In this document: positions 1 through 64,000 of the stretch, one piece after another
Numbering within the stretch: the first letter of the stretch is position 1
How the letters are laid out: every line of letters begins with the position of its first letter
Assembly (NCBI GenBank): GCA_963971285.1
Contig: OZ020265.1
Span: forward strand, 6,054,270 to 6,118,269
Direction: 5' to 3'
DNA: 64,000 nt
DNA from: Astropecten irregularis
Lineage: Eukaryota; Echinodermata; Asteroidea; Paxillosida; Astropectinidae
Translations under genes and position numbers: made by a program
The notes under the pieces: generated by a model
The model's input: only the letters and a program-made list of their open reading frames with translations
Databases searched by the model: none
What the model was told of the DNA's origin: nothing

Positions 1-126
1 TGTTCTTCAAAGTCTCCCATTGAATCCACACACACACACAGCACTTGACCCATTGTTAACCCCTTCCGCCCGGGAAGCCCTGGTATGATACATCAATGTG
101 GATATAGCGGTATATGAATGGTTTCA

Positions 127-262
127 TCAGCTTCTGACTACCAAACGAACAAGGATAATTGACTATTAGGGACACCATCAACACAGGGCTGGATAGCTCA
201 GTTGGTATAGAGCGTCTGTACGGTATTCTAGGAGTTGCTGGATCGAATCCATATTTTTTTTT
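127..262 (+). mobile_element. tRNA-derived SINE, family 1
   Basis: A tRNA-like head at about 187-250 has an A-box-like TAGCTCAGTTGG and a degraded B-box (GGATCGAATCC), followed by a T-rich tail. The leader (GCTTCTGACT...ATAATTGAC...TTAGGGACACC) recurs at 3836-4020 and, reversed, near 20165-20225, so this is an interspersed family rather than a tRNA gene. The anticodon arm does not fold well. Confidence 0.7.
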
Positions 263-455
263 TCATTTTTACAAGGTGTTAACCATATGTACCTGGGGTC
301 GATTTCACGACCGATCGTAACTCGAAATGCAAAGGATAGCCAAATGCATTATAAGTCCTACGATTAAGTTACAATTTCCAGTTTGGTGAAATAGACCCGA
401 TGTCAACTTGTTACCGAGAATGTTAACCAAAATTTTGACAGTGTACCGATGCCCT

Positions 456-1907
456 TTAAAGGTAATATCATATATTGGTTTTTGTCAAAGAAATGCAGAT
501 TCGTGGGCAAAAACATCAAAACAGATACAGTAACAGTCATCTGTGAAATTTCCAGTCCCACAAGATGGCCACTTTTTGAGAAAACAGTGACAAATGCCTT
601 CCGTATTTTAAAATGTTTTCATCGTTATTGTTTATCTTCCGAAGATCAAAACTGTTTTTTGGGGTCAATTGGTTTTACTCTTTTATGGATAAATACATTA
701 TTTCAGCCAGACAAATGCTAACGGTATGTTTCTACCATCACCATCTTTATAAGTTATACCTTAATCTGGGAAGATTTCTGTTTCGGTATATGCCATCAAT
801 GTATGATACTAGGGCTGTGCGTTCTACCCGGGTACTCGAAACCCGACCGAAACCATCGAGTACCCGGCTCCATTTTTTCGATTCTATTACCCGTAAAAAA
901 ATAACAACCATGCCCTTTTTCATATAATACATCACTGACCTGCAAAATTGGTAGTTTTTGCAATGTAAAAAGCAGATTATTTACCGCAAATCTGTACCGA
1001 AACCGGCAGCAAGCCACATATCGACGCAGTCCGGCCGCGATCTACGGTACCAGACAACGCGACGCACCCAAGCCGCGATGTAGGCCTACATGTACCGACC
1101 AAAAATCCTACCGCGTACGGCAGATCATGATCGGAACCAACCGAGCCTACAACGTGCACACACAATACGTACGGTGTACACAGTATGTAGTCTTCCTGCC
1201 CGCACGTGGTCGAGACTGGTGCACGTTGTTTTGACAAATTGGCTTTTACGCGTGGCCGTGTGTGGGGCGGGTTACCAGTCATGGAACATTCGAGATTACC
1301 ATGCTGACCATGTGCACAATGAATCGTGTTTACGTCTTAATAATGCTTTGGTCGCCCTCGGAATTTTTCTCACGTTATTTTTTTAAGATCTAGCACATGT
1401 ACGTGAAAAGTGTGTTTCATCTTATTGGCCAACTGGACAAAATTACCGACTGAAATTCAAGTAAGATTTAGCTGATCAGGAAAATGCGATTTACGGGGTG
1501 GTCAGAATATTTTACGGGGATCACGCAACGAAATAACAACCCTGACAGTGCATACATCGTGTTTTATGTCGGCGGTGCTCGATGTCGGAAAAAAAGATCG
1601 CGCTAAGTTTTGCTTGGCCTTTCATGTCGGTAGAAATAGCGTAAACTAAAATTCGGCACCCCTAAAAATAGCCGAAATCCACTAAAGGTCGGGGTGTTTT
1701 GGGGAGGGTCTGGTAATGTTTTAGCACGCCTGGCTCGGAGCCCCGATATCGTACTCACCAACGGCCATTACGCAACATACTTCCGGGTTCTTAATTTCTT
1801 ATGTTTTATATTATATCGCGGGTACCCGGGTACCCGCCCGTTTGGGCAAAGGGTACTCGGGTCCAAAATTACCCGTGAATGCACAGCCCTATATGATACT
1901 ACCTTAA
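456..1907 (+). mobile_element. MITE-A copy, split by a hAT-like element
   Basis: Member of the commonest family in the window. Ends read TTAAAGGTAGTATCATACTT and its inverse, with TTAA at both borders, and an intact copy is about 360 bp. Here 456-809 is the body and 1892-1907 the last bases of the right terminal repeat. The hAT-like element at 810-1891 sits inside that terminal repeat. Confidence 0.8.
810..1891 (+). mobile_element. Non-autonomous hAT-like element (1.08 kb)
   Basis: Inverted ends TAGGGCTGTGC / GCACAGCCCTA are flanked by a perfect 8-bp target duplication, TATGATAC (802-809 and 1892-1899). Eight-bp duplications and this style of terminus are typical of hAT transposons. Subterminal GGGTACTCG / CCCGGGTAC motifs also repeat in inverse orientation. 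No transposase reading frame is visible, so it must be mobilised in trans. Confidence 0.85.
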
Positions 1908-2104
1908 AATACATGCATTGACTGACATTTTGGGTATCATTTCTTTATTTTGAAAAACCTCACCAATCCTAGTCAACTTTTTGACTCACCCATAAAAGTT
2001 ACAATGGCTTTGGTGAAATTGACCCTGAAAATGTGACCGAAAATGTGGACAGTGTAGAGTAGCCATTTAAGAGTGTGTTATGAAATCCGACCGTGGAAAC
2101 TTAC

Positions 2105-2257
2105 TTGGGAACTCTTTCCTCTAGTAGGTGGTTGATGAGCTCGTCCATGCATCTGAACTGGAAGGGACAGGTCTGCCGGCAGGGGTTATCAACGAACGCA
2201 GCGTGCTTCATGAGCAGTAGCCTCCTATCCTGAATCAAACCGTCCAGATTCTTGTAC
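2105..2257 (-). CDS. ARHGAP35: p190RhoGAP exon 5 (FF4 region)
   Basis: Acceptor CTCTTACAG, donor GTAAGT at 2099-2104. Reads [22 protein letters not shown], then [25 protein letters not shown], with the family's conserved HxxFV and TCPxxxxC spacing. It has no in-frame stop before the donor, so the coding sequence continues left. I found no further exon of this gene between 1 and 2104. Confidence 0.9.
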
Positions 2258-5200
2258 CTGTAAGAGGTAAAATTCTGTTAAGCAGGATGTGTGTGGTGAC
2301 ACCAAGTAATTGGGCGTTTACGGAAACGGAGGCCCAGGCTCCGTCTCACGGTCCGGGTCAGGCTCGGTCTCAGGATCAGTCTCAGGCTCAGGCTCAGGCT
2401 CAGCCTCAAGCTCAGGCTCAGGCTAAGGCTCCGTCTCAGGCTCAGCCTCAACCTCAGCTTCAGCCTCAAGCTCAGGCTAAGGCTCAGGCTCAGGCTCAGG
2501 CTCAGCCTCAACCTCAGCTTCAGCCTCAAGCTAAGGCTAAGGCTCAGGCTAAAGCTCCGTCTTAGGCTCCATCTCAGGCTCAGCCTCAGGCTCAGCCTCA
2601 GCCTCAGCCTCAAGCTCAGGCTAAGGCTCAGCCTCAGGCTCAGGCTCAGGCTAAGGCTCAGCCTCAGCCTCAGGCTCAGGCTTCAGTTCTGACATCCATG
2701 TCCTGAAAATACAGGTTAAGGTGTTTCATTGAAGCTGAACCATTCTCTGTTCCCCTTTCCAAACCAGAATATCCACTTCCAAACCGCAGCCAAAAGTCTC
2801 TGTTTTGATGCCCGTTATTTCAGAATGGATTCATGAAATTGAGCCAGAGCCTGAGACGGAGCCTAAGCCTCTGTTTTGTAAACACCCTTAGTCTCATTTG
2901 AGGCCGAGTGTGGCTCTGATAACAGCCAGTAACTCAACGTTTCGGACATTGTGTGCTCTGCAATTTCTGATTCTTGTAATTGTGACAGGAAAAGAAAACT
3001 CTTGACGAAGCAGGGTCACCTCAACTCACCTCGGTTCCTTCTGGAGCTTGTGCTTGATGATGGCCTCCATGTGAGCGTTGACGTTGTCCATGTCAAAATC
3101 CTCAAAGGTCTCAATATTCTCTAGGAGAAGCTCTACGAAGTCCTTCTTGGCTTGTTCCGTGATCTCCTGCTGGTGAGCATTGTAGATCTCCTTGCGCTCG
3201 TCCACCGTCAGGTAGCGGTAGCTCTCCTCGTCGACAAGGTGGGTCAGGGTGTCCTCAAGCTGACGTCCTGGCAGGACCACGTCGCTGAGAGCATTCAGGA
3301 GCTTGCCAAATTCCACCTTCATCCTGCGATGTTGAGATACAGAGTGATGTTAATGTCAACCTAGAGGTATTTTGGCTAGGAACCTTCGTACATTCACACT
3401 TCTATTTCGTTCGCACTTCTCGTAAGGTCTCAACGTTTCAACTAGCCAGCTCTAGTCCTCATCAGGAGACACGACAGTTACGTTGAGTTTGGTGAAATCA
3501 ACCCCAGGACAAAGCACGGGCTTGAAGTCGATGAAAACGTCTCGATTGAATAAGAACCTACCTTTCTCTCTTGAGAGCCTCTTTGAGACGTTCATCGTGA
3601 GCCTTGAAGCATTTCTCGCAGTCATTGGCGTTGGTCTTCAGGAAGTCGAGGGCAATCTGCTTCGTGTCACTGTCAATGTAGTCACTAGTCCTCCACGAGT
3701 CACCAAATGGCAGCTGTATGAACCAATTGTCAAAGTTCGGATGCTTCTTGATCACCTCTTGGCATGCATTCCAGTCCCTACAAAGGCCAAAGGTTAAAGG
3801 TTACGCATAATTAGTTGATACACCCTTGGGATATGATGGCTTCTGACTGGCAAACGAATGAAGATAATTGACCATTAGGGACACCACCTACGTACGTACA
3901 TGTAGGGCTGGGTTGCTCAGTTGGTAAGAGCGCCGGTACGGTATTCCGGAGGTAGCTCGTTCGAATCCCGCTCCCATGATTCCAGTCAATTTTTCTTTGC
4001 TGACTTTTCAATGATTAATCCAGTTAGTTACCCTTGTGTTTATAACCTTTGATAAATACATGTTATGAACGTGGGTAATTTAATAACTCAAAATATAGTT
4101 TGCAACGTTTATAAGAAAATTCAACCCTAACCCTCTGCACCGACCACACAAGACAATGGCTGCTTACCACATTCTACAGTCTCCACGGGGGGACTGGATA
4201 CTAAATGGACAATCATTTGCCTGAGTTGTGTTCTTTTAATTCTGTCTATGCGACAGATTCCAGTCAGGGGAAGTCCTATAGCCTACTTAGATTTGATGGT
4301 TACTGACCTTCCTCCTATAGATGCAAGATCTGGCAGCATGTCTCTCAAAGCTAGCGGCAAGGTCTCCAGACACTGCTGCTTCTTCTTCTGCTGCTGGGCC
4401 TCCTTCAGCTTCTTGATGTGGCTCTTGAACTTCTTAGCAGCGATCTCCGTACCGAAGTACCTCAGGTAGGTCAGGTAGACGTCCTCGTTGGCCAGCTTCC
4501 TCTTGGTGCGGTTCCAGACGTCCTGGTAGTTGAGAACGGACCTCGCTAGGAGGCTCATGTAGGATTCCTCCACCTTGTCCAAGATCTCCTTCTGCTTCTT
4601 GATGCCGTTGACGAAGGGCACCTCCATGGGACGCTTCTTGGTCTTGTCGATGAGGTTGACCAGAGTCAGGAAGGCAAAGTCCACGTTGACGTTCTCAAAC
4701 GCCGAGGTTTCCACCAGGGGCACCCGCTTCTTGTCTTTGATCATCTTGACCTCTTCGTGGGCCGTGCTCTCCGGCTCCTCACACTTTGTCGCGACGAGCA
4801 CGCAGGGCTTCTTGGACTTGCAGGTGGACAAGAGGTCCATGATGAAAGACGACTGTTTATTCGGCGGGCGGTTCTGGACGTGACTGACGTCAAAGACGAT
4901 GAGGAACCCGTCCACGGAAAACTTGCCATCCGGCATGATCTTCCTGTCATAGTTGGCTTCATCACCTGTCATAGGATAAGAAAAAATACCAACAATTAGG
5001 CCAAGGCCTACTGTCTTCAATCATGCAATGCACTACCTTTCTTTCTTGTCAAGACCCGCTGGGCTAGCTTACTTAAAGCAGGGCTCAAAATAGTACTAGC
5101 CTGGCATACAATGTCTAGCAAAAACTGTTCTGGGCTAGATAGACTCGCTTCCTTGGTTGCGCGGTGGGCTAGTACAAAAAATAAATACTGCTTTCATGTA

Positions 5201-8200
5201 TTCAATCGCATCTTCCAACACTTGCTGTGCAGCTCGCTGGGTGCATTACATCAAATCATTCTTATACAGAGTTTATGAAGAACAGTGCCCTCTGCAAACG
5301 TTTCCTTAAATTACGGGCTAGTAAAAATCTTAATGGGCTAGTAAAATCTTATTAAAGTTAGCTAGTCCATTGGGCTAGCCAGAAAAAAGCACAAGGCCTG
5401 TTAAAGGTACTCTCATACTTTGGTAAAGTTGATAGAACAGCTGAAGTCTGTTCATTATTTGATTTGTCACAGAATAAAAACAAACCGATGAAATTTTCAG
5501 CTCAATTAATCATTGGAAAGAGCAGAAAACAGCTAAACACCATTGCAATTGTTACACGTAACTGTAAGGTACAATGTACATGTAATTGTGAGGTTTTGAT
5601 CAAGGAGGTCAAAACTGTTTTTGGTCGTTTGTTTTATTCTGCATTTGGAAAAATACAGTATTTCAGGCAGAACAATTTTAACAGTACTGTATGTCTGCAC
5701 CAGGCCCATCTTATACCCTGTAAATTACATGTACATAAATCAGTGTGAAAATGTCTGTTTTGATTTCCTACTGAAGTATGATCATGTAGTTTTGCTAAAG
5801 ATATGCAGATCCATGAGCAAATATGTTGTCAATAAAGATATATACATGTAGCAACAGTCAACTATGAAAGGTACACGTGTACATGTACATGGGTGGGGGG
5901 GGGTGGGATGGGGGATGGTGGGATATATCCCCACCCAATATTTGAGGTGGGGGGATGGCGTGTATTATATAACACCTTAGTAGATCCTTGTCATTTGATT
6001 GGAGGATTGTATGTCACGTGATATTTGATAAATAGACCAATTCATGGCTTACGTCACAACCGTTGAAATTTGTTCCATCCACCGTGCATTTTTGGTGCCA
6101 TCCGATTTGTACCATTGCACGCCAGGGACTCTAATACGTGATTGGTCAAGCGGCGCTCCATTTATTTGTCACTGCGTGCGCGCGTACGCGTTGGTGTGCA
6201 ACGCGCGTTACTGTAATAAGAGCATATATTTTGCCAAGATTTTAAGATTTTTTGTCTCGCTAACTCTTAAAATGTTATCCTCCAATTAAAATCAAATGAC
6301 AAAGATCTACTTAGATGTTATATAAAACAAATAATGAATGTTTCACATTCGTAGAATGGAAAAAATAATTTCATTCGGTGACAGATGGACTGTTCAATTC
6401 CACTCGGCTTCGCCTCGTGAAATGGAACAGTCCATCTGTCACCTCATGAAATTATTTTTACCATTCCACTCATAAACATTCATTATTTGTATATTATCTA
6501 CCCCCCCCCCCCCACCCCCTCCAATATTTTGAGGTTGAATGTCATTCAAGTTTATTGTATAGAAATATTACATGATACTTGTTTGATTTTTTTAGTCTTT
6601 GCAGTGAATTTATACTGTTTAATTCTTCTGAACATCGTTTTTAAATGCTCTAAAATACGACTTTTCGGCTCTGTTTTTATTAAAAAGTCCCTGGTTTGGG
6701 AGGTGGTATCCCACCTCCCACAGCCTCCCTCGCATATGACACCAAATCACCAATCATCCCCCCAATCATGAAAAGAAATTGACACCAGTGGAGAGGTACA
6801 TGTACATTGTACATGTACATGTTGGTAACTTCCAACAAATCAGATTCAATAAAGACTTCTTTTACAGTGGTACAAACTTCAATTTTTAGTCAATAGGAGT
6901 GAAATACATTCCAAGCATAGTGAAAGGAATGGGGAATATAGGGGAAATACCTCGCCTTTTAGTGTAATCCTTTGTATTCTGAGTTTACAATAGTGTCTAT
7001 TCTTGTACAGTCCATTGTCTTCTTTCATACAGTTTTTCTTTTATTCTTTTCCTTTCTTCTCGTCTATACATGTATATCATGCATGCAACTTGGACTTCAC
7101 AAAAAAAAGGAGAAAATATCAATCTTTTCCATACTTTGTACAGTGGTTTTTTTTTTCACTTTTTAATGGCATGAGAGTGATCAATGTGAAAAATGAGGAA
7201 AACATCAGCTGATCCGAGGAAAAGTTACATGCATGATAAATGTGGGGTGCTGTGGCCTAGTGGTCTGGCGTGTTGAACTCAAGATCTTGTGGTCAATCTA
7301 CAGATTGTGGGTTCAAATCCAGCCATGGGCTAATGGTGCTTGTGTCCTTGGGCAAGACGCTTTGTCCACATATTGCTCCTCTTCACCCAGGTGTAAATGG
7401 GTACATACCTGCGAGGGTAGAGATGGCTTTGTGGTTTGATTAGCCTCTGTGCGCTGAATACGGCAGCCAGGGCTGTATACTCCCCAGGGAGTCGGAGATG
7501 GTTTTACATGTAGTAATGTAAATCATGGCCTAATGACCAGGGATAATAATTGATTTGCGCCATGAGCGTCATGCTTGACGGATACCGGCGCATTATAAGT
7601 GTCCATTATTATTATATTAAATCTATTTTGGGACCATTACTGGGCCATTTTTACAAACAAACAAACACAATGTCAACAATAGGTGTTCGCTTGAACCCGA
7701 ACACGATACTACATGTAGACTACATTACATGTACATGTAGTGTACACTGATATTACAAACATGTACTATGTAGGCCTACATGTACTGTACGTACATACAT
7801 TTAACATGTTTAACAGCAGGTTGTTGGATTGTGGGTACAGTGGGAATTTTGTACACGAGGGGAGTTTGAGTGTCTGTCACGTTTCCTAGATTTACATGGA
7901 CTACATACAGTGTAATACATTTACTGTACATACATGAACATGTACAATTAGTGTATAATACACATGAATGTAGTAGGCTTACATGTCAGTGCATGTATGT
8001 ACACATGTACACATATGATTATGTACATGTGTACATGTACATGTACATTGTCAGATTGTAAAGTCTGGGAATTCCCTGGCCAGTATTTACAAATCCCAAT
8101 TGGAAAAGAAATTTTTAGTGACAACATCGGGAATTCCCCTAAAATGTGTGACATCATGTACATATTTAATCATGCATGCAACTTGGACTTAGACAAAAAA

Positions 8201-11200
8201 CGAGGAAATTTCAATCTTTACCATAATTTGTACCTAGTGTTTTTTAATACACTTTGCAATATTCCATAATAGTTCGGTACACACATAATGACTGTGTATG
8301 AACGAAATAGAGATGAAAAATCAGGATTTGATGTTGGGTAATTAATCAGTCTTAGTTTTTTCACTTATTTTTAGTCCAATTTTGCTCACAATCTGCATGG
8401 TGATAGCCAAGACATGGTTGTATCATTGTATCTGAATCTTGTAGTGATAAACAGTTTAATTTTAATGTAATGGTTCTCAGCGCAAAGTGTTGCGTTTTGG
8501 GGGGACACGCTGCTGTACATACAATGCACATTATATGTATTTATGTATACATGTATTAGGGCTGTAAGTTTACAAATAATTTTGTAACCGGTTACCCGTC
8601 TGTTTTTCGGTTACGGTTACGATTACCCGTGTAACAAAGAAAACAAAGAAAAACAAAGAAATAGTAAGTTTGGGTCTTTTAGGAACTTGGTTGACAACAT
8701 TCTTTTGTCACAACATTTTGCAGTGGTAGACATAGCAAAATGTTCGGCCTTTGTTTGCATAAGCCTGCTGGTCCAATTTTCAAAAGATCATTGACATTTT
8801 TTCTTTGTGAACTCTAGATGTGTCTACATGTATATTTCAAAAAGAAGAAGCCCTTAAAAAGATACTTTTCGATTAACCTAACTGGGAAAATGTACCCGGG
8901 TACCCTTCTGAACTGTGGGTTAACCAGTTAACTGTCCAGATACAAACTGCAGCCTTAACATGTATCCATGTAAAGTGGAAATGTACAGGACTTTTTATGG
9001 CCTATTTATATCACAGCAGTTTGCAAGCAATGCATGCTAGGGCTAATGGCCCAATTTTTTCACATATGTTTTACCCATTTCCTGGTACACGTGTACAGTA
9101 TTATACTCCAGCCTATAATAATAAATATGTATAGGCTTATAAATGCACTTGGATTCCTCAGCAGCTTACTATCATAGATACTGTATGGACAGTTGTACAC
9201 AGTTACTGTGATACAGATTTATGCATACGTTGTACATGGGGGATTGTAACCAGTACATGTTTAGTACAGTATGTGCTGTACATGATAATGTACTGTACAA
9301 ACATACTAGATCTACATGCACATGACATGTCAAATGAGCACACGTGTACAGTGTTCAAAAAGGGGCCTAGATACTTGAATATGATGTATGTACATTGTAC
9401 AAGTTCAAAGAAGCAGTTACAACACACTGTCCTCTAAAACTGAATCTTGAATAGCGCTCCGCCCTTATGATGTCACAAAATACCGGGATGTCAGACAAAC
9501 ATTGACTCACACACGTAGTGGACATGCACGCGCACACGCACACACCCACACACGTTTGCATGGTTGCAATGTTTGTCTGAGATCGGGTGCTATTTTTAGC
9601 GCAAGTGCGGAGCGCAATTGTGACATTTTTAACATTCTTAATGTAGTGGGACTTTATTATACATGATGTATCTTTATATCAAGCTTCTTTTTATGTCCTT
9701 TATTTGTGCAATGCTTGATTTTTTATGTGTGTACATTTTGTTTCTTTTTGTAAGGAACCCAATGGACCTCAGCAGAATTGTACAGCTTTTTGGGCTATCC
9801 TTGGTTTTTGTTATTTGTTATTTATTGTATTTCGTGTGTACAATACTCTGTTCATATACAATGTACACAACCGTACAACGGTACAATATGTAAGTATACG
9901 TACACATGTACAGTGCTAGCATGTATCAGTATGCATTGTAACTGGTATGTATGGCTGATCAAATTCCCTGAAAATGAAATTCTATCAGTTCCTCCTACAA
10001 TATGTGTTAAAGAGCCATAAAGTGGAGTTTTATATTAGAAGATTGGAATTACACAGTTTGGACAAGATACATACATGTACATTATCCAATACGTATACTC
10101 ATGGAGGTACATGTATACTCCATGGCATACTGTATGTGTACATGTATGTGTATCATAGAGTAAAATAAAAAACTAGAGTGCGCGCTTCGTATTAAATGTG
10201 CGTGCTCTTGGCACTCTGGCATGGACGCGCAGCCGCCATTTTAGTTGGGGTGACTGAGCAACCGCAGTAGAGTTCAAAAACGGTACCCGGATGAAGAAGT
10301 GCGCGCACTGTGCGTGACGCGACATGTATTTTATGCACAGTGCTGCGCGCACGAACCGGGGTAAGAATATGTACGCACAATTTGAAACGGGACGCGCTCG
10401 TTTGCCCTTGTTTTCTTAATGCAATGGTGCTGGCCATGGTTCGAGCATCACGCGCAGAGTGCACACTCTAGTTTTTTATTTAACTCTATGATGTGTATGC
10501 AAGTACAGAATATGATGGCAAAATGCCAGATATAGCCCTTTCACACAGATTTTATTGGCAAGCTGTGCAGGAACTACAGTATGAAGCCGGATTTTAATAC
10601 ATGTACAGTACACACAATCATGTAAATAAATAAGACTTGAAGCTACATGTACGCATGGTGGAAGTACTAAAAGAATCTAGGTTTACGGTGACACCATGTA
10701 ATGTCTTCTGTGAGAGTGTGTGGTTCTGACAAGAACTGGTGGTATTATCTCGACGATGCGAACAGTGTGCTCTAACGCTTTGTGATCATTGCTTAAGCCC
10801 AAATCCACCGCTAAACAGGAAATTTGTCGCTACTTTGCGTAGCAATTTTCCGTTTAGCGATGGATTTGGGCTTCAACGATTATCCCAAAGCAAATTAGTG
10901 AAATCGGCACTAGGTTAACTTATCTGGTCTTTGCAGATCAGTACATTGATTGCTACTTAGCGTAGCAATTTTCGGTTTAGCGATTGATTTGGGTGTAAGT
11001 CCCGCTTGCGCAAACATACGTAAACATGTTCACAACGTTTGCGTTAGACTTGGATTTTGAAGTGGAACGCACATGCAACAAATGGCGAACATGTGACATT
11101 GCGTATTGCGTCCATCTTTCATTCAATGTGGTTAGCCAACTTCAGCAAACACCTCCTCTACACTGTTAGCTACGTTAGGCGAACGTTGTGTTCATGTTTG

Positions 11201-11686
11201 GCGAACAGCGTGTTCCGGTTTGAAAACGGTGGCACACCGTGCGCGTAGTTAGCTGGAGTGGAATGCACCCCACGTTAACTTACCTAACTGATCTTTGCAG
11301 ATGTACATAAGCTTCTCCGCTGACGACAAGCTGGTCTTGCAGCGTTTCTTGTAGTCCTTGTCTCCGTGACCTCTGAGCGGCTGGAAGGACTGGTCATCGA
11401 TGAACTCCGTCAGCTCCACAATGCTGCAGGTCACCTGCGAGCCGTCGTCCAAGTTCTTGGTCACCTCGCCCCAGTAGAGGAAGTGGTCATTGTTGATGAC
11501 CCGCCCGCTGAAGTCGATCTGGCTAATGATGGAGATGTGGTCCTTGTAGAAGTGGTCGGCGTGGGGCCGGACGAAGCGGTTGCAGAGGCAGGACTTGCCC
11601 ACGCCGGCCGAGCCTTTGGTCCTCTCGTCCCCAGAGAGGCCGACGACCGCGATGCGGAAGATGCGTTCCAGGGGTTTCTTGGCCAT
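2105..11686 (-). CDS. ARHGAP35: p190RhoGAP, N-terminal part (five exons; gene continues left)
   Basis: Intracellular regulator that, in known family members, switches off Rho GTPases through a C-terminal GAP domain; that domain is outside the window. The five visible exons give about 574 residues. Residues 1-245 are the GTPase-like domain, with a P-loop GSAGVGKS at 25-32, the family signature [15 protein letters not shown] at 194-197 (in place of NKxD) and ETSA at 220-223. From about 262 onward come FF repeats, the first at roughly 262-321. All four visible introns have GT-AG borders and compatible phases (1, 2, 2, 2). Coding exons are 403, 658, 216, 294 and 153 nt. Intron 1 (4966-11283) is 6.3 kb of repeats. 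The ATG at 11684-11686 has G at -3 and +4. Vertebrate genes keep this region mostly in one giant exon, so the split structure is notable. The symbol covers both vertebrate paralogues, ARHGAP5 and ARHGAP35. Confidence 0.93.
2312..2887. mobile_element. MITE-P copy with expanded hexanucleotide core
   Basis: The left end GGGCGTTTACGGAAACGGAG is mirrored by the right end CTCTGTTTTGTAAACACCC. Other copies lie at 28012-28261 and 58020-58368. The shared interior includes CCCGTTATTTCAGAATGGATTC. The subterminal GGCTCA motif has expanded into an array. Confidence 0.65.
2334..2690. repeat. (GGCTCA)n-type array, degenerate
   Basis: About 350 bp of GGCTCA / GCCTCA / AGCTCA hexamers inside intron 5 of p190RhoGAP. 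Long reading frames across it on both strands are repeat artefacts (Gln-Ala or Arg-Leu-Ser repeats). Confidence 0.9.
3030..3323 (-). CDS. ARHGAP35: p190RhoGAP exon 4 (FF3 region)
   Basis: Acceptor ACATCGCAG, donor GTGAGT. Reads [14 protein letters not shown], then [20 protein letters not shown] and [11 protein letters not shown], matching the third FF repeat (the vertebrate proteins have EESVYMDIYGKHQ and AKEEFQELLLE here). It is 294 nt, phase 2 on both sides. The internal methionine is not a start. Confidence 0.92.
3562..3777 (-). CDS. ARHGAP35: p190RhoGAP exon 3 (FF2 region)
   Basis: Acceptor TTGTAG, donor GTAGGT. Reads [19 protein letters not shown] through [12 protein letters not shown]; the NFDNW and PFGDSW positions match the second FF repeat of the family. 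It is 216 nt, with phase 2 on both sides. Confidence 0.92.
3836..4020 (+). mobile_element. tRNA-derived SINE, family 1 (best-preserved copy)
   Basis: Leader GGCTTCTGACTGGCAAACG, then a tRNA-like head at about 3905-3980 with GCTCAGTTGGTAAGAGCG (A box) and GTTCGAATCCC (B box), then the body AGTCAATTTTTCTTTGCTG shared with copies at 14690 and 20034. It lies in the intron between exons 2 and 3. Confidence 0.8.
4123..4203. repeat. Single unit of the telomere-like minisatellite
   Basis: Begins AACCCTAACCCTCTGCACC and ends with a GGGGGACTGGATA-type tail. It is one stand-alone copy of the unit tandemly repeated at 17843-18372. Confidence 0.75.
4308..4965 (-). CDS. ARHGAP35: p190RhoGAP exon 2 (rest of GTPase-like domain, FF1)
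   Basis: Acceptor CCTATGACAG at the right edge, donor GTCAGT at 4302-4307. Codes residues 135-354: [12 protein letters not shown], the FDVS strand, TKCE and [20 protein letters not shown], then a linker and the first FF repeat ([20 protein letters not shown] region). The phase-2 end joins exon 3. Confidence 0.94.
5055..5410. repeat. Degenerate GGGCTAGT-rich repeat in intron 1
   Basis: GGGCTAGTA / CTAGCCC words recur from 5060 to 5390, and an end resembling AGGGCTCAAAATAGTAC suggests an old hAT-like element. Fragments with the same words occur near 19937-19992, 25680-25735 and 26155-26230. I see no coding sequence in 4966-5964 apart from this. Confidence 0.4.
5889..5958 (+). repeat. G-run cluster
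   Basis: Multiple runs of three or more G (GGGTGGG..., GGGATGGGGGATGGTGGG) within 70 bp could form a G-quadruplex. A C-run tract sits at 6500-6522. Confidence 0.5.
5965..6325. mobile_element. MITE-K, long terminal inverted repeats
   Basis: The left arm, TATATAACACC followed by a TAGTAGATCC...TTTGATTGGAGGA stretch, is mirrored at 6265-6325 (TCCTCC...AAATGACAAAGATCTA...GTTATATA). A fragment recurs near 16755-16790. The interior is GC-rich with no coding frame. Confidence 0.7.
6329..6488. mobile_element. Near-complete foldback element
   Basis: AAATAATGAATGTTT opens and AACATTCATTATTT closes a 160-bp hairpin. Its inner arms match over ACAGATGGACTGTTC / GAACAGTCCATCTGT, with a short loop around CGGCTTCGCC. 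It abuts MITE-K directly. Confidence 0.75.
6489..7236. other. No gene seen
   Basis: Part of p190RhoGAP intron 1. It holds a poly-C tract, a small palindrome (GGGAGGTGG / CCACCTCCC near 6699-6720) and AT-rich spacer. Confidence 0.6.
7237..7625 (+). mobile_element. tRNA-derived SINE, family 2, with conserved central domain
   Basis: The tRNA-like head (GTGGCCTAGTGG ... GGGTTCAAATCC) is followed by CTTGGGCAAGACGCTTTG, CCTCTTCACCCAGGTGTAAA and GGGTACATACCTGCGAGGG, a block widespread in metazoan SINEs that I believe is the deuterostome-cnidarian (Nin-DC-type) domain. It ends in an ATT-rich tail near 7600-7625. The family-domain name is from memory and needs a search. Confidence 0.75.
7626..8548. 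other. TACATGTA-rich intron DNA, no gene
   Basis: Dense overlapping ACATGTAC / TACATGTA palindromes, especially at 7690-8050. Reading frames here are short and biased to Tyr, Cys, Met and His, as expected from this word. Confidence 0.6.
8557..8957. mobile_element. Non-autonomous hAT-like element, copy 1
   Basis: Starts TAGGGCTGTAAG, ends CTGCAGCCTTA, and is flanked by the 8-bp duplication ACATGTAT (8549-8556 and 8958-8965). The 401-bp interior, with GTAACCGGTTACCCG and GGTACCC-type motifs, matches the reversed copy at 29402-29793. Confidence 0.88.
9447..9622. mobile_element. Foldback element
   Basis: Arms pair over AGCGCTCCGC / GCGGAGCGC and GTCAGACAAACATTG / CAATGTTTGTCTGA, around a CA-rich centre (about 9510-9555). 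The remainder of 8966-10153 shows no gene. Confidence 0.6.
10154..10490. mobile_element. hAT-like MITE with 8-bp target duplication
   Basis: Inverted ends CATAGAGTAAAATAAAAAAC / GTTTTTTATTTAACTCTATG, flanked by ATGTGTAT at 10146-10153 and 10491-10498. The 337-bp interior is strikingly CpG-rich compared with its surroundings. Confidence 0.85.
10795..10874. repeat. 80-bp hairpin (compact MITE)
   Basis: AAGCCCAAATCC / GGATTTGGGCTT ends, with inner CGCTAAAC / GTTTAGCG. A half copy lies at about 10945-10996 (GTTTAGCGATTGATTTGGG). Confidence 0.7.
11284..11686 (-). CDS. ARHGAP35: p190RhoGAP exon 1 (start codon, GTPase-like domain)
   Basis: Codes residues 1-134 plus the first base of codon 135. It starts [10 protein letters not shown] and carries the P-loop [14 protein letters not shown], the FVRPHAD stretch and [10 protein letters not shown], all characteristic of p190 proteins. 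The donor is GTAAGTT at 11277-11283. The phase-1 end joins exon 2 to give DQLGDEANYD. GC content is higher than in the surrounding intergenic DNA. Confidence 0.94.
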
Positions 11687-11717
11687 TCCTGATGCTCAGT
11701 TGCTTAGGAGGGCGGTG

Positions 11718-11725
11718 TTTTTATA
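11718..11725 (-). promoter_or_regulatory. TATA-like box upstream of p190RhoGAP ATG
   Basis: Reads TATAAAAA on the minus strand, only 32 bp above the ATG. A start site about 30 bp downstream would leave almost no 5' leader, so it may be fortuitous. Confidence 0.25.
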
Positions 11726-12300
11726 ACACGACTCCTTCCTCCTTTGACAATATACTGGTCTCGTCAACAGCGAATCGTTCACGAGGGTCGTTCAACCATT
11801 TTCAAGTTTGCAGAGTTATTTAAGTTCATATCGGCTGGTATTAATTAATAAAAAAAAAGGATGAGCACTGCTAGTCAGTTAGACGTTTTACAATCATAAG
11901 GTCAGTGAAGTGACCAGTGTCGCACGCACACAAGACGGATGTATTACTTGTGCATTAAATTGAGTTCCACAAAGCATGGATGCATTTTTGTTCATTCACG
12001 TTGTATCTCGTGGACGACAGTATGCAAAAGTATCCTCACTGGACGAGCACTGTTTCTCGCTGACGAAACGGAGAGATCTCGTCGCGTGTCCTTCTGTCTC
12101 TGCACTGGACGGAATTCGGCCAATCGCAACAACCTCGGCCTAGGTCCAACACCAGATGACCGGTAGAATCAGTGGTCAGTCAGAATGCTTCGATCATTTC
12201 ACAGCCATGATCTGTATAAGAATACACAAACGAAAGACAAACGCTATAAATTTAGAATTATTACAAACATATTATTTAATACCCAAATTCCAAGTAAACC
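11726..12300. other. Upstream flank of p190RhoGAP, no further gene
   Basis: Moderately CpG-rich sequence to about 12170 that could hold the 5' leader and promoter on the minus strand. No convincing upstream non-coding exon border could be chosen. Confidence 0.4.
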
Positions 12301-12850
12301 CTGCTTACTATTTTGAACACTCTGCTTACTATTTTGAACACTCTGCTTACTTTTTTGAACATTCTGCTTACTATTTTGGACACCCTGCTTACTATTTTGA
12401 ACACCCTGCTTACTATTTTCAACACCCTGCTTACTATTTTGGACACCCTGCTTACTATTTTGGACACCCTGCTTACTATTTTGAACACCCTGCTTACTAT
12501 TTTGAACACCCTGCTTACTATTTTGAACACCCTGCTTACTATTTTAGACACCCTGCTTACTATTTTGGACACCCTGCTTACTATTTTGAACACCCTGCTT
12601 ACTATTTTGAACACCCTGCTTACTATTTTGGACACCCTGCTTACTATTTTTAACACTCTGCTTACTATTTTGAACACTCTGCTTACTATTTTGAACACCC
12701 TGCTTTACTATTTTGAACACTCTGCTTACTATTTTGGTCAACCTGCTTAGTATTTTGAACACTCTGCTTACTATTTTGAACACTCTGCTTTACTGTTTGA
12801 ACCCTCTGCTTACTATTTTGGACACCCTGCTTTCATAATGTTTTGGTCAA
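12301..12850. repeat. 21-bp minisatellite, about 26 units
   Basis: The unit CCCTGCTTACTATTTTGAACA repeats with small changes (GAACA, GGACA, TTTCA) and a few 1-bp insertions near the right end. Because 21 is divisible by three, it gives 130-145-codon open frames on both strands; these are artefacts. Confidence 0.95.
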
Positions 12851-13460
12851 CCTGCTTACAAGCATTTTCAAGACCATGTCAAAAAACCATGACTGTGCCA
12901 CGACAAACAAGTTATTTTTCTCATTGTGCCTTATTTCCCATTCGCACTACATAATTGTGTGCAGCATACACATTTCAAATAGATCATTTCACCATACACA
13001 TGTACGTGTATGCATGTGTGTTGTATCAAATACTGTAGTTCAATGTGTTCGTGTACGCCCGGATAACCATGAAAAGACCCATTACCACACTTGGCATTTT
13101 TTCATTTCCAAACAATCTTTTCTTTTTTGGTTTCCTGGAGGTTTTTTCCCCCTATTGCTCCCCTGCCAGTGTTGAAAGCTAGTAGCTCACAGGGAAAATG
13201 GCGTCATCGGTGCATTTGCACTTTGCCAAATAAGGGTTTCACACAAAAAAGGAAAAAACCGGTTGACAAATGTTGTTATAAGGTCAGTAGGTTAGCCATG
13301 TATGTATGTATACTACACAAGTACACATGAATACACATTATGTACAGTGCATATATATACCGGTATGTACGAATCAAACATTTACTGTAGTGTAGGCCTA
13401 TACCATTCTACACACCTGTACATCATTCATAAAGCCATACATGTGTACTGGGGTCGTAGC
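12851..13460. other. No gene seen
   Basis: Unique-looking AT-rich sequence with scattered TACATGTA words. No splice-bounded coding stretch. Confidence 0.5.
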
Positions 13461-13846
13461 TTAAAGGTAATATCATACTTTGGTTTTTGTCAAAGAAATA
13501 CAGATTCACAGGAAAAATATCAAGATAGATACAGTAACAGTCATCTGTGAAATTTTCAGTCCCATACGGTACCCACTTTTTGAGAGAACGGTGAAAAACA
13601 GCCACAGTATTTCTGAAGTCTTTTCTCTTTTATTTTTGATCTTTAAAAAGATTTTGATCTTGGGGTAAGAACAAAACCATTCTTTATATTTTATAAGAAT
13701 ATTGGAGTCAGTTTTTCGCCATTTTCATGTGACTCAGATATGTCAGATTAAGCTCAAATTTTCACAGGTGTGTTACATGTATATCATGTACATGTTGTTC
13801 TGTGACCATTAATTCCAATAATCATGATAATGTATTATACCTTTAA
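13461..13846. mobile_element. MITE-A copy (mixed ends)
   Basis: Left end TTAAAGGTAATATCATACTT as in MITE-A. The right end, AATCATGATAATGTATTATACC, resembles the variant at 49847-50146 and 52740-53390. Confidence 0.8.
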
Positions 13847-14067
13847 AAAGCATGTGGGATGCCACAGCTAGTACATGTACATGCACATGAATGCCTGTTT
13901 AACACATTACAGCTCTATCTTCACACTATGTACTTTGATCTGTACACTCAATTATCTCCTACTACTTGTACCGTACACACACAAAATGTGCCAACTTGAA
14001 TTCCAACAGCTATCCTGATAACAGCTTAATCATAGTTTCACAAGTGTTGAACAAACATTGCATAGTT

Positions 14068-14660
14068 TTAAAGGTATCATACTTTGGTTTTTGTCAAAGA
14101 AATGCAGATTCATGGGCAAAAATATCAAGAAAGATAGTAACAGTCATCTGTGAAATGTCCAGTCCCATACAGTGCCCACTTTTTTAAAAAACATTGAAAA
14201 ACGCTCATAGTACTTTCAATTCTTTTTACAGGAGATTTTGGGGTATTAAATAGATTTTACTCTTTTCTGGGGCCAATTTCATAGAGCTGCTAAGCAAAAT
14301 AAAATTGCTTAGCACAAAAATAGCTTGCCCAATAAAACAAACCACCATCGAAAATTCCATTTGATATTCATGGTCAGCCAACAACAGCCAAAGAACAATT
14401 GCAAGTGATACACAACACACGGACATTTTGTTGTTAATCCTGTTTTTACTAAGACAGACATGTCATGCTTAGCGAATTTTTGTGCTAAGCAGCTCTAAAA
14501 AATTGGCCCCTGGACACATGCTGGATGAATACAGCATTTCAGGCGAAAACATTTTAACAGTATGATAATGTTTCTACCATCACCATCTTTATACCCTGTA
14601 TTAAAGTATAGGTAAATGTGAACATTTCTGTTTTGGTCTGCTTCCTATGCGTAAGTATGA
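14068..14660 (+). mobile_element. MITE-A copy interrupted by MITE-C
   Basis: The body runs 14068-14268 and resumes at 14511 after a MITE-C insertion. The family consensus across the junction (TTTCTGGATAAATACAG) is cut at TTTCTGG. The right end is degraded. Confidence 0.75.
14269..14510. mobile_element. MITE-C copy
   Basis: Ends GGGGCCAATTTCATAGAGCT and its inverse (AGCAGCTCT...AATTGGCCCC). The interior includes TTGATATTCATGGTCAGCC and GTGATACACAACACACGG. Other copies are at 43881, 46016 and 50373. Confidence 0.85.
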
Positions 14661-14689
14661 TCAAGCCATTTTTTGTTCAAAAATTGGCT

Positions 14690-14800
14690 TGATAGGTCGT
14701 TATTGCACTGGTACGGTATTAAGGAGGTCACAGGTTCGAATCCCGCTCCAGTCAATTTTTCTTTGTTTGCCTTTCAATGACTTTAAATGAATCTAGTCAG
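14690..14800 (+). mobile_element. tRNA-derived SINE, family 1 (5'-decayed)
   Basis: GGTTCGAATCCCGCTCCAGT (B box) is followed by CAATTTTTCTTTGTTTGCC and TTTCAATGACTTTAAATGAA. The A-box half is degraded (TTGGCTTGATAGGTCG). Confidence 0.65.
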
Positions 14801-15376
14801 TTTTCACTTGCTATTATTTGATGTTTTATTAAGTCACTCTGGAACTCCCTTTTGTTCTGACCCTCTCATCGATTTATGTGTATCTTTACTCTCATGTTAT
14901 TGTCCTCTTGTAATTTAGCCTTCGATAAAGATCTTGCTAGGATCGAACTGCGACACGCCCTCTTAACTCAAATCATTTTACTAATTTCAGGTGATTATTT
15001 TGGCTGGTGAGCAGTTTGCAGTATTTTTTTTTTAAGTTTGTATTGTTTTATTATGCTTGGAGTTGAAAGCCTGACTTGTTTCGATCTGGGATCTTTCTTA
15101 AAGGCTTAACGCCTTATTAACTTAGCTGTTATAATGTACAAATATAGAATGCTTATTTATCACTGGGAAGTTGGGAACATCAAATAAATTGTCTAAACTC
15201 TAAACCAACGATATAAATTTAATCATCCACAACTTTTACACATGCAAGGTTTACATGTTACCAGCGCATACAGAGGACTTAGAATGCATTCATGTACACT
15301 GTACATCTCCAACATGACTCATTTTCACAGAGCCAATAAAAAGTATGTCAACTGATCTGATATCAAAATGACTGAA

Positions 15377-15744
15377 TTAAAGGTAGCATCATACTTTGGT
15401 TTTTATCAAAGAAATACAGATTCATTGGCAAAAATATCAAGACAGATACAGTAACAGTCATCTGTGAAAATGTAAGTCCCATACGGTGCCCACTTTTTAA
15501 GAACAGTGAAAAACAGCCACAGTATTTCTTAAGTCTTTTCTCTTTTATTCTTTAGCTTTTAAAAGACCAAAAATGATTTTCCGTCGTTGTTTTACTAATT
15601 TCTGGTTAAAATTTATACACCATTTCAGGCGGAAACATTTTAACGGTATGTTTCTACCACCACTATATTCATACCCTGTAAGTTATATGTAAATCTGTGA
15701 ACATTTCTGTTTTGGTTTCATACCAAAGTGTGATACTTCCTTTA
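15377..15744 (+). mobile_element. MITE-A copy, near complete
   Basis: TTAAAGGTAGCATCATACTT at the left and an imperfect CCAAAGTGTGATACTTCC at the right. The canonical interior is present. Confidence 0.85.
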
Positions 15745-16019
15745 CATACAGCAGTAACCACAGCATAGCACAGTAAGTACTGTATACACAAACTACCAGC
15801 CCAAGATACACAGTTAATACACAATGCACTGGATTAGGCTAATAGGGATTGTAAAGGGATTTATGTGTGTAAGCTGATAATTGGTTAGTACACAGTACAT
15901 GTTATAACTGTATACAGGTATGTGTACAGTTAATGTATATTGTGCACATATGTAGCTTCTGCACAGTTTACATGGTACAGTGCATCAAGTAAAAATGGTC
16001 AGCAAAGTTCCAAAACCAC

Positions 16020-16434
16020 AAGCCTTGGTTCACAACATTGTTAATGTGGATACTCGAATGTACGAACCAGTTACCCGCACTGACCCGCACGCACAGACTC
16101 ATCAAAATAACGTCTTGCGCATCCTGTAAAAATCTACCCCCGAAAACGGGAAAAGGAAAACTGTTCATGCGTTACTTTCGAAGTCATGCACAGCAAATTA
16201 ACATACACGTACACTGTACATGTGTCCATGCACCATGGCCAGTACAGGTACAGTAATCATACATATTCAACAGTGTGTCGTGCCAGTCGTGGAGACAACG
16301 TAGCGCGCTACATAACAAGGTGCGCACGCAACTCACGGCCTTTCCCAAGATGTTGTTTCAGAAGGGATTTACGTACATGTACATGCGTTCAGATGTTCGA
16401 GTATCCACACCAACAATGTCGTGAACCAAGACTA
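16020..16434. mobile_element. MULE-like element with 10-bp target duplication
   Basis: Roughly 40-bp inverted ends (AGCCTTGGTTCACAACATTG; the other end reads TAGTCTTGGTTCACGACATT) are flanked by CCAAAACCAC at 16010-16019 and 16435-16444. Duplications of 9-11 bp are typical of Mutator-like elements. The CpG-rich interior has no transposase frame. Confidence 0.8.
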
Positions 16435-16900
16435 CCAAAACCACCTGAAACACAAGCATCTTAAAAATAGATGTTTGTTAACATTTTTATGCCATTTTGA
16501 AGTCCCATTAAGACATTTCTCGACTAAAGTTTCTTTTCATGATGATAAAATATCACATGGCATCATGCCTCGAATTTGGTTCTGAAAGGGGCAAGGCCAC
16601 TTTTCCATTGCAAGGGGCACTTCTACTTCTATTGGAAAATCATAATGTCTATGGAAACATTTGAAGGGGCACCAAGGCCAAGAACCAGGGCAACGAAGGT
16701 CATGGCCTCTGTGGCCTCCATTATCAAATTCAAGGCTTGTGACATACAATCATCCAATCAAATGACAAGGATCTAAGTAGGTGTATTACTATTAGTTTCA
16801 TTCCTGAAGATTTTCTGAATAAAGAATGAAATATACATGTAGACCCCAAAAAAGGCTTCCTTAAGTCTTTTTGGAGTATGTGTAATAATTGTGTACTATA

Positions 16901-17258
16901 AGGCCAAAAAAAAAAATTGTTGTGTTGCCCTCAATTGGAAAAATAAAAATTTTTGGTCAGTCGGTTGATTTTTTATTTTTTTTTGGTTTTCTTTTTTTGG
17001 CCGACTTTAAAACATTTTAAGAATAAAAACTGTGTCGTTCATATACATGGTCACAAGGGCTTATAAATCATTGGTTTTGGGTCGTTTTGAGGAGACACGC
17101 TTTTTTTACTGCTAAATCTTACATTTTCTTTCAAAAATGGTCGGTTTTTATACTTTAGGACTCGGAGAAAAAAATTTTTTTTTTTAAATCCCGACCCAAA
17201 GTTTTGGCATTTTACGGTCGGTCACGGAGGGCAACACAACAATTTTTTTTTTAGGCCT
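16901..17258. mobile_element. MITE-H, TIR about 30 bp
   Basis: AGGCC, an A-run and TTGTTGTGTTGCCCTC at the left mirror GAGGGCAACACAACAA, a T-run and AGGCCT at the right. The interior is T-rich. Confidence 0.8.
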
Positions 17259-17318
17259 AATGCTGTTTAAAAAACAGCATATTTTGATGGCTTCTGCATA
17301 CAAACACGATGTATACAT

Positions 17319-17619
17319 GGCGCAATTTTATGGAATCCGCTACAGCCTATTTTTGTGCTTACGGGCACTGCTTTTCCTGAAATCTATATCATGGAAACCG
17401 TAAGCAAGATTTTCGGTTAGCGAAGAATTCTAGGGTAACCATGATTATTTTCTGCTAAAGAGCTGTCATGTACTGTAAGTCATTCTGCAGAAAAACTTGC
17501 TTACCGTTACCAAAAAGAAAACTCTCCAATGAAATAAGCTAACCGTAACCAAAACAAGTCTGCTATGGTAAGCGAAGAATTTTTGATAAACAGTAACAGA
17601 TTCCATGAAATTGGGCCCT
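17319..17619. mobile_element. MITE-D copy (full length)
   Basis: Ends (G)CGCAATTTTATGGAATCCG and ATTCCATGAAATTGGGCCC. The interior repeats GTAAGC / GCTTAC words in both orientations. A deletion derivative lies at 45279-45367. Confidence 0.75.
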
Positions 17620-17842
17620 GTACATTTTCATCAAGTACATGTAAGAGGACTGACTGTAGGAAGTGTTTTTAAACACATTGTACATTTCCAATCACTGTTC
17701 TGATTTATACCATGCTTCCAGTGCCTACACTGTACAGAGAACTGCAGTGCATTATTGTCTACATACAAATTTATGTGATACAATTTGATACAATGATTCT
17801 GAATAGTGTAGCTACTGTGTGAAGCTCTGTATGTGCATTAAA

Positions 17843-18372
17843 TAACCCTAACCCTCTGCACCTACATGTACCACACAAGACAAGAGCTGCTTACCACACA
17901 CTGCCACAGTCTCCACAGGGGGACTGGATATTAACCCTAACCCTCTGCACCTACCACACAAGAGCTGCTTACCACACACTGCCACAGTCTCCACAGGGGG
18001 ACTGGATATTAACCCTAACCCTCTGCACCTACCACACAAGACAAGAGCTGCTTACCACACACTACCATAGTCTCCACAGGGGGACTGGATATTAACCCTA
18101 ACCCTCTGCACCTACCACACAAGACAAGAGAGCTCTGCTTACCACACATTACCACAGTCTCCACAGGGGGACTGGATATTAAACCTAACCCTCTGCACCT
18201 ACCACACAAGACTAACCACACACTACTAGTCTCCCTCGGGGGATTGGATATTAACACTAACCACAGTCTCCACAAGGGGGCTGGATATTTTTCCCTAACC
18301 CTCTGCACCTACCACACAAGACAAGAGCTGCTTACCACACATTACCACAGTCTCCACAGGGGGACTGAATAG
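17843..18372. repeat. 78-92-bp minisatellite carrying TAACCCTAACCCT
   Basis: Six to seven units, each starting TTAACCCTAACCCTCTGCAC and ending CACAGGGGGACTGGATA. The two CCCTAA words per unit look telomeric, but the array is interstitial and the rest of the unit is unrelated to telomere repeats. Open frames on the minus strand are artefacts. Confidence 0.92.
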
Positions 18373-18416
18373 AAACAGCACTTAGTATTAAAGCAATGAA
18401 ATTGGGCCCAGTGTCA

Positions 18417-19395
18417 CAAGCTCAACTGTCTGGCGTGCCGAGCTGACCGGATGACAAAACCAGTCAGCTAGGCACTCAACGAACACGAGCTCAACTGTCT
18501 GGCGTGCCGAGCTGACCGGATGACAAAACTGGTCAGCTAGGCACGCAACGAACACGAGCTCAACTGTCTGGCGTGTTGAGCTGACCGGATGACAAAACCA
18601 GTCAGCTCGGCATGCAACCTACACAAGCTCAACTGTCTGGCGTGCTGAGCTGACCGGATGATGAAACCGGTCAGCAAAGAACGCAACAAACACGAGCTCA
18701 ACTGTCTGGCGTGCGGAGCTGACCGGATGATGTAACTGGTCAGCTGTAGGCACACAATGAACAAGATCTCAACTGTCTGGCGTGCCGAGCTGACAGGATG
18801 ACAAAACCAGTCAGCTAGGCATGCAACGAACACATGCTCAACTGTCTGGCGTGCCGAGCTGTCCGGATGACAAAACCGGTCAACTAGGCATGCAACGAAC
18901 ACGTGCTCAACTGTCTGGCGTTCCGAGCTGTCCGGATGACGAAACTGGTCAGCTAGACACGCAACGAACACCAGCTCAACTGTCTGGCGTGCCGAGCTGA
19001 CAGAATAACAAAACCAGTCAGCTACATGTAGGCACAAAATAAACACGAGCTCAACTGTCTGGCGTGGCGAGCTGACAGAATGACAAAACCAGTCAGCTAG
19101 GCATGCAACGAACACGTCCTCAACTGTCTGGCGTGCCGAGCTGTCCGGATGACGAAATCGGTCAACTCGGTATGCAACGAACACAAGCTCAACTGTCTGG
19201 CATGCCTATATGTCCAAATGACGAAACCGGTCGACTAGGCGCGCAACGAACACAAGCTCAACTGTCTGGTGTGCCGAGCTGACCGGATGACGAAACCGAT
19301 TAGCTAGATACGCAACCTACACAAGCTCAACTGTCTAGCGTGCCAAGCTGACCCTATGAAATAAACGGTCAGCTCTGTACGCAACGAACATGAGC
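18417..19395. repeat. 69-70-bp minisatellite, about 14 units
   Basis: The unit contains GAGCTCAACTGTCTGGCGTG and GTCAGCTAGGCACGCAACGA. Many units are 69 bp, so the minus strand stays open for 215 codons, but there is no start context, splice border or non-repeat flank to support a protein. Confidence 0.93.
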
Positions 19396-19555
19396 TCAAC
19401 TATCAGGACAGGACCTTGGTCTGCCACACGCAGTGAGACCATTCAGCACGTGGACAGTCTATCCCTTGACAGTGAACACAGAAAAATTGTTGATGAGGAA
19501 ACAAATTTTGGCATTTTGGTCTCAACTTTCTCTCTCTCTCTCTCTTGTGTGTCTT

Positions 19556-19710
19556 GGGGCCGCTTTCATAAAACTTACGACGCGTCGCAGAATTAAGACG
19601 CATCCTTTCTCTATGGACTCACCGCATAGACGCAACGCATCGCAGCTACATGTAGGACGCGTCGCAACTCGATTTTGTGATACATCAAGGAGTTTTATGA
19701 AATCGGCCCC
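19556..19710. mobile_element. MITE-E, 155 bp
   Basis: Inverted ends GGGGCCGCTTTCATAAAACT / AGTTTTATGAAATCGGCCCC. The interior repeats GACGCGTCGCA. It shares its GGGGCC...TTTCAT start with MITE-C and MITE-D. Confidence 0.8.
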
Positions 19711-20033
19711 GGCACACCCACCCCAAACACAGACCCAGAATTTACAGGCACATGTAGTTCCTGGTTCAGAAATTCAAAAGGCACCCTTGACTTTTAGGTG
19801 CTATGAATGTATACATATCCGCTAATGTACACAAACAGGCATTGTACTACACAATAAGCATCTTCATGAACACTCAAATCACTTCACATATAATCCAACA
19901 GGCATCACAATTTTAAAGTTTTTTTCTACTATCCCACCAGGCTAGAAAATTAAGTTTTTACTAGACCGGCAAAAAGTTTGACTAGCCCTTAATACAAAAT
20001 TTATTTATCATCAAATAACCACAAGGGAAACTG

Positions 20034-20230
20034 ACTGAATTTCAAGTCATTAAAAAGTGTGAAAAGAAAAATTGACTGGAACGGGATTCGAACCAGCAAC
20101 CTCCAGAATACCATACAGGTGCTCTACTTACTGAGCTATCCAGCCCTATGTTGGTGGTGTACTGTATGTACAATTGTACACGCATGTATGTCAATTATCT
20201 TTGTTCGTTAGGCAGTCAAAGCTGTGATAT
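20034..20230 (-). mobile_element. tRNA-derived SINE, family 1 (minus)
   Basis: Reads GGGATTCGAACCAGCAACC (reverse B box), then CTGAGCTATCCAGCCC (reverse A box), then the reversed leader GTCAATTATCTTTGTTCG. The copy runs up to the assembly gap. Confidence 0.75.
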
Positions 20231-20245
20231 TTGATGGAATCCAGT

Positions 20246-20445
20246 NNNNNNNNNNNNNNNNNNNNNNNNNNNNNNNNNNNNNNNNNNNNNNNNNNNNNNN
20301 NNNNNNNNNNNNNNNNNNNNNNNNNNNNNNNNNNNNNNNNNNNNNNNNNNNNNNNNNNNNNNNNNNNNNNNNNNNNNNNNNNNNNNNNNNNNNNNNNNNN
20401 NNNNNNNNNNNNNNNNNNNNNNNNNNNNNNNNNNNNNNNNNNNNN
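20246..20445. other. Assembly gap (200 N)
   Basis: Unresolved bases. ATTTGATGGAATCCAGT directly precedes the gap and is also found at 26043-26059 beside another SINE-1 copy, so the missing bases are probably repeat. Confidence 1.
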
Positions 20446-22330
20446 CATATTTTGGAGACATTGTTTTCATCTTTGTACAATATGTAAATTGAATGTTGCT
20501 TAACAAATTTCAAAGATTTTTACACATCACCAGGGTACTTGAAAACACCTGAAAAAGTCCCGAATGTAGTACATGCATGGCACATCCAAATGTCCCCTGC
20601 AGTACGCACGTTCAACCATATAGGACTAGTACAGGTTTATTATTCCTCCATTGTTCAATGTGTGAGACCTGTATAATGTACGAAATACGTGTACCCACAT
20701 GCCGTTAAATTAGGATGCACAATTTGACTGATACATGTACATCTGGAAAACAAGACATTATTCAATTGTATTCATCTAAAGTACAACATTTTAAATTTCT
20801 ATGAGTCCTACATAATGCACTGTAAAAATTGTGTAGCCTACGTTGATGTGAACTGAATATTAATAAATTAAGTTTCAGTGTAATTTCAGATAAACAACCA
20901 TTTGCTATAAGAAAAATGTCATTGCCAAGTACAAGTCTACATACATGTGTACTCATGTACAAAACCAAGTATGTACAGTAGGTCTTAATCTGTAGGTCTA
21001 TCACTCTAGTCTATATTGTAGGCCTTCCTTCAAAATTAACAGTTTTTACAACTTTTTTAATAGGTAGTACTACTAGTACTACATGTGTACCGCGACAGCC
21101 ATTTTTGTGTTGTGTAAGGTGAATGTGTAACATGACCATGTCAACATTTGGAAGAGTGTACACATGGTGGACCCGTCACCCCCGTGAAAAATGAGTAATG
21201 GGCATTTTCAAGCCATCAGGGTCCATTTTAATATTAGATAATCGATGTAATATTAACATGTGTTATGGATGGAGTCTGACCCATTAATGGTATTGTGTGT
21301 TAAAACTAAGTAAAGCTATACTATGAATTTCTATGATCAGGATTTAACATCAAACAATTCAACCCTGGTGGCCAGCCTGGTGATTAGCTTAAAATAAGCT
21401 ATTACAGGCTGACCTTGCTTTAGCCATCTAGCCAATTTATCTTTGTCACCATCAGCTACAGTGTGTGTGTACAGACAGTACATGTGCAGCCTACAGGCAT
21501 GTGGGTAGTTCTACACATGCAACAAGAAACCAAAGTTTCTTGCAAGTTGCAGCATGGCATGCAACCACAGGAATGTACACAGTCCTTATTGTGGGATTTC
21601 TCCTGTGCACAAGCAATGGGAATAATGTCAAACCGTTGTATTACATGTACATGTAGTACATTCCAAATCAGTGGTTTATTAATTTATTGGTACACCTGAG
21701 TGACCTGACATGATTTTGTGTATGAAATATGAAAAAAAATGTATCCACAAAATGTAAACGATTTTAAACGAAATGAGGGAACAAAAACTTAACTCAAAAC
21801 TCAAAATCTAGGGTTCATCAAAAACGATCAGAATCAAAGACAATGTTGGTACTTGAAAGCAACAGCCAAATAAAATTGAAATAATTATGAACAATGAAAT
21901 CATAACCAAGTGAGTAAAAAATGCAGTAACTTTTAAATCAGAACCATCAGAAGCAATTTATGAACTGAAAAACTCCACTCTCTCAATCCCTGCCATCACA
22001 GCTCTGCGGGCAAGGTATGTACATGTATAACCATGTAGACATTTTCTATTTCTACCTCTTTGGTGTAACAAAAATGCAGCTGTTATGTAAGACCTTGTGG
22101 TAAGACCATAGAGCTAGTATGGAGTACTGGGTAAGACAAGGGACACACCAAGCAAAACCACTGAGCCATGGGTAATTGGTAGCTATAAGATAAACAATGT
22201 TTAGGGATCAACTTCACCAGTCAAAGTGATGGTTTTGTACAGTAGCACCTAGCAGTAGCAGAATGAAACAAATTTTATTTCCCACACTACCCATTCTCAA
22301 TGTGTAGAACTGGAAGATCGAGGATTATAA
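20446..22330. other. No gene seen
   Basis: AT-rich with TACATGTA words. No coding exon with matching splice borders. Confidence 0.5.
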
Positions 22331-22737
22331 TTAACTTTGGTGTTTTAGCGGCGGATAAAACCGATCTGTTTTAGATAAATAACTGTTTTAGAGCGTCCAG
22401 ACACATATATTGCTAAAACCAATCGGGTTATTAAAGCAGTTGTTTTAGCGAATTTAACACGCTGTCTGAACATACCCTATCTCAAGCACCTGCAGCACTT
22501 GGTTATAAAGAAGGATTAGTGGGGGGGGGGGGGTTAAATAGCACAACTTATCAAAGATTTGTGTGGTAAATACTGGACCACTTTCTTTTGCGTGGCACAT
22601 TTCGCAGCATGTTCCAAAAAAACCATCAAATTACCTTTTGCGTTCAATGCGTTGCATGTGTATACATACATAATTATCTGCAATCATAACGCGAGTAAAT
22701 CAGTGCTGTGATGCAACTTTTATTTTGTGTCTTATCT

Positions 22738-23150
22738 ACAAACCCCAGGAAAAATCATGTCTTAAATTGTGGATTTGTTGTCAGAGGTCACTAAATAATC
22801 ATTTGCAAAAGGAATTATGGTTGTACACAAAAGTATGAATAAATCGCTATTTTGCCGTTTATGAGTGATGGTCTTAATTAAAAACCCCAAACATTTGTAT
22901 GTCTTAAATTGCATTTTTATTCATGTGGAGTAATATTTTATCCATAGCTGTAATCAAAATTGATGTACAGACTCTTTGTCCTAATAATATGGTCCAAACA
23001 CCCCATATGTACAAACACCCCTCTACAAACCCCAAGAAAAATTATGTCTTAAATTGTGGATTTGTTGTCAGATGTCACTAAATGATCATTTTCAAAAGGA
23101 ATTTTGGTTGTATTCAAAAGTTTGAATAAATAGATATTTTGGGCTTTTTT
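22738..23150. repeat. Local direct duplication (about 120-bp arms)
   Basis: 22738-22860 and 23028-23150 both run from AAACCCC(A)GGAAAAATCATG-type sequence through GTGGATTTGTTGTCAGA to GAATAAAT-GATATTTTG-like ends. A weaker third match starts near 22885 (AACCCCAAACATTTGTATG). Confidence 0.75.
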
Positions 23151-23284
23151 GGTGACCCAGGGGGGCAAAAGCCCAGTGGTGTGCAACTTAAGACGCACCA
23201 TTCTCTTATTCGTACATTAAATCCAATAGAAATATTCAATCAAACCTTTTGTACTCAACATTATGATTAAAATCCACCTAGCTC

Positions 23285-23500
23285 TCAAACTACAAGGAAG
23301 ATGTGGTTTCCCAGCATTAACCCCATATAACACCAGTAGTGTACTGGCTACTGGGCAGTCTTTAATTCAATAGGCCTATACATCTTACAAGGCTGATTAA
23401 AGTCAGGACACTTCATAGCTCTCCATGGTCTGATGTCTGACCATGGCTCTATGGTCTGACTATTAAAGACTGGGTGGCTGAATGAACTGGGACTTGCATC
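23285..23500. repeat. Direct duplication, left copy
   Basis: GATGTGGTTTCCCAGCATTA, CTACTGGGCAGTCTTTAATT, CATAGCTCTCC and GACTGGGTGGCTGA occur in the same order in 24575-24795. No coding potential. Confidence 0.75.
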
Positions 23501-24574
23501 ATCATTGCACACGTATGGATGTTTCAGTGTCCATGCATATTTCAAGCGAAAAACATTCAAAATTCATTTAACTTCTTGTGTGTTACCTACCTTCCCACAA
23601 ATGTTGGTGAACTTTTACCAGGGTTGTAAGATTTCAGAATTGAATCTGATTTCAGATTTTCCTTTTTTTTTAAGTTGTAAACTCATAAACCACTCTAGCT
23701 GCTGTACCTTCCATATTCAAAAGTTTCTGCTTTTGACATTGCAGAAAGGTTATCAGGCCTACATGTATGCAAGTTCGCTCATGGGCGACTCTGAATTTTC
23801 TGTTAAGTTGTGCTAGCACCGCAATATCTTTCAATTTTTTTCGGGCCCCTTACGACTTTCAATGTGAAACAAGTATCACGATGTAGTCATGTCAAACAAG
23901 TCTACTTGTATGAACGAAATATGAATGTATTCCACTTGCCTATATTAAAGTGTAAAACGTTTAGCACAACCCTCTTCTTTCTATGATTTGCTTTCTCGAA
24001 AACCGCTAACTAGCCTGGACTTTGAGTACCACCTGCTATCAGATATTGTCTGGCCACATTAGAATTCCTGGCCAGTCCATTGTTTAATCCTGAATGAACA
24101 ATCTACTCCAGCCTGATGACCACCATGAAAAAGCTATTGGACCATTTCCATTTGATAACTGTGTATTGGACGTTTTATCAGACACTTAACCAGGTGCCTG
24201 TTGCTCAGGACCAGAATAGCTGTGGTTCTATGATTTAATTCTTCCATTGGAATCTCTCCTCATTCCTCCATGGTTCTCCTAACCCCAAAACAGTAGCAAG
24301 ATTGGCCACTTCAGACCTTGTGGTCAATTACCTGATTGATTGTCCATAGATAAGACATTTAAGTACATGTATGGGGTCTATACACTGTGTCCTCATCAGG
24401 CTAATGCCTCCAGCTGCATAACAGCCCTGGCCGGCCAGCTCCACAATTAAGTAGATCTATAAAACTGTATTTTCTTCTCAATCTTAAACTTTTCTTGTAG
24501 TTGTACAGCCAGAACTATGTGCATTGAAATTAAATTTCCCTCAGTGAAATGACCTTGGATATTCTTTTTTCCAG

Positions 24575-24795
24575 CACAAGGGGGATGTGGTTTCCCAGCA
24601 TTAACACCTATATTACACTACCCTACCAGTACCAGTAGTGTACTGACATGGCTACTGGGCAGTCTTTAATTCAATATCTAGAGTGTTTATCTTGCAATTA
24701 CCAGGCTGATAAAAGTTTGACACTTTATAGCTCTCCAAGGTCTAATCATGGCTCTATGGTCAGACCATGGACTGGCCAGACTGGGTGGCTGATTT
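24575..24795. repeat. Direct duplication, right copy
   Basis: Partner of 23285-23500, with small insertions. The 1.1 kb between them is unique-looking and non-coding. Confidence 0.75.
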
Positions 24796-25488
24796 AAATG
24801 TACGTACATGTAGTGTACATAAATATGACTTACATGTATAAAGTTATGAAGATGGATATGATTGAAACCCCCTGTTAAAATATTTCTACCTGAAATGCTA
24901 TACGGCCTAGTTGTTAAGAGAAAAGTAAAACAAATAATTAAGTCTCGGCGAGATCAAAAACATTATTTATGTTTATAAGAAAAAAAGTGTTAGTACTCGG
25001 GACTCAGATGTCCGATTGAGCATTTGAGCAGTTACAGGTGGTGTACATGTAACATTTTCACAGGTTTATCATTTCATGTACATGTACATGAAATATTAGA
25101 CAAAGTGTGTGTGCTGTTCTATGGCCATTACCAATCATGTTCCGAACAATTTTGTAGAGTAAGGAATTACCGGTAATCTAATTGCAAAAATAAGCACATT
25201 AATTTTGTGTATGGCTCAACACATACATGTACATGTACATGTACGCTACCATGACTGTATTAAATGCAGTTGTACAGTTTGTAGACTTTATGTACAATAA
25301 GTGTGAATGTGTAAACTTAACAAAGGACTGAAACTAATGGAAAATTTTGTAAGAATTGAATCCAGAACTCCCAAGTGTTCCCATAATATAAAAACAATGT
25401 ACAAATGTAACAAATATTGAAACATGTGGCATTGTTTCAGGCAACCCAAGTTGGTTCCTAGTTAGGGAACATTGAATCATGTGATTTT

Positions 25489-25633
25489 GTTTCCTGATCA
25501 GGAAACCCATACAGGTTTCCTGATCAGGAAACATTGAATCATGTGACATTGTTTCCTGATCAGGAAACCATATGAAGGTTTCCTGATTAGGAAACAACCA
25601 TGCCGAAATGTAAATGTTTCCTGAATAGGAAAC
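25489..25633. repeat. Cluster of 18-bp perfect palindromes
   Basis: GTTTCCTGATCAGGAAAC occurs three times exactly (25489-25506, 25515-25532, 25551-25568) and twice with one or two changes (25578-25595, 25616-25633). A decayed copy lies near 25451-25470. Each half contains AGGAA and the centre is TGATCA. Confidence 0.9.
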
Positions 25634-25748
25634 ATGTTACCAGAAGAGGAGTTTGGATTCCTGAGCGGGAATTGTACCGGACTGCCAAGTGTTTTACTAG
25701 ACCGCAGGAAGCTTTACTAGCCGTTTCACACTCAATTTAACACAGAAT

Positions 25749-25896
25749 GGGAGACTTTTGGAGAGTCGGTCTTTAGTCAACAGCGCACGTGCAAACCATG
25801 CTTGCGCAATTGTGAGCATGCGCGCGTAGTATTGCGCGTGCGTGCGCGTGCGTGCGCGTGCGCTGTTGACTCAAGACCGACTATCCAAAAGTCTCC
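25749..25896. mobile_element. Foldback element F, copy 1
   Basis: GGGAGACTTTTGGAGAGTCG pairs with the right end (CGACTATCCAAAAGTCTCC). AGTCAACAGCGCACG pairs with CGTGCGCTGTTGACT. The centre is a (GCGTGC)n-like run. AAT flanks both sides. Confidence 0.8.
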
Positions 25897-25924
25897 AATT
25901 CACTTATCACTGCTTATCATCAAA

Positions 25925-26060
25925 TATTCCACAGGGGAAACTAGTGAATTTTAAGTCATGGAAAACAGGAAAAGTGACCAATTGAAAAATTGACTGGAGT
26001 GGGATTCGAACTAGCAACCTCCAGAATACCGTACAGGTGCTATTTGATGGAATCCAGTCA
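25925..26060 (-). mobile_element. tRNA-derived SINE, family 1 (minus, truncated)
   Basis: GGGATTCGAACTAGCAACC (reverse B box) with the reversed body at left (AAGTCATGGAAAACAGG, AAAATTGACTGGAG). The A-box half is missing; the tRNA part ends at GTACAGGTGCT. Confidence 0.65.
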
Positions 26061-27595
26061 AAAAATTGTCGGTGCCATGGAAGAACAAGTTCTGTTTCCA
26101 TCAATGTCGAATTTCAACCTGAACAGTTTGGAATATACGATGTCAGCTGCATTTTTAACTAGTCCATCGGGCTAACAAAGTGGGGCATATTACCAGCCCA
26201 TGGAAGGTTTTACTAGACAATTATCTGCTAGGCTAATGCTAAGGGTGCACGCAAGTTAATAGTCCCAAAATCCATCTGCCAAGCTCATTAATAAAAGTTA
26301 AGCACTCAATATGTTATAAATGAGGGAGTTGTAAGAGCCATGAAATTGAGGGATTGAAAAAATAGGGAACTGATCCTCCTGACTGGACTCTGGGCTTCCA
26401 TTAGAGACCATTTTTGATGCAATTGGGTGAGAAAGTGGGTCTATTTAAGTCGCTTTGCAGAGGGATTGGAGTGGCTCCTTTAACTTGAGTGAATCATACC
26501 TTGTTTTAGGGGTCGTCAGCTGAGAATGAGTATATCTCAACATTTCAATGATCAACTCACCATAAAATGAAAAGAAAATGAAAGATGACATATATCATCA
26601 TTTTTCTGTGCAACCTGAACACCTGTGAGAGTTCTGAGTATTTTTAAATGATTTTTGAAGAATTAAGATTTATCACTTTTATCTATATGGGAGTTTATTT
26701 ACTGTACTTGGGTGCAACCCATAATGTCCGAGCCCTATCCAATGAAGTTTAGACCTCCATGCTTCTGATGTACTGTAATAGAGCAAACTGTGCATTTAAA
26801 TGCACACTACCTGACCTCTGTTCCAAAAAGACAATTCCGTTGCTTGTTTGTTTTTATAATGAACTTTTCCCCTACTTCCTCAAAGCGTTGTATTATGTAT
26901 GGGCAAACATTAACATGTAAGCCCAGTGTATTTTGTCACTGCATGTATGCATGTAGTGTGCGCATACAATATCTGGTGCCTTGTGGAAACCGGACATGTT
27001 TCCACAAGGAAATTCTTAAAGTGTGTAAACAGTATAAATCCGAACACAAGTTTTTGAAGGGCGCCCTCTTTTGATTAAAAAGAAAACTACGGTGAAGTCG
27101 GATATTATTTTGTACACCAGTGACCACCAATCATAATTTGACACATCATGAGAAGCCGGAAGGCTAATCATGAGCAAAAGACCAGCCAGAAATCCGGGAG
27201 ATGTTGTCCATGCCGAATATTCTTCAAATTCGGTGTTCCTTTCAGAAATAAATCGGTGCACCAACTTTAATACCGAGCCGGAGATGTCGTGCGTTTAGAT
27301 CGATAAACACCACTGCAGTTTCTTGTTTTTTAATCATAAAAAGAGGATGGCACTCCATAACTTGCATTTGGATTACTGTAAGATGTTAACGGAACTGATA
27401 TTTGGAATTAACTCAAAAAGGACACATTTCTGAGGTATACATTAGATGTATCTGTCGAAAAGAGAAGTATTTTATATCAGCAGTGAGCCTGCCTGTGTTA
27501 AACCCAGATGTCTTGTGCTGTCTCCAGAACAACACCAGAGATTGTTACATGCATACATACTGGAGACATGGCTTTGTTCTCGTAAGAGCAGAAAC
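26061..27595. other. No gene seen
   Basis: Holds only a hairpin at 26980-27008 (CTTGTGGAAAC / GTTTCCACAAG). That hairpin is part of a short interspersed sequence whose relative lies near 30625-30680, as both share TATCTGGTGC and GGAAATTCT(T)AAA. Confidence 0.5.
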
Positions 27596-27725
27596 GGGAG
27601 ACTTTTTGAGAGTCGGTCTTGAGTCAAAAAGGCACACGCGCGCAATACGCACGCATGCTCACAATTGCGCAAGCATGGTTTGCGCGTGCGCTGTTGACTC
27701 AAGACCGACTCTCCAAAACTCTCCC
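27596..27725. mobile_element. Foldback element F, copy 2
   Basis: GGGAGACTTTTTGAGAGTCG and CGACTCTCCAAAACTCTCCC ends. The interior shares GCGCAAGCATGGTTTGCGCG with copy 1 in opposite orientation. Confidence 0.8.
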
Positions 27726-28011
27726 ATTGAAATTGCTCCCATTTGAAACAGAATCACTTTCCCCGTGCACTGCCTGGGTTGAAATTTGTAGTGAACCTCT
27801 CTTTAAGAAAATACTTCTCTTTGCGATAGTATACAAGTACCGGTAATTGTAAAATGACACCTCGGAAATTCCTCACTTTTTAAGTTGTACATTCCAAATA
27901 TCAGGTAATGGTGAAAACCTTGTGGAGACCTACATGTACACAGTATAAAACAACAGTATTTCCCTGAGAAGACATATTCAATGTATCGTGCTCAGTCTCC
28001 ACAAGGCACCA

Positions 28012-28261
28012 GGGGCCTTTCCCAAACCGCAGCTCCGGCTCAGGCTCCGGCTCCGGCTCCATTTCGTGAATCCATTCTAAAATAACGGGTATCAAAATAG
28101 AGGCTTTTGCATACGTTTTGGAAGTAGATACTCTATTTTGAACAAGAAAACAGAGATTCAGCATTCAATAAAAAGCAACAACCTATTTTTTCAGCGTATG
28201 GATGACAGAGACGAAGCTGGAGCCTGAGCCTGAGCCGGAGCCGAGGTTTGGAAAAGGGCCC
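28012..28261 (-). mobile_element. MITE-P copy, short GGCTCA core
   Basis: GGGGCCTTTCCCAAACCGCA at left and GGTTTGGAAAAGGGCCC at right. GAATCCATTCTAAAATAACG is the reverse of the conserved interior of the copies at 2312 and 58020. Only a few GGCTCC / GGCTCA units, so the expansion in other copies is secondary. Confidence 0.7.
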
Positions 28262-28757
28262 AGATATGCTCCCACACATTTGTACATGATATCATTAATA
28301 TGTAAAGTATTTCTACATACAGTGTATGCCAACTTTGTATGAGAACAATCGGAATAGCCTGCCAAAGCAAACACACATTATCTCTGAACCAGGAACTGAT
28401 TTTTAACTTGGAGAGGAAGAGTTTCTGTCACAATTAATTTTCCTTCCCCCAAAAAAAATCATTTGGAGTATTTTGATCCAAGCAGGATTTGCAAATAATG
28501 TGCAAACTGGTAATTTACACTGTTTTATGTACATGTATATCATGGCTCAGTACCAGGTCAAAAATATACATTTGCATGACATGCAATATGTGGGTAAAAA
28601 AACAAAACCTGAACTGAGCACCATAATTTGTTATTTCACAAAACAAATTAGGTACAACACATCTATAGATAGTATCTATAGAGTTTCAGTTTCATTTTTG
28701 AAATAGTAGAGATGTCCACTGGAGTGTAATCAGAAAAATAAAATTAGGCTACATGTG

Positions 28758-29013
28758 GGCAATTCCAGCGTAATGGACATGACACCAAGTGGCATTTTGT
28801 GTCATGTCCGTTACGGTCCCAAGAAGTGCATTTTCTCTACTGTAACCGTTCAATGAAATTACATAAAATTTACTACATACATGTATGTCACTGATAGTTA
28901 AATGTGTCTGATAAGCCTAATTAAAATTGTTTGCAAACTGCCAATCCTACTTTGTGATCCTCTGAATAAGGCAAAAACTGCGTGATTGTCATGTCCGTTA
29001 CGCTGGAATTGCC
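28758..29013. mobile_element. MITE-G, about 27-bp TIR
   Basis: GGCAATTCCAGCGTAATGG... mirrors ...CCGTTACGCTGGAATTGCC. Copies of TGTCATGTCCGTTACG also occur internally. Confidence 0.85.
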
Positions 29014-29096
29014 AATGTACATTCTTTATACATGTATTAGGGATGGATTTAGACTTGGTCAACATGCAGAGTAATCAAGGGAGTATAGAGCTTGAT

Positions 29097-29259
29097 CTTT
29101 TAAAAGATCAAATTTAAGATTTTCGGTCGTCGTTGACTAATTTCTGAATAAATACACCATTTCAGGCAGAAAAATGTTATCTTCATACCCTGTCAGTTAC
29201 ACATCAATCCGTGAACATCTCAGTTTTGGTTTCTTACCAAAGTGTGATACTACCTTTAA
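29097..29259 (+). mobile_element. MITE-A, right half only
   Basis: Starts within the AAAGATCAAATTTAAGATTTTCG interior and ends CCAAAGTGTGATACTACC-TTTAA. The left half is absent. Confidence 0.75.
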
Positions 29260-29401
29260 CAAAACAAAACAAGGAAATTCTAATCTATACAGGACTTTGT
29301 GCAGAGTTTTTCTATTTTCAATGGCATGAGTGTGGTGAGAAAAAAGGAGGAAATCAGCTGATCCCAGGAAATGTTGCATGCCTATACACGTACATATGTA
29401 C

Positions 29402-29793
29402 TAAGGCTGCAGTTTGTATCCGGTTAACCGATTAACCGACCGTTCAAAAGGGTACCCGGGTACATTTTCCCAGTTAGGTTAATCGAAAAGTGATCTTTTT
29501 AATGGCCTCTTCTTTTTGAAACATAGACACTTCTAGAGTTCACAAAGAAAAAAGTCAATGATCTTTTGAAAATTGGACCAGCAGGCTTATGCAAAGCAAA
29601 GGCCAGAAATTTTACTATGTCTCCCACTGCCAAATGTTGTGACAAAAGAATGTTGTCAACCAAGTTTCTAAAAGACCCAAACTTACTATTTCTTTGTTTT
29701 TCTTTGTTTTCTTTGTTATAAGGGTAATCGTAACCGTAACCGAAAAACAGACGGGTAACCGGTTACAAAATTATTCATAAACTTACAGCCCTA
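29402..29793. mobile_element. Non-autonomous hAT-like element, copy 2
   Basis: Starts TAAGGCTGCAG, ends CTTACAGCCCTA, with the 8-bp duplication ATATGTAC (29394-29401 and 29794-29801). It matches 8557-8957 in reverse orientation. A further fragment (GGTCGGTTAATCGG...) lies near 46300-46390. Confidence 0.88.
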
Positions 29794-30027
29794 ATATGTA
29801 CATCATTCCACAGTTGTACTGTAACATCATACTCTCAAATGTGATATAGCAATCAAGATTCTCAAATCACAGTCTTTAAGCAGATTACGAGGTATCACCA
29901 ACTCGTTCCTCCCTTGTGAACAAACCCACTGCCCCCGAAAAAAAATCCAATCTTCCGACTCAAGCAAGTAGCGCGGTGTGGCCAGACCGCTACCTGGTCG
30001 AACAATCGCTAGCGAGAGCACGGCTCT

Positions 30028-30402
30028 TTAAAGGTAGTATCATACTTTGGTAAAAGACCAAAACAGACATTTTCACAGATTTATGTATAACTTTCAGGGT
30101 ATGAAGATGATGATAGTAGAAACCTACCGTTACAATTTCTTTCCGCCTGAAATGGAGTATCTATCCAGAAATGAGTAAAACAAGGACCGAAAATCTTTTT
30201 GATCTTTTAAAAGGTCAAAAATAAAAGAGAAAAAAATTAAGAAATACTGTAGCCATTTTTCACGATTTTCTCAAAAAGTGGGCACCATGACCGTAGGGGA
30301 CTGAAATTTTTACAGATGACTGTTACTGTATATCTGTCTTGATATTTCTGCCCATGAATCTGTACTTCTTTGAAAGAAACCAAAGTATGATACTACCTTT
30401 AA
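30028..30402 (-). mobile_element. MITE-A copy (reverse)
   Basis: TTAAAGGTAGTATCATACTT at left, with AAGTATGATACTACC-TTTAA at right. The interior is reversed relative to the copy at 15377. Confidence 0.88.
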
Positions 30403-31185
30403 ATCGCTCAACCCCCCCTGGTCACCATCATACTTGTACAAGATTTTGTAATATTCAACGGCACAGAATCGAATGCACGCTTGAATGGAATAATGAAATT
30501 CTAATCAATTTCCAAGAGTGTTCCATTGCTCTGTGTGGCCACCGTACATAATATACGTGTACATGTAAACGCACACATATGTACATGTACCGTACTGGTA
30601 CTTGCACACATGAACGCATATATCTGGTGCTTGAGGAGACCGAGCACAATCTCCTCCATGTCCACAGGGAAATTCTAAATTTTTATCATGTTTATTATTT
30701 TAAATTTTTTTTCATGCTAGCCCATTGACTTTGTACAGTTTTGTACGTGAAAAAAACATGTACACAAAATTGGTTATTCATAATACATACGGTATCATGT
30801 GATGCGCAACTCAATTCCCCTAGATACAATATATAATACATCTTTTCCCTGTGTAAAACATTGATGTGATTTCCAACTCAACAACTCCAACTTGGTATGT
30901 ATCTAGCAATACAGGTACATGTACTGGTTAATGTTTTTATATTACAAACATAAAATCTTAACCGAAATGATATCGAGACATACATTAGGTTGTGGAATAT
31001 TATACATGCCATTTTATGGGTCCAGTTAAGCTTTTAAAAACACAACTTAACAGTAATACTTGTGAAGAGTTGTATGGAAAAATTGTACTGATCCACAGAC
31101 TTTGTACATATACTTTTGTACATGTGGCAATTTGATAAGTTTTAATACTTAACAAGTTAAATGTCACGTACTGTGCCCGTGACAT
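30403..31185. other. No gene seen
   Basis: AT-rich spacer including the relative of the 26980 hairpin sequence near 30625-30680. Confidence 0.5.
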
Positions 31186-31620
31186 TTCGAAAATAATTTC
31201 ATGATCTCAAAATAATTTTGTATGAATTCGCAAAATGATTTTGTGTCATTAATTGAAATGATTTCATGTTCTCGTAATGATTTTGTAATTACAAATTGAC
31301 TTTTGTGTCCTCAAAATAATTTTGTATTCGTAAATCATATTGTTTCCTCAAATTACGATAAATTTATCAACTAGTAGGGGCCTAATTTATATTCTAAAAA
31401 TCATTTTGTGTCATTAATTGAAATGATTTTCTGTTCTTGAAATAATTTTGTATTCACAAATTGATTTTGTGTTCTCGAAATAATTTTGTATTCATAAAAA
31501 GATTTTGTGTTCTCAAAATAATCTTGTAATCATAAATTGATTTTGTTTTCTTAAAATAATTTCGTATACACAAAATGATATCGAGTTCAGAAAATAAATT
31601 CATATTCGCAAAAAAATGTT
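31186..31620. repeat. Degenerate AT-rich tandem repeat
   Basis: Recurring AAATGATTTTGTGTTCTC / GAAATAATTTTGTATTC words, period about 35-40 bp, strongly diverged. Confidence 0.75.
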
Positions 31621-32705
31621 TTATCCTCGAAAGCGTTCCGTGTCCTCATCATGACATCATCATGTCACTTTAATAACATGACTAAAGGGGTTCCAATTGT
31701 TTAGAGTGTTATAATCCGGTATTAAAGCCTTATGTTTTACTTTCAACAGACATAAATATCTAGTTTTTTCTTCCTCTTCTTTTCGCAAAAATTCCCGTAG
31801 ACTTTACACAGGGGCATTTTAGACCCCCCTTTGGTCACTTTTAAAAAGCTGATCTCACCAAACTTGTTACAAACAAAGTCTGTATACGGTAGATGTGCAA
31901 TGTGTGCCGAACATTTACGTCATCATGACGCAAACATGCGTCAAATTACAAGCAATTTGAATTTAATGATCAAAATCTTAAACAAAGTTGATTTTTTTGA
32001 TAAAAGTCATTGTTGGGGACAGTCATTCTTTATGACACATTGCTTGACCTCTATGACCCCTACTCCTGGTCAAACAGGAAGTGGCTCCTCGTTCAAAAGT
32101 GGTCAGAGCTAGGATGATGATTCATGCACCATAATGTCAAAATTAGGGAAGTTCTTTCTTTGTGAAACATTAATAAAACTGTCTTTTATCATAATAGGAT
32201 TGTTCTGTTCCCAACAGACATAAGAGTCTACTTTTATTTTAAATGGTGTTTACACAAAGTCAGAATGGTGGTGGCCATCTTGTAAGCGGTTTTCAACCAC
32301 ACCAACTGATGGGCGTGGATTTTTCGAAAGCGGATGACGCAGCAAGATCTCAGAACGTGCCGCGCTGAACAAAGGCGGAAATGATAACACATTGCTTCCT
32401 CCGCATAGTACCGTATGCAAATTGAAAATTACATGCATACCGGTACACGTTATGCAATAACGTCAAGGCCATCATTATTGTGTGATGCGTGGCCACACAA
32501 AGTGGCGCTCCGACGTTATCATCTAGGTTTTGGACATAAAACATATTTTTTCATCACCTGAATTGATCGTGAGTCAAGTACATTTATGAATAAACTGCAT
32601 TTCATCCCTGACATTCTGAGAAGAGATGGAACAATTTTCAAGCCGATTTGATTTGCACATTCACACACACTAAAATAGCACGAATTTAATTGTGAATATT
32701 TTTTT
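31621..32705. other. No gene seen
   Basis: Mixed-composition sequence. 32250-32500 is more CpG-rich but has no splice-bounded frame. Confidence 0.45.
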
Positions 32706-33330
32706 CCGGAAAGAATTCCACTGATGACCATAATTTGTACACAACTCTATGGAACCAACAGAGGGCGTTTTGAGCAAGATGGCTGCCGCTATATTGGAAG
32801 TTGACAATTTGTAGGTAAAAAACCCTGTACCTCACTTTTCAGATATCCTACCCAAGTTTTCCACACCTGAGATTGAAGTTAATCATCATTTGTATCCAAT
32901 AAGTTAACTCTTGGAGGGTATAATCCTTTTTCCGTAATGGTCACCAGTGTAATTCTTTCCTTTTTTCCACTAGAGTCAAGTGCCTCAGTGAATCCCATCT
33001 TATTCAAGTCTAGACCAAGTCGACTCCCAAAAAAAAAAAAAAGTTCAGCACCACAGTTAGTAGGTCTAGCACTAGGGTAGTAGAACATTACATGTAAGCC
33101 TAGACTAGGAACCACAAGTACACAATTCCTACCAAAAAAGGCAGATCAGCACCCCAGTTATGCCCTACTGTACTGCTACTGGGTCTCTACCAATTTAGCG
33201 GGGAAGAATTCCACTGACGCTGATGGCCATCACTTGTGCACAAACCTATGGGACTGACAGATGGTGTTTAATATGAGAAAAATGGCTACCGCTGCATTCG
33301 AAGTGTATCATTCATTGTAGGTAAAAAAAA

Positions 33331-33852
33331 GGGGATTGTGGGTTGACGGGTCCTAAAACTATAAAGGAAAGGAAACTACTTTTTGAAAAGTAACTTACCT
33401 ACATATACTTTGTTGGTCTCCTCCTCTATATTACCAAGGTTAAATTTTTGGAAAGAGGGCAGGGCTTTGATTTTTGAGGGAAATTATGGGGTAAAAACGG
33501 TAACCAAGATTGTAACATTTCACCGCCGCACGGACGCGACGGCCGCAGACGAGAATAGTCTGGTTTCCACTCTGACATTTTGAGGACTCTTGATCTGTTG
33601 GGTCTGGGCACTAGACTAACCAGACCAGACAAAATGGCCTCACGCGATCAGACGGTCTGTTTTAAAGTTTACAAGAAGCGCGTAAGAAAATTGAATTTTA
33701 ACCCTAAAATGTTTAACAAATTTCTTCAATCTAGGCTTTTAAGGACCCAGGAACATTTGCTGAAAGTCGAAAGTATCATTTTTGAGGAGTAGAAGTTAGT
33801 TCAGAGCCAAAACAAGCAATGTGTTTTGGGATCCCGTCAACCCACAATCGCC
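33331..33852 (+). mobile_element. 522-bp TIR element carrying a small ORF
   Basis: Ends GGGGATTGTGGGTTGACGGG and CCCGTCAACCCACAATCGCC, inserted in an A-run (AAAAAAAA on both sides). The paralogous empty site at about 32815 reads GTAGGTAAAAAACCCTG. Confidence 0.82.
33634..33792 (+). CDS. 52-residue basic protein ORF inside TIR element (hypothetical)
   Basis: Begins MASRDQTVCFKVYKKRVRKL and ends SIIFEE, then TAG. The ATG has a favourable AAAATGG context and the frame is not repetitive, unlike most frames in the window. It lies wholly within the 522-bp inverted-repeat element. The lysine/arginine-rich middle could bind nucleic acid, but I recognise no family. It may be a remnant of a transposase N-terminus, part of an exon, or chance. 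Confidence 0.3.
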   Translation: MASRDQTVCFKVYKKRVRKLNFNPKMFNKFLQSRLLRTQEHLLKVESIIFEE

Positions 33853-34035
33853 AAAAAAAAACCACTGAAAATCTCACTTTTCAGATATCCTACCCCAGTG
33901 TACACACCTGAGATTGAAGTTTATCATGACTTGCATCCAATAATAAGTCAACTATTGTCTTGAATCTTGGTCTTGGAGGAAATAACCCATTTTCCGTAAC
34001 GGTAATGGCCATCACATCAGTGGAATTCTTTCCTT

Positions 34036-35200
34036 ACGTTGTTACTAGCATACACTGGAAAGGTGGACTGACAAAATCTATTGCAATATGCAAAATAGTT
34101 TAGACCTACATGAAGTCGAGGACCGTTCATGTAATGATGTATGTCAACCCTTGAATCAATCGATGTCTAATTTGGCAACTCTGTCAAAACAATCATCATT
34201 AATCATTTCATTTTACAGATAAACTGCTCATTAAAAAAAGGCACAAACCCAACCTGAACAAACACTGACACGTTACTACAATAAACCAAGTTACTTACGT
34301 GCTGCTATAACTCTGGTCCTCCAAGCTGCCACTTTTGGAAACAATTTTCAACACCGGGAAATGGTTGTGCATCGGGAATTAAACTTTCCGCATTTGCAAA
34401 CGAATTAAGTTCATCAAACTTGCATAAAAATATCGTCGTCCTGTTAGCGCTGGTACCCTTCACGCGGTTTGCCCCGTGTAAGCATAGCACAGGGGATGGG
34501 AACCAGCGACCTCGCAGAATCTGCACCATGAGCTTACATGCAGTCTACAGCGTGAAAAGCTTAGCGTCAACCACGCCCAAGGTCTAAATTTTCCCGTAAA
34601 TGTCACGTTTTCACTCTCATTTACAAGTCCAAAATCAGTTTCACTACTTATTCTCTAAAATACTGAGTTCCTGTCGACTTGAAAATGTGTCTGTGGCAAT
34701 TATTTTCATCAAGTGTACTGTGTAATTTAAGATCACAAATTGGAAAGCGACTTCCGTGTTTGGGAAAATTTATATATCGGCTGTTTTGATTGGCTGTTTG
34801 CGTTCGTCCATTTCTAGAAATAAATTGTTTAAAAATTAATAATTTTGGACGATATTGCAGACCAAAATACAAATTTTCGGCTATTGGATATTCAGTGAAT
34901 TATATATTTAATCGCACATATTGAGTGAAACAACAGAATAATCGAAATTAAGAAATATGTTTCGAATTGATAGTTTTTATGCTTGAATAATTAACCAATG
35001 AACACGGTGCATAAAGGGAAGGACAAACTTTGAACATACCTTCCGTATTTTCTCATATTTCGTTAAAATGATAATCAACGGTCCATTTACTGTTAGATAG
35101 TAATTTTCTGTTGAAATAAAGTTTTGAAAAGGTAGAAATAATGAGGTAATTTGACAAAAAACTCATTTATAAGGGTTTTGTGATACATCATTAGGCAACC
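34036..35200. other. No gene supported
   Basis: 34305-34529 is open on the minus strand and ends at a GTAAGT, but its 5' part contains a decayed tRNA-like stretch (GGTCGCTGGTTCCCATCCCC on the minus strand). I do not call an exon. The rest is AT-rich. Confidence 0.4.
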
Positions 35201-35273
35201 GGTCTTGTGGCCCAATGGATAAGGCATCTGACTACGGATCAGGGGATTCCAGGTTCGAGTCCTGGCAAGATCG
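35201..35273 (+). tRNA. tRNA-Arg(ACG), copy 1
   Basis: Decodes CGN arginine codons (A34 normally becomes inosine). All arms fold: acceptor GGTCTTG/CAAGATC with one G-U pair, D arm GCC/GGC, anticodon loop CTACGGA, T arm CCAGG-TTCGAGT-CCTGG. It is 73 nt with no intron or encoded CCA. An 18-T run follows directly and serves as a Pol III terminator. Confidence 0.95.
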
Positions 35274-37067
35274 ATTTTTTTTTTTTTTTCAAATCATGCA
35301 AATTTTTATATTAATATATTCCCTAATCATATGTGCATGACATACCAAAAAATTGAGATAATTTGTCATCAAAAAAGGTTTGGATGATTAACATCCAATA
35401 AACTTTTTGGGCACGCACCCCGTCCGACAGAAAGCTGTGTGCGTACAAAGGTCTAGTGTTGTACAGTATAATCCGTGCCACACACTACGTACTCCTGTAC
35501 AGTGCGTAGTGCGGGCACCCAATCATGCACGTACTGTACATTGTATATGACTTGAACGTACAGTGCATGACCATGCACGATCGCCAGCTGCAGCAGCACT
35601 CATGCATGCAAAGCAGTGGCGGTGGCGGTGGCATGTACGGACGGTAACCGTACATGATGTGCACATGAATTATATGCACGCACAATGGTTGGCATTTTTT
35701 GGGCTGATCACTGGTCGAAATGAATAGCGCCCTCTGTTGGTTAATGGCGTCCTTTACAATCTCGCCCATCCTGGAAGCTCAGTTTTTTTAGGGGGCTCAA
35801 TACAAAAAATCTTGCAACAGTAAAATCGAGCAGCCAGTCCTAATCATTGTGCTGGAACGACACGGTGTATGTACAGGCGCGTCCTCCAGGGTGACGGAGG
35901 GGAGGGTGCATTGTAATGTGTCGCGGACCAACGAGGACACCCAGACAAAAAAACACTGGCCCTCCAAGTCTTGAAGTCGCGGGCAGAAGGCCAACTAATG
36001 TCTTCCCGGAAAAAAAAGTTACAGTAACTATACGAACATGACACTGTTACGAATCAAGACCTGTGAGAGCGGGTATCGCCGGCACCGGCACAATGACGAC
36101 GGTGGGTGAAAGCCTACGGGAAGCTAGGTCACCGTCCGACAAGATCATTGGAAGCCCCAAATTACTCCTGATCCTCTCACCGCGCCGAGGGGCTGCCCGA
36201 AAACAACTTGGAGGCGAATGCTGGAAGCTAAGTGGAGCCATGGAACGGCGAAGGCTGGAGCACGTGGAAAGCAGCACGCCGTGGAGCAGCATTCCGAACC
36301 CAGAGGAGGAATGATGTCTTGGTCATTGTGTGCCTCCTGGCAAAGATAGGAATGATGATAATTCCACATTGCATGTCAGCAATAGTGGAACGTAAGTCAA
36401 CAATGATAAAATAAAATCACAAAATGGAATTGGAAGCCATTTGAGGCTTTGTGGCAATGAGATCGGTTTGCGGAAACACCACTAATATTCGTCTGTACTT
36501 TCGTAGTTATTTCGTCGTACTAAAGTGTTTCAATGTTTCCGGCAGGACTAGCCTGTTGTATAGTCATCGTCATGAGACGGTTGAAATGAGGGGATGTCAG
36601 CGAGGTCCTTTATGATTCTTGAGGATCCTGCTCTGTGGAGAAGTTTCGTGATTGGTGCTCACTGAAGTGTCCAGTATAGTGATCGCTGGCGCATGTTGTG
36701 TGTGTAAGGGTTGCCTTTTCGGCCAGGTGTGTCAGTAACAGACTGGACACGGCTTTGAATATTGGGTGTGTAGGATGACGGATGATGACTCGGCTCGAGA
36801 CCGGGAAAAATATGTTTAAAACTGGAACGTGTTTCCCAATATTTTGGGAGACAATTTTCAATTTTGCATTAAAAGTAATCTTACAGAAAGAAAGTTGTAT
36901 TTATTCTGAAATCAACTCCTTTCATTCTTGCACAAAATATTAATTAATGTGGTCGGTTTAGCTAGCTAGTACGGTGATCGTTAGCGCGAACTGTCTGAGA
37001 GTCAGCAGAAGGCTGCATTTTTTTTATTAACGTGTATTGTGTGTGCACTAAACAACCGGCCTTGACC
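35274..37067. other. GC-mixed region, no gene supported
   Basis: 35850-36420 is CpG-rich and has open frames of about 80 codons on both strands (for example 36063-36314 plus). The plus strand shows a GTAAGT near 36391. Composition resembles the retrotransposon debris to the right, but I recognise no domain. Confidence 0.4.
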
Positions 37068-37560
37068 TTGGCCTCGGACTTTGTGACCTCGGAGCCTGTG
37101 ACCTCGGACTTTGTGACCTCGAACCCTGTGACCTCGGACCATGTGGCCTCGGACCATGTGGCCTCGGACCCTGTGGCCTCGGACCCTGAGGCCTCGGACC
37201 CTGTGGCCTCGGACCATGTGGCCCCGGACCCTGTGACCTCGGACCCTGTGGCCTCGGACCCTGTTGCCTCGGACCCTGTGGCCTCGGACCCTGTGGCCTC
37301 GGACCCTGTGACCTCAGACATTGTAGCCTCGGACCCTGTGGCCCCTGACCCTGTGACCTCGGACCCTGTGGCCTCGGACCCTGTGGCCCCTGACCCTGTG
37401 ACCTCGGACCCTGTGGCCTTGGACCCTGTGGCCTCGGACCCTGTGGCCTTGGACCCTGTGGCCTCGGACCCTGTGGCCTCGGACCCTGTGACCTCGGACC
37501 CTGTGACCTCAGACATTGTAGCCTCGGACCCTGTGGCCTCGGACCCCGTGACCGAGTCAA
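37068..37560. repeat. 15-bp minisatellite, about 33 units
   Basis: The unit GACCCTGTGGCCTCG has A/G and C/T variants. Fifteen is divisible by three, so both strands are open (220 codons plus, 209 minus), giving a Ser-Asp-Pro-Val-Ala or a Gly-Ser-Glu-Ala-Thr type repeat. There is no domain outside the repeat. Confidence 0.93.
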
Positions 37561-38162
37561 CCAAAAGCAACACTTCGCCAAAACCATCCACAAGTAAACT
37601 GCATGATGGAACGTTTCAGCCGCACTTTGCTAACGATGCTGGGCACACTCATGGATCTCAGAAGGTCAACTGGGCCATGATGTACAGTACATAGTGTATA
37701 CAGTCAGTTTTTAAACTTACTTTAGGAGTTCGAAGATACGGGAACAGCCTGCCCTTGCAAAACCTGCTGAAATGTGGCCCTATCGAGCATCTTTTTGATA
37801 AGGTCCTCCGCCGATGACGATTCAAAATTCAGAGTAGGAAGTTGACTTTTGATAATTAATAACACTCGTTTGGTCGGATGAGCCGGTTGTCTCGCCGTAC
37901 CACAATGTGCGATGTACTAACCTAAGAAGTTGCACGCGTGGATGAAGTCAATCAGCAGCGGCATGTCAAAAATCGATCGAGATCTGTGTTGGAGTGCTTA
38001 TACGCCATTATTCATCGCCGTCCCCCCTGGCCTTCAGACTACTCATCCGTTAACCTCATATTTTTGAGGAAGCCTATAATGCACTTTAAAAAAAACACAG
38101 CTGATCTGCATGCTGTTCCAGTCAACCGATGTCAAAAAAGTGAGGTCAACTATTTGTCAACC

Positions 38163-38235
38163 GGTCTTGTGGCCCAATGGATAAGGCATCTGACTACGGA
38201 TCAGGGGATTCCAGGTTCGAGTCCTGGCAAGATCG
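38163..38235 (+). tRNA. tRNA-Arg(ACG), copy 2
   Basis: Identical over 73 nt to the copy at 35201, with the same AACC upstream and a T9 tract just downstream. It lies 2,962 bp from copy 1, beside Gypsy remnants. Confidence 0.95.
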
Positions 38236-38394
38236 AATTTTTTTTTTCGCCAAAATCGTCTTACGTCCGACAGCTGCGGAGCCACTTATGCGGTCAGCAT
38301 AATACCGAGTGGTCAAACAGCGCGCAGGCGTCACCAGATGCAGTGGCCTCGGCTTACAACAAGCATGGAGGACAACAAGATCAGGCGAAATCCA

Positions 38395-38565
38395 ACCTGG
38401 TATGAAGGTTCTGGTCTCTCCAACAAGACTCCAAATGGCAAATACAAACTGCGGGACAGATGGGAAGACAAGGCGTGTCTTGCGGGAACTCTCCCTGTCT
38501 ATGTTAGTCTCGACAAGGTTGGCATCTGCATCATACAACACTCAGGTACGAATACATAATGGAGT
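38395..38565 (+). pseudogene. Ty3/Gypsy pol C-terminal fragment (decayed)
   Basis: Carries NGKYKLRDRWEDKA followed by a short LPVYV segment, resembling the conserved stretch after the integrase core in Gypsy polyproteins. The preceding VLVSP part is in another frame, so a frameshift separates them. It flows into the 57-bp minisatellite. Confidence 0.6.
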
Positions 38566-38689
38566 GCCCTTTGATGTTCAAGGCGAGGATGGCACTTCTG
38601 AGAACCAGTCTGCTCCACCACCCCAATACCATGTTAGGGAAATTTCTCCCCAAGCAAGTCCAAGCCCCAGCCCCAACCCCAGTCTCAGA

Positions 38690-40935
38690 GAGGGGAGAAT
38701 AGTGTATCGTTGGACACTGCCACCGATACTCTTCTTCAGAGACAAGACAACAGAGTAGGGTATCTCTGGAGGCTGCCACCGACGACTATTCTTCAGAGAC
38801 AGGAGAACAGAGCAGTGTATCGCTGAACACTGTCACCGACGAGGGGACGACTCTTCTTCAGAGACTGGAGAACAGTGTAGGGTATGGCTGGACACTGCCA
38901 CCAATGACTCCTCTTCAGAGACAGGAGAACAGAGTAGGGTATCTCTGGAGGCTGCCAATGACGACTCTTCTTCAGATACAGGAGAACAGTGTAGGGTATC
39001 ACTGGACATTGCCACCAATGACTCTTCGTCAGAGACAGCAGAACAGAGTAGGGTATTGCTGGACACTGCCACAAATGACACTTCTTCAGAGACAGGAGAA
39101 CAGAGTAGGGTATCGCTGGACACTGCCACCGATGACTCTTCTTCAGAGACAGGAGAACAGAGTAGTGTATCGCTGGACACTGCCACCAATGACTCTTCTT
39201 CAGACACAGGAGAACATAGTAGTGTATCGCTGGACATTGCCACCAATGACTCTTCTTCAAAGACAGGAGAACAGAGTAGTGTATCGCTGGACACTGCCAC
39301 CAATGACTCTTCTTCAGACACAGGAGAACATAGTAGTGTATCGCTGGACATTGCCACCAATGACTCTTCTTCAAAGACAGGAGAACAGAGTAGTGTATCG
39401 CTTGACACTGCCACCGATGACTCTTCTTCAAAGACAGGAGAACAGAGTAGTGTATCGCTAGACATTGCCACCAATGACTGTTCTTCAGAGACAGGAGAAC
39501 AGAGTAGTGTATCGCTGGACACTGCCACCGATGACTCTTCTTCAGAGACAGGAGAACAGAGTATAGTGTATCGCTGGGCACTGCCACCAATGACTCTTCT
39601 TCAGAGACAGGAGAACAGATAGTGTATCGCTGGACATGTCACCAATGACGCTTCTTCAGAGACAGGAGAACAGAGTAGTGTATCGCTGGACACTTCCACC
39701 GATGACTCTTCTTCAGAGACAGGAGAACAGAGTAGTGTATCACTGGACACTTCCACCGATGACTCTTCTTCAGAGACAGGAGAACAGAGTAGTGTATCAC
39801 TGGACACTGCCACCGATGACTCTTCTTCAGAGACAGGAGAACAGAGTAGGGTATCGCTGGACACTACCACCGATGACTCTTCTTACGAGACAGGAGAACA
39901 GAGTAGGGTATCGCTGGACACTGCCACCAATGACTCTTCTTCAAAGACAGGAAAACAGAGAAGGGTGGAGGCTGCCACCGTGACGCTTCTTCAGAGACAG
40001 GAGAACAGAGTAGTGTATCGCTGGACACTGCCACCAATGACACTTCTTCAAAGACAGGGAAACAGTGTATAAGGTATCGCTCAATACTAGTTGTCACCGA
40101 CGAGGCGACGACTCTTCTTCAGAGACTGGTGGAGAACAGAGCAGTGTATCGCTGGACATTGTCACCGACGAGGCGACGACTCTTCTTCAGAGACTGGAGA
40201 ACAGAGCAGTGTATCGCTGGTGGACACTGTCACCGACGAGGCGACGACTCTTCTTCAGAGACTGGAGAACAGAGCAGTGTCTGGACACTGTCACCGACGA
40301 GGCGACGACTCTTCTTCAGAGACAGGAGAACAGAGCAGTGTATTGCTGGACACTGCCACCAATTACGCTTCTTCAAAGACAGGAGAACAGAGTAGGGTAT
40401 GCCTGGACACTGCCACCAATGACTCTTCTTCAGAGACAGGAGAGCAGAGTAGGGTATGGCTGGACACTGCCACCGATGACTCTTCTTCAAAGACAGGAGA
40501 ACAAGGTAGGGTATCGCTGGACACTGCCACCAATGACTCTTCTTCAAAGACAGGAGAACGGTAGTGTATCGCTCAATACTAGTTGTCACCGACGAGGCGA
40601 CGACTCTTCTTCAGTAGCCTGGAGAACAGAGTAGGGAATGGCTAGACACTGCCACCGATGACTCTTCTTCAGAGACAGGAGAACAGAGTAGTGTATCGCT
40701 CAATACTAGTTGTCACCGACGAGGCGACGACTCTTCTTCAGTAGCCTGGAGAACAGAGTAGGGTATGGCTGGACACTGCCATCAATGACTCTTCTTCAAA
40801 GACAGGAGAACAGATAAGGGTGGAGGCTGCCACCGTGACGACTCTTCAGAGACAGGAGAACAGGGTAGAGTATCAATGGACACTGCCACTTCAGAGACAG
40901 GAGAACAGAGTATACACATTGGTGGACACTTCCAC
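38690..40935 (+). repeat. 57-bp minisatellite, about 38 units, from a Gypsy coding tail
   Basis: The plus-strand frame repeats a 19-residue Ser/Thr/Asp/Glu-rich unit containing DSSSETGEQ and SVSLDTAT. Variants at 40090-40350 carry GTCACCGACGAGGCGACGAC. Indels break the frame repeatedly, giving many overlapping frames on both strands. A single, non-expanded relative of the unit lies in the Gypsy fragment at about 43690-43800. Confidence 0.9.
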
Positions 40936-41060
40936 TGATGAATCTTTTCCCATCCAGAGAGGGACGCAGAGGTGCTGATGCCACAGCGAGAACTCCTGAC
41001 GTACTACCCTGGCCCAGCTGGAGCAGTGTTGAGAAAGAGGGAGACGACCTCATTCAAAAT
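40936..41060 (+). pseudogene. Gypsy tail after the minisatellite
   Basis: CCCTGGCCCAGCTGGAGCAG followed by a GAGGGAGACG motif is shared with 43799-43845. Both therefore derive from the same retrotransposon tail. Confidence 0.55.
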
Positions 41061-41193
41061 GTAATCACTGACCACAAACTGTTGGGTTGTAATTTTCTAC
41101 AGAAATACAGTTCTGTAAACGTAAAAATTACGAGATTATTCTTTAAAAAAAATATATAATTGTGAGCAAATTTAATAGAATTATGTATCAACC

Positions 41194-41266
41194 GGTCTTG
41201 TGGCCCAATGGATAAGGCATCTGACTACGAATCAGGGGATTCCAGGTTCGAGTCCTGGCAAGATCG
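41194..41266 (+). tRNA. tRNA-Arg(ACG), copy 3 (G37A)
   Basis: One base differs from copies 1 and 2: the anticodon loop is CTACGAA, so position 37, normally G, is A. All stems are intact. T-tracts (TTTATATTTTTC) follow. It is 3,031 bp from copy 2. Confidence 0.92.
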
Positions 41267-41819
41267 AATTTATATTTTTCGTTCAATGATACAAATCTCA
41301 TATAATTATTTTTCTTAATCATACGTGTATGATAAATAAATAAATTCAGAACAGTTTCTCAACTTTCCTCGATAACTGAATTGAAAAAACAATATTTTGA
41401 TGATAAACTTCAAATACCTAGACCCTTTGGGATGGGCGCCGCCAGCTGAAAGACTTCGTATGGCAGTTTACGTATTGCACAATGCGAGCGCCTAGTCAGA
41501 CGTGTACACATTGTGTGTGATGTACAGTACATGTACACGTACAGTACGTACATGTACTTGCACTGTACGGGTACAGTGTACACTAACGGTCTGTACTAGT
41601 CTTGGTTCAAGACGGTAAAACTCGATAACGGACTCGATCGTGCCATTGCGCCCTCTCGTGACTTCATTTGACCAGCAGCTCGCATAATGAGGGAGCAATC
41701 CGTTGCGGGATATTATTTTTTCGGTTCCGAGGTTTATAGCCATTGGTACGTAACGCTGAGTTCATGTGTGACAACTCATGTTCAAGGCTTGGGATGTCAC
41801 ATAATGTTGCCCTTTGTGG
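41267..41819. other. No gene seen
   Basis: AT-rich flank of the third tRNA, then a TACATGTAC/CAGTAC-rich stretch at 41510-41590. Confidence 0.5.
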
Positions 41820-42018
41820 TCCACACAGACGCATCAATCCAAGGCCTGGAAGCAGTGTTAATTATGGTGGACGGGAGCGTGTTGTGGCATATGCCAGCAG
41901 AAGTCTGTGTCCTTCACAGGCAATGTATGCAGCTCACAAGCTGGAGTTCAGGGCACTGCACTGGGCCATCACCGCCAAATTCCATGCCTACCTGTATGGC
42001 CACACAGTCACAGCAATC

Positions 42019-42020
<2 letters not shown>
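41820..42020 (+). pseudogene. Ty3/Gypsy RNase H region, left part
   Basis: The HTDAS motif near 41825 begins the RNase H domain. After a frameshift near 41870 the frame continues with VVAYASRSL and KLEFRALHWAI. The copy is degenerate and interrupted at 42021 by a non-LTR insertion. Confidence 0.8.
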
Positions 42021-42021
<1 letters not shown>

Positions 42022-42049
<28 letters not shown>

Positions 42050-42499
42050 CTTCTGTCGTATGTCCTAGACATTCAGCTCCGTTGCTGTGAGCCAGTCCAG
42101 CGTGTCATTGTCGAGGTCGATTAGCCCACGAACACCATTTGGTGGCTGGTATATGGGGCAGCTGGTCAGCACATGTTCCACAGTCTGTGATGGATGCCCG
42201 CACTCACAGTAGGCACTGTCTTTGAGGCCCCATTTCCGCATAGATGCGCCGAAGCGTCCCACATCCGTCCTCAGACGGTTGAGGGTTGTCCGCTCCTTGC
42301 GGGGCAGGTGCTGGCCAGGGACAACTGTGGGGTCTTTGATGAAGTAGTGGAGCCTAGATGGTTCAGCTGCCTTCCACTGGTCCCTCCATCTGTCATTTAC
42401 CCAGGTGGCCTTAGGTGTGTCGGCTGGTGTTGAGTCGAGCAGTTCCTGAGCCTGTATGGCAAAAAGGCGACGGGACTTTAGTCGAGCCCGATGCGGGGT
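42022..42499 (-). mobile_element. 5'-truncated non-LTR retrotransposon with (GAA)n tail
   Basis: The minus frame codes about 145 residues of a non-LTR polyprotein C-terminus, including RLRTDVGRFGASMRKWGL, the zinc-knuckle-like CECGHPSQTVEHVLTSC and CPIY. It ends in TAG or TAA close to an 11-unit TTC run (42021-42053; GAA in its own sense), which acts as the 3' tail. An 11-bp duplication CAGCAATCACT flanks it (42011-42021, 42500-42510). The right end is truncated in coding sequence, as in typical incomplete reverse transcription. Confidence 0.88.
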
Positions 42500-42510
42500 C
42501 AGCAATCACT

Positions 42511-42680
42511 GACAATAATTCACTAACGTATGTGCTGAAGAGTGCCGAGTTAGACGCACACAGTCATCGCTGGGACTTATATCTCTTCAACCTAGATATC
42601 CTGTATCGCCCGGGCAAGAATAATGGTAATGCCGATGCTCTTTCACGATTGCATATCACGAATGGAGATGGGAGCAGATA
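42511..42680 (+). pseudogene. Ty3/Gypsy RNase H region, right part
   Basis: The same Gypsy frame resumes directly after the duplicated target: DNNSLTYVL, HRWDLYLFN, YRPGKNNGNADALSRL. The last motif is the classic RNase H terminus of Gypsy elements. The frame stays open to about 42862 without a recognisable domain. Confidence 0.85.
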
Positions 42681-43499
42681 CTTCATGTCGATACCACTCC
42701 GCTATAGGATACGACCCAAGAACACACAGGCCAGGACCAGATTGAAGTTCAGGTCCAGCGTACGTCCTGCAAACCCCCATCAGAATGCATCCACAGATCA
42801 GAGGCTAATTCCAACACATCCTCTTCGCCGACCCACTCCCAAACCGAAGCACCCAGTAAAGTAATGCTTAGAAGACACTAGCAGCATACATGGGGACACA
42901 TACCTTCCGACAGCACAGCAACGTACGCGACCAGACAATATAGGTCAGCCCGGAGTGACGTCATTCCATTTCACTGACCTTAATGGAGCTATAAAAACAA
43001 AGTGGCAAGTTGTATGGAGTTCTAAGGCAACAAGCTGCCAGGATTGTTTAATCCTGTTGTTATTTGTTTAGTATACTGTACATGAAGTGATTATTGGCTG
43101 AGGACAAACTATGTCTTGACAATGGCAGTCATACATACCAAGATCTCAGTTTCTTGACCCATTAACTCGAAAAACAATTCTGAATTGCAACTCGATGACA
43201 GTTTGTGCGTGATTTGTCCGTAGCGTATAAATTGCTGCTTGCAACCAGTACAGACTATACAGTAGATGATGGTTTTCATCAGTTGTCAAGTTCATGAGAA
43301 TGAAAGTACCTGGATGTCCGTGTCAATCTATAAGCTGGTTGGACCATCTTGGGACCACCCGACACAGCAACTGAGCTCAAAGGCAGACATTGAGTCTTAA
43401 CGACGGGATGTCCGAAGACTGCTGCATTCATGTGACAAACTTGAGGCAAGAGATCAAGGGCTCGGCTGCTGGTCTACAGTGACGGCGACAAGGAACTGT
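42681..43499. other. Retrotransposon debris, no intact gene
   Basis: No recognisable domain between the RNase H end and the integrase zinc-binding segment. The normal spacing suggests this is eroded linker. Confidence 0.4.
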
Positions 43500-43870
43500 T
43501 GCATTTTCGTCTTCAGGTTCTTCAGGAACCGATTCTAGCCAGTCTCCATGACGAGATGGACCGTCTCGGTTTTAGACCATGGTGAGAGAATGTTACTATT
43601 GGCCGAACCTCCACTCACAAACTGCCTTTGTGGCCGTGTGTAGACGTTGTACACTGAGGAAGACACCTGACAGCAGACGGCAGGGCTGGCTAGGAGAACA
43701 GTGTATAGGGTACCGCTGGACACTACCAGCGCATTGTTGGAAATCTCCACCGATGAATCCTCTTCAGTGCTGGGCTGACACTACAGCTGTGTACTCCTTC
43801 CCTGGCCCAGCTGGAGCAGTGGCGAGGAGGGAGACGGCCTATCCAATTCCGAGGGTGAGTCGCCCAAGGA
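43500..43870 (+). pseudogene. Ty3/Gypsy integrase zinc-binding segment and tail
   Basis: SLHDEMDRLGF, then ECYYWPNLHSQTA and CRRCTLRKTPDSR, matches the HHCC zinc-binding N-terminus of Gypsy integrases, with a frame break after RLGF. At 43690 it jumps to the tail sequence seen beside the 57-bp minisatellite, so the integrase catalytic core is deleted. Confidence 0.75.
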
Positions 43871-43880
43871 AGGTGACCAA

Positions 43881-44120
43881 GGGCCGATTTCTTTGAGCTA
43901 TTAAGTACCCAAAAAAATGCTTAGCACAAAATGTCTTCCTCAATAAAACAAACCACCATTAAAAATTTCACTTTAAATCAACATTCAGCGAACACCAGCA
44001 CAAGGACAATCACAAATGATACACAACACATGGAAATTTGGCTGTTACTCCTGTTTTTATTAAGACAAACATTTCATGGGTAGCAAATGTTGGTGCTAAG
44101 CAGGGCTGTGAAATTGGCCC
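43881..44120. mobile_element. MITE-C copy
   Basis: GGGCCGATTTCTTTGAGCTA at left, GTGAAATTGGCCC at right. The interior (ACAAACCACCATT, GATACACAACACATGG) matches the other MITE-C copies. Confidence 0.82.
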
Positions 44121-44323
44121 TTGGCCAACGTGAAGATACGGTGATTCGGAATAAGCTGAGCATTTGATTTAGGTGCCCCAACAAATGTGAATGTTTATTC
44201 TTATAAAGATAATCAGGACCCCCCCCCCCTCCCCCCCCCCCCAAAAAAAAGGTTAGCAAATCATAATATAATTACAATAAAATATACTTATCTTTTGTTA
44301 CACGATTTGGTCAACGACAAAGA

Positions 44324-44628
44324 TCAGGCTGGAGCATCAAGGGCCATGCTGTCACGGCTTTTATCCGCAGACAGAAAGAACCATGACAGAGGCGCAGAGC
44401 GGTCCCGTCTGAGCGACTCCATGGCTGACCTCGGCTCTCGGGTGATGTTGGGCTTAGGTGGTTGGGCCTTCTGCGGAATGGTGTCAACTCCTCTCCTGAT
44501 GGAATCAGCCGTCTCGGTGTCCAGAAACCTGATAGGTGACGACTCAACCTCCGAAACGACCTCCGTGACCGGGATGCGGCTTGGGGCTACGGTTAAGTTG
44601 AGTCCAGTTCTCAGCTGCAGAGAATGAC
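44324..44628 (-). CDS. Possible 3'-terminal exon of an unrecognised gene
   Basis: A strong acceptor (ATTCTTTCTTCCAG) opens a 100-codon frame from HSLQLRTGLN to SRDSMALDAPA, then TGA. The frame is non-repetitive and GC-rich and has a tail-like composition (Ser, Arg, Pro, Thr). I recognise no domain; it could be a disordered C-terminus. No AATAAA follows closely, and I could not find a matching upstream exon to the right, so the gene is unproven. Confidence 0.35.
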
Positions 44629-44849
44629 CTGGAAGAAAGAATATTAGAGCCCAGTTAGATTTGTTAACGTGAGGAATGCACTGGACCTGAGGTGGGTACA
44701 TGTACTTAGATTCAACCAGTTTGGCAAACTTGGACTGCCGGCGCAGAACGGAAAATATGTTGGTGTGGGTGACTTGATTGGCTATTCTGTTGGCATCTCC
44801 TGGAGCAAGAAGTGTCTTGATCCGGGCAGCCCTGCAATCCAGCCAAGTA

Positions 44850-44902
44850 GTAGTATGACGTCATGAGCTTTTCATAATGAATAGCTCATGACGTCATACT
44901 AC
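44850..44902. repeat. 53-nt near-perfect hairpin with two TGACGTCA sites
   Basis: Arms of 20 bp (GTAGTATGACGTCATGAGCT and its inverse) plus a 5-bp inner stem (TTCAT/ATGAA). Each arm holds the CRE/ATF palindrome TGACGTCA. Confidence 0.85.
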
Positions 44903-45278
44903 GGAGCCTTTTCATGAAATGTCTGCTGCCCCCATTGACGAAATTCAGACAGTTTCAATTTTGGGTTAGCTTGCGGGTTGAGCATGTGGAGAGAAAAATC
45001 ATCAAAAAGACTCTCTTTCTGTGTTCAGTGTGAGATAATTTTTTTTTTCTCATGTCAAGTAATTTAATGATTATAGTTCTAACAAATAAAGCGAGGTTTG
45101 TTGAGTGTTAAAGATCCTCTTTAAACTAGCCAATAACACGATGCAAGGCGCTCTGCTTGACACGTGCTAATTCCGCCCGCCCGACCCCATTTGCCATCCC
45201 ACTCCACCAGCTCAGCCCTTCCAAAGTACTTTCCAGAAAAGCACTGATAAGGAACAATGACACCCCACCCTTTCTCCA
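44903..45278. other. No gene supported
   Basis: 45126-45278 has a GC-rich minus-strand frame running into MITE-D. There are no splice borders to support it. Confidence 0.4.
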
Positions 45279-45367
45279 GGGCCCAATTTCATGGAATCCG
45301 TTATGACCTATTTTTGTGCTTACGGGCACTGCTGATACGCGTGAACGGATTCCGTGAAATTGGGCCC
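45279..45367. mobile_element. MITE-D deletion derivative (89 bp)
   Basis: GGGCCCAATTTCATGGAATCC and GGATTCCGTGAAATTGGGCCC ends with almost all the interior lost. It keeps TTTTTGTGCTTACGGGCACTG, as in 17319-17619. Confidence 0.85.
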
Positions 45368-46015
45368 TCGCCAATTGGCCCTCGGCCAATGTCACTGACA
45401 GCCCGGTGACAGCCCAGATGAGTGAGTGGTTTCATAACAGTGTTTTAATCCGCTCGCCTAGCCCCAAGTGGCTCTGATCCGACTGCAGAAAATCACCATC
45501 CCCTGCTGAAAGAAAAAAGCAAGACAGGCTCTCCAAAAAAGCTCTTTATCTACAAGAACGCATTGAATAGCTGTCGGCTCCGATCCGCGGATCACCCTTT
45601 GATGTTTTGGGCAGTGATATGACGTCGTCTGGCGTATCCAAATTGTTGGCTACACTGTGTCAACAAAGGCCTTGTCCGGAAGAAGGGGGCAGACAATAGA
45701 AAACATCTGGCAGTCCTGGACCGACCAAATGGCTGGTCTTTGTTTTGAAATACTTAGCTTGTCAATCTTCAAAAGGTCGTGGTTTCGCGCTCACTGACCC
45801 CAACTTGCTATTTTTTTTTCGCTTAGAGTTAGGAGGGCCTGACGCGTTTCAATCCTACCAGAATCATTATCGAAGGAATCTAGCCTTTGATAAAGATCCA
45901 GCTAGGATCGAAAAGTCCGTGCATTTTAAATAATTTACATGCTGGTCATTATTTTGACTGATGAGGAATTTGCAGCAGTTTATAACTTGCATTGCTATTT
46001 TTCTTCTAACTCCAC
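45368..46015. other. No gene supported
   Basis: Contains pyrimidine-AG and GT motifs on the minus strand (for example TTTTTCTTTCAG reversed near 45505-45516), but each adjoining frame closes quickly. Confidence 0.4.
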
Positions 46016-46255
46016 GGGCCAATTTCATTAAACTGTTAAGCACAAACATTTGCTTAGCACAAAAATGTCTCGCTCAGTAGAACAAACCACCATTGAAAAT
46101 TCCATTTGATATTCATGGTCAGCGAACAGCCGCCAAAGAACAATCACAAGTGATACACAACACATGGAAGTTTGGTTGTTAACCCTGTTTTTATTAAGAC
46201 AGAAATGTCATGCTTAGCAAATTTTTTTGGTTAAAAGTTTTATGAAATTGGCCCC
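46016..46255. mobile_element. MITE-C copy
   Basis: GGGCCAATTTCATTAAACTG at left, TATGAAATTGGCCCC at right, canonical interior. Confidence 0.85.
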
Positions 46256-46573
46256 ATGATCACGAAGCACTTGCGTTTCCAAAAGTAAAGGCCCGTAAGA
46301 AAAACAAACACTGCGATTAACTTAACCAGACAAATGTACACGGGTACCCGCTCGGACGGTCGGTTAATCGGATAAAAACGACAGCCTTAAAGTATCAGAC
46401 ATATCTTACTGACAGCGTCGAATTAAAAAAGTAACAATTCGTGCTCAATGGTATCAAAACAATTAGATATGTCAAGAAAACAAGAGCCAATTAAATTAAA
46501 TTCAATTCACATTTATTCATGTTCATTAAAAGCTTCATCATCAATAACAGGACATGACTGAGTGGAGTTGTTC

Positions 46574-46931
46574 TTAAAGGTTGTATCATACTTTGTTTTT
46601 TGTCAAAGAAATAGATTCATGGGCAAAAATATCAAGGAAGATACAGTGACAGTCATCTGTGACAATTTCAGTCCCATACGGTGCCCACTTTTTGAGAAAA
46701 CAGCGAAAAACGGCCACAGTATTTCTTAAATCTTTCCTCTTTTATTTTCGATCTTTAAAAGATCAACAATAATTTTGCTCATTGGTTTTACTCGTTTTCT
46801 GGATAAATACAGTATTTAAGCCAGAAAAAATTTAACCGTATGTTTCTACCACCACCATCTTTATACCCTGTCAGGTAAATCTGTGAAGATTTCTGTTTCT
46901 GTATGCTACCAAAGTATGATACTAAGTTTAA
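46574..46931 (+). mobile_element. MITE-A copy
   Basis: TTAAAGGTTGTATCATACTT to CCAAAGTATGATACTAAGTT-TAA. Its right TTAA is shared with the MITE-B copy that follows. Confidence 0.85.
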
Positions 46932-47302
46932 AGGGATGGTACAGAATTGGTAAGACAAAATACACTTCATGATCACAGATTCACATAGACTTACAAAGTA
47001 TAATGGTCATGATAGGAGAAAACATCACATGAAATGTTTTTGTCTGAAATGCCATATTCGTTGAGAAATAAATGAAACCATTTTCCGATTGGAATAAATC
47101 GCTTCGAAGCGTTTTATTCATTCGTTGAAAAGTGTACAGTTCTCTGTACACGGTTTTTCTCTATTTTCTCGTGACCCAGATGACTGATTGACCTCAAACT
47201 TCTACAGGTTTGTCAGTTAAGGTATTATGATGGATTACATAATGTGCTTCCACTGTCAGCAACGGTTTTGTCGCAAAAACCATTTCTGTACCATCCCTTT
47301 AA
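46928..47302 (+). mobile_element. MITE-B copy
   Basis: Inverted ends TTAAAGGGATGGTACAGAAT / TTTCTGTACCATCCC-TTTAA. The interior has CGCTTCGAAGCG and TCTATTTTCTCGTGACCCAG. Confidence 0.88.
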
Positions 47303-48049
47303 AATTGACTCAAGTAAAGCACAGGATCAAAGCTGAGATTATAAACACATTTACGGGTTTTTTTTCAAACAAGATGAACCTTTTTAAATGAGTCAGCAAT
47401 ATACATGTAATTTACCAATTCCAGTGAAAAAACATTCATTCATTTCAGAGCAATTAAGATCAGGATGCATTGATGAACTCACTATTATACCAGTGCCTTC
47501 ATGAACCTCTCACAATAACCTTTTAGGATGGTTATAGTCAACTTGAAAGCATGGACCTTAACAAAATTTGACTTCTCAACTGCGACCACATTTAAGGTCA
47601 AACTTAAGAAATTGATGGAGCAGACCTCAGGGAACATTTCTGTAGGTACTATGCGGCCTCAAATTGTGGTAGCACTTTTGTGTAATATCCCAAAAATTAT
47701 TGTAATATTTCCCCCCAAAAAATTAGAAAATCAAAAGAAAATTCAACAAATGAATTTAAGCTCTTGCTTCTGACTTATTTTTTTTAAAATTATTTCTCTG
47801 TGAATGGATTATGAATGATATAATCACATAATCATTCACCAAAATATAGTATCAGGGACTTTGGGGCAGAAAATACGACCACGCCCCTTTTGTTAGTTGC
47901 ATTGTGGGAAAGTTATTCTTGTTTTTTGTTGTTCCTCAAACGATATCACATTTTCTCAAACGTGATACCACAATAGGAAGCCACAAACTACCTAGCAAAG
48001 CTGTTAATGGTATAAACTTCCATTTTATGAAGTCAAACCTTGTTGAGCT
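47303..48049. other. No gene seen
   Basis: AT-rich; open frames lack splice borders. Confidence 0.5.
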
Positions 48050-48830
48050 AACTCCTTAATAAGAGGGTTTTCAGAACTTTGCTCCTTGACTATTACTATG
48101 ATCAAATATTATCCCTCTTACACTTCGAAATGTGGGTGATTGAGTTTTAGCTTGTTGAGCCTTGTTACATTATTTTTGTCATCTTTTTCCTTAACATGGA
48201 GCTATTATGATACCTTGTGCGCATAGAAAGGAGTTTAATTTTGTTTCAACTTAAGAGGCCAGATTTTGTTTAACTCCGAGTGTAAAACTGAAGCCATGGA
48301 GATTTTGTGACAATAGTTTTGCATGAATCTTTAAGACTGGGCTGTTTGATCAGACGATAAACTCGTGCATTTTGTTGATGCTGGAAACGTATCTTTCTTT
48401 GGCCATGAAAACTAGTTTTTAAGGAATTGTTTTAGTATTATTTGCCCCGTTTCTGCATTATTTCTAAAATATAAGGATTCCGTTTGACCGTTTCTTTCCT
48501 CCATGGTATCAGTTTGCATACATAATGGGTGTACTTGTACATTGCCTAACCAGGGAATAGAAACCATATGCTATGTGTTGCTCAATTGTTTACTAAAAGG
48601 ATTTGCATATCTAATGAGATCCGTAAGACTGTACAGTTTCCTTAAGATGATGATGTATTAATCCCATGTAATAAAGTTGAATACTTCTCTTAAAGTTGGT
48701 GTATTTTATACACAATGCATAGCCTATGGTTGTCAGCTTAAATTTAAGAAGATTTTGGAACCTGCTTGACTTCTTGATTTTTTTCTTTAGATGTAACAAG
48801 GTTGTTTAATAAGGAAAGGTTTGCGGAGAC
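48050..48830 (+). repeat. Long inverted duplication, left arm
   Basis: Runs from about TCCTTGACTATTAC through TTGAGTTTTAGCTTGTTGAG, AAGACTGGGCTGTTTGATC, GGATTTGCATATCTAATGAG and TAAATTTAAGAAGATT to TCTTTAGATGTAAC. All recur in inverse order and orientation in 49440-50950. No coding sequence. Confidence 0.85.
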
Positions 48831-48874
48831 ACCATGTATGATCTCTTTATAGATGTGTGGTTAATTTTAGTCAT

Positions 48875-49160
48875 TTAAAGGTAGTAGGCACTATCATACT
48901 TCGGTTTTTGAAAAAGAAATACAGATCAATGGGCAAAAATATCAAGCAAGATACAGTAACAGCTATCTGTGAAAATTTCAGTCCCATACGGTGCCCACTT
49001 TTTGAGAAAACAGTGAAAACGACCACAGTGGGTTTTTTTATTCAATCTTTTCTCTCTTTTTTTTGGTCATTAAAAGAAAAAAAAAAATTTTGGTTATTGG
49101 TTTTACTCTTTTCTGGATAAATACAGCATTTCAGACAGAAACATTTTAACAGTATGTGTA
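48875..49160 (+). mobile_element. MITE-A copy, right end lost
   Basis: TTAAAGGTAGTAGGCACTATC at left with the canonical interior. It stops after TTTTAACAGTATGTG. It lies at the centre of the inverted duplication. Confidence 0.8.
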
Positions 49161-49846
49161 CACAGGAAAGAAACACATGACTAAGAAATATCAGAAATGC
49201 AATTTGAACTTGACAGAAAAACGAGGAATTAAATTGCATTATTCAAACCTATACCATACTTTGTACAGTGTGTTTCACTTCAATTCAATAGCATAAGAAT
49301 GAAGTGCAACTAAAAAGAGAAAATCAGCTGATCCGAGGAAAAGTTGCATGCCTTTAAGAATTATGACAGTGACACTTAAAAGACAAATAAATTACAACAC
49401 AATTTTAGAAATGCAATGAAAAGGTAACTCATATGACCACTGTGAAATTAAAAAACCTTAACAAATCTTACATCTAAGAAACAAATCAAGACTTTGTAAG
49501 CATGTTCCGAACACTATACAACAAAATAAGGAATCTTCTTAAATTAAAAGGTGCATGTGGCTCCCACAGACTATATGCATTGAGTAATAAACTACTGCCA
49601 ACATGGGATTAAAGGGAGCATATAGGATTTGCAAGGCCTCCAAGAAAATGAGTTTGAGACATAAAAAGGACTTAATAGTTCGTAAACAGTGCAAACAGTC
49701 ACCATGAGAAATCTTGGTTCATCAGATGCTGGGGTTTCAAGGAAATCAAGATTTAGTGTCTTTTCCAAAGATCGTTCATTCGAACGATTTTTGGAAAAAA
49801 CATAAAGGACACCCTCACTTGAGTTGTTTTAGTTATCCCCTTTCAC

Positions 49847-50146
49847 TCAAGGTATGGAGATGGTGCTGGTAGAAACATACTGTTAAAAATATTTCCACCT
49901 GAAATGCTGTATTTATCCAGAAATTAATAAAACAAAGACCGAAAACAGTTTTGATCTCGGGGTAAGATCAAAACCATTCTTCATGTTTTATAAGAAAAAT
50001 TGAGTCGGGTTTTCGCTATTTTCTCGTGACTCAGATGTCAGATTGAGCTCAAATTTTCACAGGTTTATTATTTCATGTACATGTTTGATCAGACAGAGTA
50101 TGAGTGCTGTCCTGTGACCTTTACCAATCATTTATTGTACCTTTAA
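49847..50146 (-). mobile_element. MITE-A variant
   Basis: TATGGAGATGGTGCTGGTAG...CTGTATTTATCCAGAAATTA, then a variant right half (TTTTCTCGTGACTCAGATG, TTTATTGTACCTTTAA). The left TIR is lost. Confidence 0.75.
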
Positions 50147-50372
50147 TACCTCATAAACTTGAAGAAAACTGTACAGTCTTATGGAGCTAATTAGATATGC
50201 AAATCCCTTCAGTAAACAATTGAGCAACACACAGCACATGGTTCCTATTCCCAGGTATTGGCCATGTACACATACACACATACACAGTTACACTAAACTG
50301 AATCCTCCTTACAAGTTACAGTAATGCAGAAACACAGCAGGTCACATAATACTAAAACAATTCCTTGAAACT

Positions 50373-50614
50373 GGGGCCAACTGAATTTCACGGTGCTGCT
50401 TAGCACAAACATTTTGCTAAGCGTGACATGTGTGTCTTAATAAAAACAGGGTTAACAACCAAATGTCCACGTTTGTGCATCACTTGTTCTTTGGCTGTTG
50501 TTCACTAACCATGAATATCAAATGAAATTTGTAATGCCGGTTTGTTTTATTGGGCAAGACATTTTTGTGCTAAGCATTTTTTTTTTGTGCTGAGCAGCTC
50601 CATGAAATTGGCCC
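50373..50614. mobile_element. MITE-C copy inside the inverted duplication
   Basis: GGGGCCAACTGAATTTCACG and CTCCATGAAATTGGCCC ends. It is absent from the left arm, so it inserted after the duplication or was lost there. Confidence 0.83.
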
Positions 50615-50992
50615 TTGGTCTTCGTGGCCAAATCAAAATAAGTTTCAAGCATGCATCAACAAAATAAGTTTATGGTCTTAAACAGCCCAGTCATAAAAGA
50701 TTCATGCGAAAGAAATTGTCACAAATTATAGCTTTCACAAAAATGAAACAAAATTTGGCCTCTTTGAAACAAAATTAGACTCTAATTCTTTCTATACACA
50801 CAAGGTACCATTCAAGCTCCATAATTAACAATTAAGAACTTGTCAAGGAAAATTATAACAAAAATAATGTACATGTAACTTGGCTCAACAAGCTAAAACT
50901 CAATAGTAAATCCACATTTCTAATAAGTCAATAATCTAAGCGTGCAGGACCTTCTTATGGGAATAAGAAGTCAGAATCATACATTTAACTTC

Positions 50993-51437
50993 TAAAAGGT
51001 AATTTCATACTTTGGTTTTATTTGTCAAAGAAATGTAGTTATTTATTAGCAAAAATATCAAGAAAGTTACAGTAACAGTCATCTATATCTATGAAATTCC
51101 CAGTCCCATACCGCACGGTGCCCACTTTTGAGAAAACAATGAAAAAATACACGGTATTTTAAAATCTATTCACAGGATTTTTGATCTTCCGAATTAGATC
51201 AAAACTGGTTTTGGGTCAATTGGTTTTACCATAGATATAGGCTAGGTCTATGGTTTTTACTCTTTTCTTGATAAACACAGCGTTTCAGGCAGACACATTT
51301 TAACGGTATATGTTTCTACCTTCCTACCTCCATGCAAGCATGGTGGTTTCTACCATCACCATATCTTTATACCCTGTAAGTTGATAGGTAAATCTGTGAA
51401 GATTTCTGTTTCGGTATGCTACCAAAGTATGATACAA
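50993..51437 (+). mobile_element. MITE-A copy with internal insertion
   Basis: AAAAGGTAATTTCATACTTT at left, CCAAAGTATGATACAACC at right. Duplicated TTTTAC(C/T) and TTTCTACC segments near 51225-51350 explain the extra length. Confidence 0.75.
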
Positions 51438-51755
51438 CCAAGAATCTCAAAAATACATTCTCATTGTACATGTATAAACTGACGAGAGAGAAAAACGATG
51501 AAAACTCACCAGTTTTGTTTGAGCAGAACTTCACACAGAAAAGCAGTCTTCAGTTGTCCAGTATTTGCACGTGTGAGCTGTCAAACGTCAACTACACTGT
51601 ATACAAATGGTCGCCTACAGCCGGCCTCAGGTATCCGTCATGTGGTCAATAGATTGACAATAACAAGCAGACTGGTGCTTAAACACTTAACCATGGCCTT
51701 GGTCAAACTAAGTCAGGGTGCCCTACCCATCGAGATTTTTCTTAGATAATCAAAT
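51438..51755. other. No gene supported
   Basis: An 83-codon plus frame at 51498-51749 has no acceptor or domain. I treat it as chance. Confidence 0.45.
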
Positions 51756-51997
51756 TTAAAGGTACTGTAGGACCCTATACAGGATTGTTAAACCCAAACA
51801 GAAATGTTCACAGACTGTTCACCTATAACTTTCAGGGTATGAAGATGGTGCTCTAGAAGAAACAAGTTCAAATATTTCAGGCTGAAATGGTGTATTTATC
51901 CAGAAAGGTTTATTATTTCATGCATTATTGGATCAGACAAAGTGTGGGTGCTGTTCTGTGACCTTTAACAAATATCATTGGCCTATTGTACCTTTAA
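51756..51997 (-). mobile_element. MITE-A variant, internally deleted
   Basis: TTAAAGGTACTGTAGGACCC to CCTATTGTACCTTTAA. It is 242 bp, so roughly one third of the interior is missing. Confidence 0.75.
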
Positions 51998-52013
51998 TAT
52001 AATCATGAGTTTC

Positions 52014-52380
52014 TTAAAGGTAGTATCATACTAATTGGTAAGAAACCAAAACAGAAATGTTCACAGATTTACCTATAACTTACAGGGTATGAAGATGGTG
52101 GTGGTAGAAACATACGGTTAAACTTTTTCCACCTGAAATGGTGTATTTATCCAGAAATTAGTAACACAACGACCGAAAATCTTTTTGATCTTTTAAAAGA
52201 TCAAAAATAAAAGAGAAAAGACTTAAGAAATACTGTGGTTGTTTTCACTGTTTTTCTCAAAAAGTGGGCACCGTATGGGACTGACATTTTCACTGATGAC
52301 TGTTACTGTATCTGTCTTGCTATTTTTGCCCATGAATCTGTATTTCTTTGACAAAAACCAAAGTATGATACTACCTTTAA
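52014..52380 (-). mobile_element. MITE-A copy, intact
   Basis: TTAAAGGTAGTATCATACTA to AAGTATGATACTACCTTTAA, 367 bp: the best full-length example in the window. Confidence 0.92.
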
Positions 52381-52739
52381 CAATACCTTTTCTTTCTTTC
52401 CTATGTTTTCTCTTAGACTAGATTCTTTTATACGGTCAACCAACAATGTGTGCGCACTGTACGTGTTGGTTAAGGGTTTTGGTCTTTATCTTTCGACGAA
52501 TTAGTTGTTCTTTCAAATTGTTATTTTCATCCTGTTTTCTTTTCTAAATACTTGTACACAAACAAATCCGTTTTTGTGGAACCTAAATTTCTTCTCTCCG
52601 AGTCCCAAATCTATTTAATATTTTTGCAACTTATGAGATATTTTAACGGTATGTTGAACTGAATTGAATGTAATGTTACTTTATGTACATTATATAACTT
52701 TAATACAGTTACATTATTTTACTACCCTTAGGCCAATGA

Positions 52740-53390
52740 GGTACAATTCAGGATTGGTATAACAGCAAACAGAAATGTTCACGGATTTACTACGTATAAC
52801 TTTCAGGGTATGATGATGGTACTGGTAGAAACATATACCGTTAACTTTATTTCCGCTGAATCCAGAAATGAGTAAAACAAAGACCGAAAAGAGATTTGAT
52901 CTCGAGGTAAAATTTAAAATCATCCTTTATGTTTTATTAGAAATATTGAGTCATGCAGTTTTTCGCTATTTTCTCGTGACTCAGATGTCCGATTGAGCTC
53001 AAATTTTCACTGGTGTGTTATTTTATGTGCATGTTGGATTAAACATAGACTAGCAGGCTAGTCGTTGTAAGTCGTTTTGATCGTATCTTCTTTCACGCAA
53101 CTCTCGCGAAACCGCGCGAGACTCATGGCTACGGTGAGAGTTCGTTCTCTCGGTGCGGGACCACTCGAATACAACGACTAGACAAACAAGATTTCACTTT
53201 GAGTGGTCCCGCGCCGAGAGCCAAAGCCATGAGTCTCGCGAGAAAGTAGAGCGGTTTCACGAGAGTAGCATGAAAGAAGAGACGATCAACGCGACTTACA
53301 ACGACTAGCCTGCTAGTCTAGATTAGACAAAGTGTAACCACTGTTCTGTTAAGTTCTGTGACCTTTACCAATCATGTATTATACCTTTAA
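52740..53390 (-). mobile_element. MITE-A variant split by a MULE-like element
   Basis: The body at 52740-53045 resumes at 53321 and ends TGTATTATACCTTTAA at 53390. The left end is eroded. Confidence 0.75.
53046..53320. mobile_element. MULE-like foldback element, copy 1
   Basis: A 275-bp near-palindrome starting TAGACTAGCAGGCTAGTCGT and ending in its inverse, flanked by GATTAAACA (53037-53045) and GATTAGACA (53321-53329), a 9-bp duplication with one mismatch. Long inverted arms plus a 9-bp duplication point to Mutator-like elements. Confidence 0.85.
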
Positions 53391-53677
53391 AGTTTAAACA
53401 TAATAAGTGTAAGTGCTATGATCAAAACGCGTCAGGCACTCCTAACTCCTTACTAATAAAAACACTATACTAAATCCTAATTATATTTATAATATGATAA
53501 CAATTATAATCGTGGCTTTGAGTATCACCAGTTCTACTCCATGCCACACTACGTACGAAATCCGATACATGCATGCATGCAAATTTTATGTAACACGGCA
53601 CATCAGCCAATCAGATCTGTTTTGAGAAACTTTCTATCTGGGTCGTGACGGAGGATGTTGATTGGTCAATTCCGACC

Positions 53678-53797
53678 GGGCATGTTTGTTTAATGCAGGG
53701 GATCACGGATTCCACTGATCCGGATCCCATTTTAGCGTACCCTGCATAGGACGTGGATCCGCAATTTTGGGATCCCGTGCATTAAACAAACAGGCCC
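53678..53797. mobile_element. MITE-J, 120 bp
   Basis: GGGCATGTTTGTTTAATGCA / GTGCATTAAACAAACAGGCCC ends, with GGATCC-containing inner repeats. It sits about 150 bp past the C1q stop codon. Confidence 0.8.
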
Positions 53798-53942
53798 TGG
53801 GTGATTGACGCACACACCATACGGTACGATAGTAGATGCTCCCTGATTGGTCAAAACGTAGAGAGCTCAGTGCTGAGTTGGCTTGCATAATGATCAGGAA
53901 ATCTGATTGCTGTACGGCGAGTGCGTCTATCACACAGACGAG

Positions 53943-53948
53943 TTTATT
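53943..53948 (-). terminator. Candidate poly(A) signal overlapping the C1q stop codon
   Basis: AATAAA reads across the TAA stop on the minus strand (TAATAAA). If used, the 3' untranslated region would be about 15-30 nt. A more distal signal is possible. Confidence 0.4.
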
Positions 53949-54924
53949 ATTGGCGTAACTCTGCGATGAGAAAAGCACAGAATTGAGGCAATTTGCCTGT
54001 ACCACCAGCTATGCCATCACAATACTTAAAACACGTGACCATGACCCTATCCCCAACCTCCAACAAGATGACAGCTGAAGCGCTGGACTGATGCTGATAG
54101 TTACTATCGCTATCATGGACGGTCAACACAAACTCTTCGTTCTTCATTACCCTTGCTAAAGGCGTCCATCCCTTTCTATTGTAGATGCTGAGTGAGAGGA
54201 AATAGACCCCATTGACCGGGGCAGTAAACACTCCAGATTCAGAATCATAACCTCCTCCAATATTTGTGGCTGTGGAATCAAAGACTATGACGTCTCCCAG
54301 ACGAAGTGATGATGGTGGGGCGTGGCTCATGTATGTGCTGAAGGCCACGATGGTACTGCTTGGCTGTGGTTCGCCATTCTGTCCTGGGAGTCCTGGATTT
54401 CCTGCCCGTCCGTGTTCACCTTTGTCTCCCTTAGGGCCGGTTGGTCCAATCTTCCCAGGCTGACCTATACCTCCTTGCTCGCCTCGGTCTCCCTTCAGTC
54501 CGGGTAATCCATGCCCCGGATCTCCTTTCGGTCCTGCTGCTCCGTTTCGTCCAGGCATTCCGGATGCACCATTTGTTCCGGGTATTCCGGTTGGTCCAAT
54601 CTTCCCAGGCTGACCTCTCCCCCCTTGCTCGCCTTGCTCACCTCGGTCTCCTTTCTCCCCGCTGCTACCGATGTCTCCCTTCAGTCCGGGTAATCCATGC
54701 CCCGGATCTCCTTTCGGTCCTGTTGCTCCGTTTCGTCCAGGCATTCCGGATGCACCATTTGTTCCGGGTGTTCCGGCTGCTCCGTTTGTTCCGGGTATAC
54801 CAGGAACACCCGGCTGGCCCTGGCAGCAGCCGCAAGATCCCTTGCTTGGCAAAGGTGAGCTTTCGGGACGAGAATGTCCAGCGCACAGACCGGTCATGAC
54901 GAATAGAATCATAACGCAGATTCC
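53947..54924 (-). CDS. Collagen-C1q gene, exon 2
   Basis: Acceptor GGTACTTGCAG, then GGAATCTGCGTTATG in phase 0. It runs to TAA at 53947-53949 and encodes 325 residues: rest of the signal peptide, cysteine cluster, collagen repeats and the whole C1q domain in one exon. Confidence 0.93.
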   Translation of the reverse strand, partial: GICVMILFVMTGLCAGHSRPESSPLPSKGSCGCCQGQPGVPGIPGTNGAAGTPGTNGASGMPGRNGATGPKGDPGHGLPGLKGDIGSSGEKGDRGEQGEQGGRGQPGKIGPTGIPGTNGASGMPGRNGAAGPKGDPGHGLPGLKGDRGEQGGIGQPGKIGPTGPKGDKGEHGRAGNPGLPGQNGEPQPSSTIVAFSTYMSHAPPSSLRLGDVIVFDSTATNIGGGYDSESGVFTAPVNGVYFLSLSIYNRKGWTPLARVMKNEEFVLTVHDSDSNYQHQSSASAVILLEVGDRVMVTCFKYCDGIAGGTGKLPQFCAFLIAELRQ

Positions 54925-57295
54925 CTGCAAGTACCAAGATTTAAAGGTTTGCTGTAATATATGTTAAAGTTAAATACATGTCTGTATTGTCATAAAACTC
55001 AACCTGTCTATCATTGTTTGTACTACAAACTATTGACTATAGAAAAATTAGGTATTTTAGACCCATAATTTAGCACCCCACTTTTCGCGACGAAAAACCT
55101 TGCTTACGTCACATGCAGAACGCCACGCAGTATACTGTGGTGCGAGCCTTTTATTTACTTAAGCACCAAAAACCTTGGTAAATAAAATCAATATGCCAGC
55201 CTACACTCCTTTTGAATGTTATGCTCAGCAAACAATGGTCGAATACAAGTCAAAAGCAGTAAACATCACATGAACATTTTGGTTGGCAATCCGGTTTGAT
55301 CAAGGAAGACTTTTCATGCTTAAAGGTAGTATCATGCTTTGGTTTTTGTCAAAGAAATACAGATTCATGGGCAAAAATATCAAGGAAGATACAGTCAAAG
55401 TCATCTGTGAAAATTTCAGTCCCATACGGTGCCCACTTTTTTTTAGAAAATCGTTAAAAACGGCCACAGTATTTCTAATGTCTTTTCTCTTTTATTTTTG
55501 ATCTTTTAAAAGATCAAACAGATTTTCAGTCGTTGTTTTACTAATCTCTGGATAAAAACACCATTTCAGGCGGAACAATTTTAACGGCAGGTTTCTAATA
55601 GCACCATCTTTATACCCTGTAAGTTATACGTAAATCTAAGAACATTTCTGTTTTGGTTTCTTATCAAAGTATGAAACAACCTTTCAGCACATTTTGTGCT
55701 TAAGCAGCTCTATGAAATTGGCCCCTGGTGACAATACCACATGTATTGCCTCGTAAACGCCAAACGTATTCAGAACGTTTTTTTTTCTCTAAATTCTTCT
55801 AAACCTGTTTTCAAATCTGAAAGGCCGAGGAGTTTACGGAGAACATCTAGTTAAACTTATCAAAACTGGAAAATATGGACTGGCGGGATTTAAAGGTTTA
55901 CTGAAACAGAGTTGTAACCAGTCACTTTTTTTTTGTGAGTCGAGTCGAGTCATTTTAAAGAAGTTACTCGAGTCGAGTCGAGTCATTTTAAAGAAGTTAC
56001 TTGAGTCGAGTCGAGTCATTTTAAAGAAGTTACTCGAGTCGAGTCAAGTCATTTTAAAGAAGTGACTGGAGTCGAGTCGAGTCATTTTAAAGAAGTTACT
56101 CGAGTCGAGCCGAGTCATTTTTAAGGAAGTTACTCGAGTCGTGTCGAGTCATTTTAAAGAAGTGACTCGAGTTGTGTCGAGTCATTTTAAAGAAGTTACT
56201 CGAGTCGAGTTGAGTCATTTTAAAGAAGTTACTCGAGTCGAGCCGAGTCATTTTTAAGGAAGTTACTCGAGTCGGGTCGAGTTATTTTAAAGAAGTTACT
56301 CGAGTCGAGTCGAGTCATTTTAAAGAAGTTACTTGAGTCGAGTCGAGTCATTTTAAGGAAGTGACTCGAGTTGTGTCGAGTTATTTTAAAGAAGTTACTC
56401 GAGTCGAGTCATTAGGTCGAGAATGTCGAGTCGAGTCACAAATATTTGGATTTAAACAAACACCAAGAGACTGGAATTTGTTTGCTTTTCTAAAAAAATT
56501 TCATCCGGGTCACAGCCTGTGATGATACACTTTACTCTGAACCCTTTCGCATCACTGTGACTCACGGTGGGCCATAGAATACCATTCATGTCACACAGTA
56601 TTCTATGTCACAGTGTTATTACATGTATGTGGTCCACAGTGCGGATTCGAGTCTTTATAAGCCCAATACTCGAGTCGAGTCGAGTCATTTAGCCTTCGGG
56701 ACTCGAGACGATTCGCTAACAAATGTGACTCAAGTTGGACTCGAGTCGAGTCATTGACTCGAGTCATTACAACTCTGTACTGAAATCAAAAGTTAAAAAC
56801 ATTTGTATTGTAATAAAAGTCAGCCTGTCTATCACTGTTTGTGCTAACAAAAATATTGTATATAGAAAAGGGAGGTATTTTAGATCCATAATTTAGCACC
56901 TCACTTTTCGCGACGACAAACCTTGCTTACGTCACATGCAGAACGCCAACGTCGCAGTATACTTTGGTGCGAGTGTGACCCGATAAACATATTGTTAAAA
57001 TTGTTCCGCCTGAAATGGTATATTTATCAGGGTATTAGTAAAAGCAACGACCGAAACTTTTTTTTATCTCTAAAAGATAAAAAAAAAAAAAACGATGAAA
57101 AGATTAAAGAAATTCCGTTGGCGTTTTTCACTGTTTTCTCAAAAAGTCGTCACCGTATGGGACTGGGAATTTCACAGATGAATTTTACTGTATATCCTTC
57201 TTGATATTTTTACCCATGAATCTGCATTTCTTGGACAAAAACCAAAGTATGATATTACCTTTAACAATACAAAATGTACATACCTTTGAAGCCAT
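53947..57295 (-). CDS. Secreted collagen-C1q domain protein (two exons, complete)
   Basis: A predicted secreted 329-residue protein of the C1q/TNF superfamily. Residues 1-20 form a signal peptide: a four-residue exon 1 (MASK) is followed by hydrophobic GICVMILFVMTGLCA. A CGCC cluster at 35-38 could disulfide-link chains. Gly-X-Y collagen repeats span about 40-190, and the globular C1q domain about 200-329 (IVFDSTATNIGGGYD, GVFTAPVNGVYFLS, FCAFLIAEL). Collagen stalks trimerise and C1q heads bind surface patterns, so an innate recognition role is likely but inferred. The alternative of starting in exon 2 (ATG at MILFVMTG) would give a shorter signal peptide. The spliced start is preferred because donor, acceptor, phase and an upstream TATA box all agree. 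The collagen part contains an internal duplication. Confidence 0.9.
54943..55150. repeat. Duplicated segment in the C1q intron, left copy
   Basis: Shares TTTAAAGGTTT, CTGTCTATCATTGTTTGT, GGTATTTTAGACCCATAATT, CACTTTTCGCGACGA and CTTGCTTACGTCACATGCAG with the right copy, which is split as 55889-55906 plus 56786-56985. Confidence 0.8.
55320..55686 (+). mobile_element. MITE-A copy in the C1q intron
   Basis: TTAAAGGTAGTATCATGCTT to TCAAAGTATGAAACAACCTTT. The fragment at 55686-55728 (GCAGCTCTATGAAATTGGCCCC) is a MITE-C end. Confidence 0.85.
55907..56777. mobile_element. hAT-like element with internal minisatellite (871 bp)
   Basis: Ends CAGAGTTGTAAC and ATTACAACTCTG, flanked by a perfect 8-bp duplication TACTGAAA (55899-55906, 56778-56785). 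Both subterminal regions are rich in GAGTC. No transposase. Confidence 0.9.
55938..56430. repeat. 33-bp minisatellite, about 14 units
   Basis: The unit TCATTTTAAAGAAGTTACTC is followed by GAGTCGAGTCGAG. It lies entirely inside the hAT-like element and keeps an 11-residue repeating open frame that is not a gene. Confidence 0.92.
56786..56985. repeat. Duplicated segment in the C1q intron, right copy
   Basis: Continues the right copy after the hAT-like element: TCAAAAGTTAAA...CTGTCTATCACTGTTTGT...CTTGCTTACGTCACATGCAG. Confidence 0.8.
56988..57264 (-). mobile_element. MITE-A copy, left end lost
   Basis: Begins ATTGTTAAAATTGTTCCGCC and ends AAAGTATGATATTACC-TTTAA. It ends 14 bp from the donor of C1q exon 1. 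Confidence 0.8.
57284..57295 (-). CDS. Collagen-C1q gene, exon 1 (codes 4 residues)
   Basis: ATGGCTTCAAAG followed by the donor GTATGT, phase 0. Too short for any ORF caller. It was found by looking upstream for an ATG-donor pair that completes the signal peptide. The TATA box lies 96-105 bp upstream. Confidence 0.75.
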
Positions 57296-57390
57296 TGTGT
57301 AAATTCCAGTAATTGCTGGTCAGAAATATAAAATTTGGAACGAAGCAAGAAGCGCAAACTGCAGTTTAGGCGCTTGAAGATCTCTGCTCT

Positions 57391-57400
57391 TATTTTTATA
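57391..57400 (-). promoter_or_regulatory. TATA box of the collagen-C1q gene
   Basis: TATAAAAATA on the minus strand. A start site about 30 bp downstream (near 57361-57370) would leave a 5' leader of about 70 nt before the ATG at 57295. Confidence 0.65.
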
Positions 57401-57552
57401 GTGCATGTTGGATAAAGCAAGGGAATTTTGTTTAGTCATGTTGACTGAACTAATTCAGAATGACAGTTTGGCGTTCATCAGCGCAATGTGGTCCGCGTAC
57501 TGCAAATGTACGCGATGTTTCCTTCATGCGCATGCAAACATCCACCACAGTG

Positions 57553-57793
57553 TAGACTTGGAGCCAAGTCTTTCGAAGTTGCGGTCTCTTCTAAGTTCAC
57601 GCAATTCTCGCGAAACTGCTCTACTTTCTCGCAAGACTCATGGCTATACGGTGAGAGTTCGGCTCTCGGCTCGGGACCACTCGAAAAGAAACCATAAGTC
57701 TAGCAACTATTATAAAAGTAGAGCGAATTTCGGGAGAGGTGCGTGACTCAAGAAGAGACGATCACCGCGACTTCGAAAGACTTGGCCAGTCTA
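57553..57793. mobile_element. MULE-like foldback element, copy 2
   Basis: Related to 53046-53320 (shared CTCGCGAAAC, GACTCATGGCTA, CGGTGAGAGTTCG, GGGACCACTCGA). Flanked by ACCACAGTG (57544-57552) and ACCACAATG (57794-57802), again 9 bp with one mismatch. It lies upstream of the C1q promoter; plus-strand frames here are artefacts. Confidence 0.8.
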
Positions 57794-58019
57794 ACCACAA
57801 TGCAACGTAGTTCCTGAAGTACAAGCTCGGCACGGTAGTCAAATCATCACGCAATGTGCGTGTGATTTTTAACCCCCAAAGCCTCTGGGCTTTGAAGAAG
57901 ATTATCTCTTCGAGGCTGTAGGGACAGAAACAATGAATTCGCAGTTGTGAACTTAAGCCTTCAACTAGGATATTACTAACCTAGCTCAGGCTGTATCCGT
58001 TGTACATTCGGTAATCATA

Positions 58020-58368
<349 letters not shown>

Positions 58369-58691
58369 TATGACACTATCTGATATAAATTATAAAGATG
58401 GATTCTTTCCAGATAACGTGTCACTACTACCACCTAGGGATTCAAGCGTTTTTGATAAAGAAGTTTGTATCGATTGGCACAATATCAAGCTTGCAGTGGG
58501 CAACGCGTAACGAGACGACAGGCAACTTGGAGGCCGACCAACTTGACATTTAGCAACTTCACAGTAGCACAAAATGACGTAATCTGACAGCGCCTTATGC
58601 CACAAGAAAATTGTGTGTGCACTTAAAGTGGCTGTTATTTCTTTTTGTAAGTGTTGTCTGGAACTTACCAAAATGTGCAATGTGCTTTCCT

Positions 58692-58815
58692 CGTTCCCCT
58701 TGTCACTTTGTTCCCCTTGTCACTTTGTTCCCCTGGTCACTCTGTTCCCCTGGTCACTCTGTTCCCCTGGTCACCCTGTTCCCCTGGTCACCCTGTTCCC
58801 CTGGTCACCCTGTTC
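58692..58815 (+). repeat. 17-bp minisatellite, 7-8 units
   Basis: Unit TTCCCCTGGTCACCCTG, with an early TTCCCCTTGTCACTTTG variant. Confidence 0.9.
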
Positions 58816-58877
58816 CCCTTTGCTTTGAACTAGTGATCTTGTCATCCATTTATAAGTATACTTATTATACATGTATG

Positions 58878-59238
58878 TTAAAGGGATTGTACAGAACTGG
58901 TTTTTGCGACAAAACCGTTGCTGACAGTGAAAGCACATTATGTAATCCATCATATACCTTAACTGACAAACCTGTAGAAGTTTGAGGTCAATCAGCCATC
59001 TGGGTCATGAGAAAATAGTGAACACCCGTTTACAGAGAACTGTACACATTTCAACGAATGAAGCGATTTATTCCAATTGGAAAATAATTCCATTTATTTC
59101 CCAACAAATATGACATTTCAGACAAAAACATTTTACGGGACGTTTTCTCCAATCATCACCATTATACTGTGTAAGTTTTATGTGAATCTGTGATCATGAA
59201 GTGTATTTTGTCTTACCAATTCTGTACCATCCCTTTAA
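58878..59238 (-). mobile_element. MITE-B copy (reverse)
   Basis: TTAAAGGGATTGTACAGAAC to TTCTGTACCATCCCTTTAA. The interior is the reverse of 46928-47302. Confidence 0.88.
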
Positions 59239-59769
59239 TCCTCTTGCCATTTAGCCATAAGAAAATCCCTGCTAGAATTGAAACAACATGGCCTTCTAAC
59301 TACACGTAGTAGCATTTCATAAATAGTATAGACCTTTCTTTTGTTTATAAACATTGGCTGCTGGTTGGCATGGGCGGCCAAATGTTGCAAATAATTTCGG
59401 CTTCTCAAAAGACGGTGTGACCACATTCAACATTCTTGAAAGCTTTCCATAGCTGCACACATTACATACCATCATTGCTTATGTTATTTTCATTACATTC
59501 AGCAATATCTTATAATGTTTATGAAACGTTGTGTACAAATTGGGTAAAATACGGTAATTTTTTATGCCTGGCTTTGATGGCTCGCCATACTTTCCGCCAT
59601 GCTGGTTGGCAAACGGTCTGTGACGTTGCAAAAGAAAGGTCTATAGCCCTATAGGCCTATAGTCCACTTCCTGGACTGTTTTCGTTTTACGACGCGCGCC
59701 CCCTATGCAGCTCAGTCGTATACGCCGCCATTTATGATGTGCACAATAATTATTGCATGTTCGATTATA

Positions 59770-59876
59770 CAATACACGGGTTTACACCATGGCGGCCATC
59801 TTGGATTTTGGTCGCAACTTCAAAACGAGGCACTTCCACGCGTGCGCACTTTCCTAAGTGTAAGCCCGTCCGCGTA
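59770..59876. mobile_element. MITE-N copy 1
   Basis: CAATACACGGGTTTACAC and GTGTAAGCCCGTCCGCG ends around AAACGAGGCACTTCCACGCG. Flanking sequence TTTATTTACACC...CCTAGGGTTTTTCGCTGTG also recurs, inverted, beside copy 2. Confidence 0.7.
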
Positions 59877-60661
59877 TTTTTTATTTACACCACAACCTAG
59901 GGTTTTTCGCTGTGACAGTGCAAATACATGTTTGAAAAGAGACTACAAGTTGCGTGCTACTCACGCGTATACCGTAGCTGCAGTGTAATGTGCATGTACA
60001 TGTACCGTATGGTATACAGGGTACACGTTTTGGTACTTGTGCTGTACTACAGTACTGTCACATACTGTACGTACAAGTAGTGTACATACTGTTGTACTGT
60101 ATTGCTAATTTTGAACGTTGTGGAGGGACGGAATGAAATGTAAAAGCACGACAAAACACACGTGTACATTTCATGTAAATGTGATGAATACAATGTACAC
60201 AGCCTGGTCAGAGTAACTTGATCTATGCTTGGACCCAACAAATTACAGTACGAATGTTAGGCGTCTTATTAGCATAACTTATAGGCGATTCAAAGTGCCA
60301 ACGTGTAATTTCTCTGACCTAATTCTACCTCCATGCTCTTACTCTGTAATTTTTTTGTCCATAGGCACTCTTTCGCGGCGTAGTTTCTCTGTGATCGTTG
60401 TCATTTCCACCTCATATTCATAACTCATTTAAAAACTAGGTTGATCCTCATTTTAATTCAGAGCTGGAGAGCTAAGCTTCACCTTATTTAGACGTATTTG
60501 TCAAGTTTCAATTCCTGCATTGTAACTATTCCCCCACCGCTATTGCCAGTTAATGGCACAACAGCTGTAGTCTCTTCTCAAGCATGACTCTACACTGCCA
60601 CAGCGAAAAACCCTAGGCTACGGTGTAAATAAAAAATATGCAGCCCGTCCATTGTCGAAGA

Positions 60662-60757
60662 CAATACACGGGTTTACACTTCGGTAGTTTTGATCGCGAC
60701 TTCGAAACGAGGCACTATTACGCATGCGCACTTTTAGAAGTGTAAACCCGTGTATTG
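60662..60757. mobile_element. MITE-N copy 2
   Basis: Perfect ends CAATACACGGGTTTACAC / GTGTAAACCCGTGTATTG around CGAAACGAGGCACTATTACG and the palindrome CGCATGCG. Confidence 0.8.
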
Positions 60758-60902
60758 CATATTTTTTGAACGGCTGCGGTTTCGCGACGCGCACTACTAT
60801 ACAGGGGACTGCGTGTATGTACGTACGTGCAACGGGCCAATGTGGACAGGTCGTGGGGGGAGGGATATAAAATAAAATCGAACAGAATCTGTTCTAGTAT
60901 AG

Positions 60903-60938
60903 CCATAGACCTGGAAGAATTTTCCTCCAGGTCTATGG
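60903..60938. repeat. Small perfect hairpin
   Basis: CCATAGACCTGGA / TCCAGGTCTATGG, 13-bp arms with a 10-nt loop. Confidence 0.8.
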
Positions 60939-61312
60939 TATAGCCCATGTCATTTTTTTTGTTTCTGACCAGTTTTTATGAGGGGATCGAGTCAGCTAGC
61001 TACAAGAAGAACGACACTCAACGTCACGACCGTACGGAACGGAAACATGACAGTTGCATGTCCACATGTCGGGCCTGCATGCGATATGCATGGGGTGTGC
61101 TCAGATCGCACGGAGTGACATTGAGGTGTGTGTCAGTTCGTGAAACCGATTTCTAACAGAAGTACACATCATGAGTGTCCCTACTATATGGAAAAATGAA
61201 GTGCAACAGAATGTGGGGCCCATGCACCAAGACGGCATAGGCCTATACTCGAGGGTGACTCAGAGGTGAAAGATGTGGAGAGCAGCTATAGTACCTGGTA
61301 GGGGCAGAGTAT

Positions 61313-61471
61313 GTGAAGGTTGGAAAATGTGGACAAGTGGTTCCCAAAACTATAAAGGAAAGGACAAGTGGTTTCTACAACTATAAAGAGGGGGAGGCTG
61401 GCTGGCCGGTGGGGAGGCTGATACTCAGCCACATCAACCTCCCTAAATGTCTTCACCTGGGAATCCAACAG
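61313..61471 (+). other. Exon-like stretch ending at a strong donor
   Basis: The plus frame ends LPKCLHLGIQQ at CAACAG|GTAAGATT, phase 0. It could be an exon upstream of the 360-bp array, but no acceptor or domain supports it. Confidence 0.2.
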
Positions 61472-62075
61472 GTAAGATTGAAAATGGCACATAATTTATG
61501 GCTGCTTAAAAAGCAAGAAACCCAAAGTGTGCAGACTACAGTGGCCTGATTATAATACAACATTGCATAAAAAACATTTTGAGGTGAGCGAATCGCCGTG
61601 GAGTATCTCTTGGCCCATCAGTCTGGGCAGGGAGATTTAAAGGCCTGCGCGGGATGATGACCTTGGTGCGACACTCCCAGTACCTCGTGCCAACAGAAAT
61701 AATGAAAAGCCACTTAAAAACCAACTATCTTAATACAAAAGAGTGAAAAAATACCACTCTTTTAGAATCGAGTTGTCCTTCATATACATGTACTCTTAAA
61801 AAAGTGTGGTAGTTTTTTCACCCTTTTGGATAAGTTTTCACTCTGAGCCATAGTGAAAAAAAAATTAACTCAAAACGATGTAAACTTCATAAAGAGTGGG
61901 AGGCAGCTCAAAAAAGAGTTGTCCCTCTTGTGGCTTTTCACTCTTTTGCATTTAGAGAGTAGTATATTTACACTTAAAGCAGAAGAAAGAGGCCTGTTGA
62001 AGCAATTTCACCAGCACTGCACACATTTCCTTAGGCCTAATAATTAAAACCAAGTGATGTTGTCTTACATTTCAG

Positions 62076-62365
62076 ACTTTTCTTGTCTGGTTGGGTGGTA
62101 GCACACCGACCAGACTCGACCAGAGTCTATATGAGTGCATGTTTGCACCTGGAGATCTTTCTTGACAGTTGGATGTATCTGGGATAGTGGCTACTGGAGA
62201 AGGAGTATAGACAGAAGAGGAGCCGGCAGAAGGACATTACTGGCAAGGTCCTCCCAATCCCCCAGTCAATTGTCCAGACGTACGCCCACAACCAGCAGCA
62301 GTGCATGTGGTGCAGGACAGGGAGATGGTGTTTGTCACTGAGAACAACACCATCGTCAGTACTTG
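62076..62365 (+). pseudogene. Array unit 1, exon-like block (diverged, 290 nt)
   Basis: It alone has AGA where the amplified copies have TGA, and it carries an extra segment of about 42 nt (near 62143-62190) containing TAG (62185-62187). A 13-nt shorter stretch near 62295-62335 shifts the frame before the VTENNTIVSTW end. It keeps DITGKVLPIPQSIVQTYAH, giving several synonymous differences from the later units. Confidence 0.6.
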
Positions 62366-62465
62366 GTAAGATATGTCCCAACGATGCCATCAAAATGACT
62401 GCATTGCAGATACAAAAAACCAGTATGAAACTAAACATTTAAGTGATGTTGTCTTACATTTCAAG

Positions 62466-62725
62466 CTATTCTTGTCAGGTGGGGTGGTAGCACACTGACC
62501 AGACTCGAACTGAGTCTCTGAATGCATATGTATTCACCTGGAAAAGGAGTACCGGCAGAAGAGGAACTAGCCGAAGGACATCACTGGCAATGTCCTCCCA
62601 ATCTCCCAGTCAGTATTCCAGACCTACTCCCACATCCGGCAGGTGGAGCAGGACTGTGAGATGGTACAGCGGGAGACGAACTTGGTGCTTGTCACTGTCA
62701 ACAACACCACCGTCATCAGTACTTG
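62466..62725 (+). pseudogene. Array unit 2, exon-like block
   Basis: The acceptor is altered (TTTCAAG). The frame is broken by two upstream TGA codons and a TAG in place of the CGA/CGG of the other units (after KEYRQKRN). Confidence 0.6.
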
Positions 62726-62824
62726 GTAAGATATGTCCCAACGCATGCCACCAGAAAGACTGCATTGCAGATAAAGAAACCAGTATGAAACTAGACATTT
62801 AAGAGATGTTGTCTTACATTTCAG

Positions 62825-63085
62825 ACTAGCCTTGTCTGGTGGGGTAGTAGCACACAGACCAGACTCTATCTGAGTCTCTGGATGCATGTGTATCTACCTG
62901 GAGAAGGAGTACCGGCAGAAGAGGAACCGACCGAAGGACGTCACTTGCAATGTCCTCCCAATCTCCCAGTCAGTAGTCCAGACGTACTCCCACATCCGGC
63001 AGGTGGAGCAGGACTGTGAAATGGTACAGCGGGAGACGAACTTGGTGCTTGTCACTGTCAACAACACCACCGTCATCAGTACTTG
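62825..63085 (+). pseudogene. Array unit 3, exon-like block (261 nt)
   Basis: Good acceptor and donor. TGA at codon 16 of the ancestral frame, then open to the donor. Differs from unit 4 at only a few positions (for example TGC/GGC and GAA/GAG). Confidence 0.6.
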
Positions 63086-63184
63086 GTAAGATATGTCCCA
63101 ACGCATGCCACCAGAAAGACTGCATTGCAGATAAAGAAACCAGTATGAAACTAGACATTTAAGAGATGTTGTCTTACATTTCAG

Positions 63185-63445
63185 ACTAGCCTTGTCTGGT
63201 GGGGTAGTAGCACACAGACCAGACTCTATCTGAGTCTCTGGATGCATGTGTATCTACCTGGAGAAGGAGTACCGGCAGAAGAGGAACCGACCGAAGGACG
63301 TCACTGGCAATGTCCTCCCAATCTCCCAGTCAGTAGTCCAGACGTACTCCCACATCCGGCAGGTGGAGCAGGACTGTGAGATGGTACAGCGGGAGACGAA
63401 CTTGGTGCTTGTCACTGTCAACAACACCACCGTCATCAGTACTTG
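63185..63445 (+). pseudogene. Array unit 4, exon-like block (261 nt)
   Basis: As unit 3, with the same TGA at codon 16. Open from there through VLPISQS and NNTTVISTW to the donor. Confidence 0.6.
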
Positions 63446-63543
63446 GTAAGATATGTCCCAACGCTGCCATCAGAAAGACTGCATTGCAAATAAAGAAACC
63501 AGTATGAAACTAGACATTTAAGTGATGTTGTCTTACATTTCAG

Positions 63544-63804
63544 ACTATTCTTGTCTGGTGGGGTAGTAGCATACAGACCAGACTCTACCTGAGTCTCTGG
63601 ATGCATAACTATCCACCTGGAGAAGGAGTACCGGCAGAAGAGGAACCGGCCGAAGGACGTCACTGGCAATGTCCTCCCAATCCCCCATACAAAAGTCCAG
63701 ACATACTCCCACATCCGGCAGGTGGAGCAGGACTGGGAGATGGTACAGCGGGACTCAAACTTGGTGCTTGTCACTGTCAACAACACCACCGTCATCAGTA
63801 CTTG
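63544..63804 (+). pseudogene. Array unit 5, exon-like block (261 nt)
   Basis: TGA at the shared codon in the ancestral frame. The phase-0 frame is open for all 87 codons here because TGT-GAG became TGG-GAG. This alternative frame is closed in units 2-4, so I regard it as incidental. Confidence 0.55.
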
Positions 63805-63902
63805 GTAAGATTATGTCCCAACGCTGCCATCAGAAAGACTGCATTGCAGATAAAAAAAAAACAGTATGAAACTAGACATTAAGTGATGTTATCACATTTC
63901 AG

Positions 63903-64000
63903 ATTAGCCTTGTCTGGTGGGGTAGTAGCACACAGACCAGACTCTATCTGAGTCTCTGGATACATAATGTATCCACCTGGAGAAGGAGTACCGGCAGAAG
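63903..64000 (+). pseudogene. Array unit 6, cut by window edge
   Basis: Acceptor CACATTTCAG, then the same GCCTTGTCTGGTGGGGTAG start and the shared TGA. A 1-nt insertion (CATAATGTATCC) shifts the frame. Confidence 0.5.

Follow-up and report, generated by a model that had tools for sequence, protein, structure and literature searches.

Poison exons are splice-bounded blocks carrying in-frame stops, and they are one of the systems with which the locus described here can be compared. The others are tandem exon duplications, genes containing the DUF6729 domain (PF20499) and clusters of mutually exclusive exons. For the last of these, a rule on joint inclusion and premature stops is given in PMC5740500. 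In the papers searched, the word DUF6729 is not mentioned.

The window, a stretch of 64,000 nucleotides from Astropecten irregularis analysed as a whole, ends in a tandem array, reported by TRF at 62194-64000 with a period of 360, 5.1 copies, 91% matches and a score of 2855. An earlier note on this DNA had described the array as at least six exon-like units about 360 bp apart, each composed of an acceptor, a block of about 261 nt and a donor. Positions of the units were set by their exon borders, which gave the following features.

62076-62365, plus strand: unit U1, 290 nt, with AGA at the place of the TGA, a 45-nt insertion containing TAG and a 13-nt deletion.
62465-62725, plus strand: unit U2, 261 nt, acceptor AG lost, with the TGA and two further in-frame stops.
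62825-63085, plus strand: unit U3, 261 nt, with a single in-frame TGA and 99.2% identity to U4.
63185-63445, plus strand: unit U4, 261 nt, with a single in-frame TGA.
63544-63804, plus strand: unit U5, 261 nt, with a single in-frame TGA.
63903-64000, plus strand: unit U6, crossing the window end, without a donor.

Six starts spaced by about 360 bp are thus seen, but only five units are complete. Extension to the right, which the earlier note had proposed, was carried out in coordinates where the first base of stretch L010 is 64001: U6 can be followed by homology into L010 for about 52-58 bp, and no donor is reached. The uniform composition ascribed to the units holds in part. The AG acceptor is at its expected place in 5/6 units, U2 reading tttcaa/G there (the slash marks the exon border); the block is 261 nt long in four of the six, U1 differing; and the donor TG/gtaaga is found in all except U6. 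The TAG within the insertion of U1 is in frame, and its 13-nt deletion shifts the frame. The TGA claimed for U2-U6 at a common place, where U1 has AGA, was seen in all five, that is, in 5/6 units. Acceptor, donor and in-frame TGA are present together in U3, U4 and U5. The further claim that joining consecutive copies would itself create a stop is correct for 4/5 unit-unit joints, which form TG/A, and fails for the joint of U1 to U2, which forms TG/G.

The 475.7-Mb genome was searched with two of the units and with the translation; the DNA search leaves out words that are very frequent, all 16 candidates of the protein search were scored, and the resulting counts are lower bounds. In addition to the window array, at least one second array and four single copies were found.

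C30, 3.290 Mb, on the window's contig: second array (L011) of three units, V1-V3, the first (V1) incomplete.
C11, 21.16 Mb: single-copy exon L012.
C1, 8.00 Mb: single-copy exon L013.
C11, 19.91 Mb: single-copy exon L014.
C11, 19.57 Mb: single-copy exon L015.

The search for an intact parent exon, suggested by the earlier note, gave open single copies: at all four single-copy loci found, the exon is 258 nt long, open in the phase-2 frame, preceded by ttacattacag and terminated by TG/gtaaga, and carries AGA where U2-U6 have TGA. These exons begin with A and end with TG (4/4), the exon being symmetric, phase 2, and the joint to the next exon is TG/G in L011, L013, L014 and L015. Window units are 3 bases longer than the single-copy exon because of an inserted codon common to U2-U5. 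A one-base deletion is common to 3/3 units of L011, as the TGA is to most of the window units. At the place of the TGA, V3 reads TTA and V2 reads AGA, while V1 is without that part; V3 also has neighbouring letters in common with U3, U4 and U6. Alignment reveals three units in L011, yet no array was reported by TRF at that locus. The unit translation matched nothing in Pfam or PHROGs, nor did a longer reading of the unit in Pfam.

Repeats of other kinds lie near some of these loci. Positions 52018-52254 and 55445-55688 of the window are copies of a dispersed repeat, which is also present just upstream of the exon in L012-L015. L015 carries, upstream of its single-copy exon, a 72-bp array (6 copies, 6124-6558) and a 157-bp array (14 copies, 6667-8924), the gene-strand readings of which are open over long stretches; repeats related to both are carried by L014.

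Past coding use of the unit, proposed by the earlier note from differences between units, was confirmed against the four single-copy loci, where dN/dS of U2-U5 ranges from 0.11 to 0.20 in 16/16 pairs, with upper bootstrap limits not exceeding 0.35. The analysis excluded U1, U6 and the three units of L011, which carry indels or are truncated, and skipped stop codons. Differences between U4 and L013 are distributed over the three codon positions as 17/8/33. Among the four single copies, values of 0.31-0.53 were obtained in five of the six pairs, those that were computable, the interval lying below 1 in two of the five. The comparison between units, also proposed earlier, gave 0.31-1.73 among U2-U5, with intervals including 1 in 5/6 pairs; the interval of the U3-U4 pair, 0-0.90, rests on two differences. 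The repeat unit is a former coding exon, and the low dN/dS shows constraint before amplification. Relaxed constraint after amplification is consistent with these values, which do not prove it. A point against the explanation favoured below is that U4 and L013 differ at 30.5 of 61.2 synonymous sites, well above the level in the neighbouring introns, where 10 of 64 and 19 of 101 positions differ (Fisher test on rounded counts, p about 1e-4 for each); the intron alignments were optimised with free ends, which lowers intron divergence somewhat.

At L013 a stretch matching PF20499 precedes the exon; its two open pieces, searched separately, gave E values of 1.1e-44 and 3.5e-20, and the gene holding the exon contains the DUF6729 domain at this locus. 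The order of parts there is DUF6729, middle exon, upstream exon, unit, downstream exon and C-terminal piece; the downstream exon is proline-rich and the C-terminal piece contains cysteine. The searches turned up no locus with a complete working gene, and none of the four single-copy loci was shown to hold one. The upstream-exon match is interrupted by TGA twice at L013 and once at L014, the DUF6729 part of L013 is split over two frames, and no acceptor for the downstream exon was found within the 200 bases inspected at L012. The intron following the exon measures 32 nt at L014 and L015, versus 88 nt at L013. Genome-wide, DUF6729 is matched by 21 stretches, of which 13 contain a stop; the family is therefore multi-copy and much of it decayed. 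An open DUF6729 stretch on C21 (L057; PF20499 E 1e-88) showed no unit match in 5.6 kb, the best unit E value being 2.4. The PF20499 search matched 0/14 control genomes, and comparison of a DUF6729 piece with viral contigs confirmed no relative.

At L012 the nearest upstream-exon match (C11:21171748-21172098) is about 9 kb from the unit. The interval between them contains a 719-codon open stretch (L012 reverse strand, 2-2158), which we take to resemble a retrotransposon integrase.

Parts of the same gene are recognizable on both sides of the window array.

61197-61329, plus strand: degraded remnant of the gene's DUF6729-coding region, aligned by blastn with L013 reverse strand 773-897 at 72.6% over 135 columns.
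61579-61686, plus strand: second remnant, whose L013 counterpart lies after the DUF6729 part and before the exon (blastn, 80.6% over 108 columns, L013 reverse strand 2138-2241).
61969-62075, plus strand: end of the upstream intron (blastn; 19-21 differences in 101-102 positions against the four single-copy loci).
64143-64660 in extended coordinates, plus strand: match to the downstream exon and the C-terminal piece, 3' of the array.

The L013 segment 773-897 falls within the DUF6729 coding stretch matching PF20499; its gene orientation is kept in the window, and the remnant contains indels. The remnants on either side of the array all keep plus-strand orientation and the gene's order of parts, so that the array sits where the exon itself belongs in the gene. 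At the array locus nothing matches the beginning of the downstream exon, acceptor included; searches of the window did not detect the middle and upstream exons, and neither side of the array yielded a complete exon of the parent gene. A search of 60000-64000 against Rfam at gathering scores gave no match.

A short element located between the gene remnants, at 61724-61960, has 26-nt inverted ends, 88% complementary, and resembles an inserted miniature transposon. A transposase-like stretch (L011 2688-3029) lying upstream of the second array had initially been assigned to the gene; it was dropped because it has no match (E 1e-3) in the window plus L010, in L012-L015 or in L051-L055, while 35 other places of the genome match it. 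One of its relatives, L056, has Pfam matches below the cut-off only, the best being MULE with 16.9 versus 27.6 bits. On the far side of the window array, L010 contains at 2946-3183 an open stretch starting with ATG and followed by gtaagt, possibly resembling the start of a phospholipase-C-like (PRIP) gene; compared with solved structures it gave two matches, E 0.75 and 0.79, which were taken as chance.

The sequences separating the units carry a trace of how the repeat was formed.

62366-63902, plus strand: span with five hybrid introns, 98-99 nt each.
62366-62464, 62726-62824, 63086-63184, 63446-63543 and 63805-63902, plus strand: the inter-unit introns, all five sequences alike.

The hybrid structure was aligned in detail for one intron per array. 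In the intron after U4, the first 64 nt or so correspond to the downstream intron of L013 and the last 37 nt or so to its upstream intron; the intron after V2, in the second array, is likewise composed of about 64 nt of downstream and about 37 nt of upstream intron. Such a product is left by a single duplication with both breakpoints in the flanking introns, and each repeat contains the complete exon plus a hybrid intron. Since both arrays have the same junction region, the initial duplication is likely to be older than their separation. There was also a recent change in copy number, as indicated by the near-identity of U3 and U4 and by the identity of the introns preceding them. In a midpoint-rooted tree of 11/13 rows, from which U6 and V1 were left out as too short, U1-U5 lie on the opposite side from V2, V3 and the single copies; two of the eight inner branches are well supported and three are open.

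These observations are best explained if one exon was duplicated in tandem within a decaying copy of a DUF6729-type gene that exists in multiple copies, the array most likely being functionless now; to this reading we assign a probability of about 0.88. A single intron-to-intron duplication would have generated the first two-exon array before the two C30 array loci separated. Unequal crossing over or slippage would later have altered copy number, once each locus had acquired its own lesion, the TGA in the window array and the 1-nt deletion in the L011 array, and the splice motifs at the borders would have been inherited rather than selected. The earlier note is right in that the TGA was multiplied along with the array. 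The TTA of V3 at the TGA place and the letters it has in common with U3, U4 and U6 make this order of lesion and duplication less clear. The array is most likely a non-functional by-product, a judgement based on the stops of U2-U6, the shifted frame of U1, the lost acceptor of U2 and the lack of any complete neighbouring exon among those searched for.

Two readings would disconnect the array from a gene. A plain satellite with splice motifs arisen by chance would fit a head-to-tail array with near-identical neighbours such as U3 and U4, but is already contradicted by the single-copy loci, which carry the exon together with pieces of the flanking exons, and by dN/dS far below 1. In addition, where many copies in large or many arrays would be expected, two arrays and four single copies were found, and even as lower bounds these are few loci; the array is hardly to be called a satellite, and the role of chance has a close to negligible probability. 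The earlier note had also considered a captured exon turned satellite, which the same scarcity of copies does not favour. That the exon moved into unrelated DNA and was amplified there could find support in the fact that tblastn with four protein pieces from the upstream part of the gene gave no match in the window at E 1e-3. At the DNA level, however, pieces of the other exons still flank the array, in order and on the same strand, which weakens this reading already and leaves it highly improbable. The array is, by all appearances, an in-place exon duplication expanded in a dying gene copy and not a captured exon.

Other readings retain the gene and assign the array a role. As poison exons, the units would be spliced into the message, the TGA would truncate it and the gene would thereby be regulated. 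The blocks are indeed splice-bounded and contain in-frame stops, with donor, acceptor and TGA each in 5/6 units and TG/A at four of the five joints. This suggestion of the earlier note nevertheless gained no support, as the gene on either side is reduced to incomplete pieces: the DUF6729 remnant upstream has indels and an identity of 72.6%, no match was found for the beginning of the downstream exon and its acceptor, and the acceptor loss of U2 and the differing lesions of the second array look like decay. An array of poison exons is thus very unlikely. Alternatively, the units might form a cluster from which a single exon is picked, as two included copies would create TG/A. In agreement with this, the single-copy exon starts with A and ends with TG at all four loci, so that any tandem copy yields TGA at the joint, and its joint to the next exon is TG/G wherever given above. 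Alternative exons of such a cluster should be open in frame, but no choice among the units gives an open product, because they carry stops (U2-U6) or frame-shifting indels (U1 and V1-V3); we regard this possibility as one with very little to recommend it, on a par with capture. Slightly less improbable than either of these roles, yet still a long shot, is that the array is, or once was, a self-limiting exon cluster, in which no more than one copy can be read; if this is true, the ends of the exon (first A, last TG, phase 2) make each tandem copy poison itself with TGA at the joint, whereas the exon joins its successor in frame as TG/G.

Read as a tandem exon duplication in a decaying gene copy, the array is a clear fossil of how such duplications begin and continue: an intron-to-intron duplication, a retained hybrid intron and an expansion carrying along the disabling change of each locus. 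Repeats bounded by splice motifs can share a stop and still be simple remnants, and caution is needed in that poison exons or exon clusters should not be annotated on sequence alone.

Compared with known systems, the array resembles tandem exon duplications in that a whole exon of symmetric phase is repeated head to tail and the breakpoints fall within the introns on either side. It differs from tandem exon duplication clusters in being located in a broken gene copy, in consisting of five full copies plus a part, and in carrying stops and frameshifts with no sign of use. With poison exons it shares splice-bounded blocks with in-frame stops; the difference is that no surviving host message was found, and the locus, as far as its sequence tells, gives no sign of inclusion or conservation. 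With DUF6729 genes (PF20499) the connection is the parent exon, which at L013 lies downstream of a DUF6729 stretch, whereas the array locus retains just a broken stretch of the domain-coding part.
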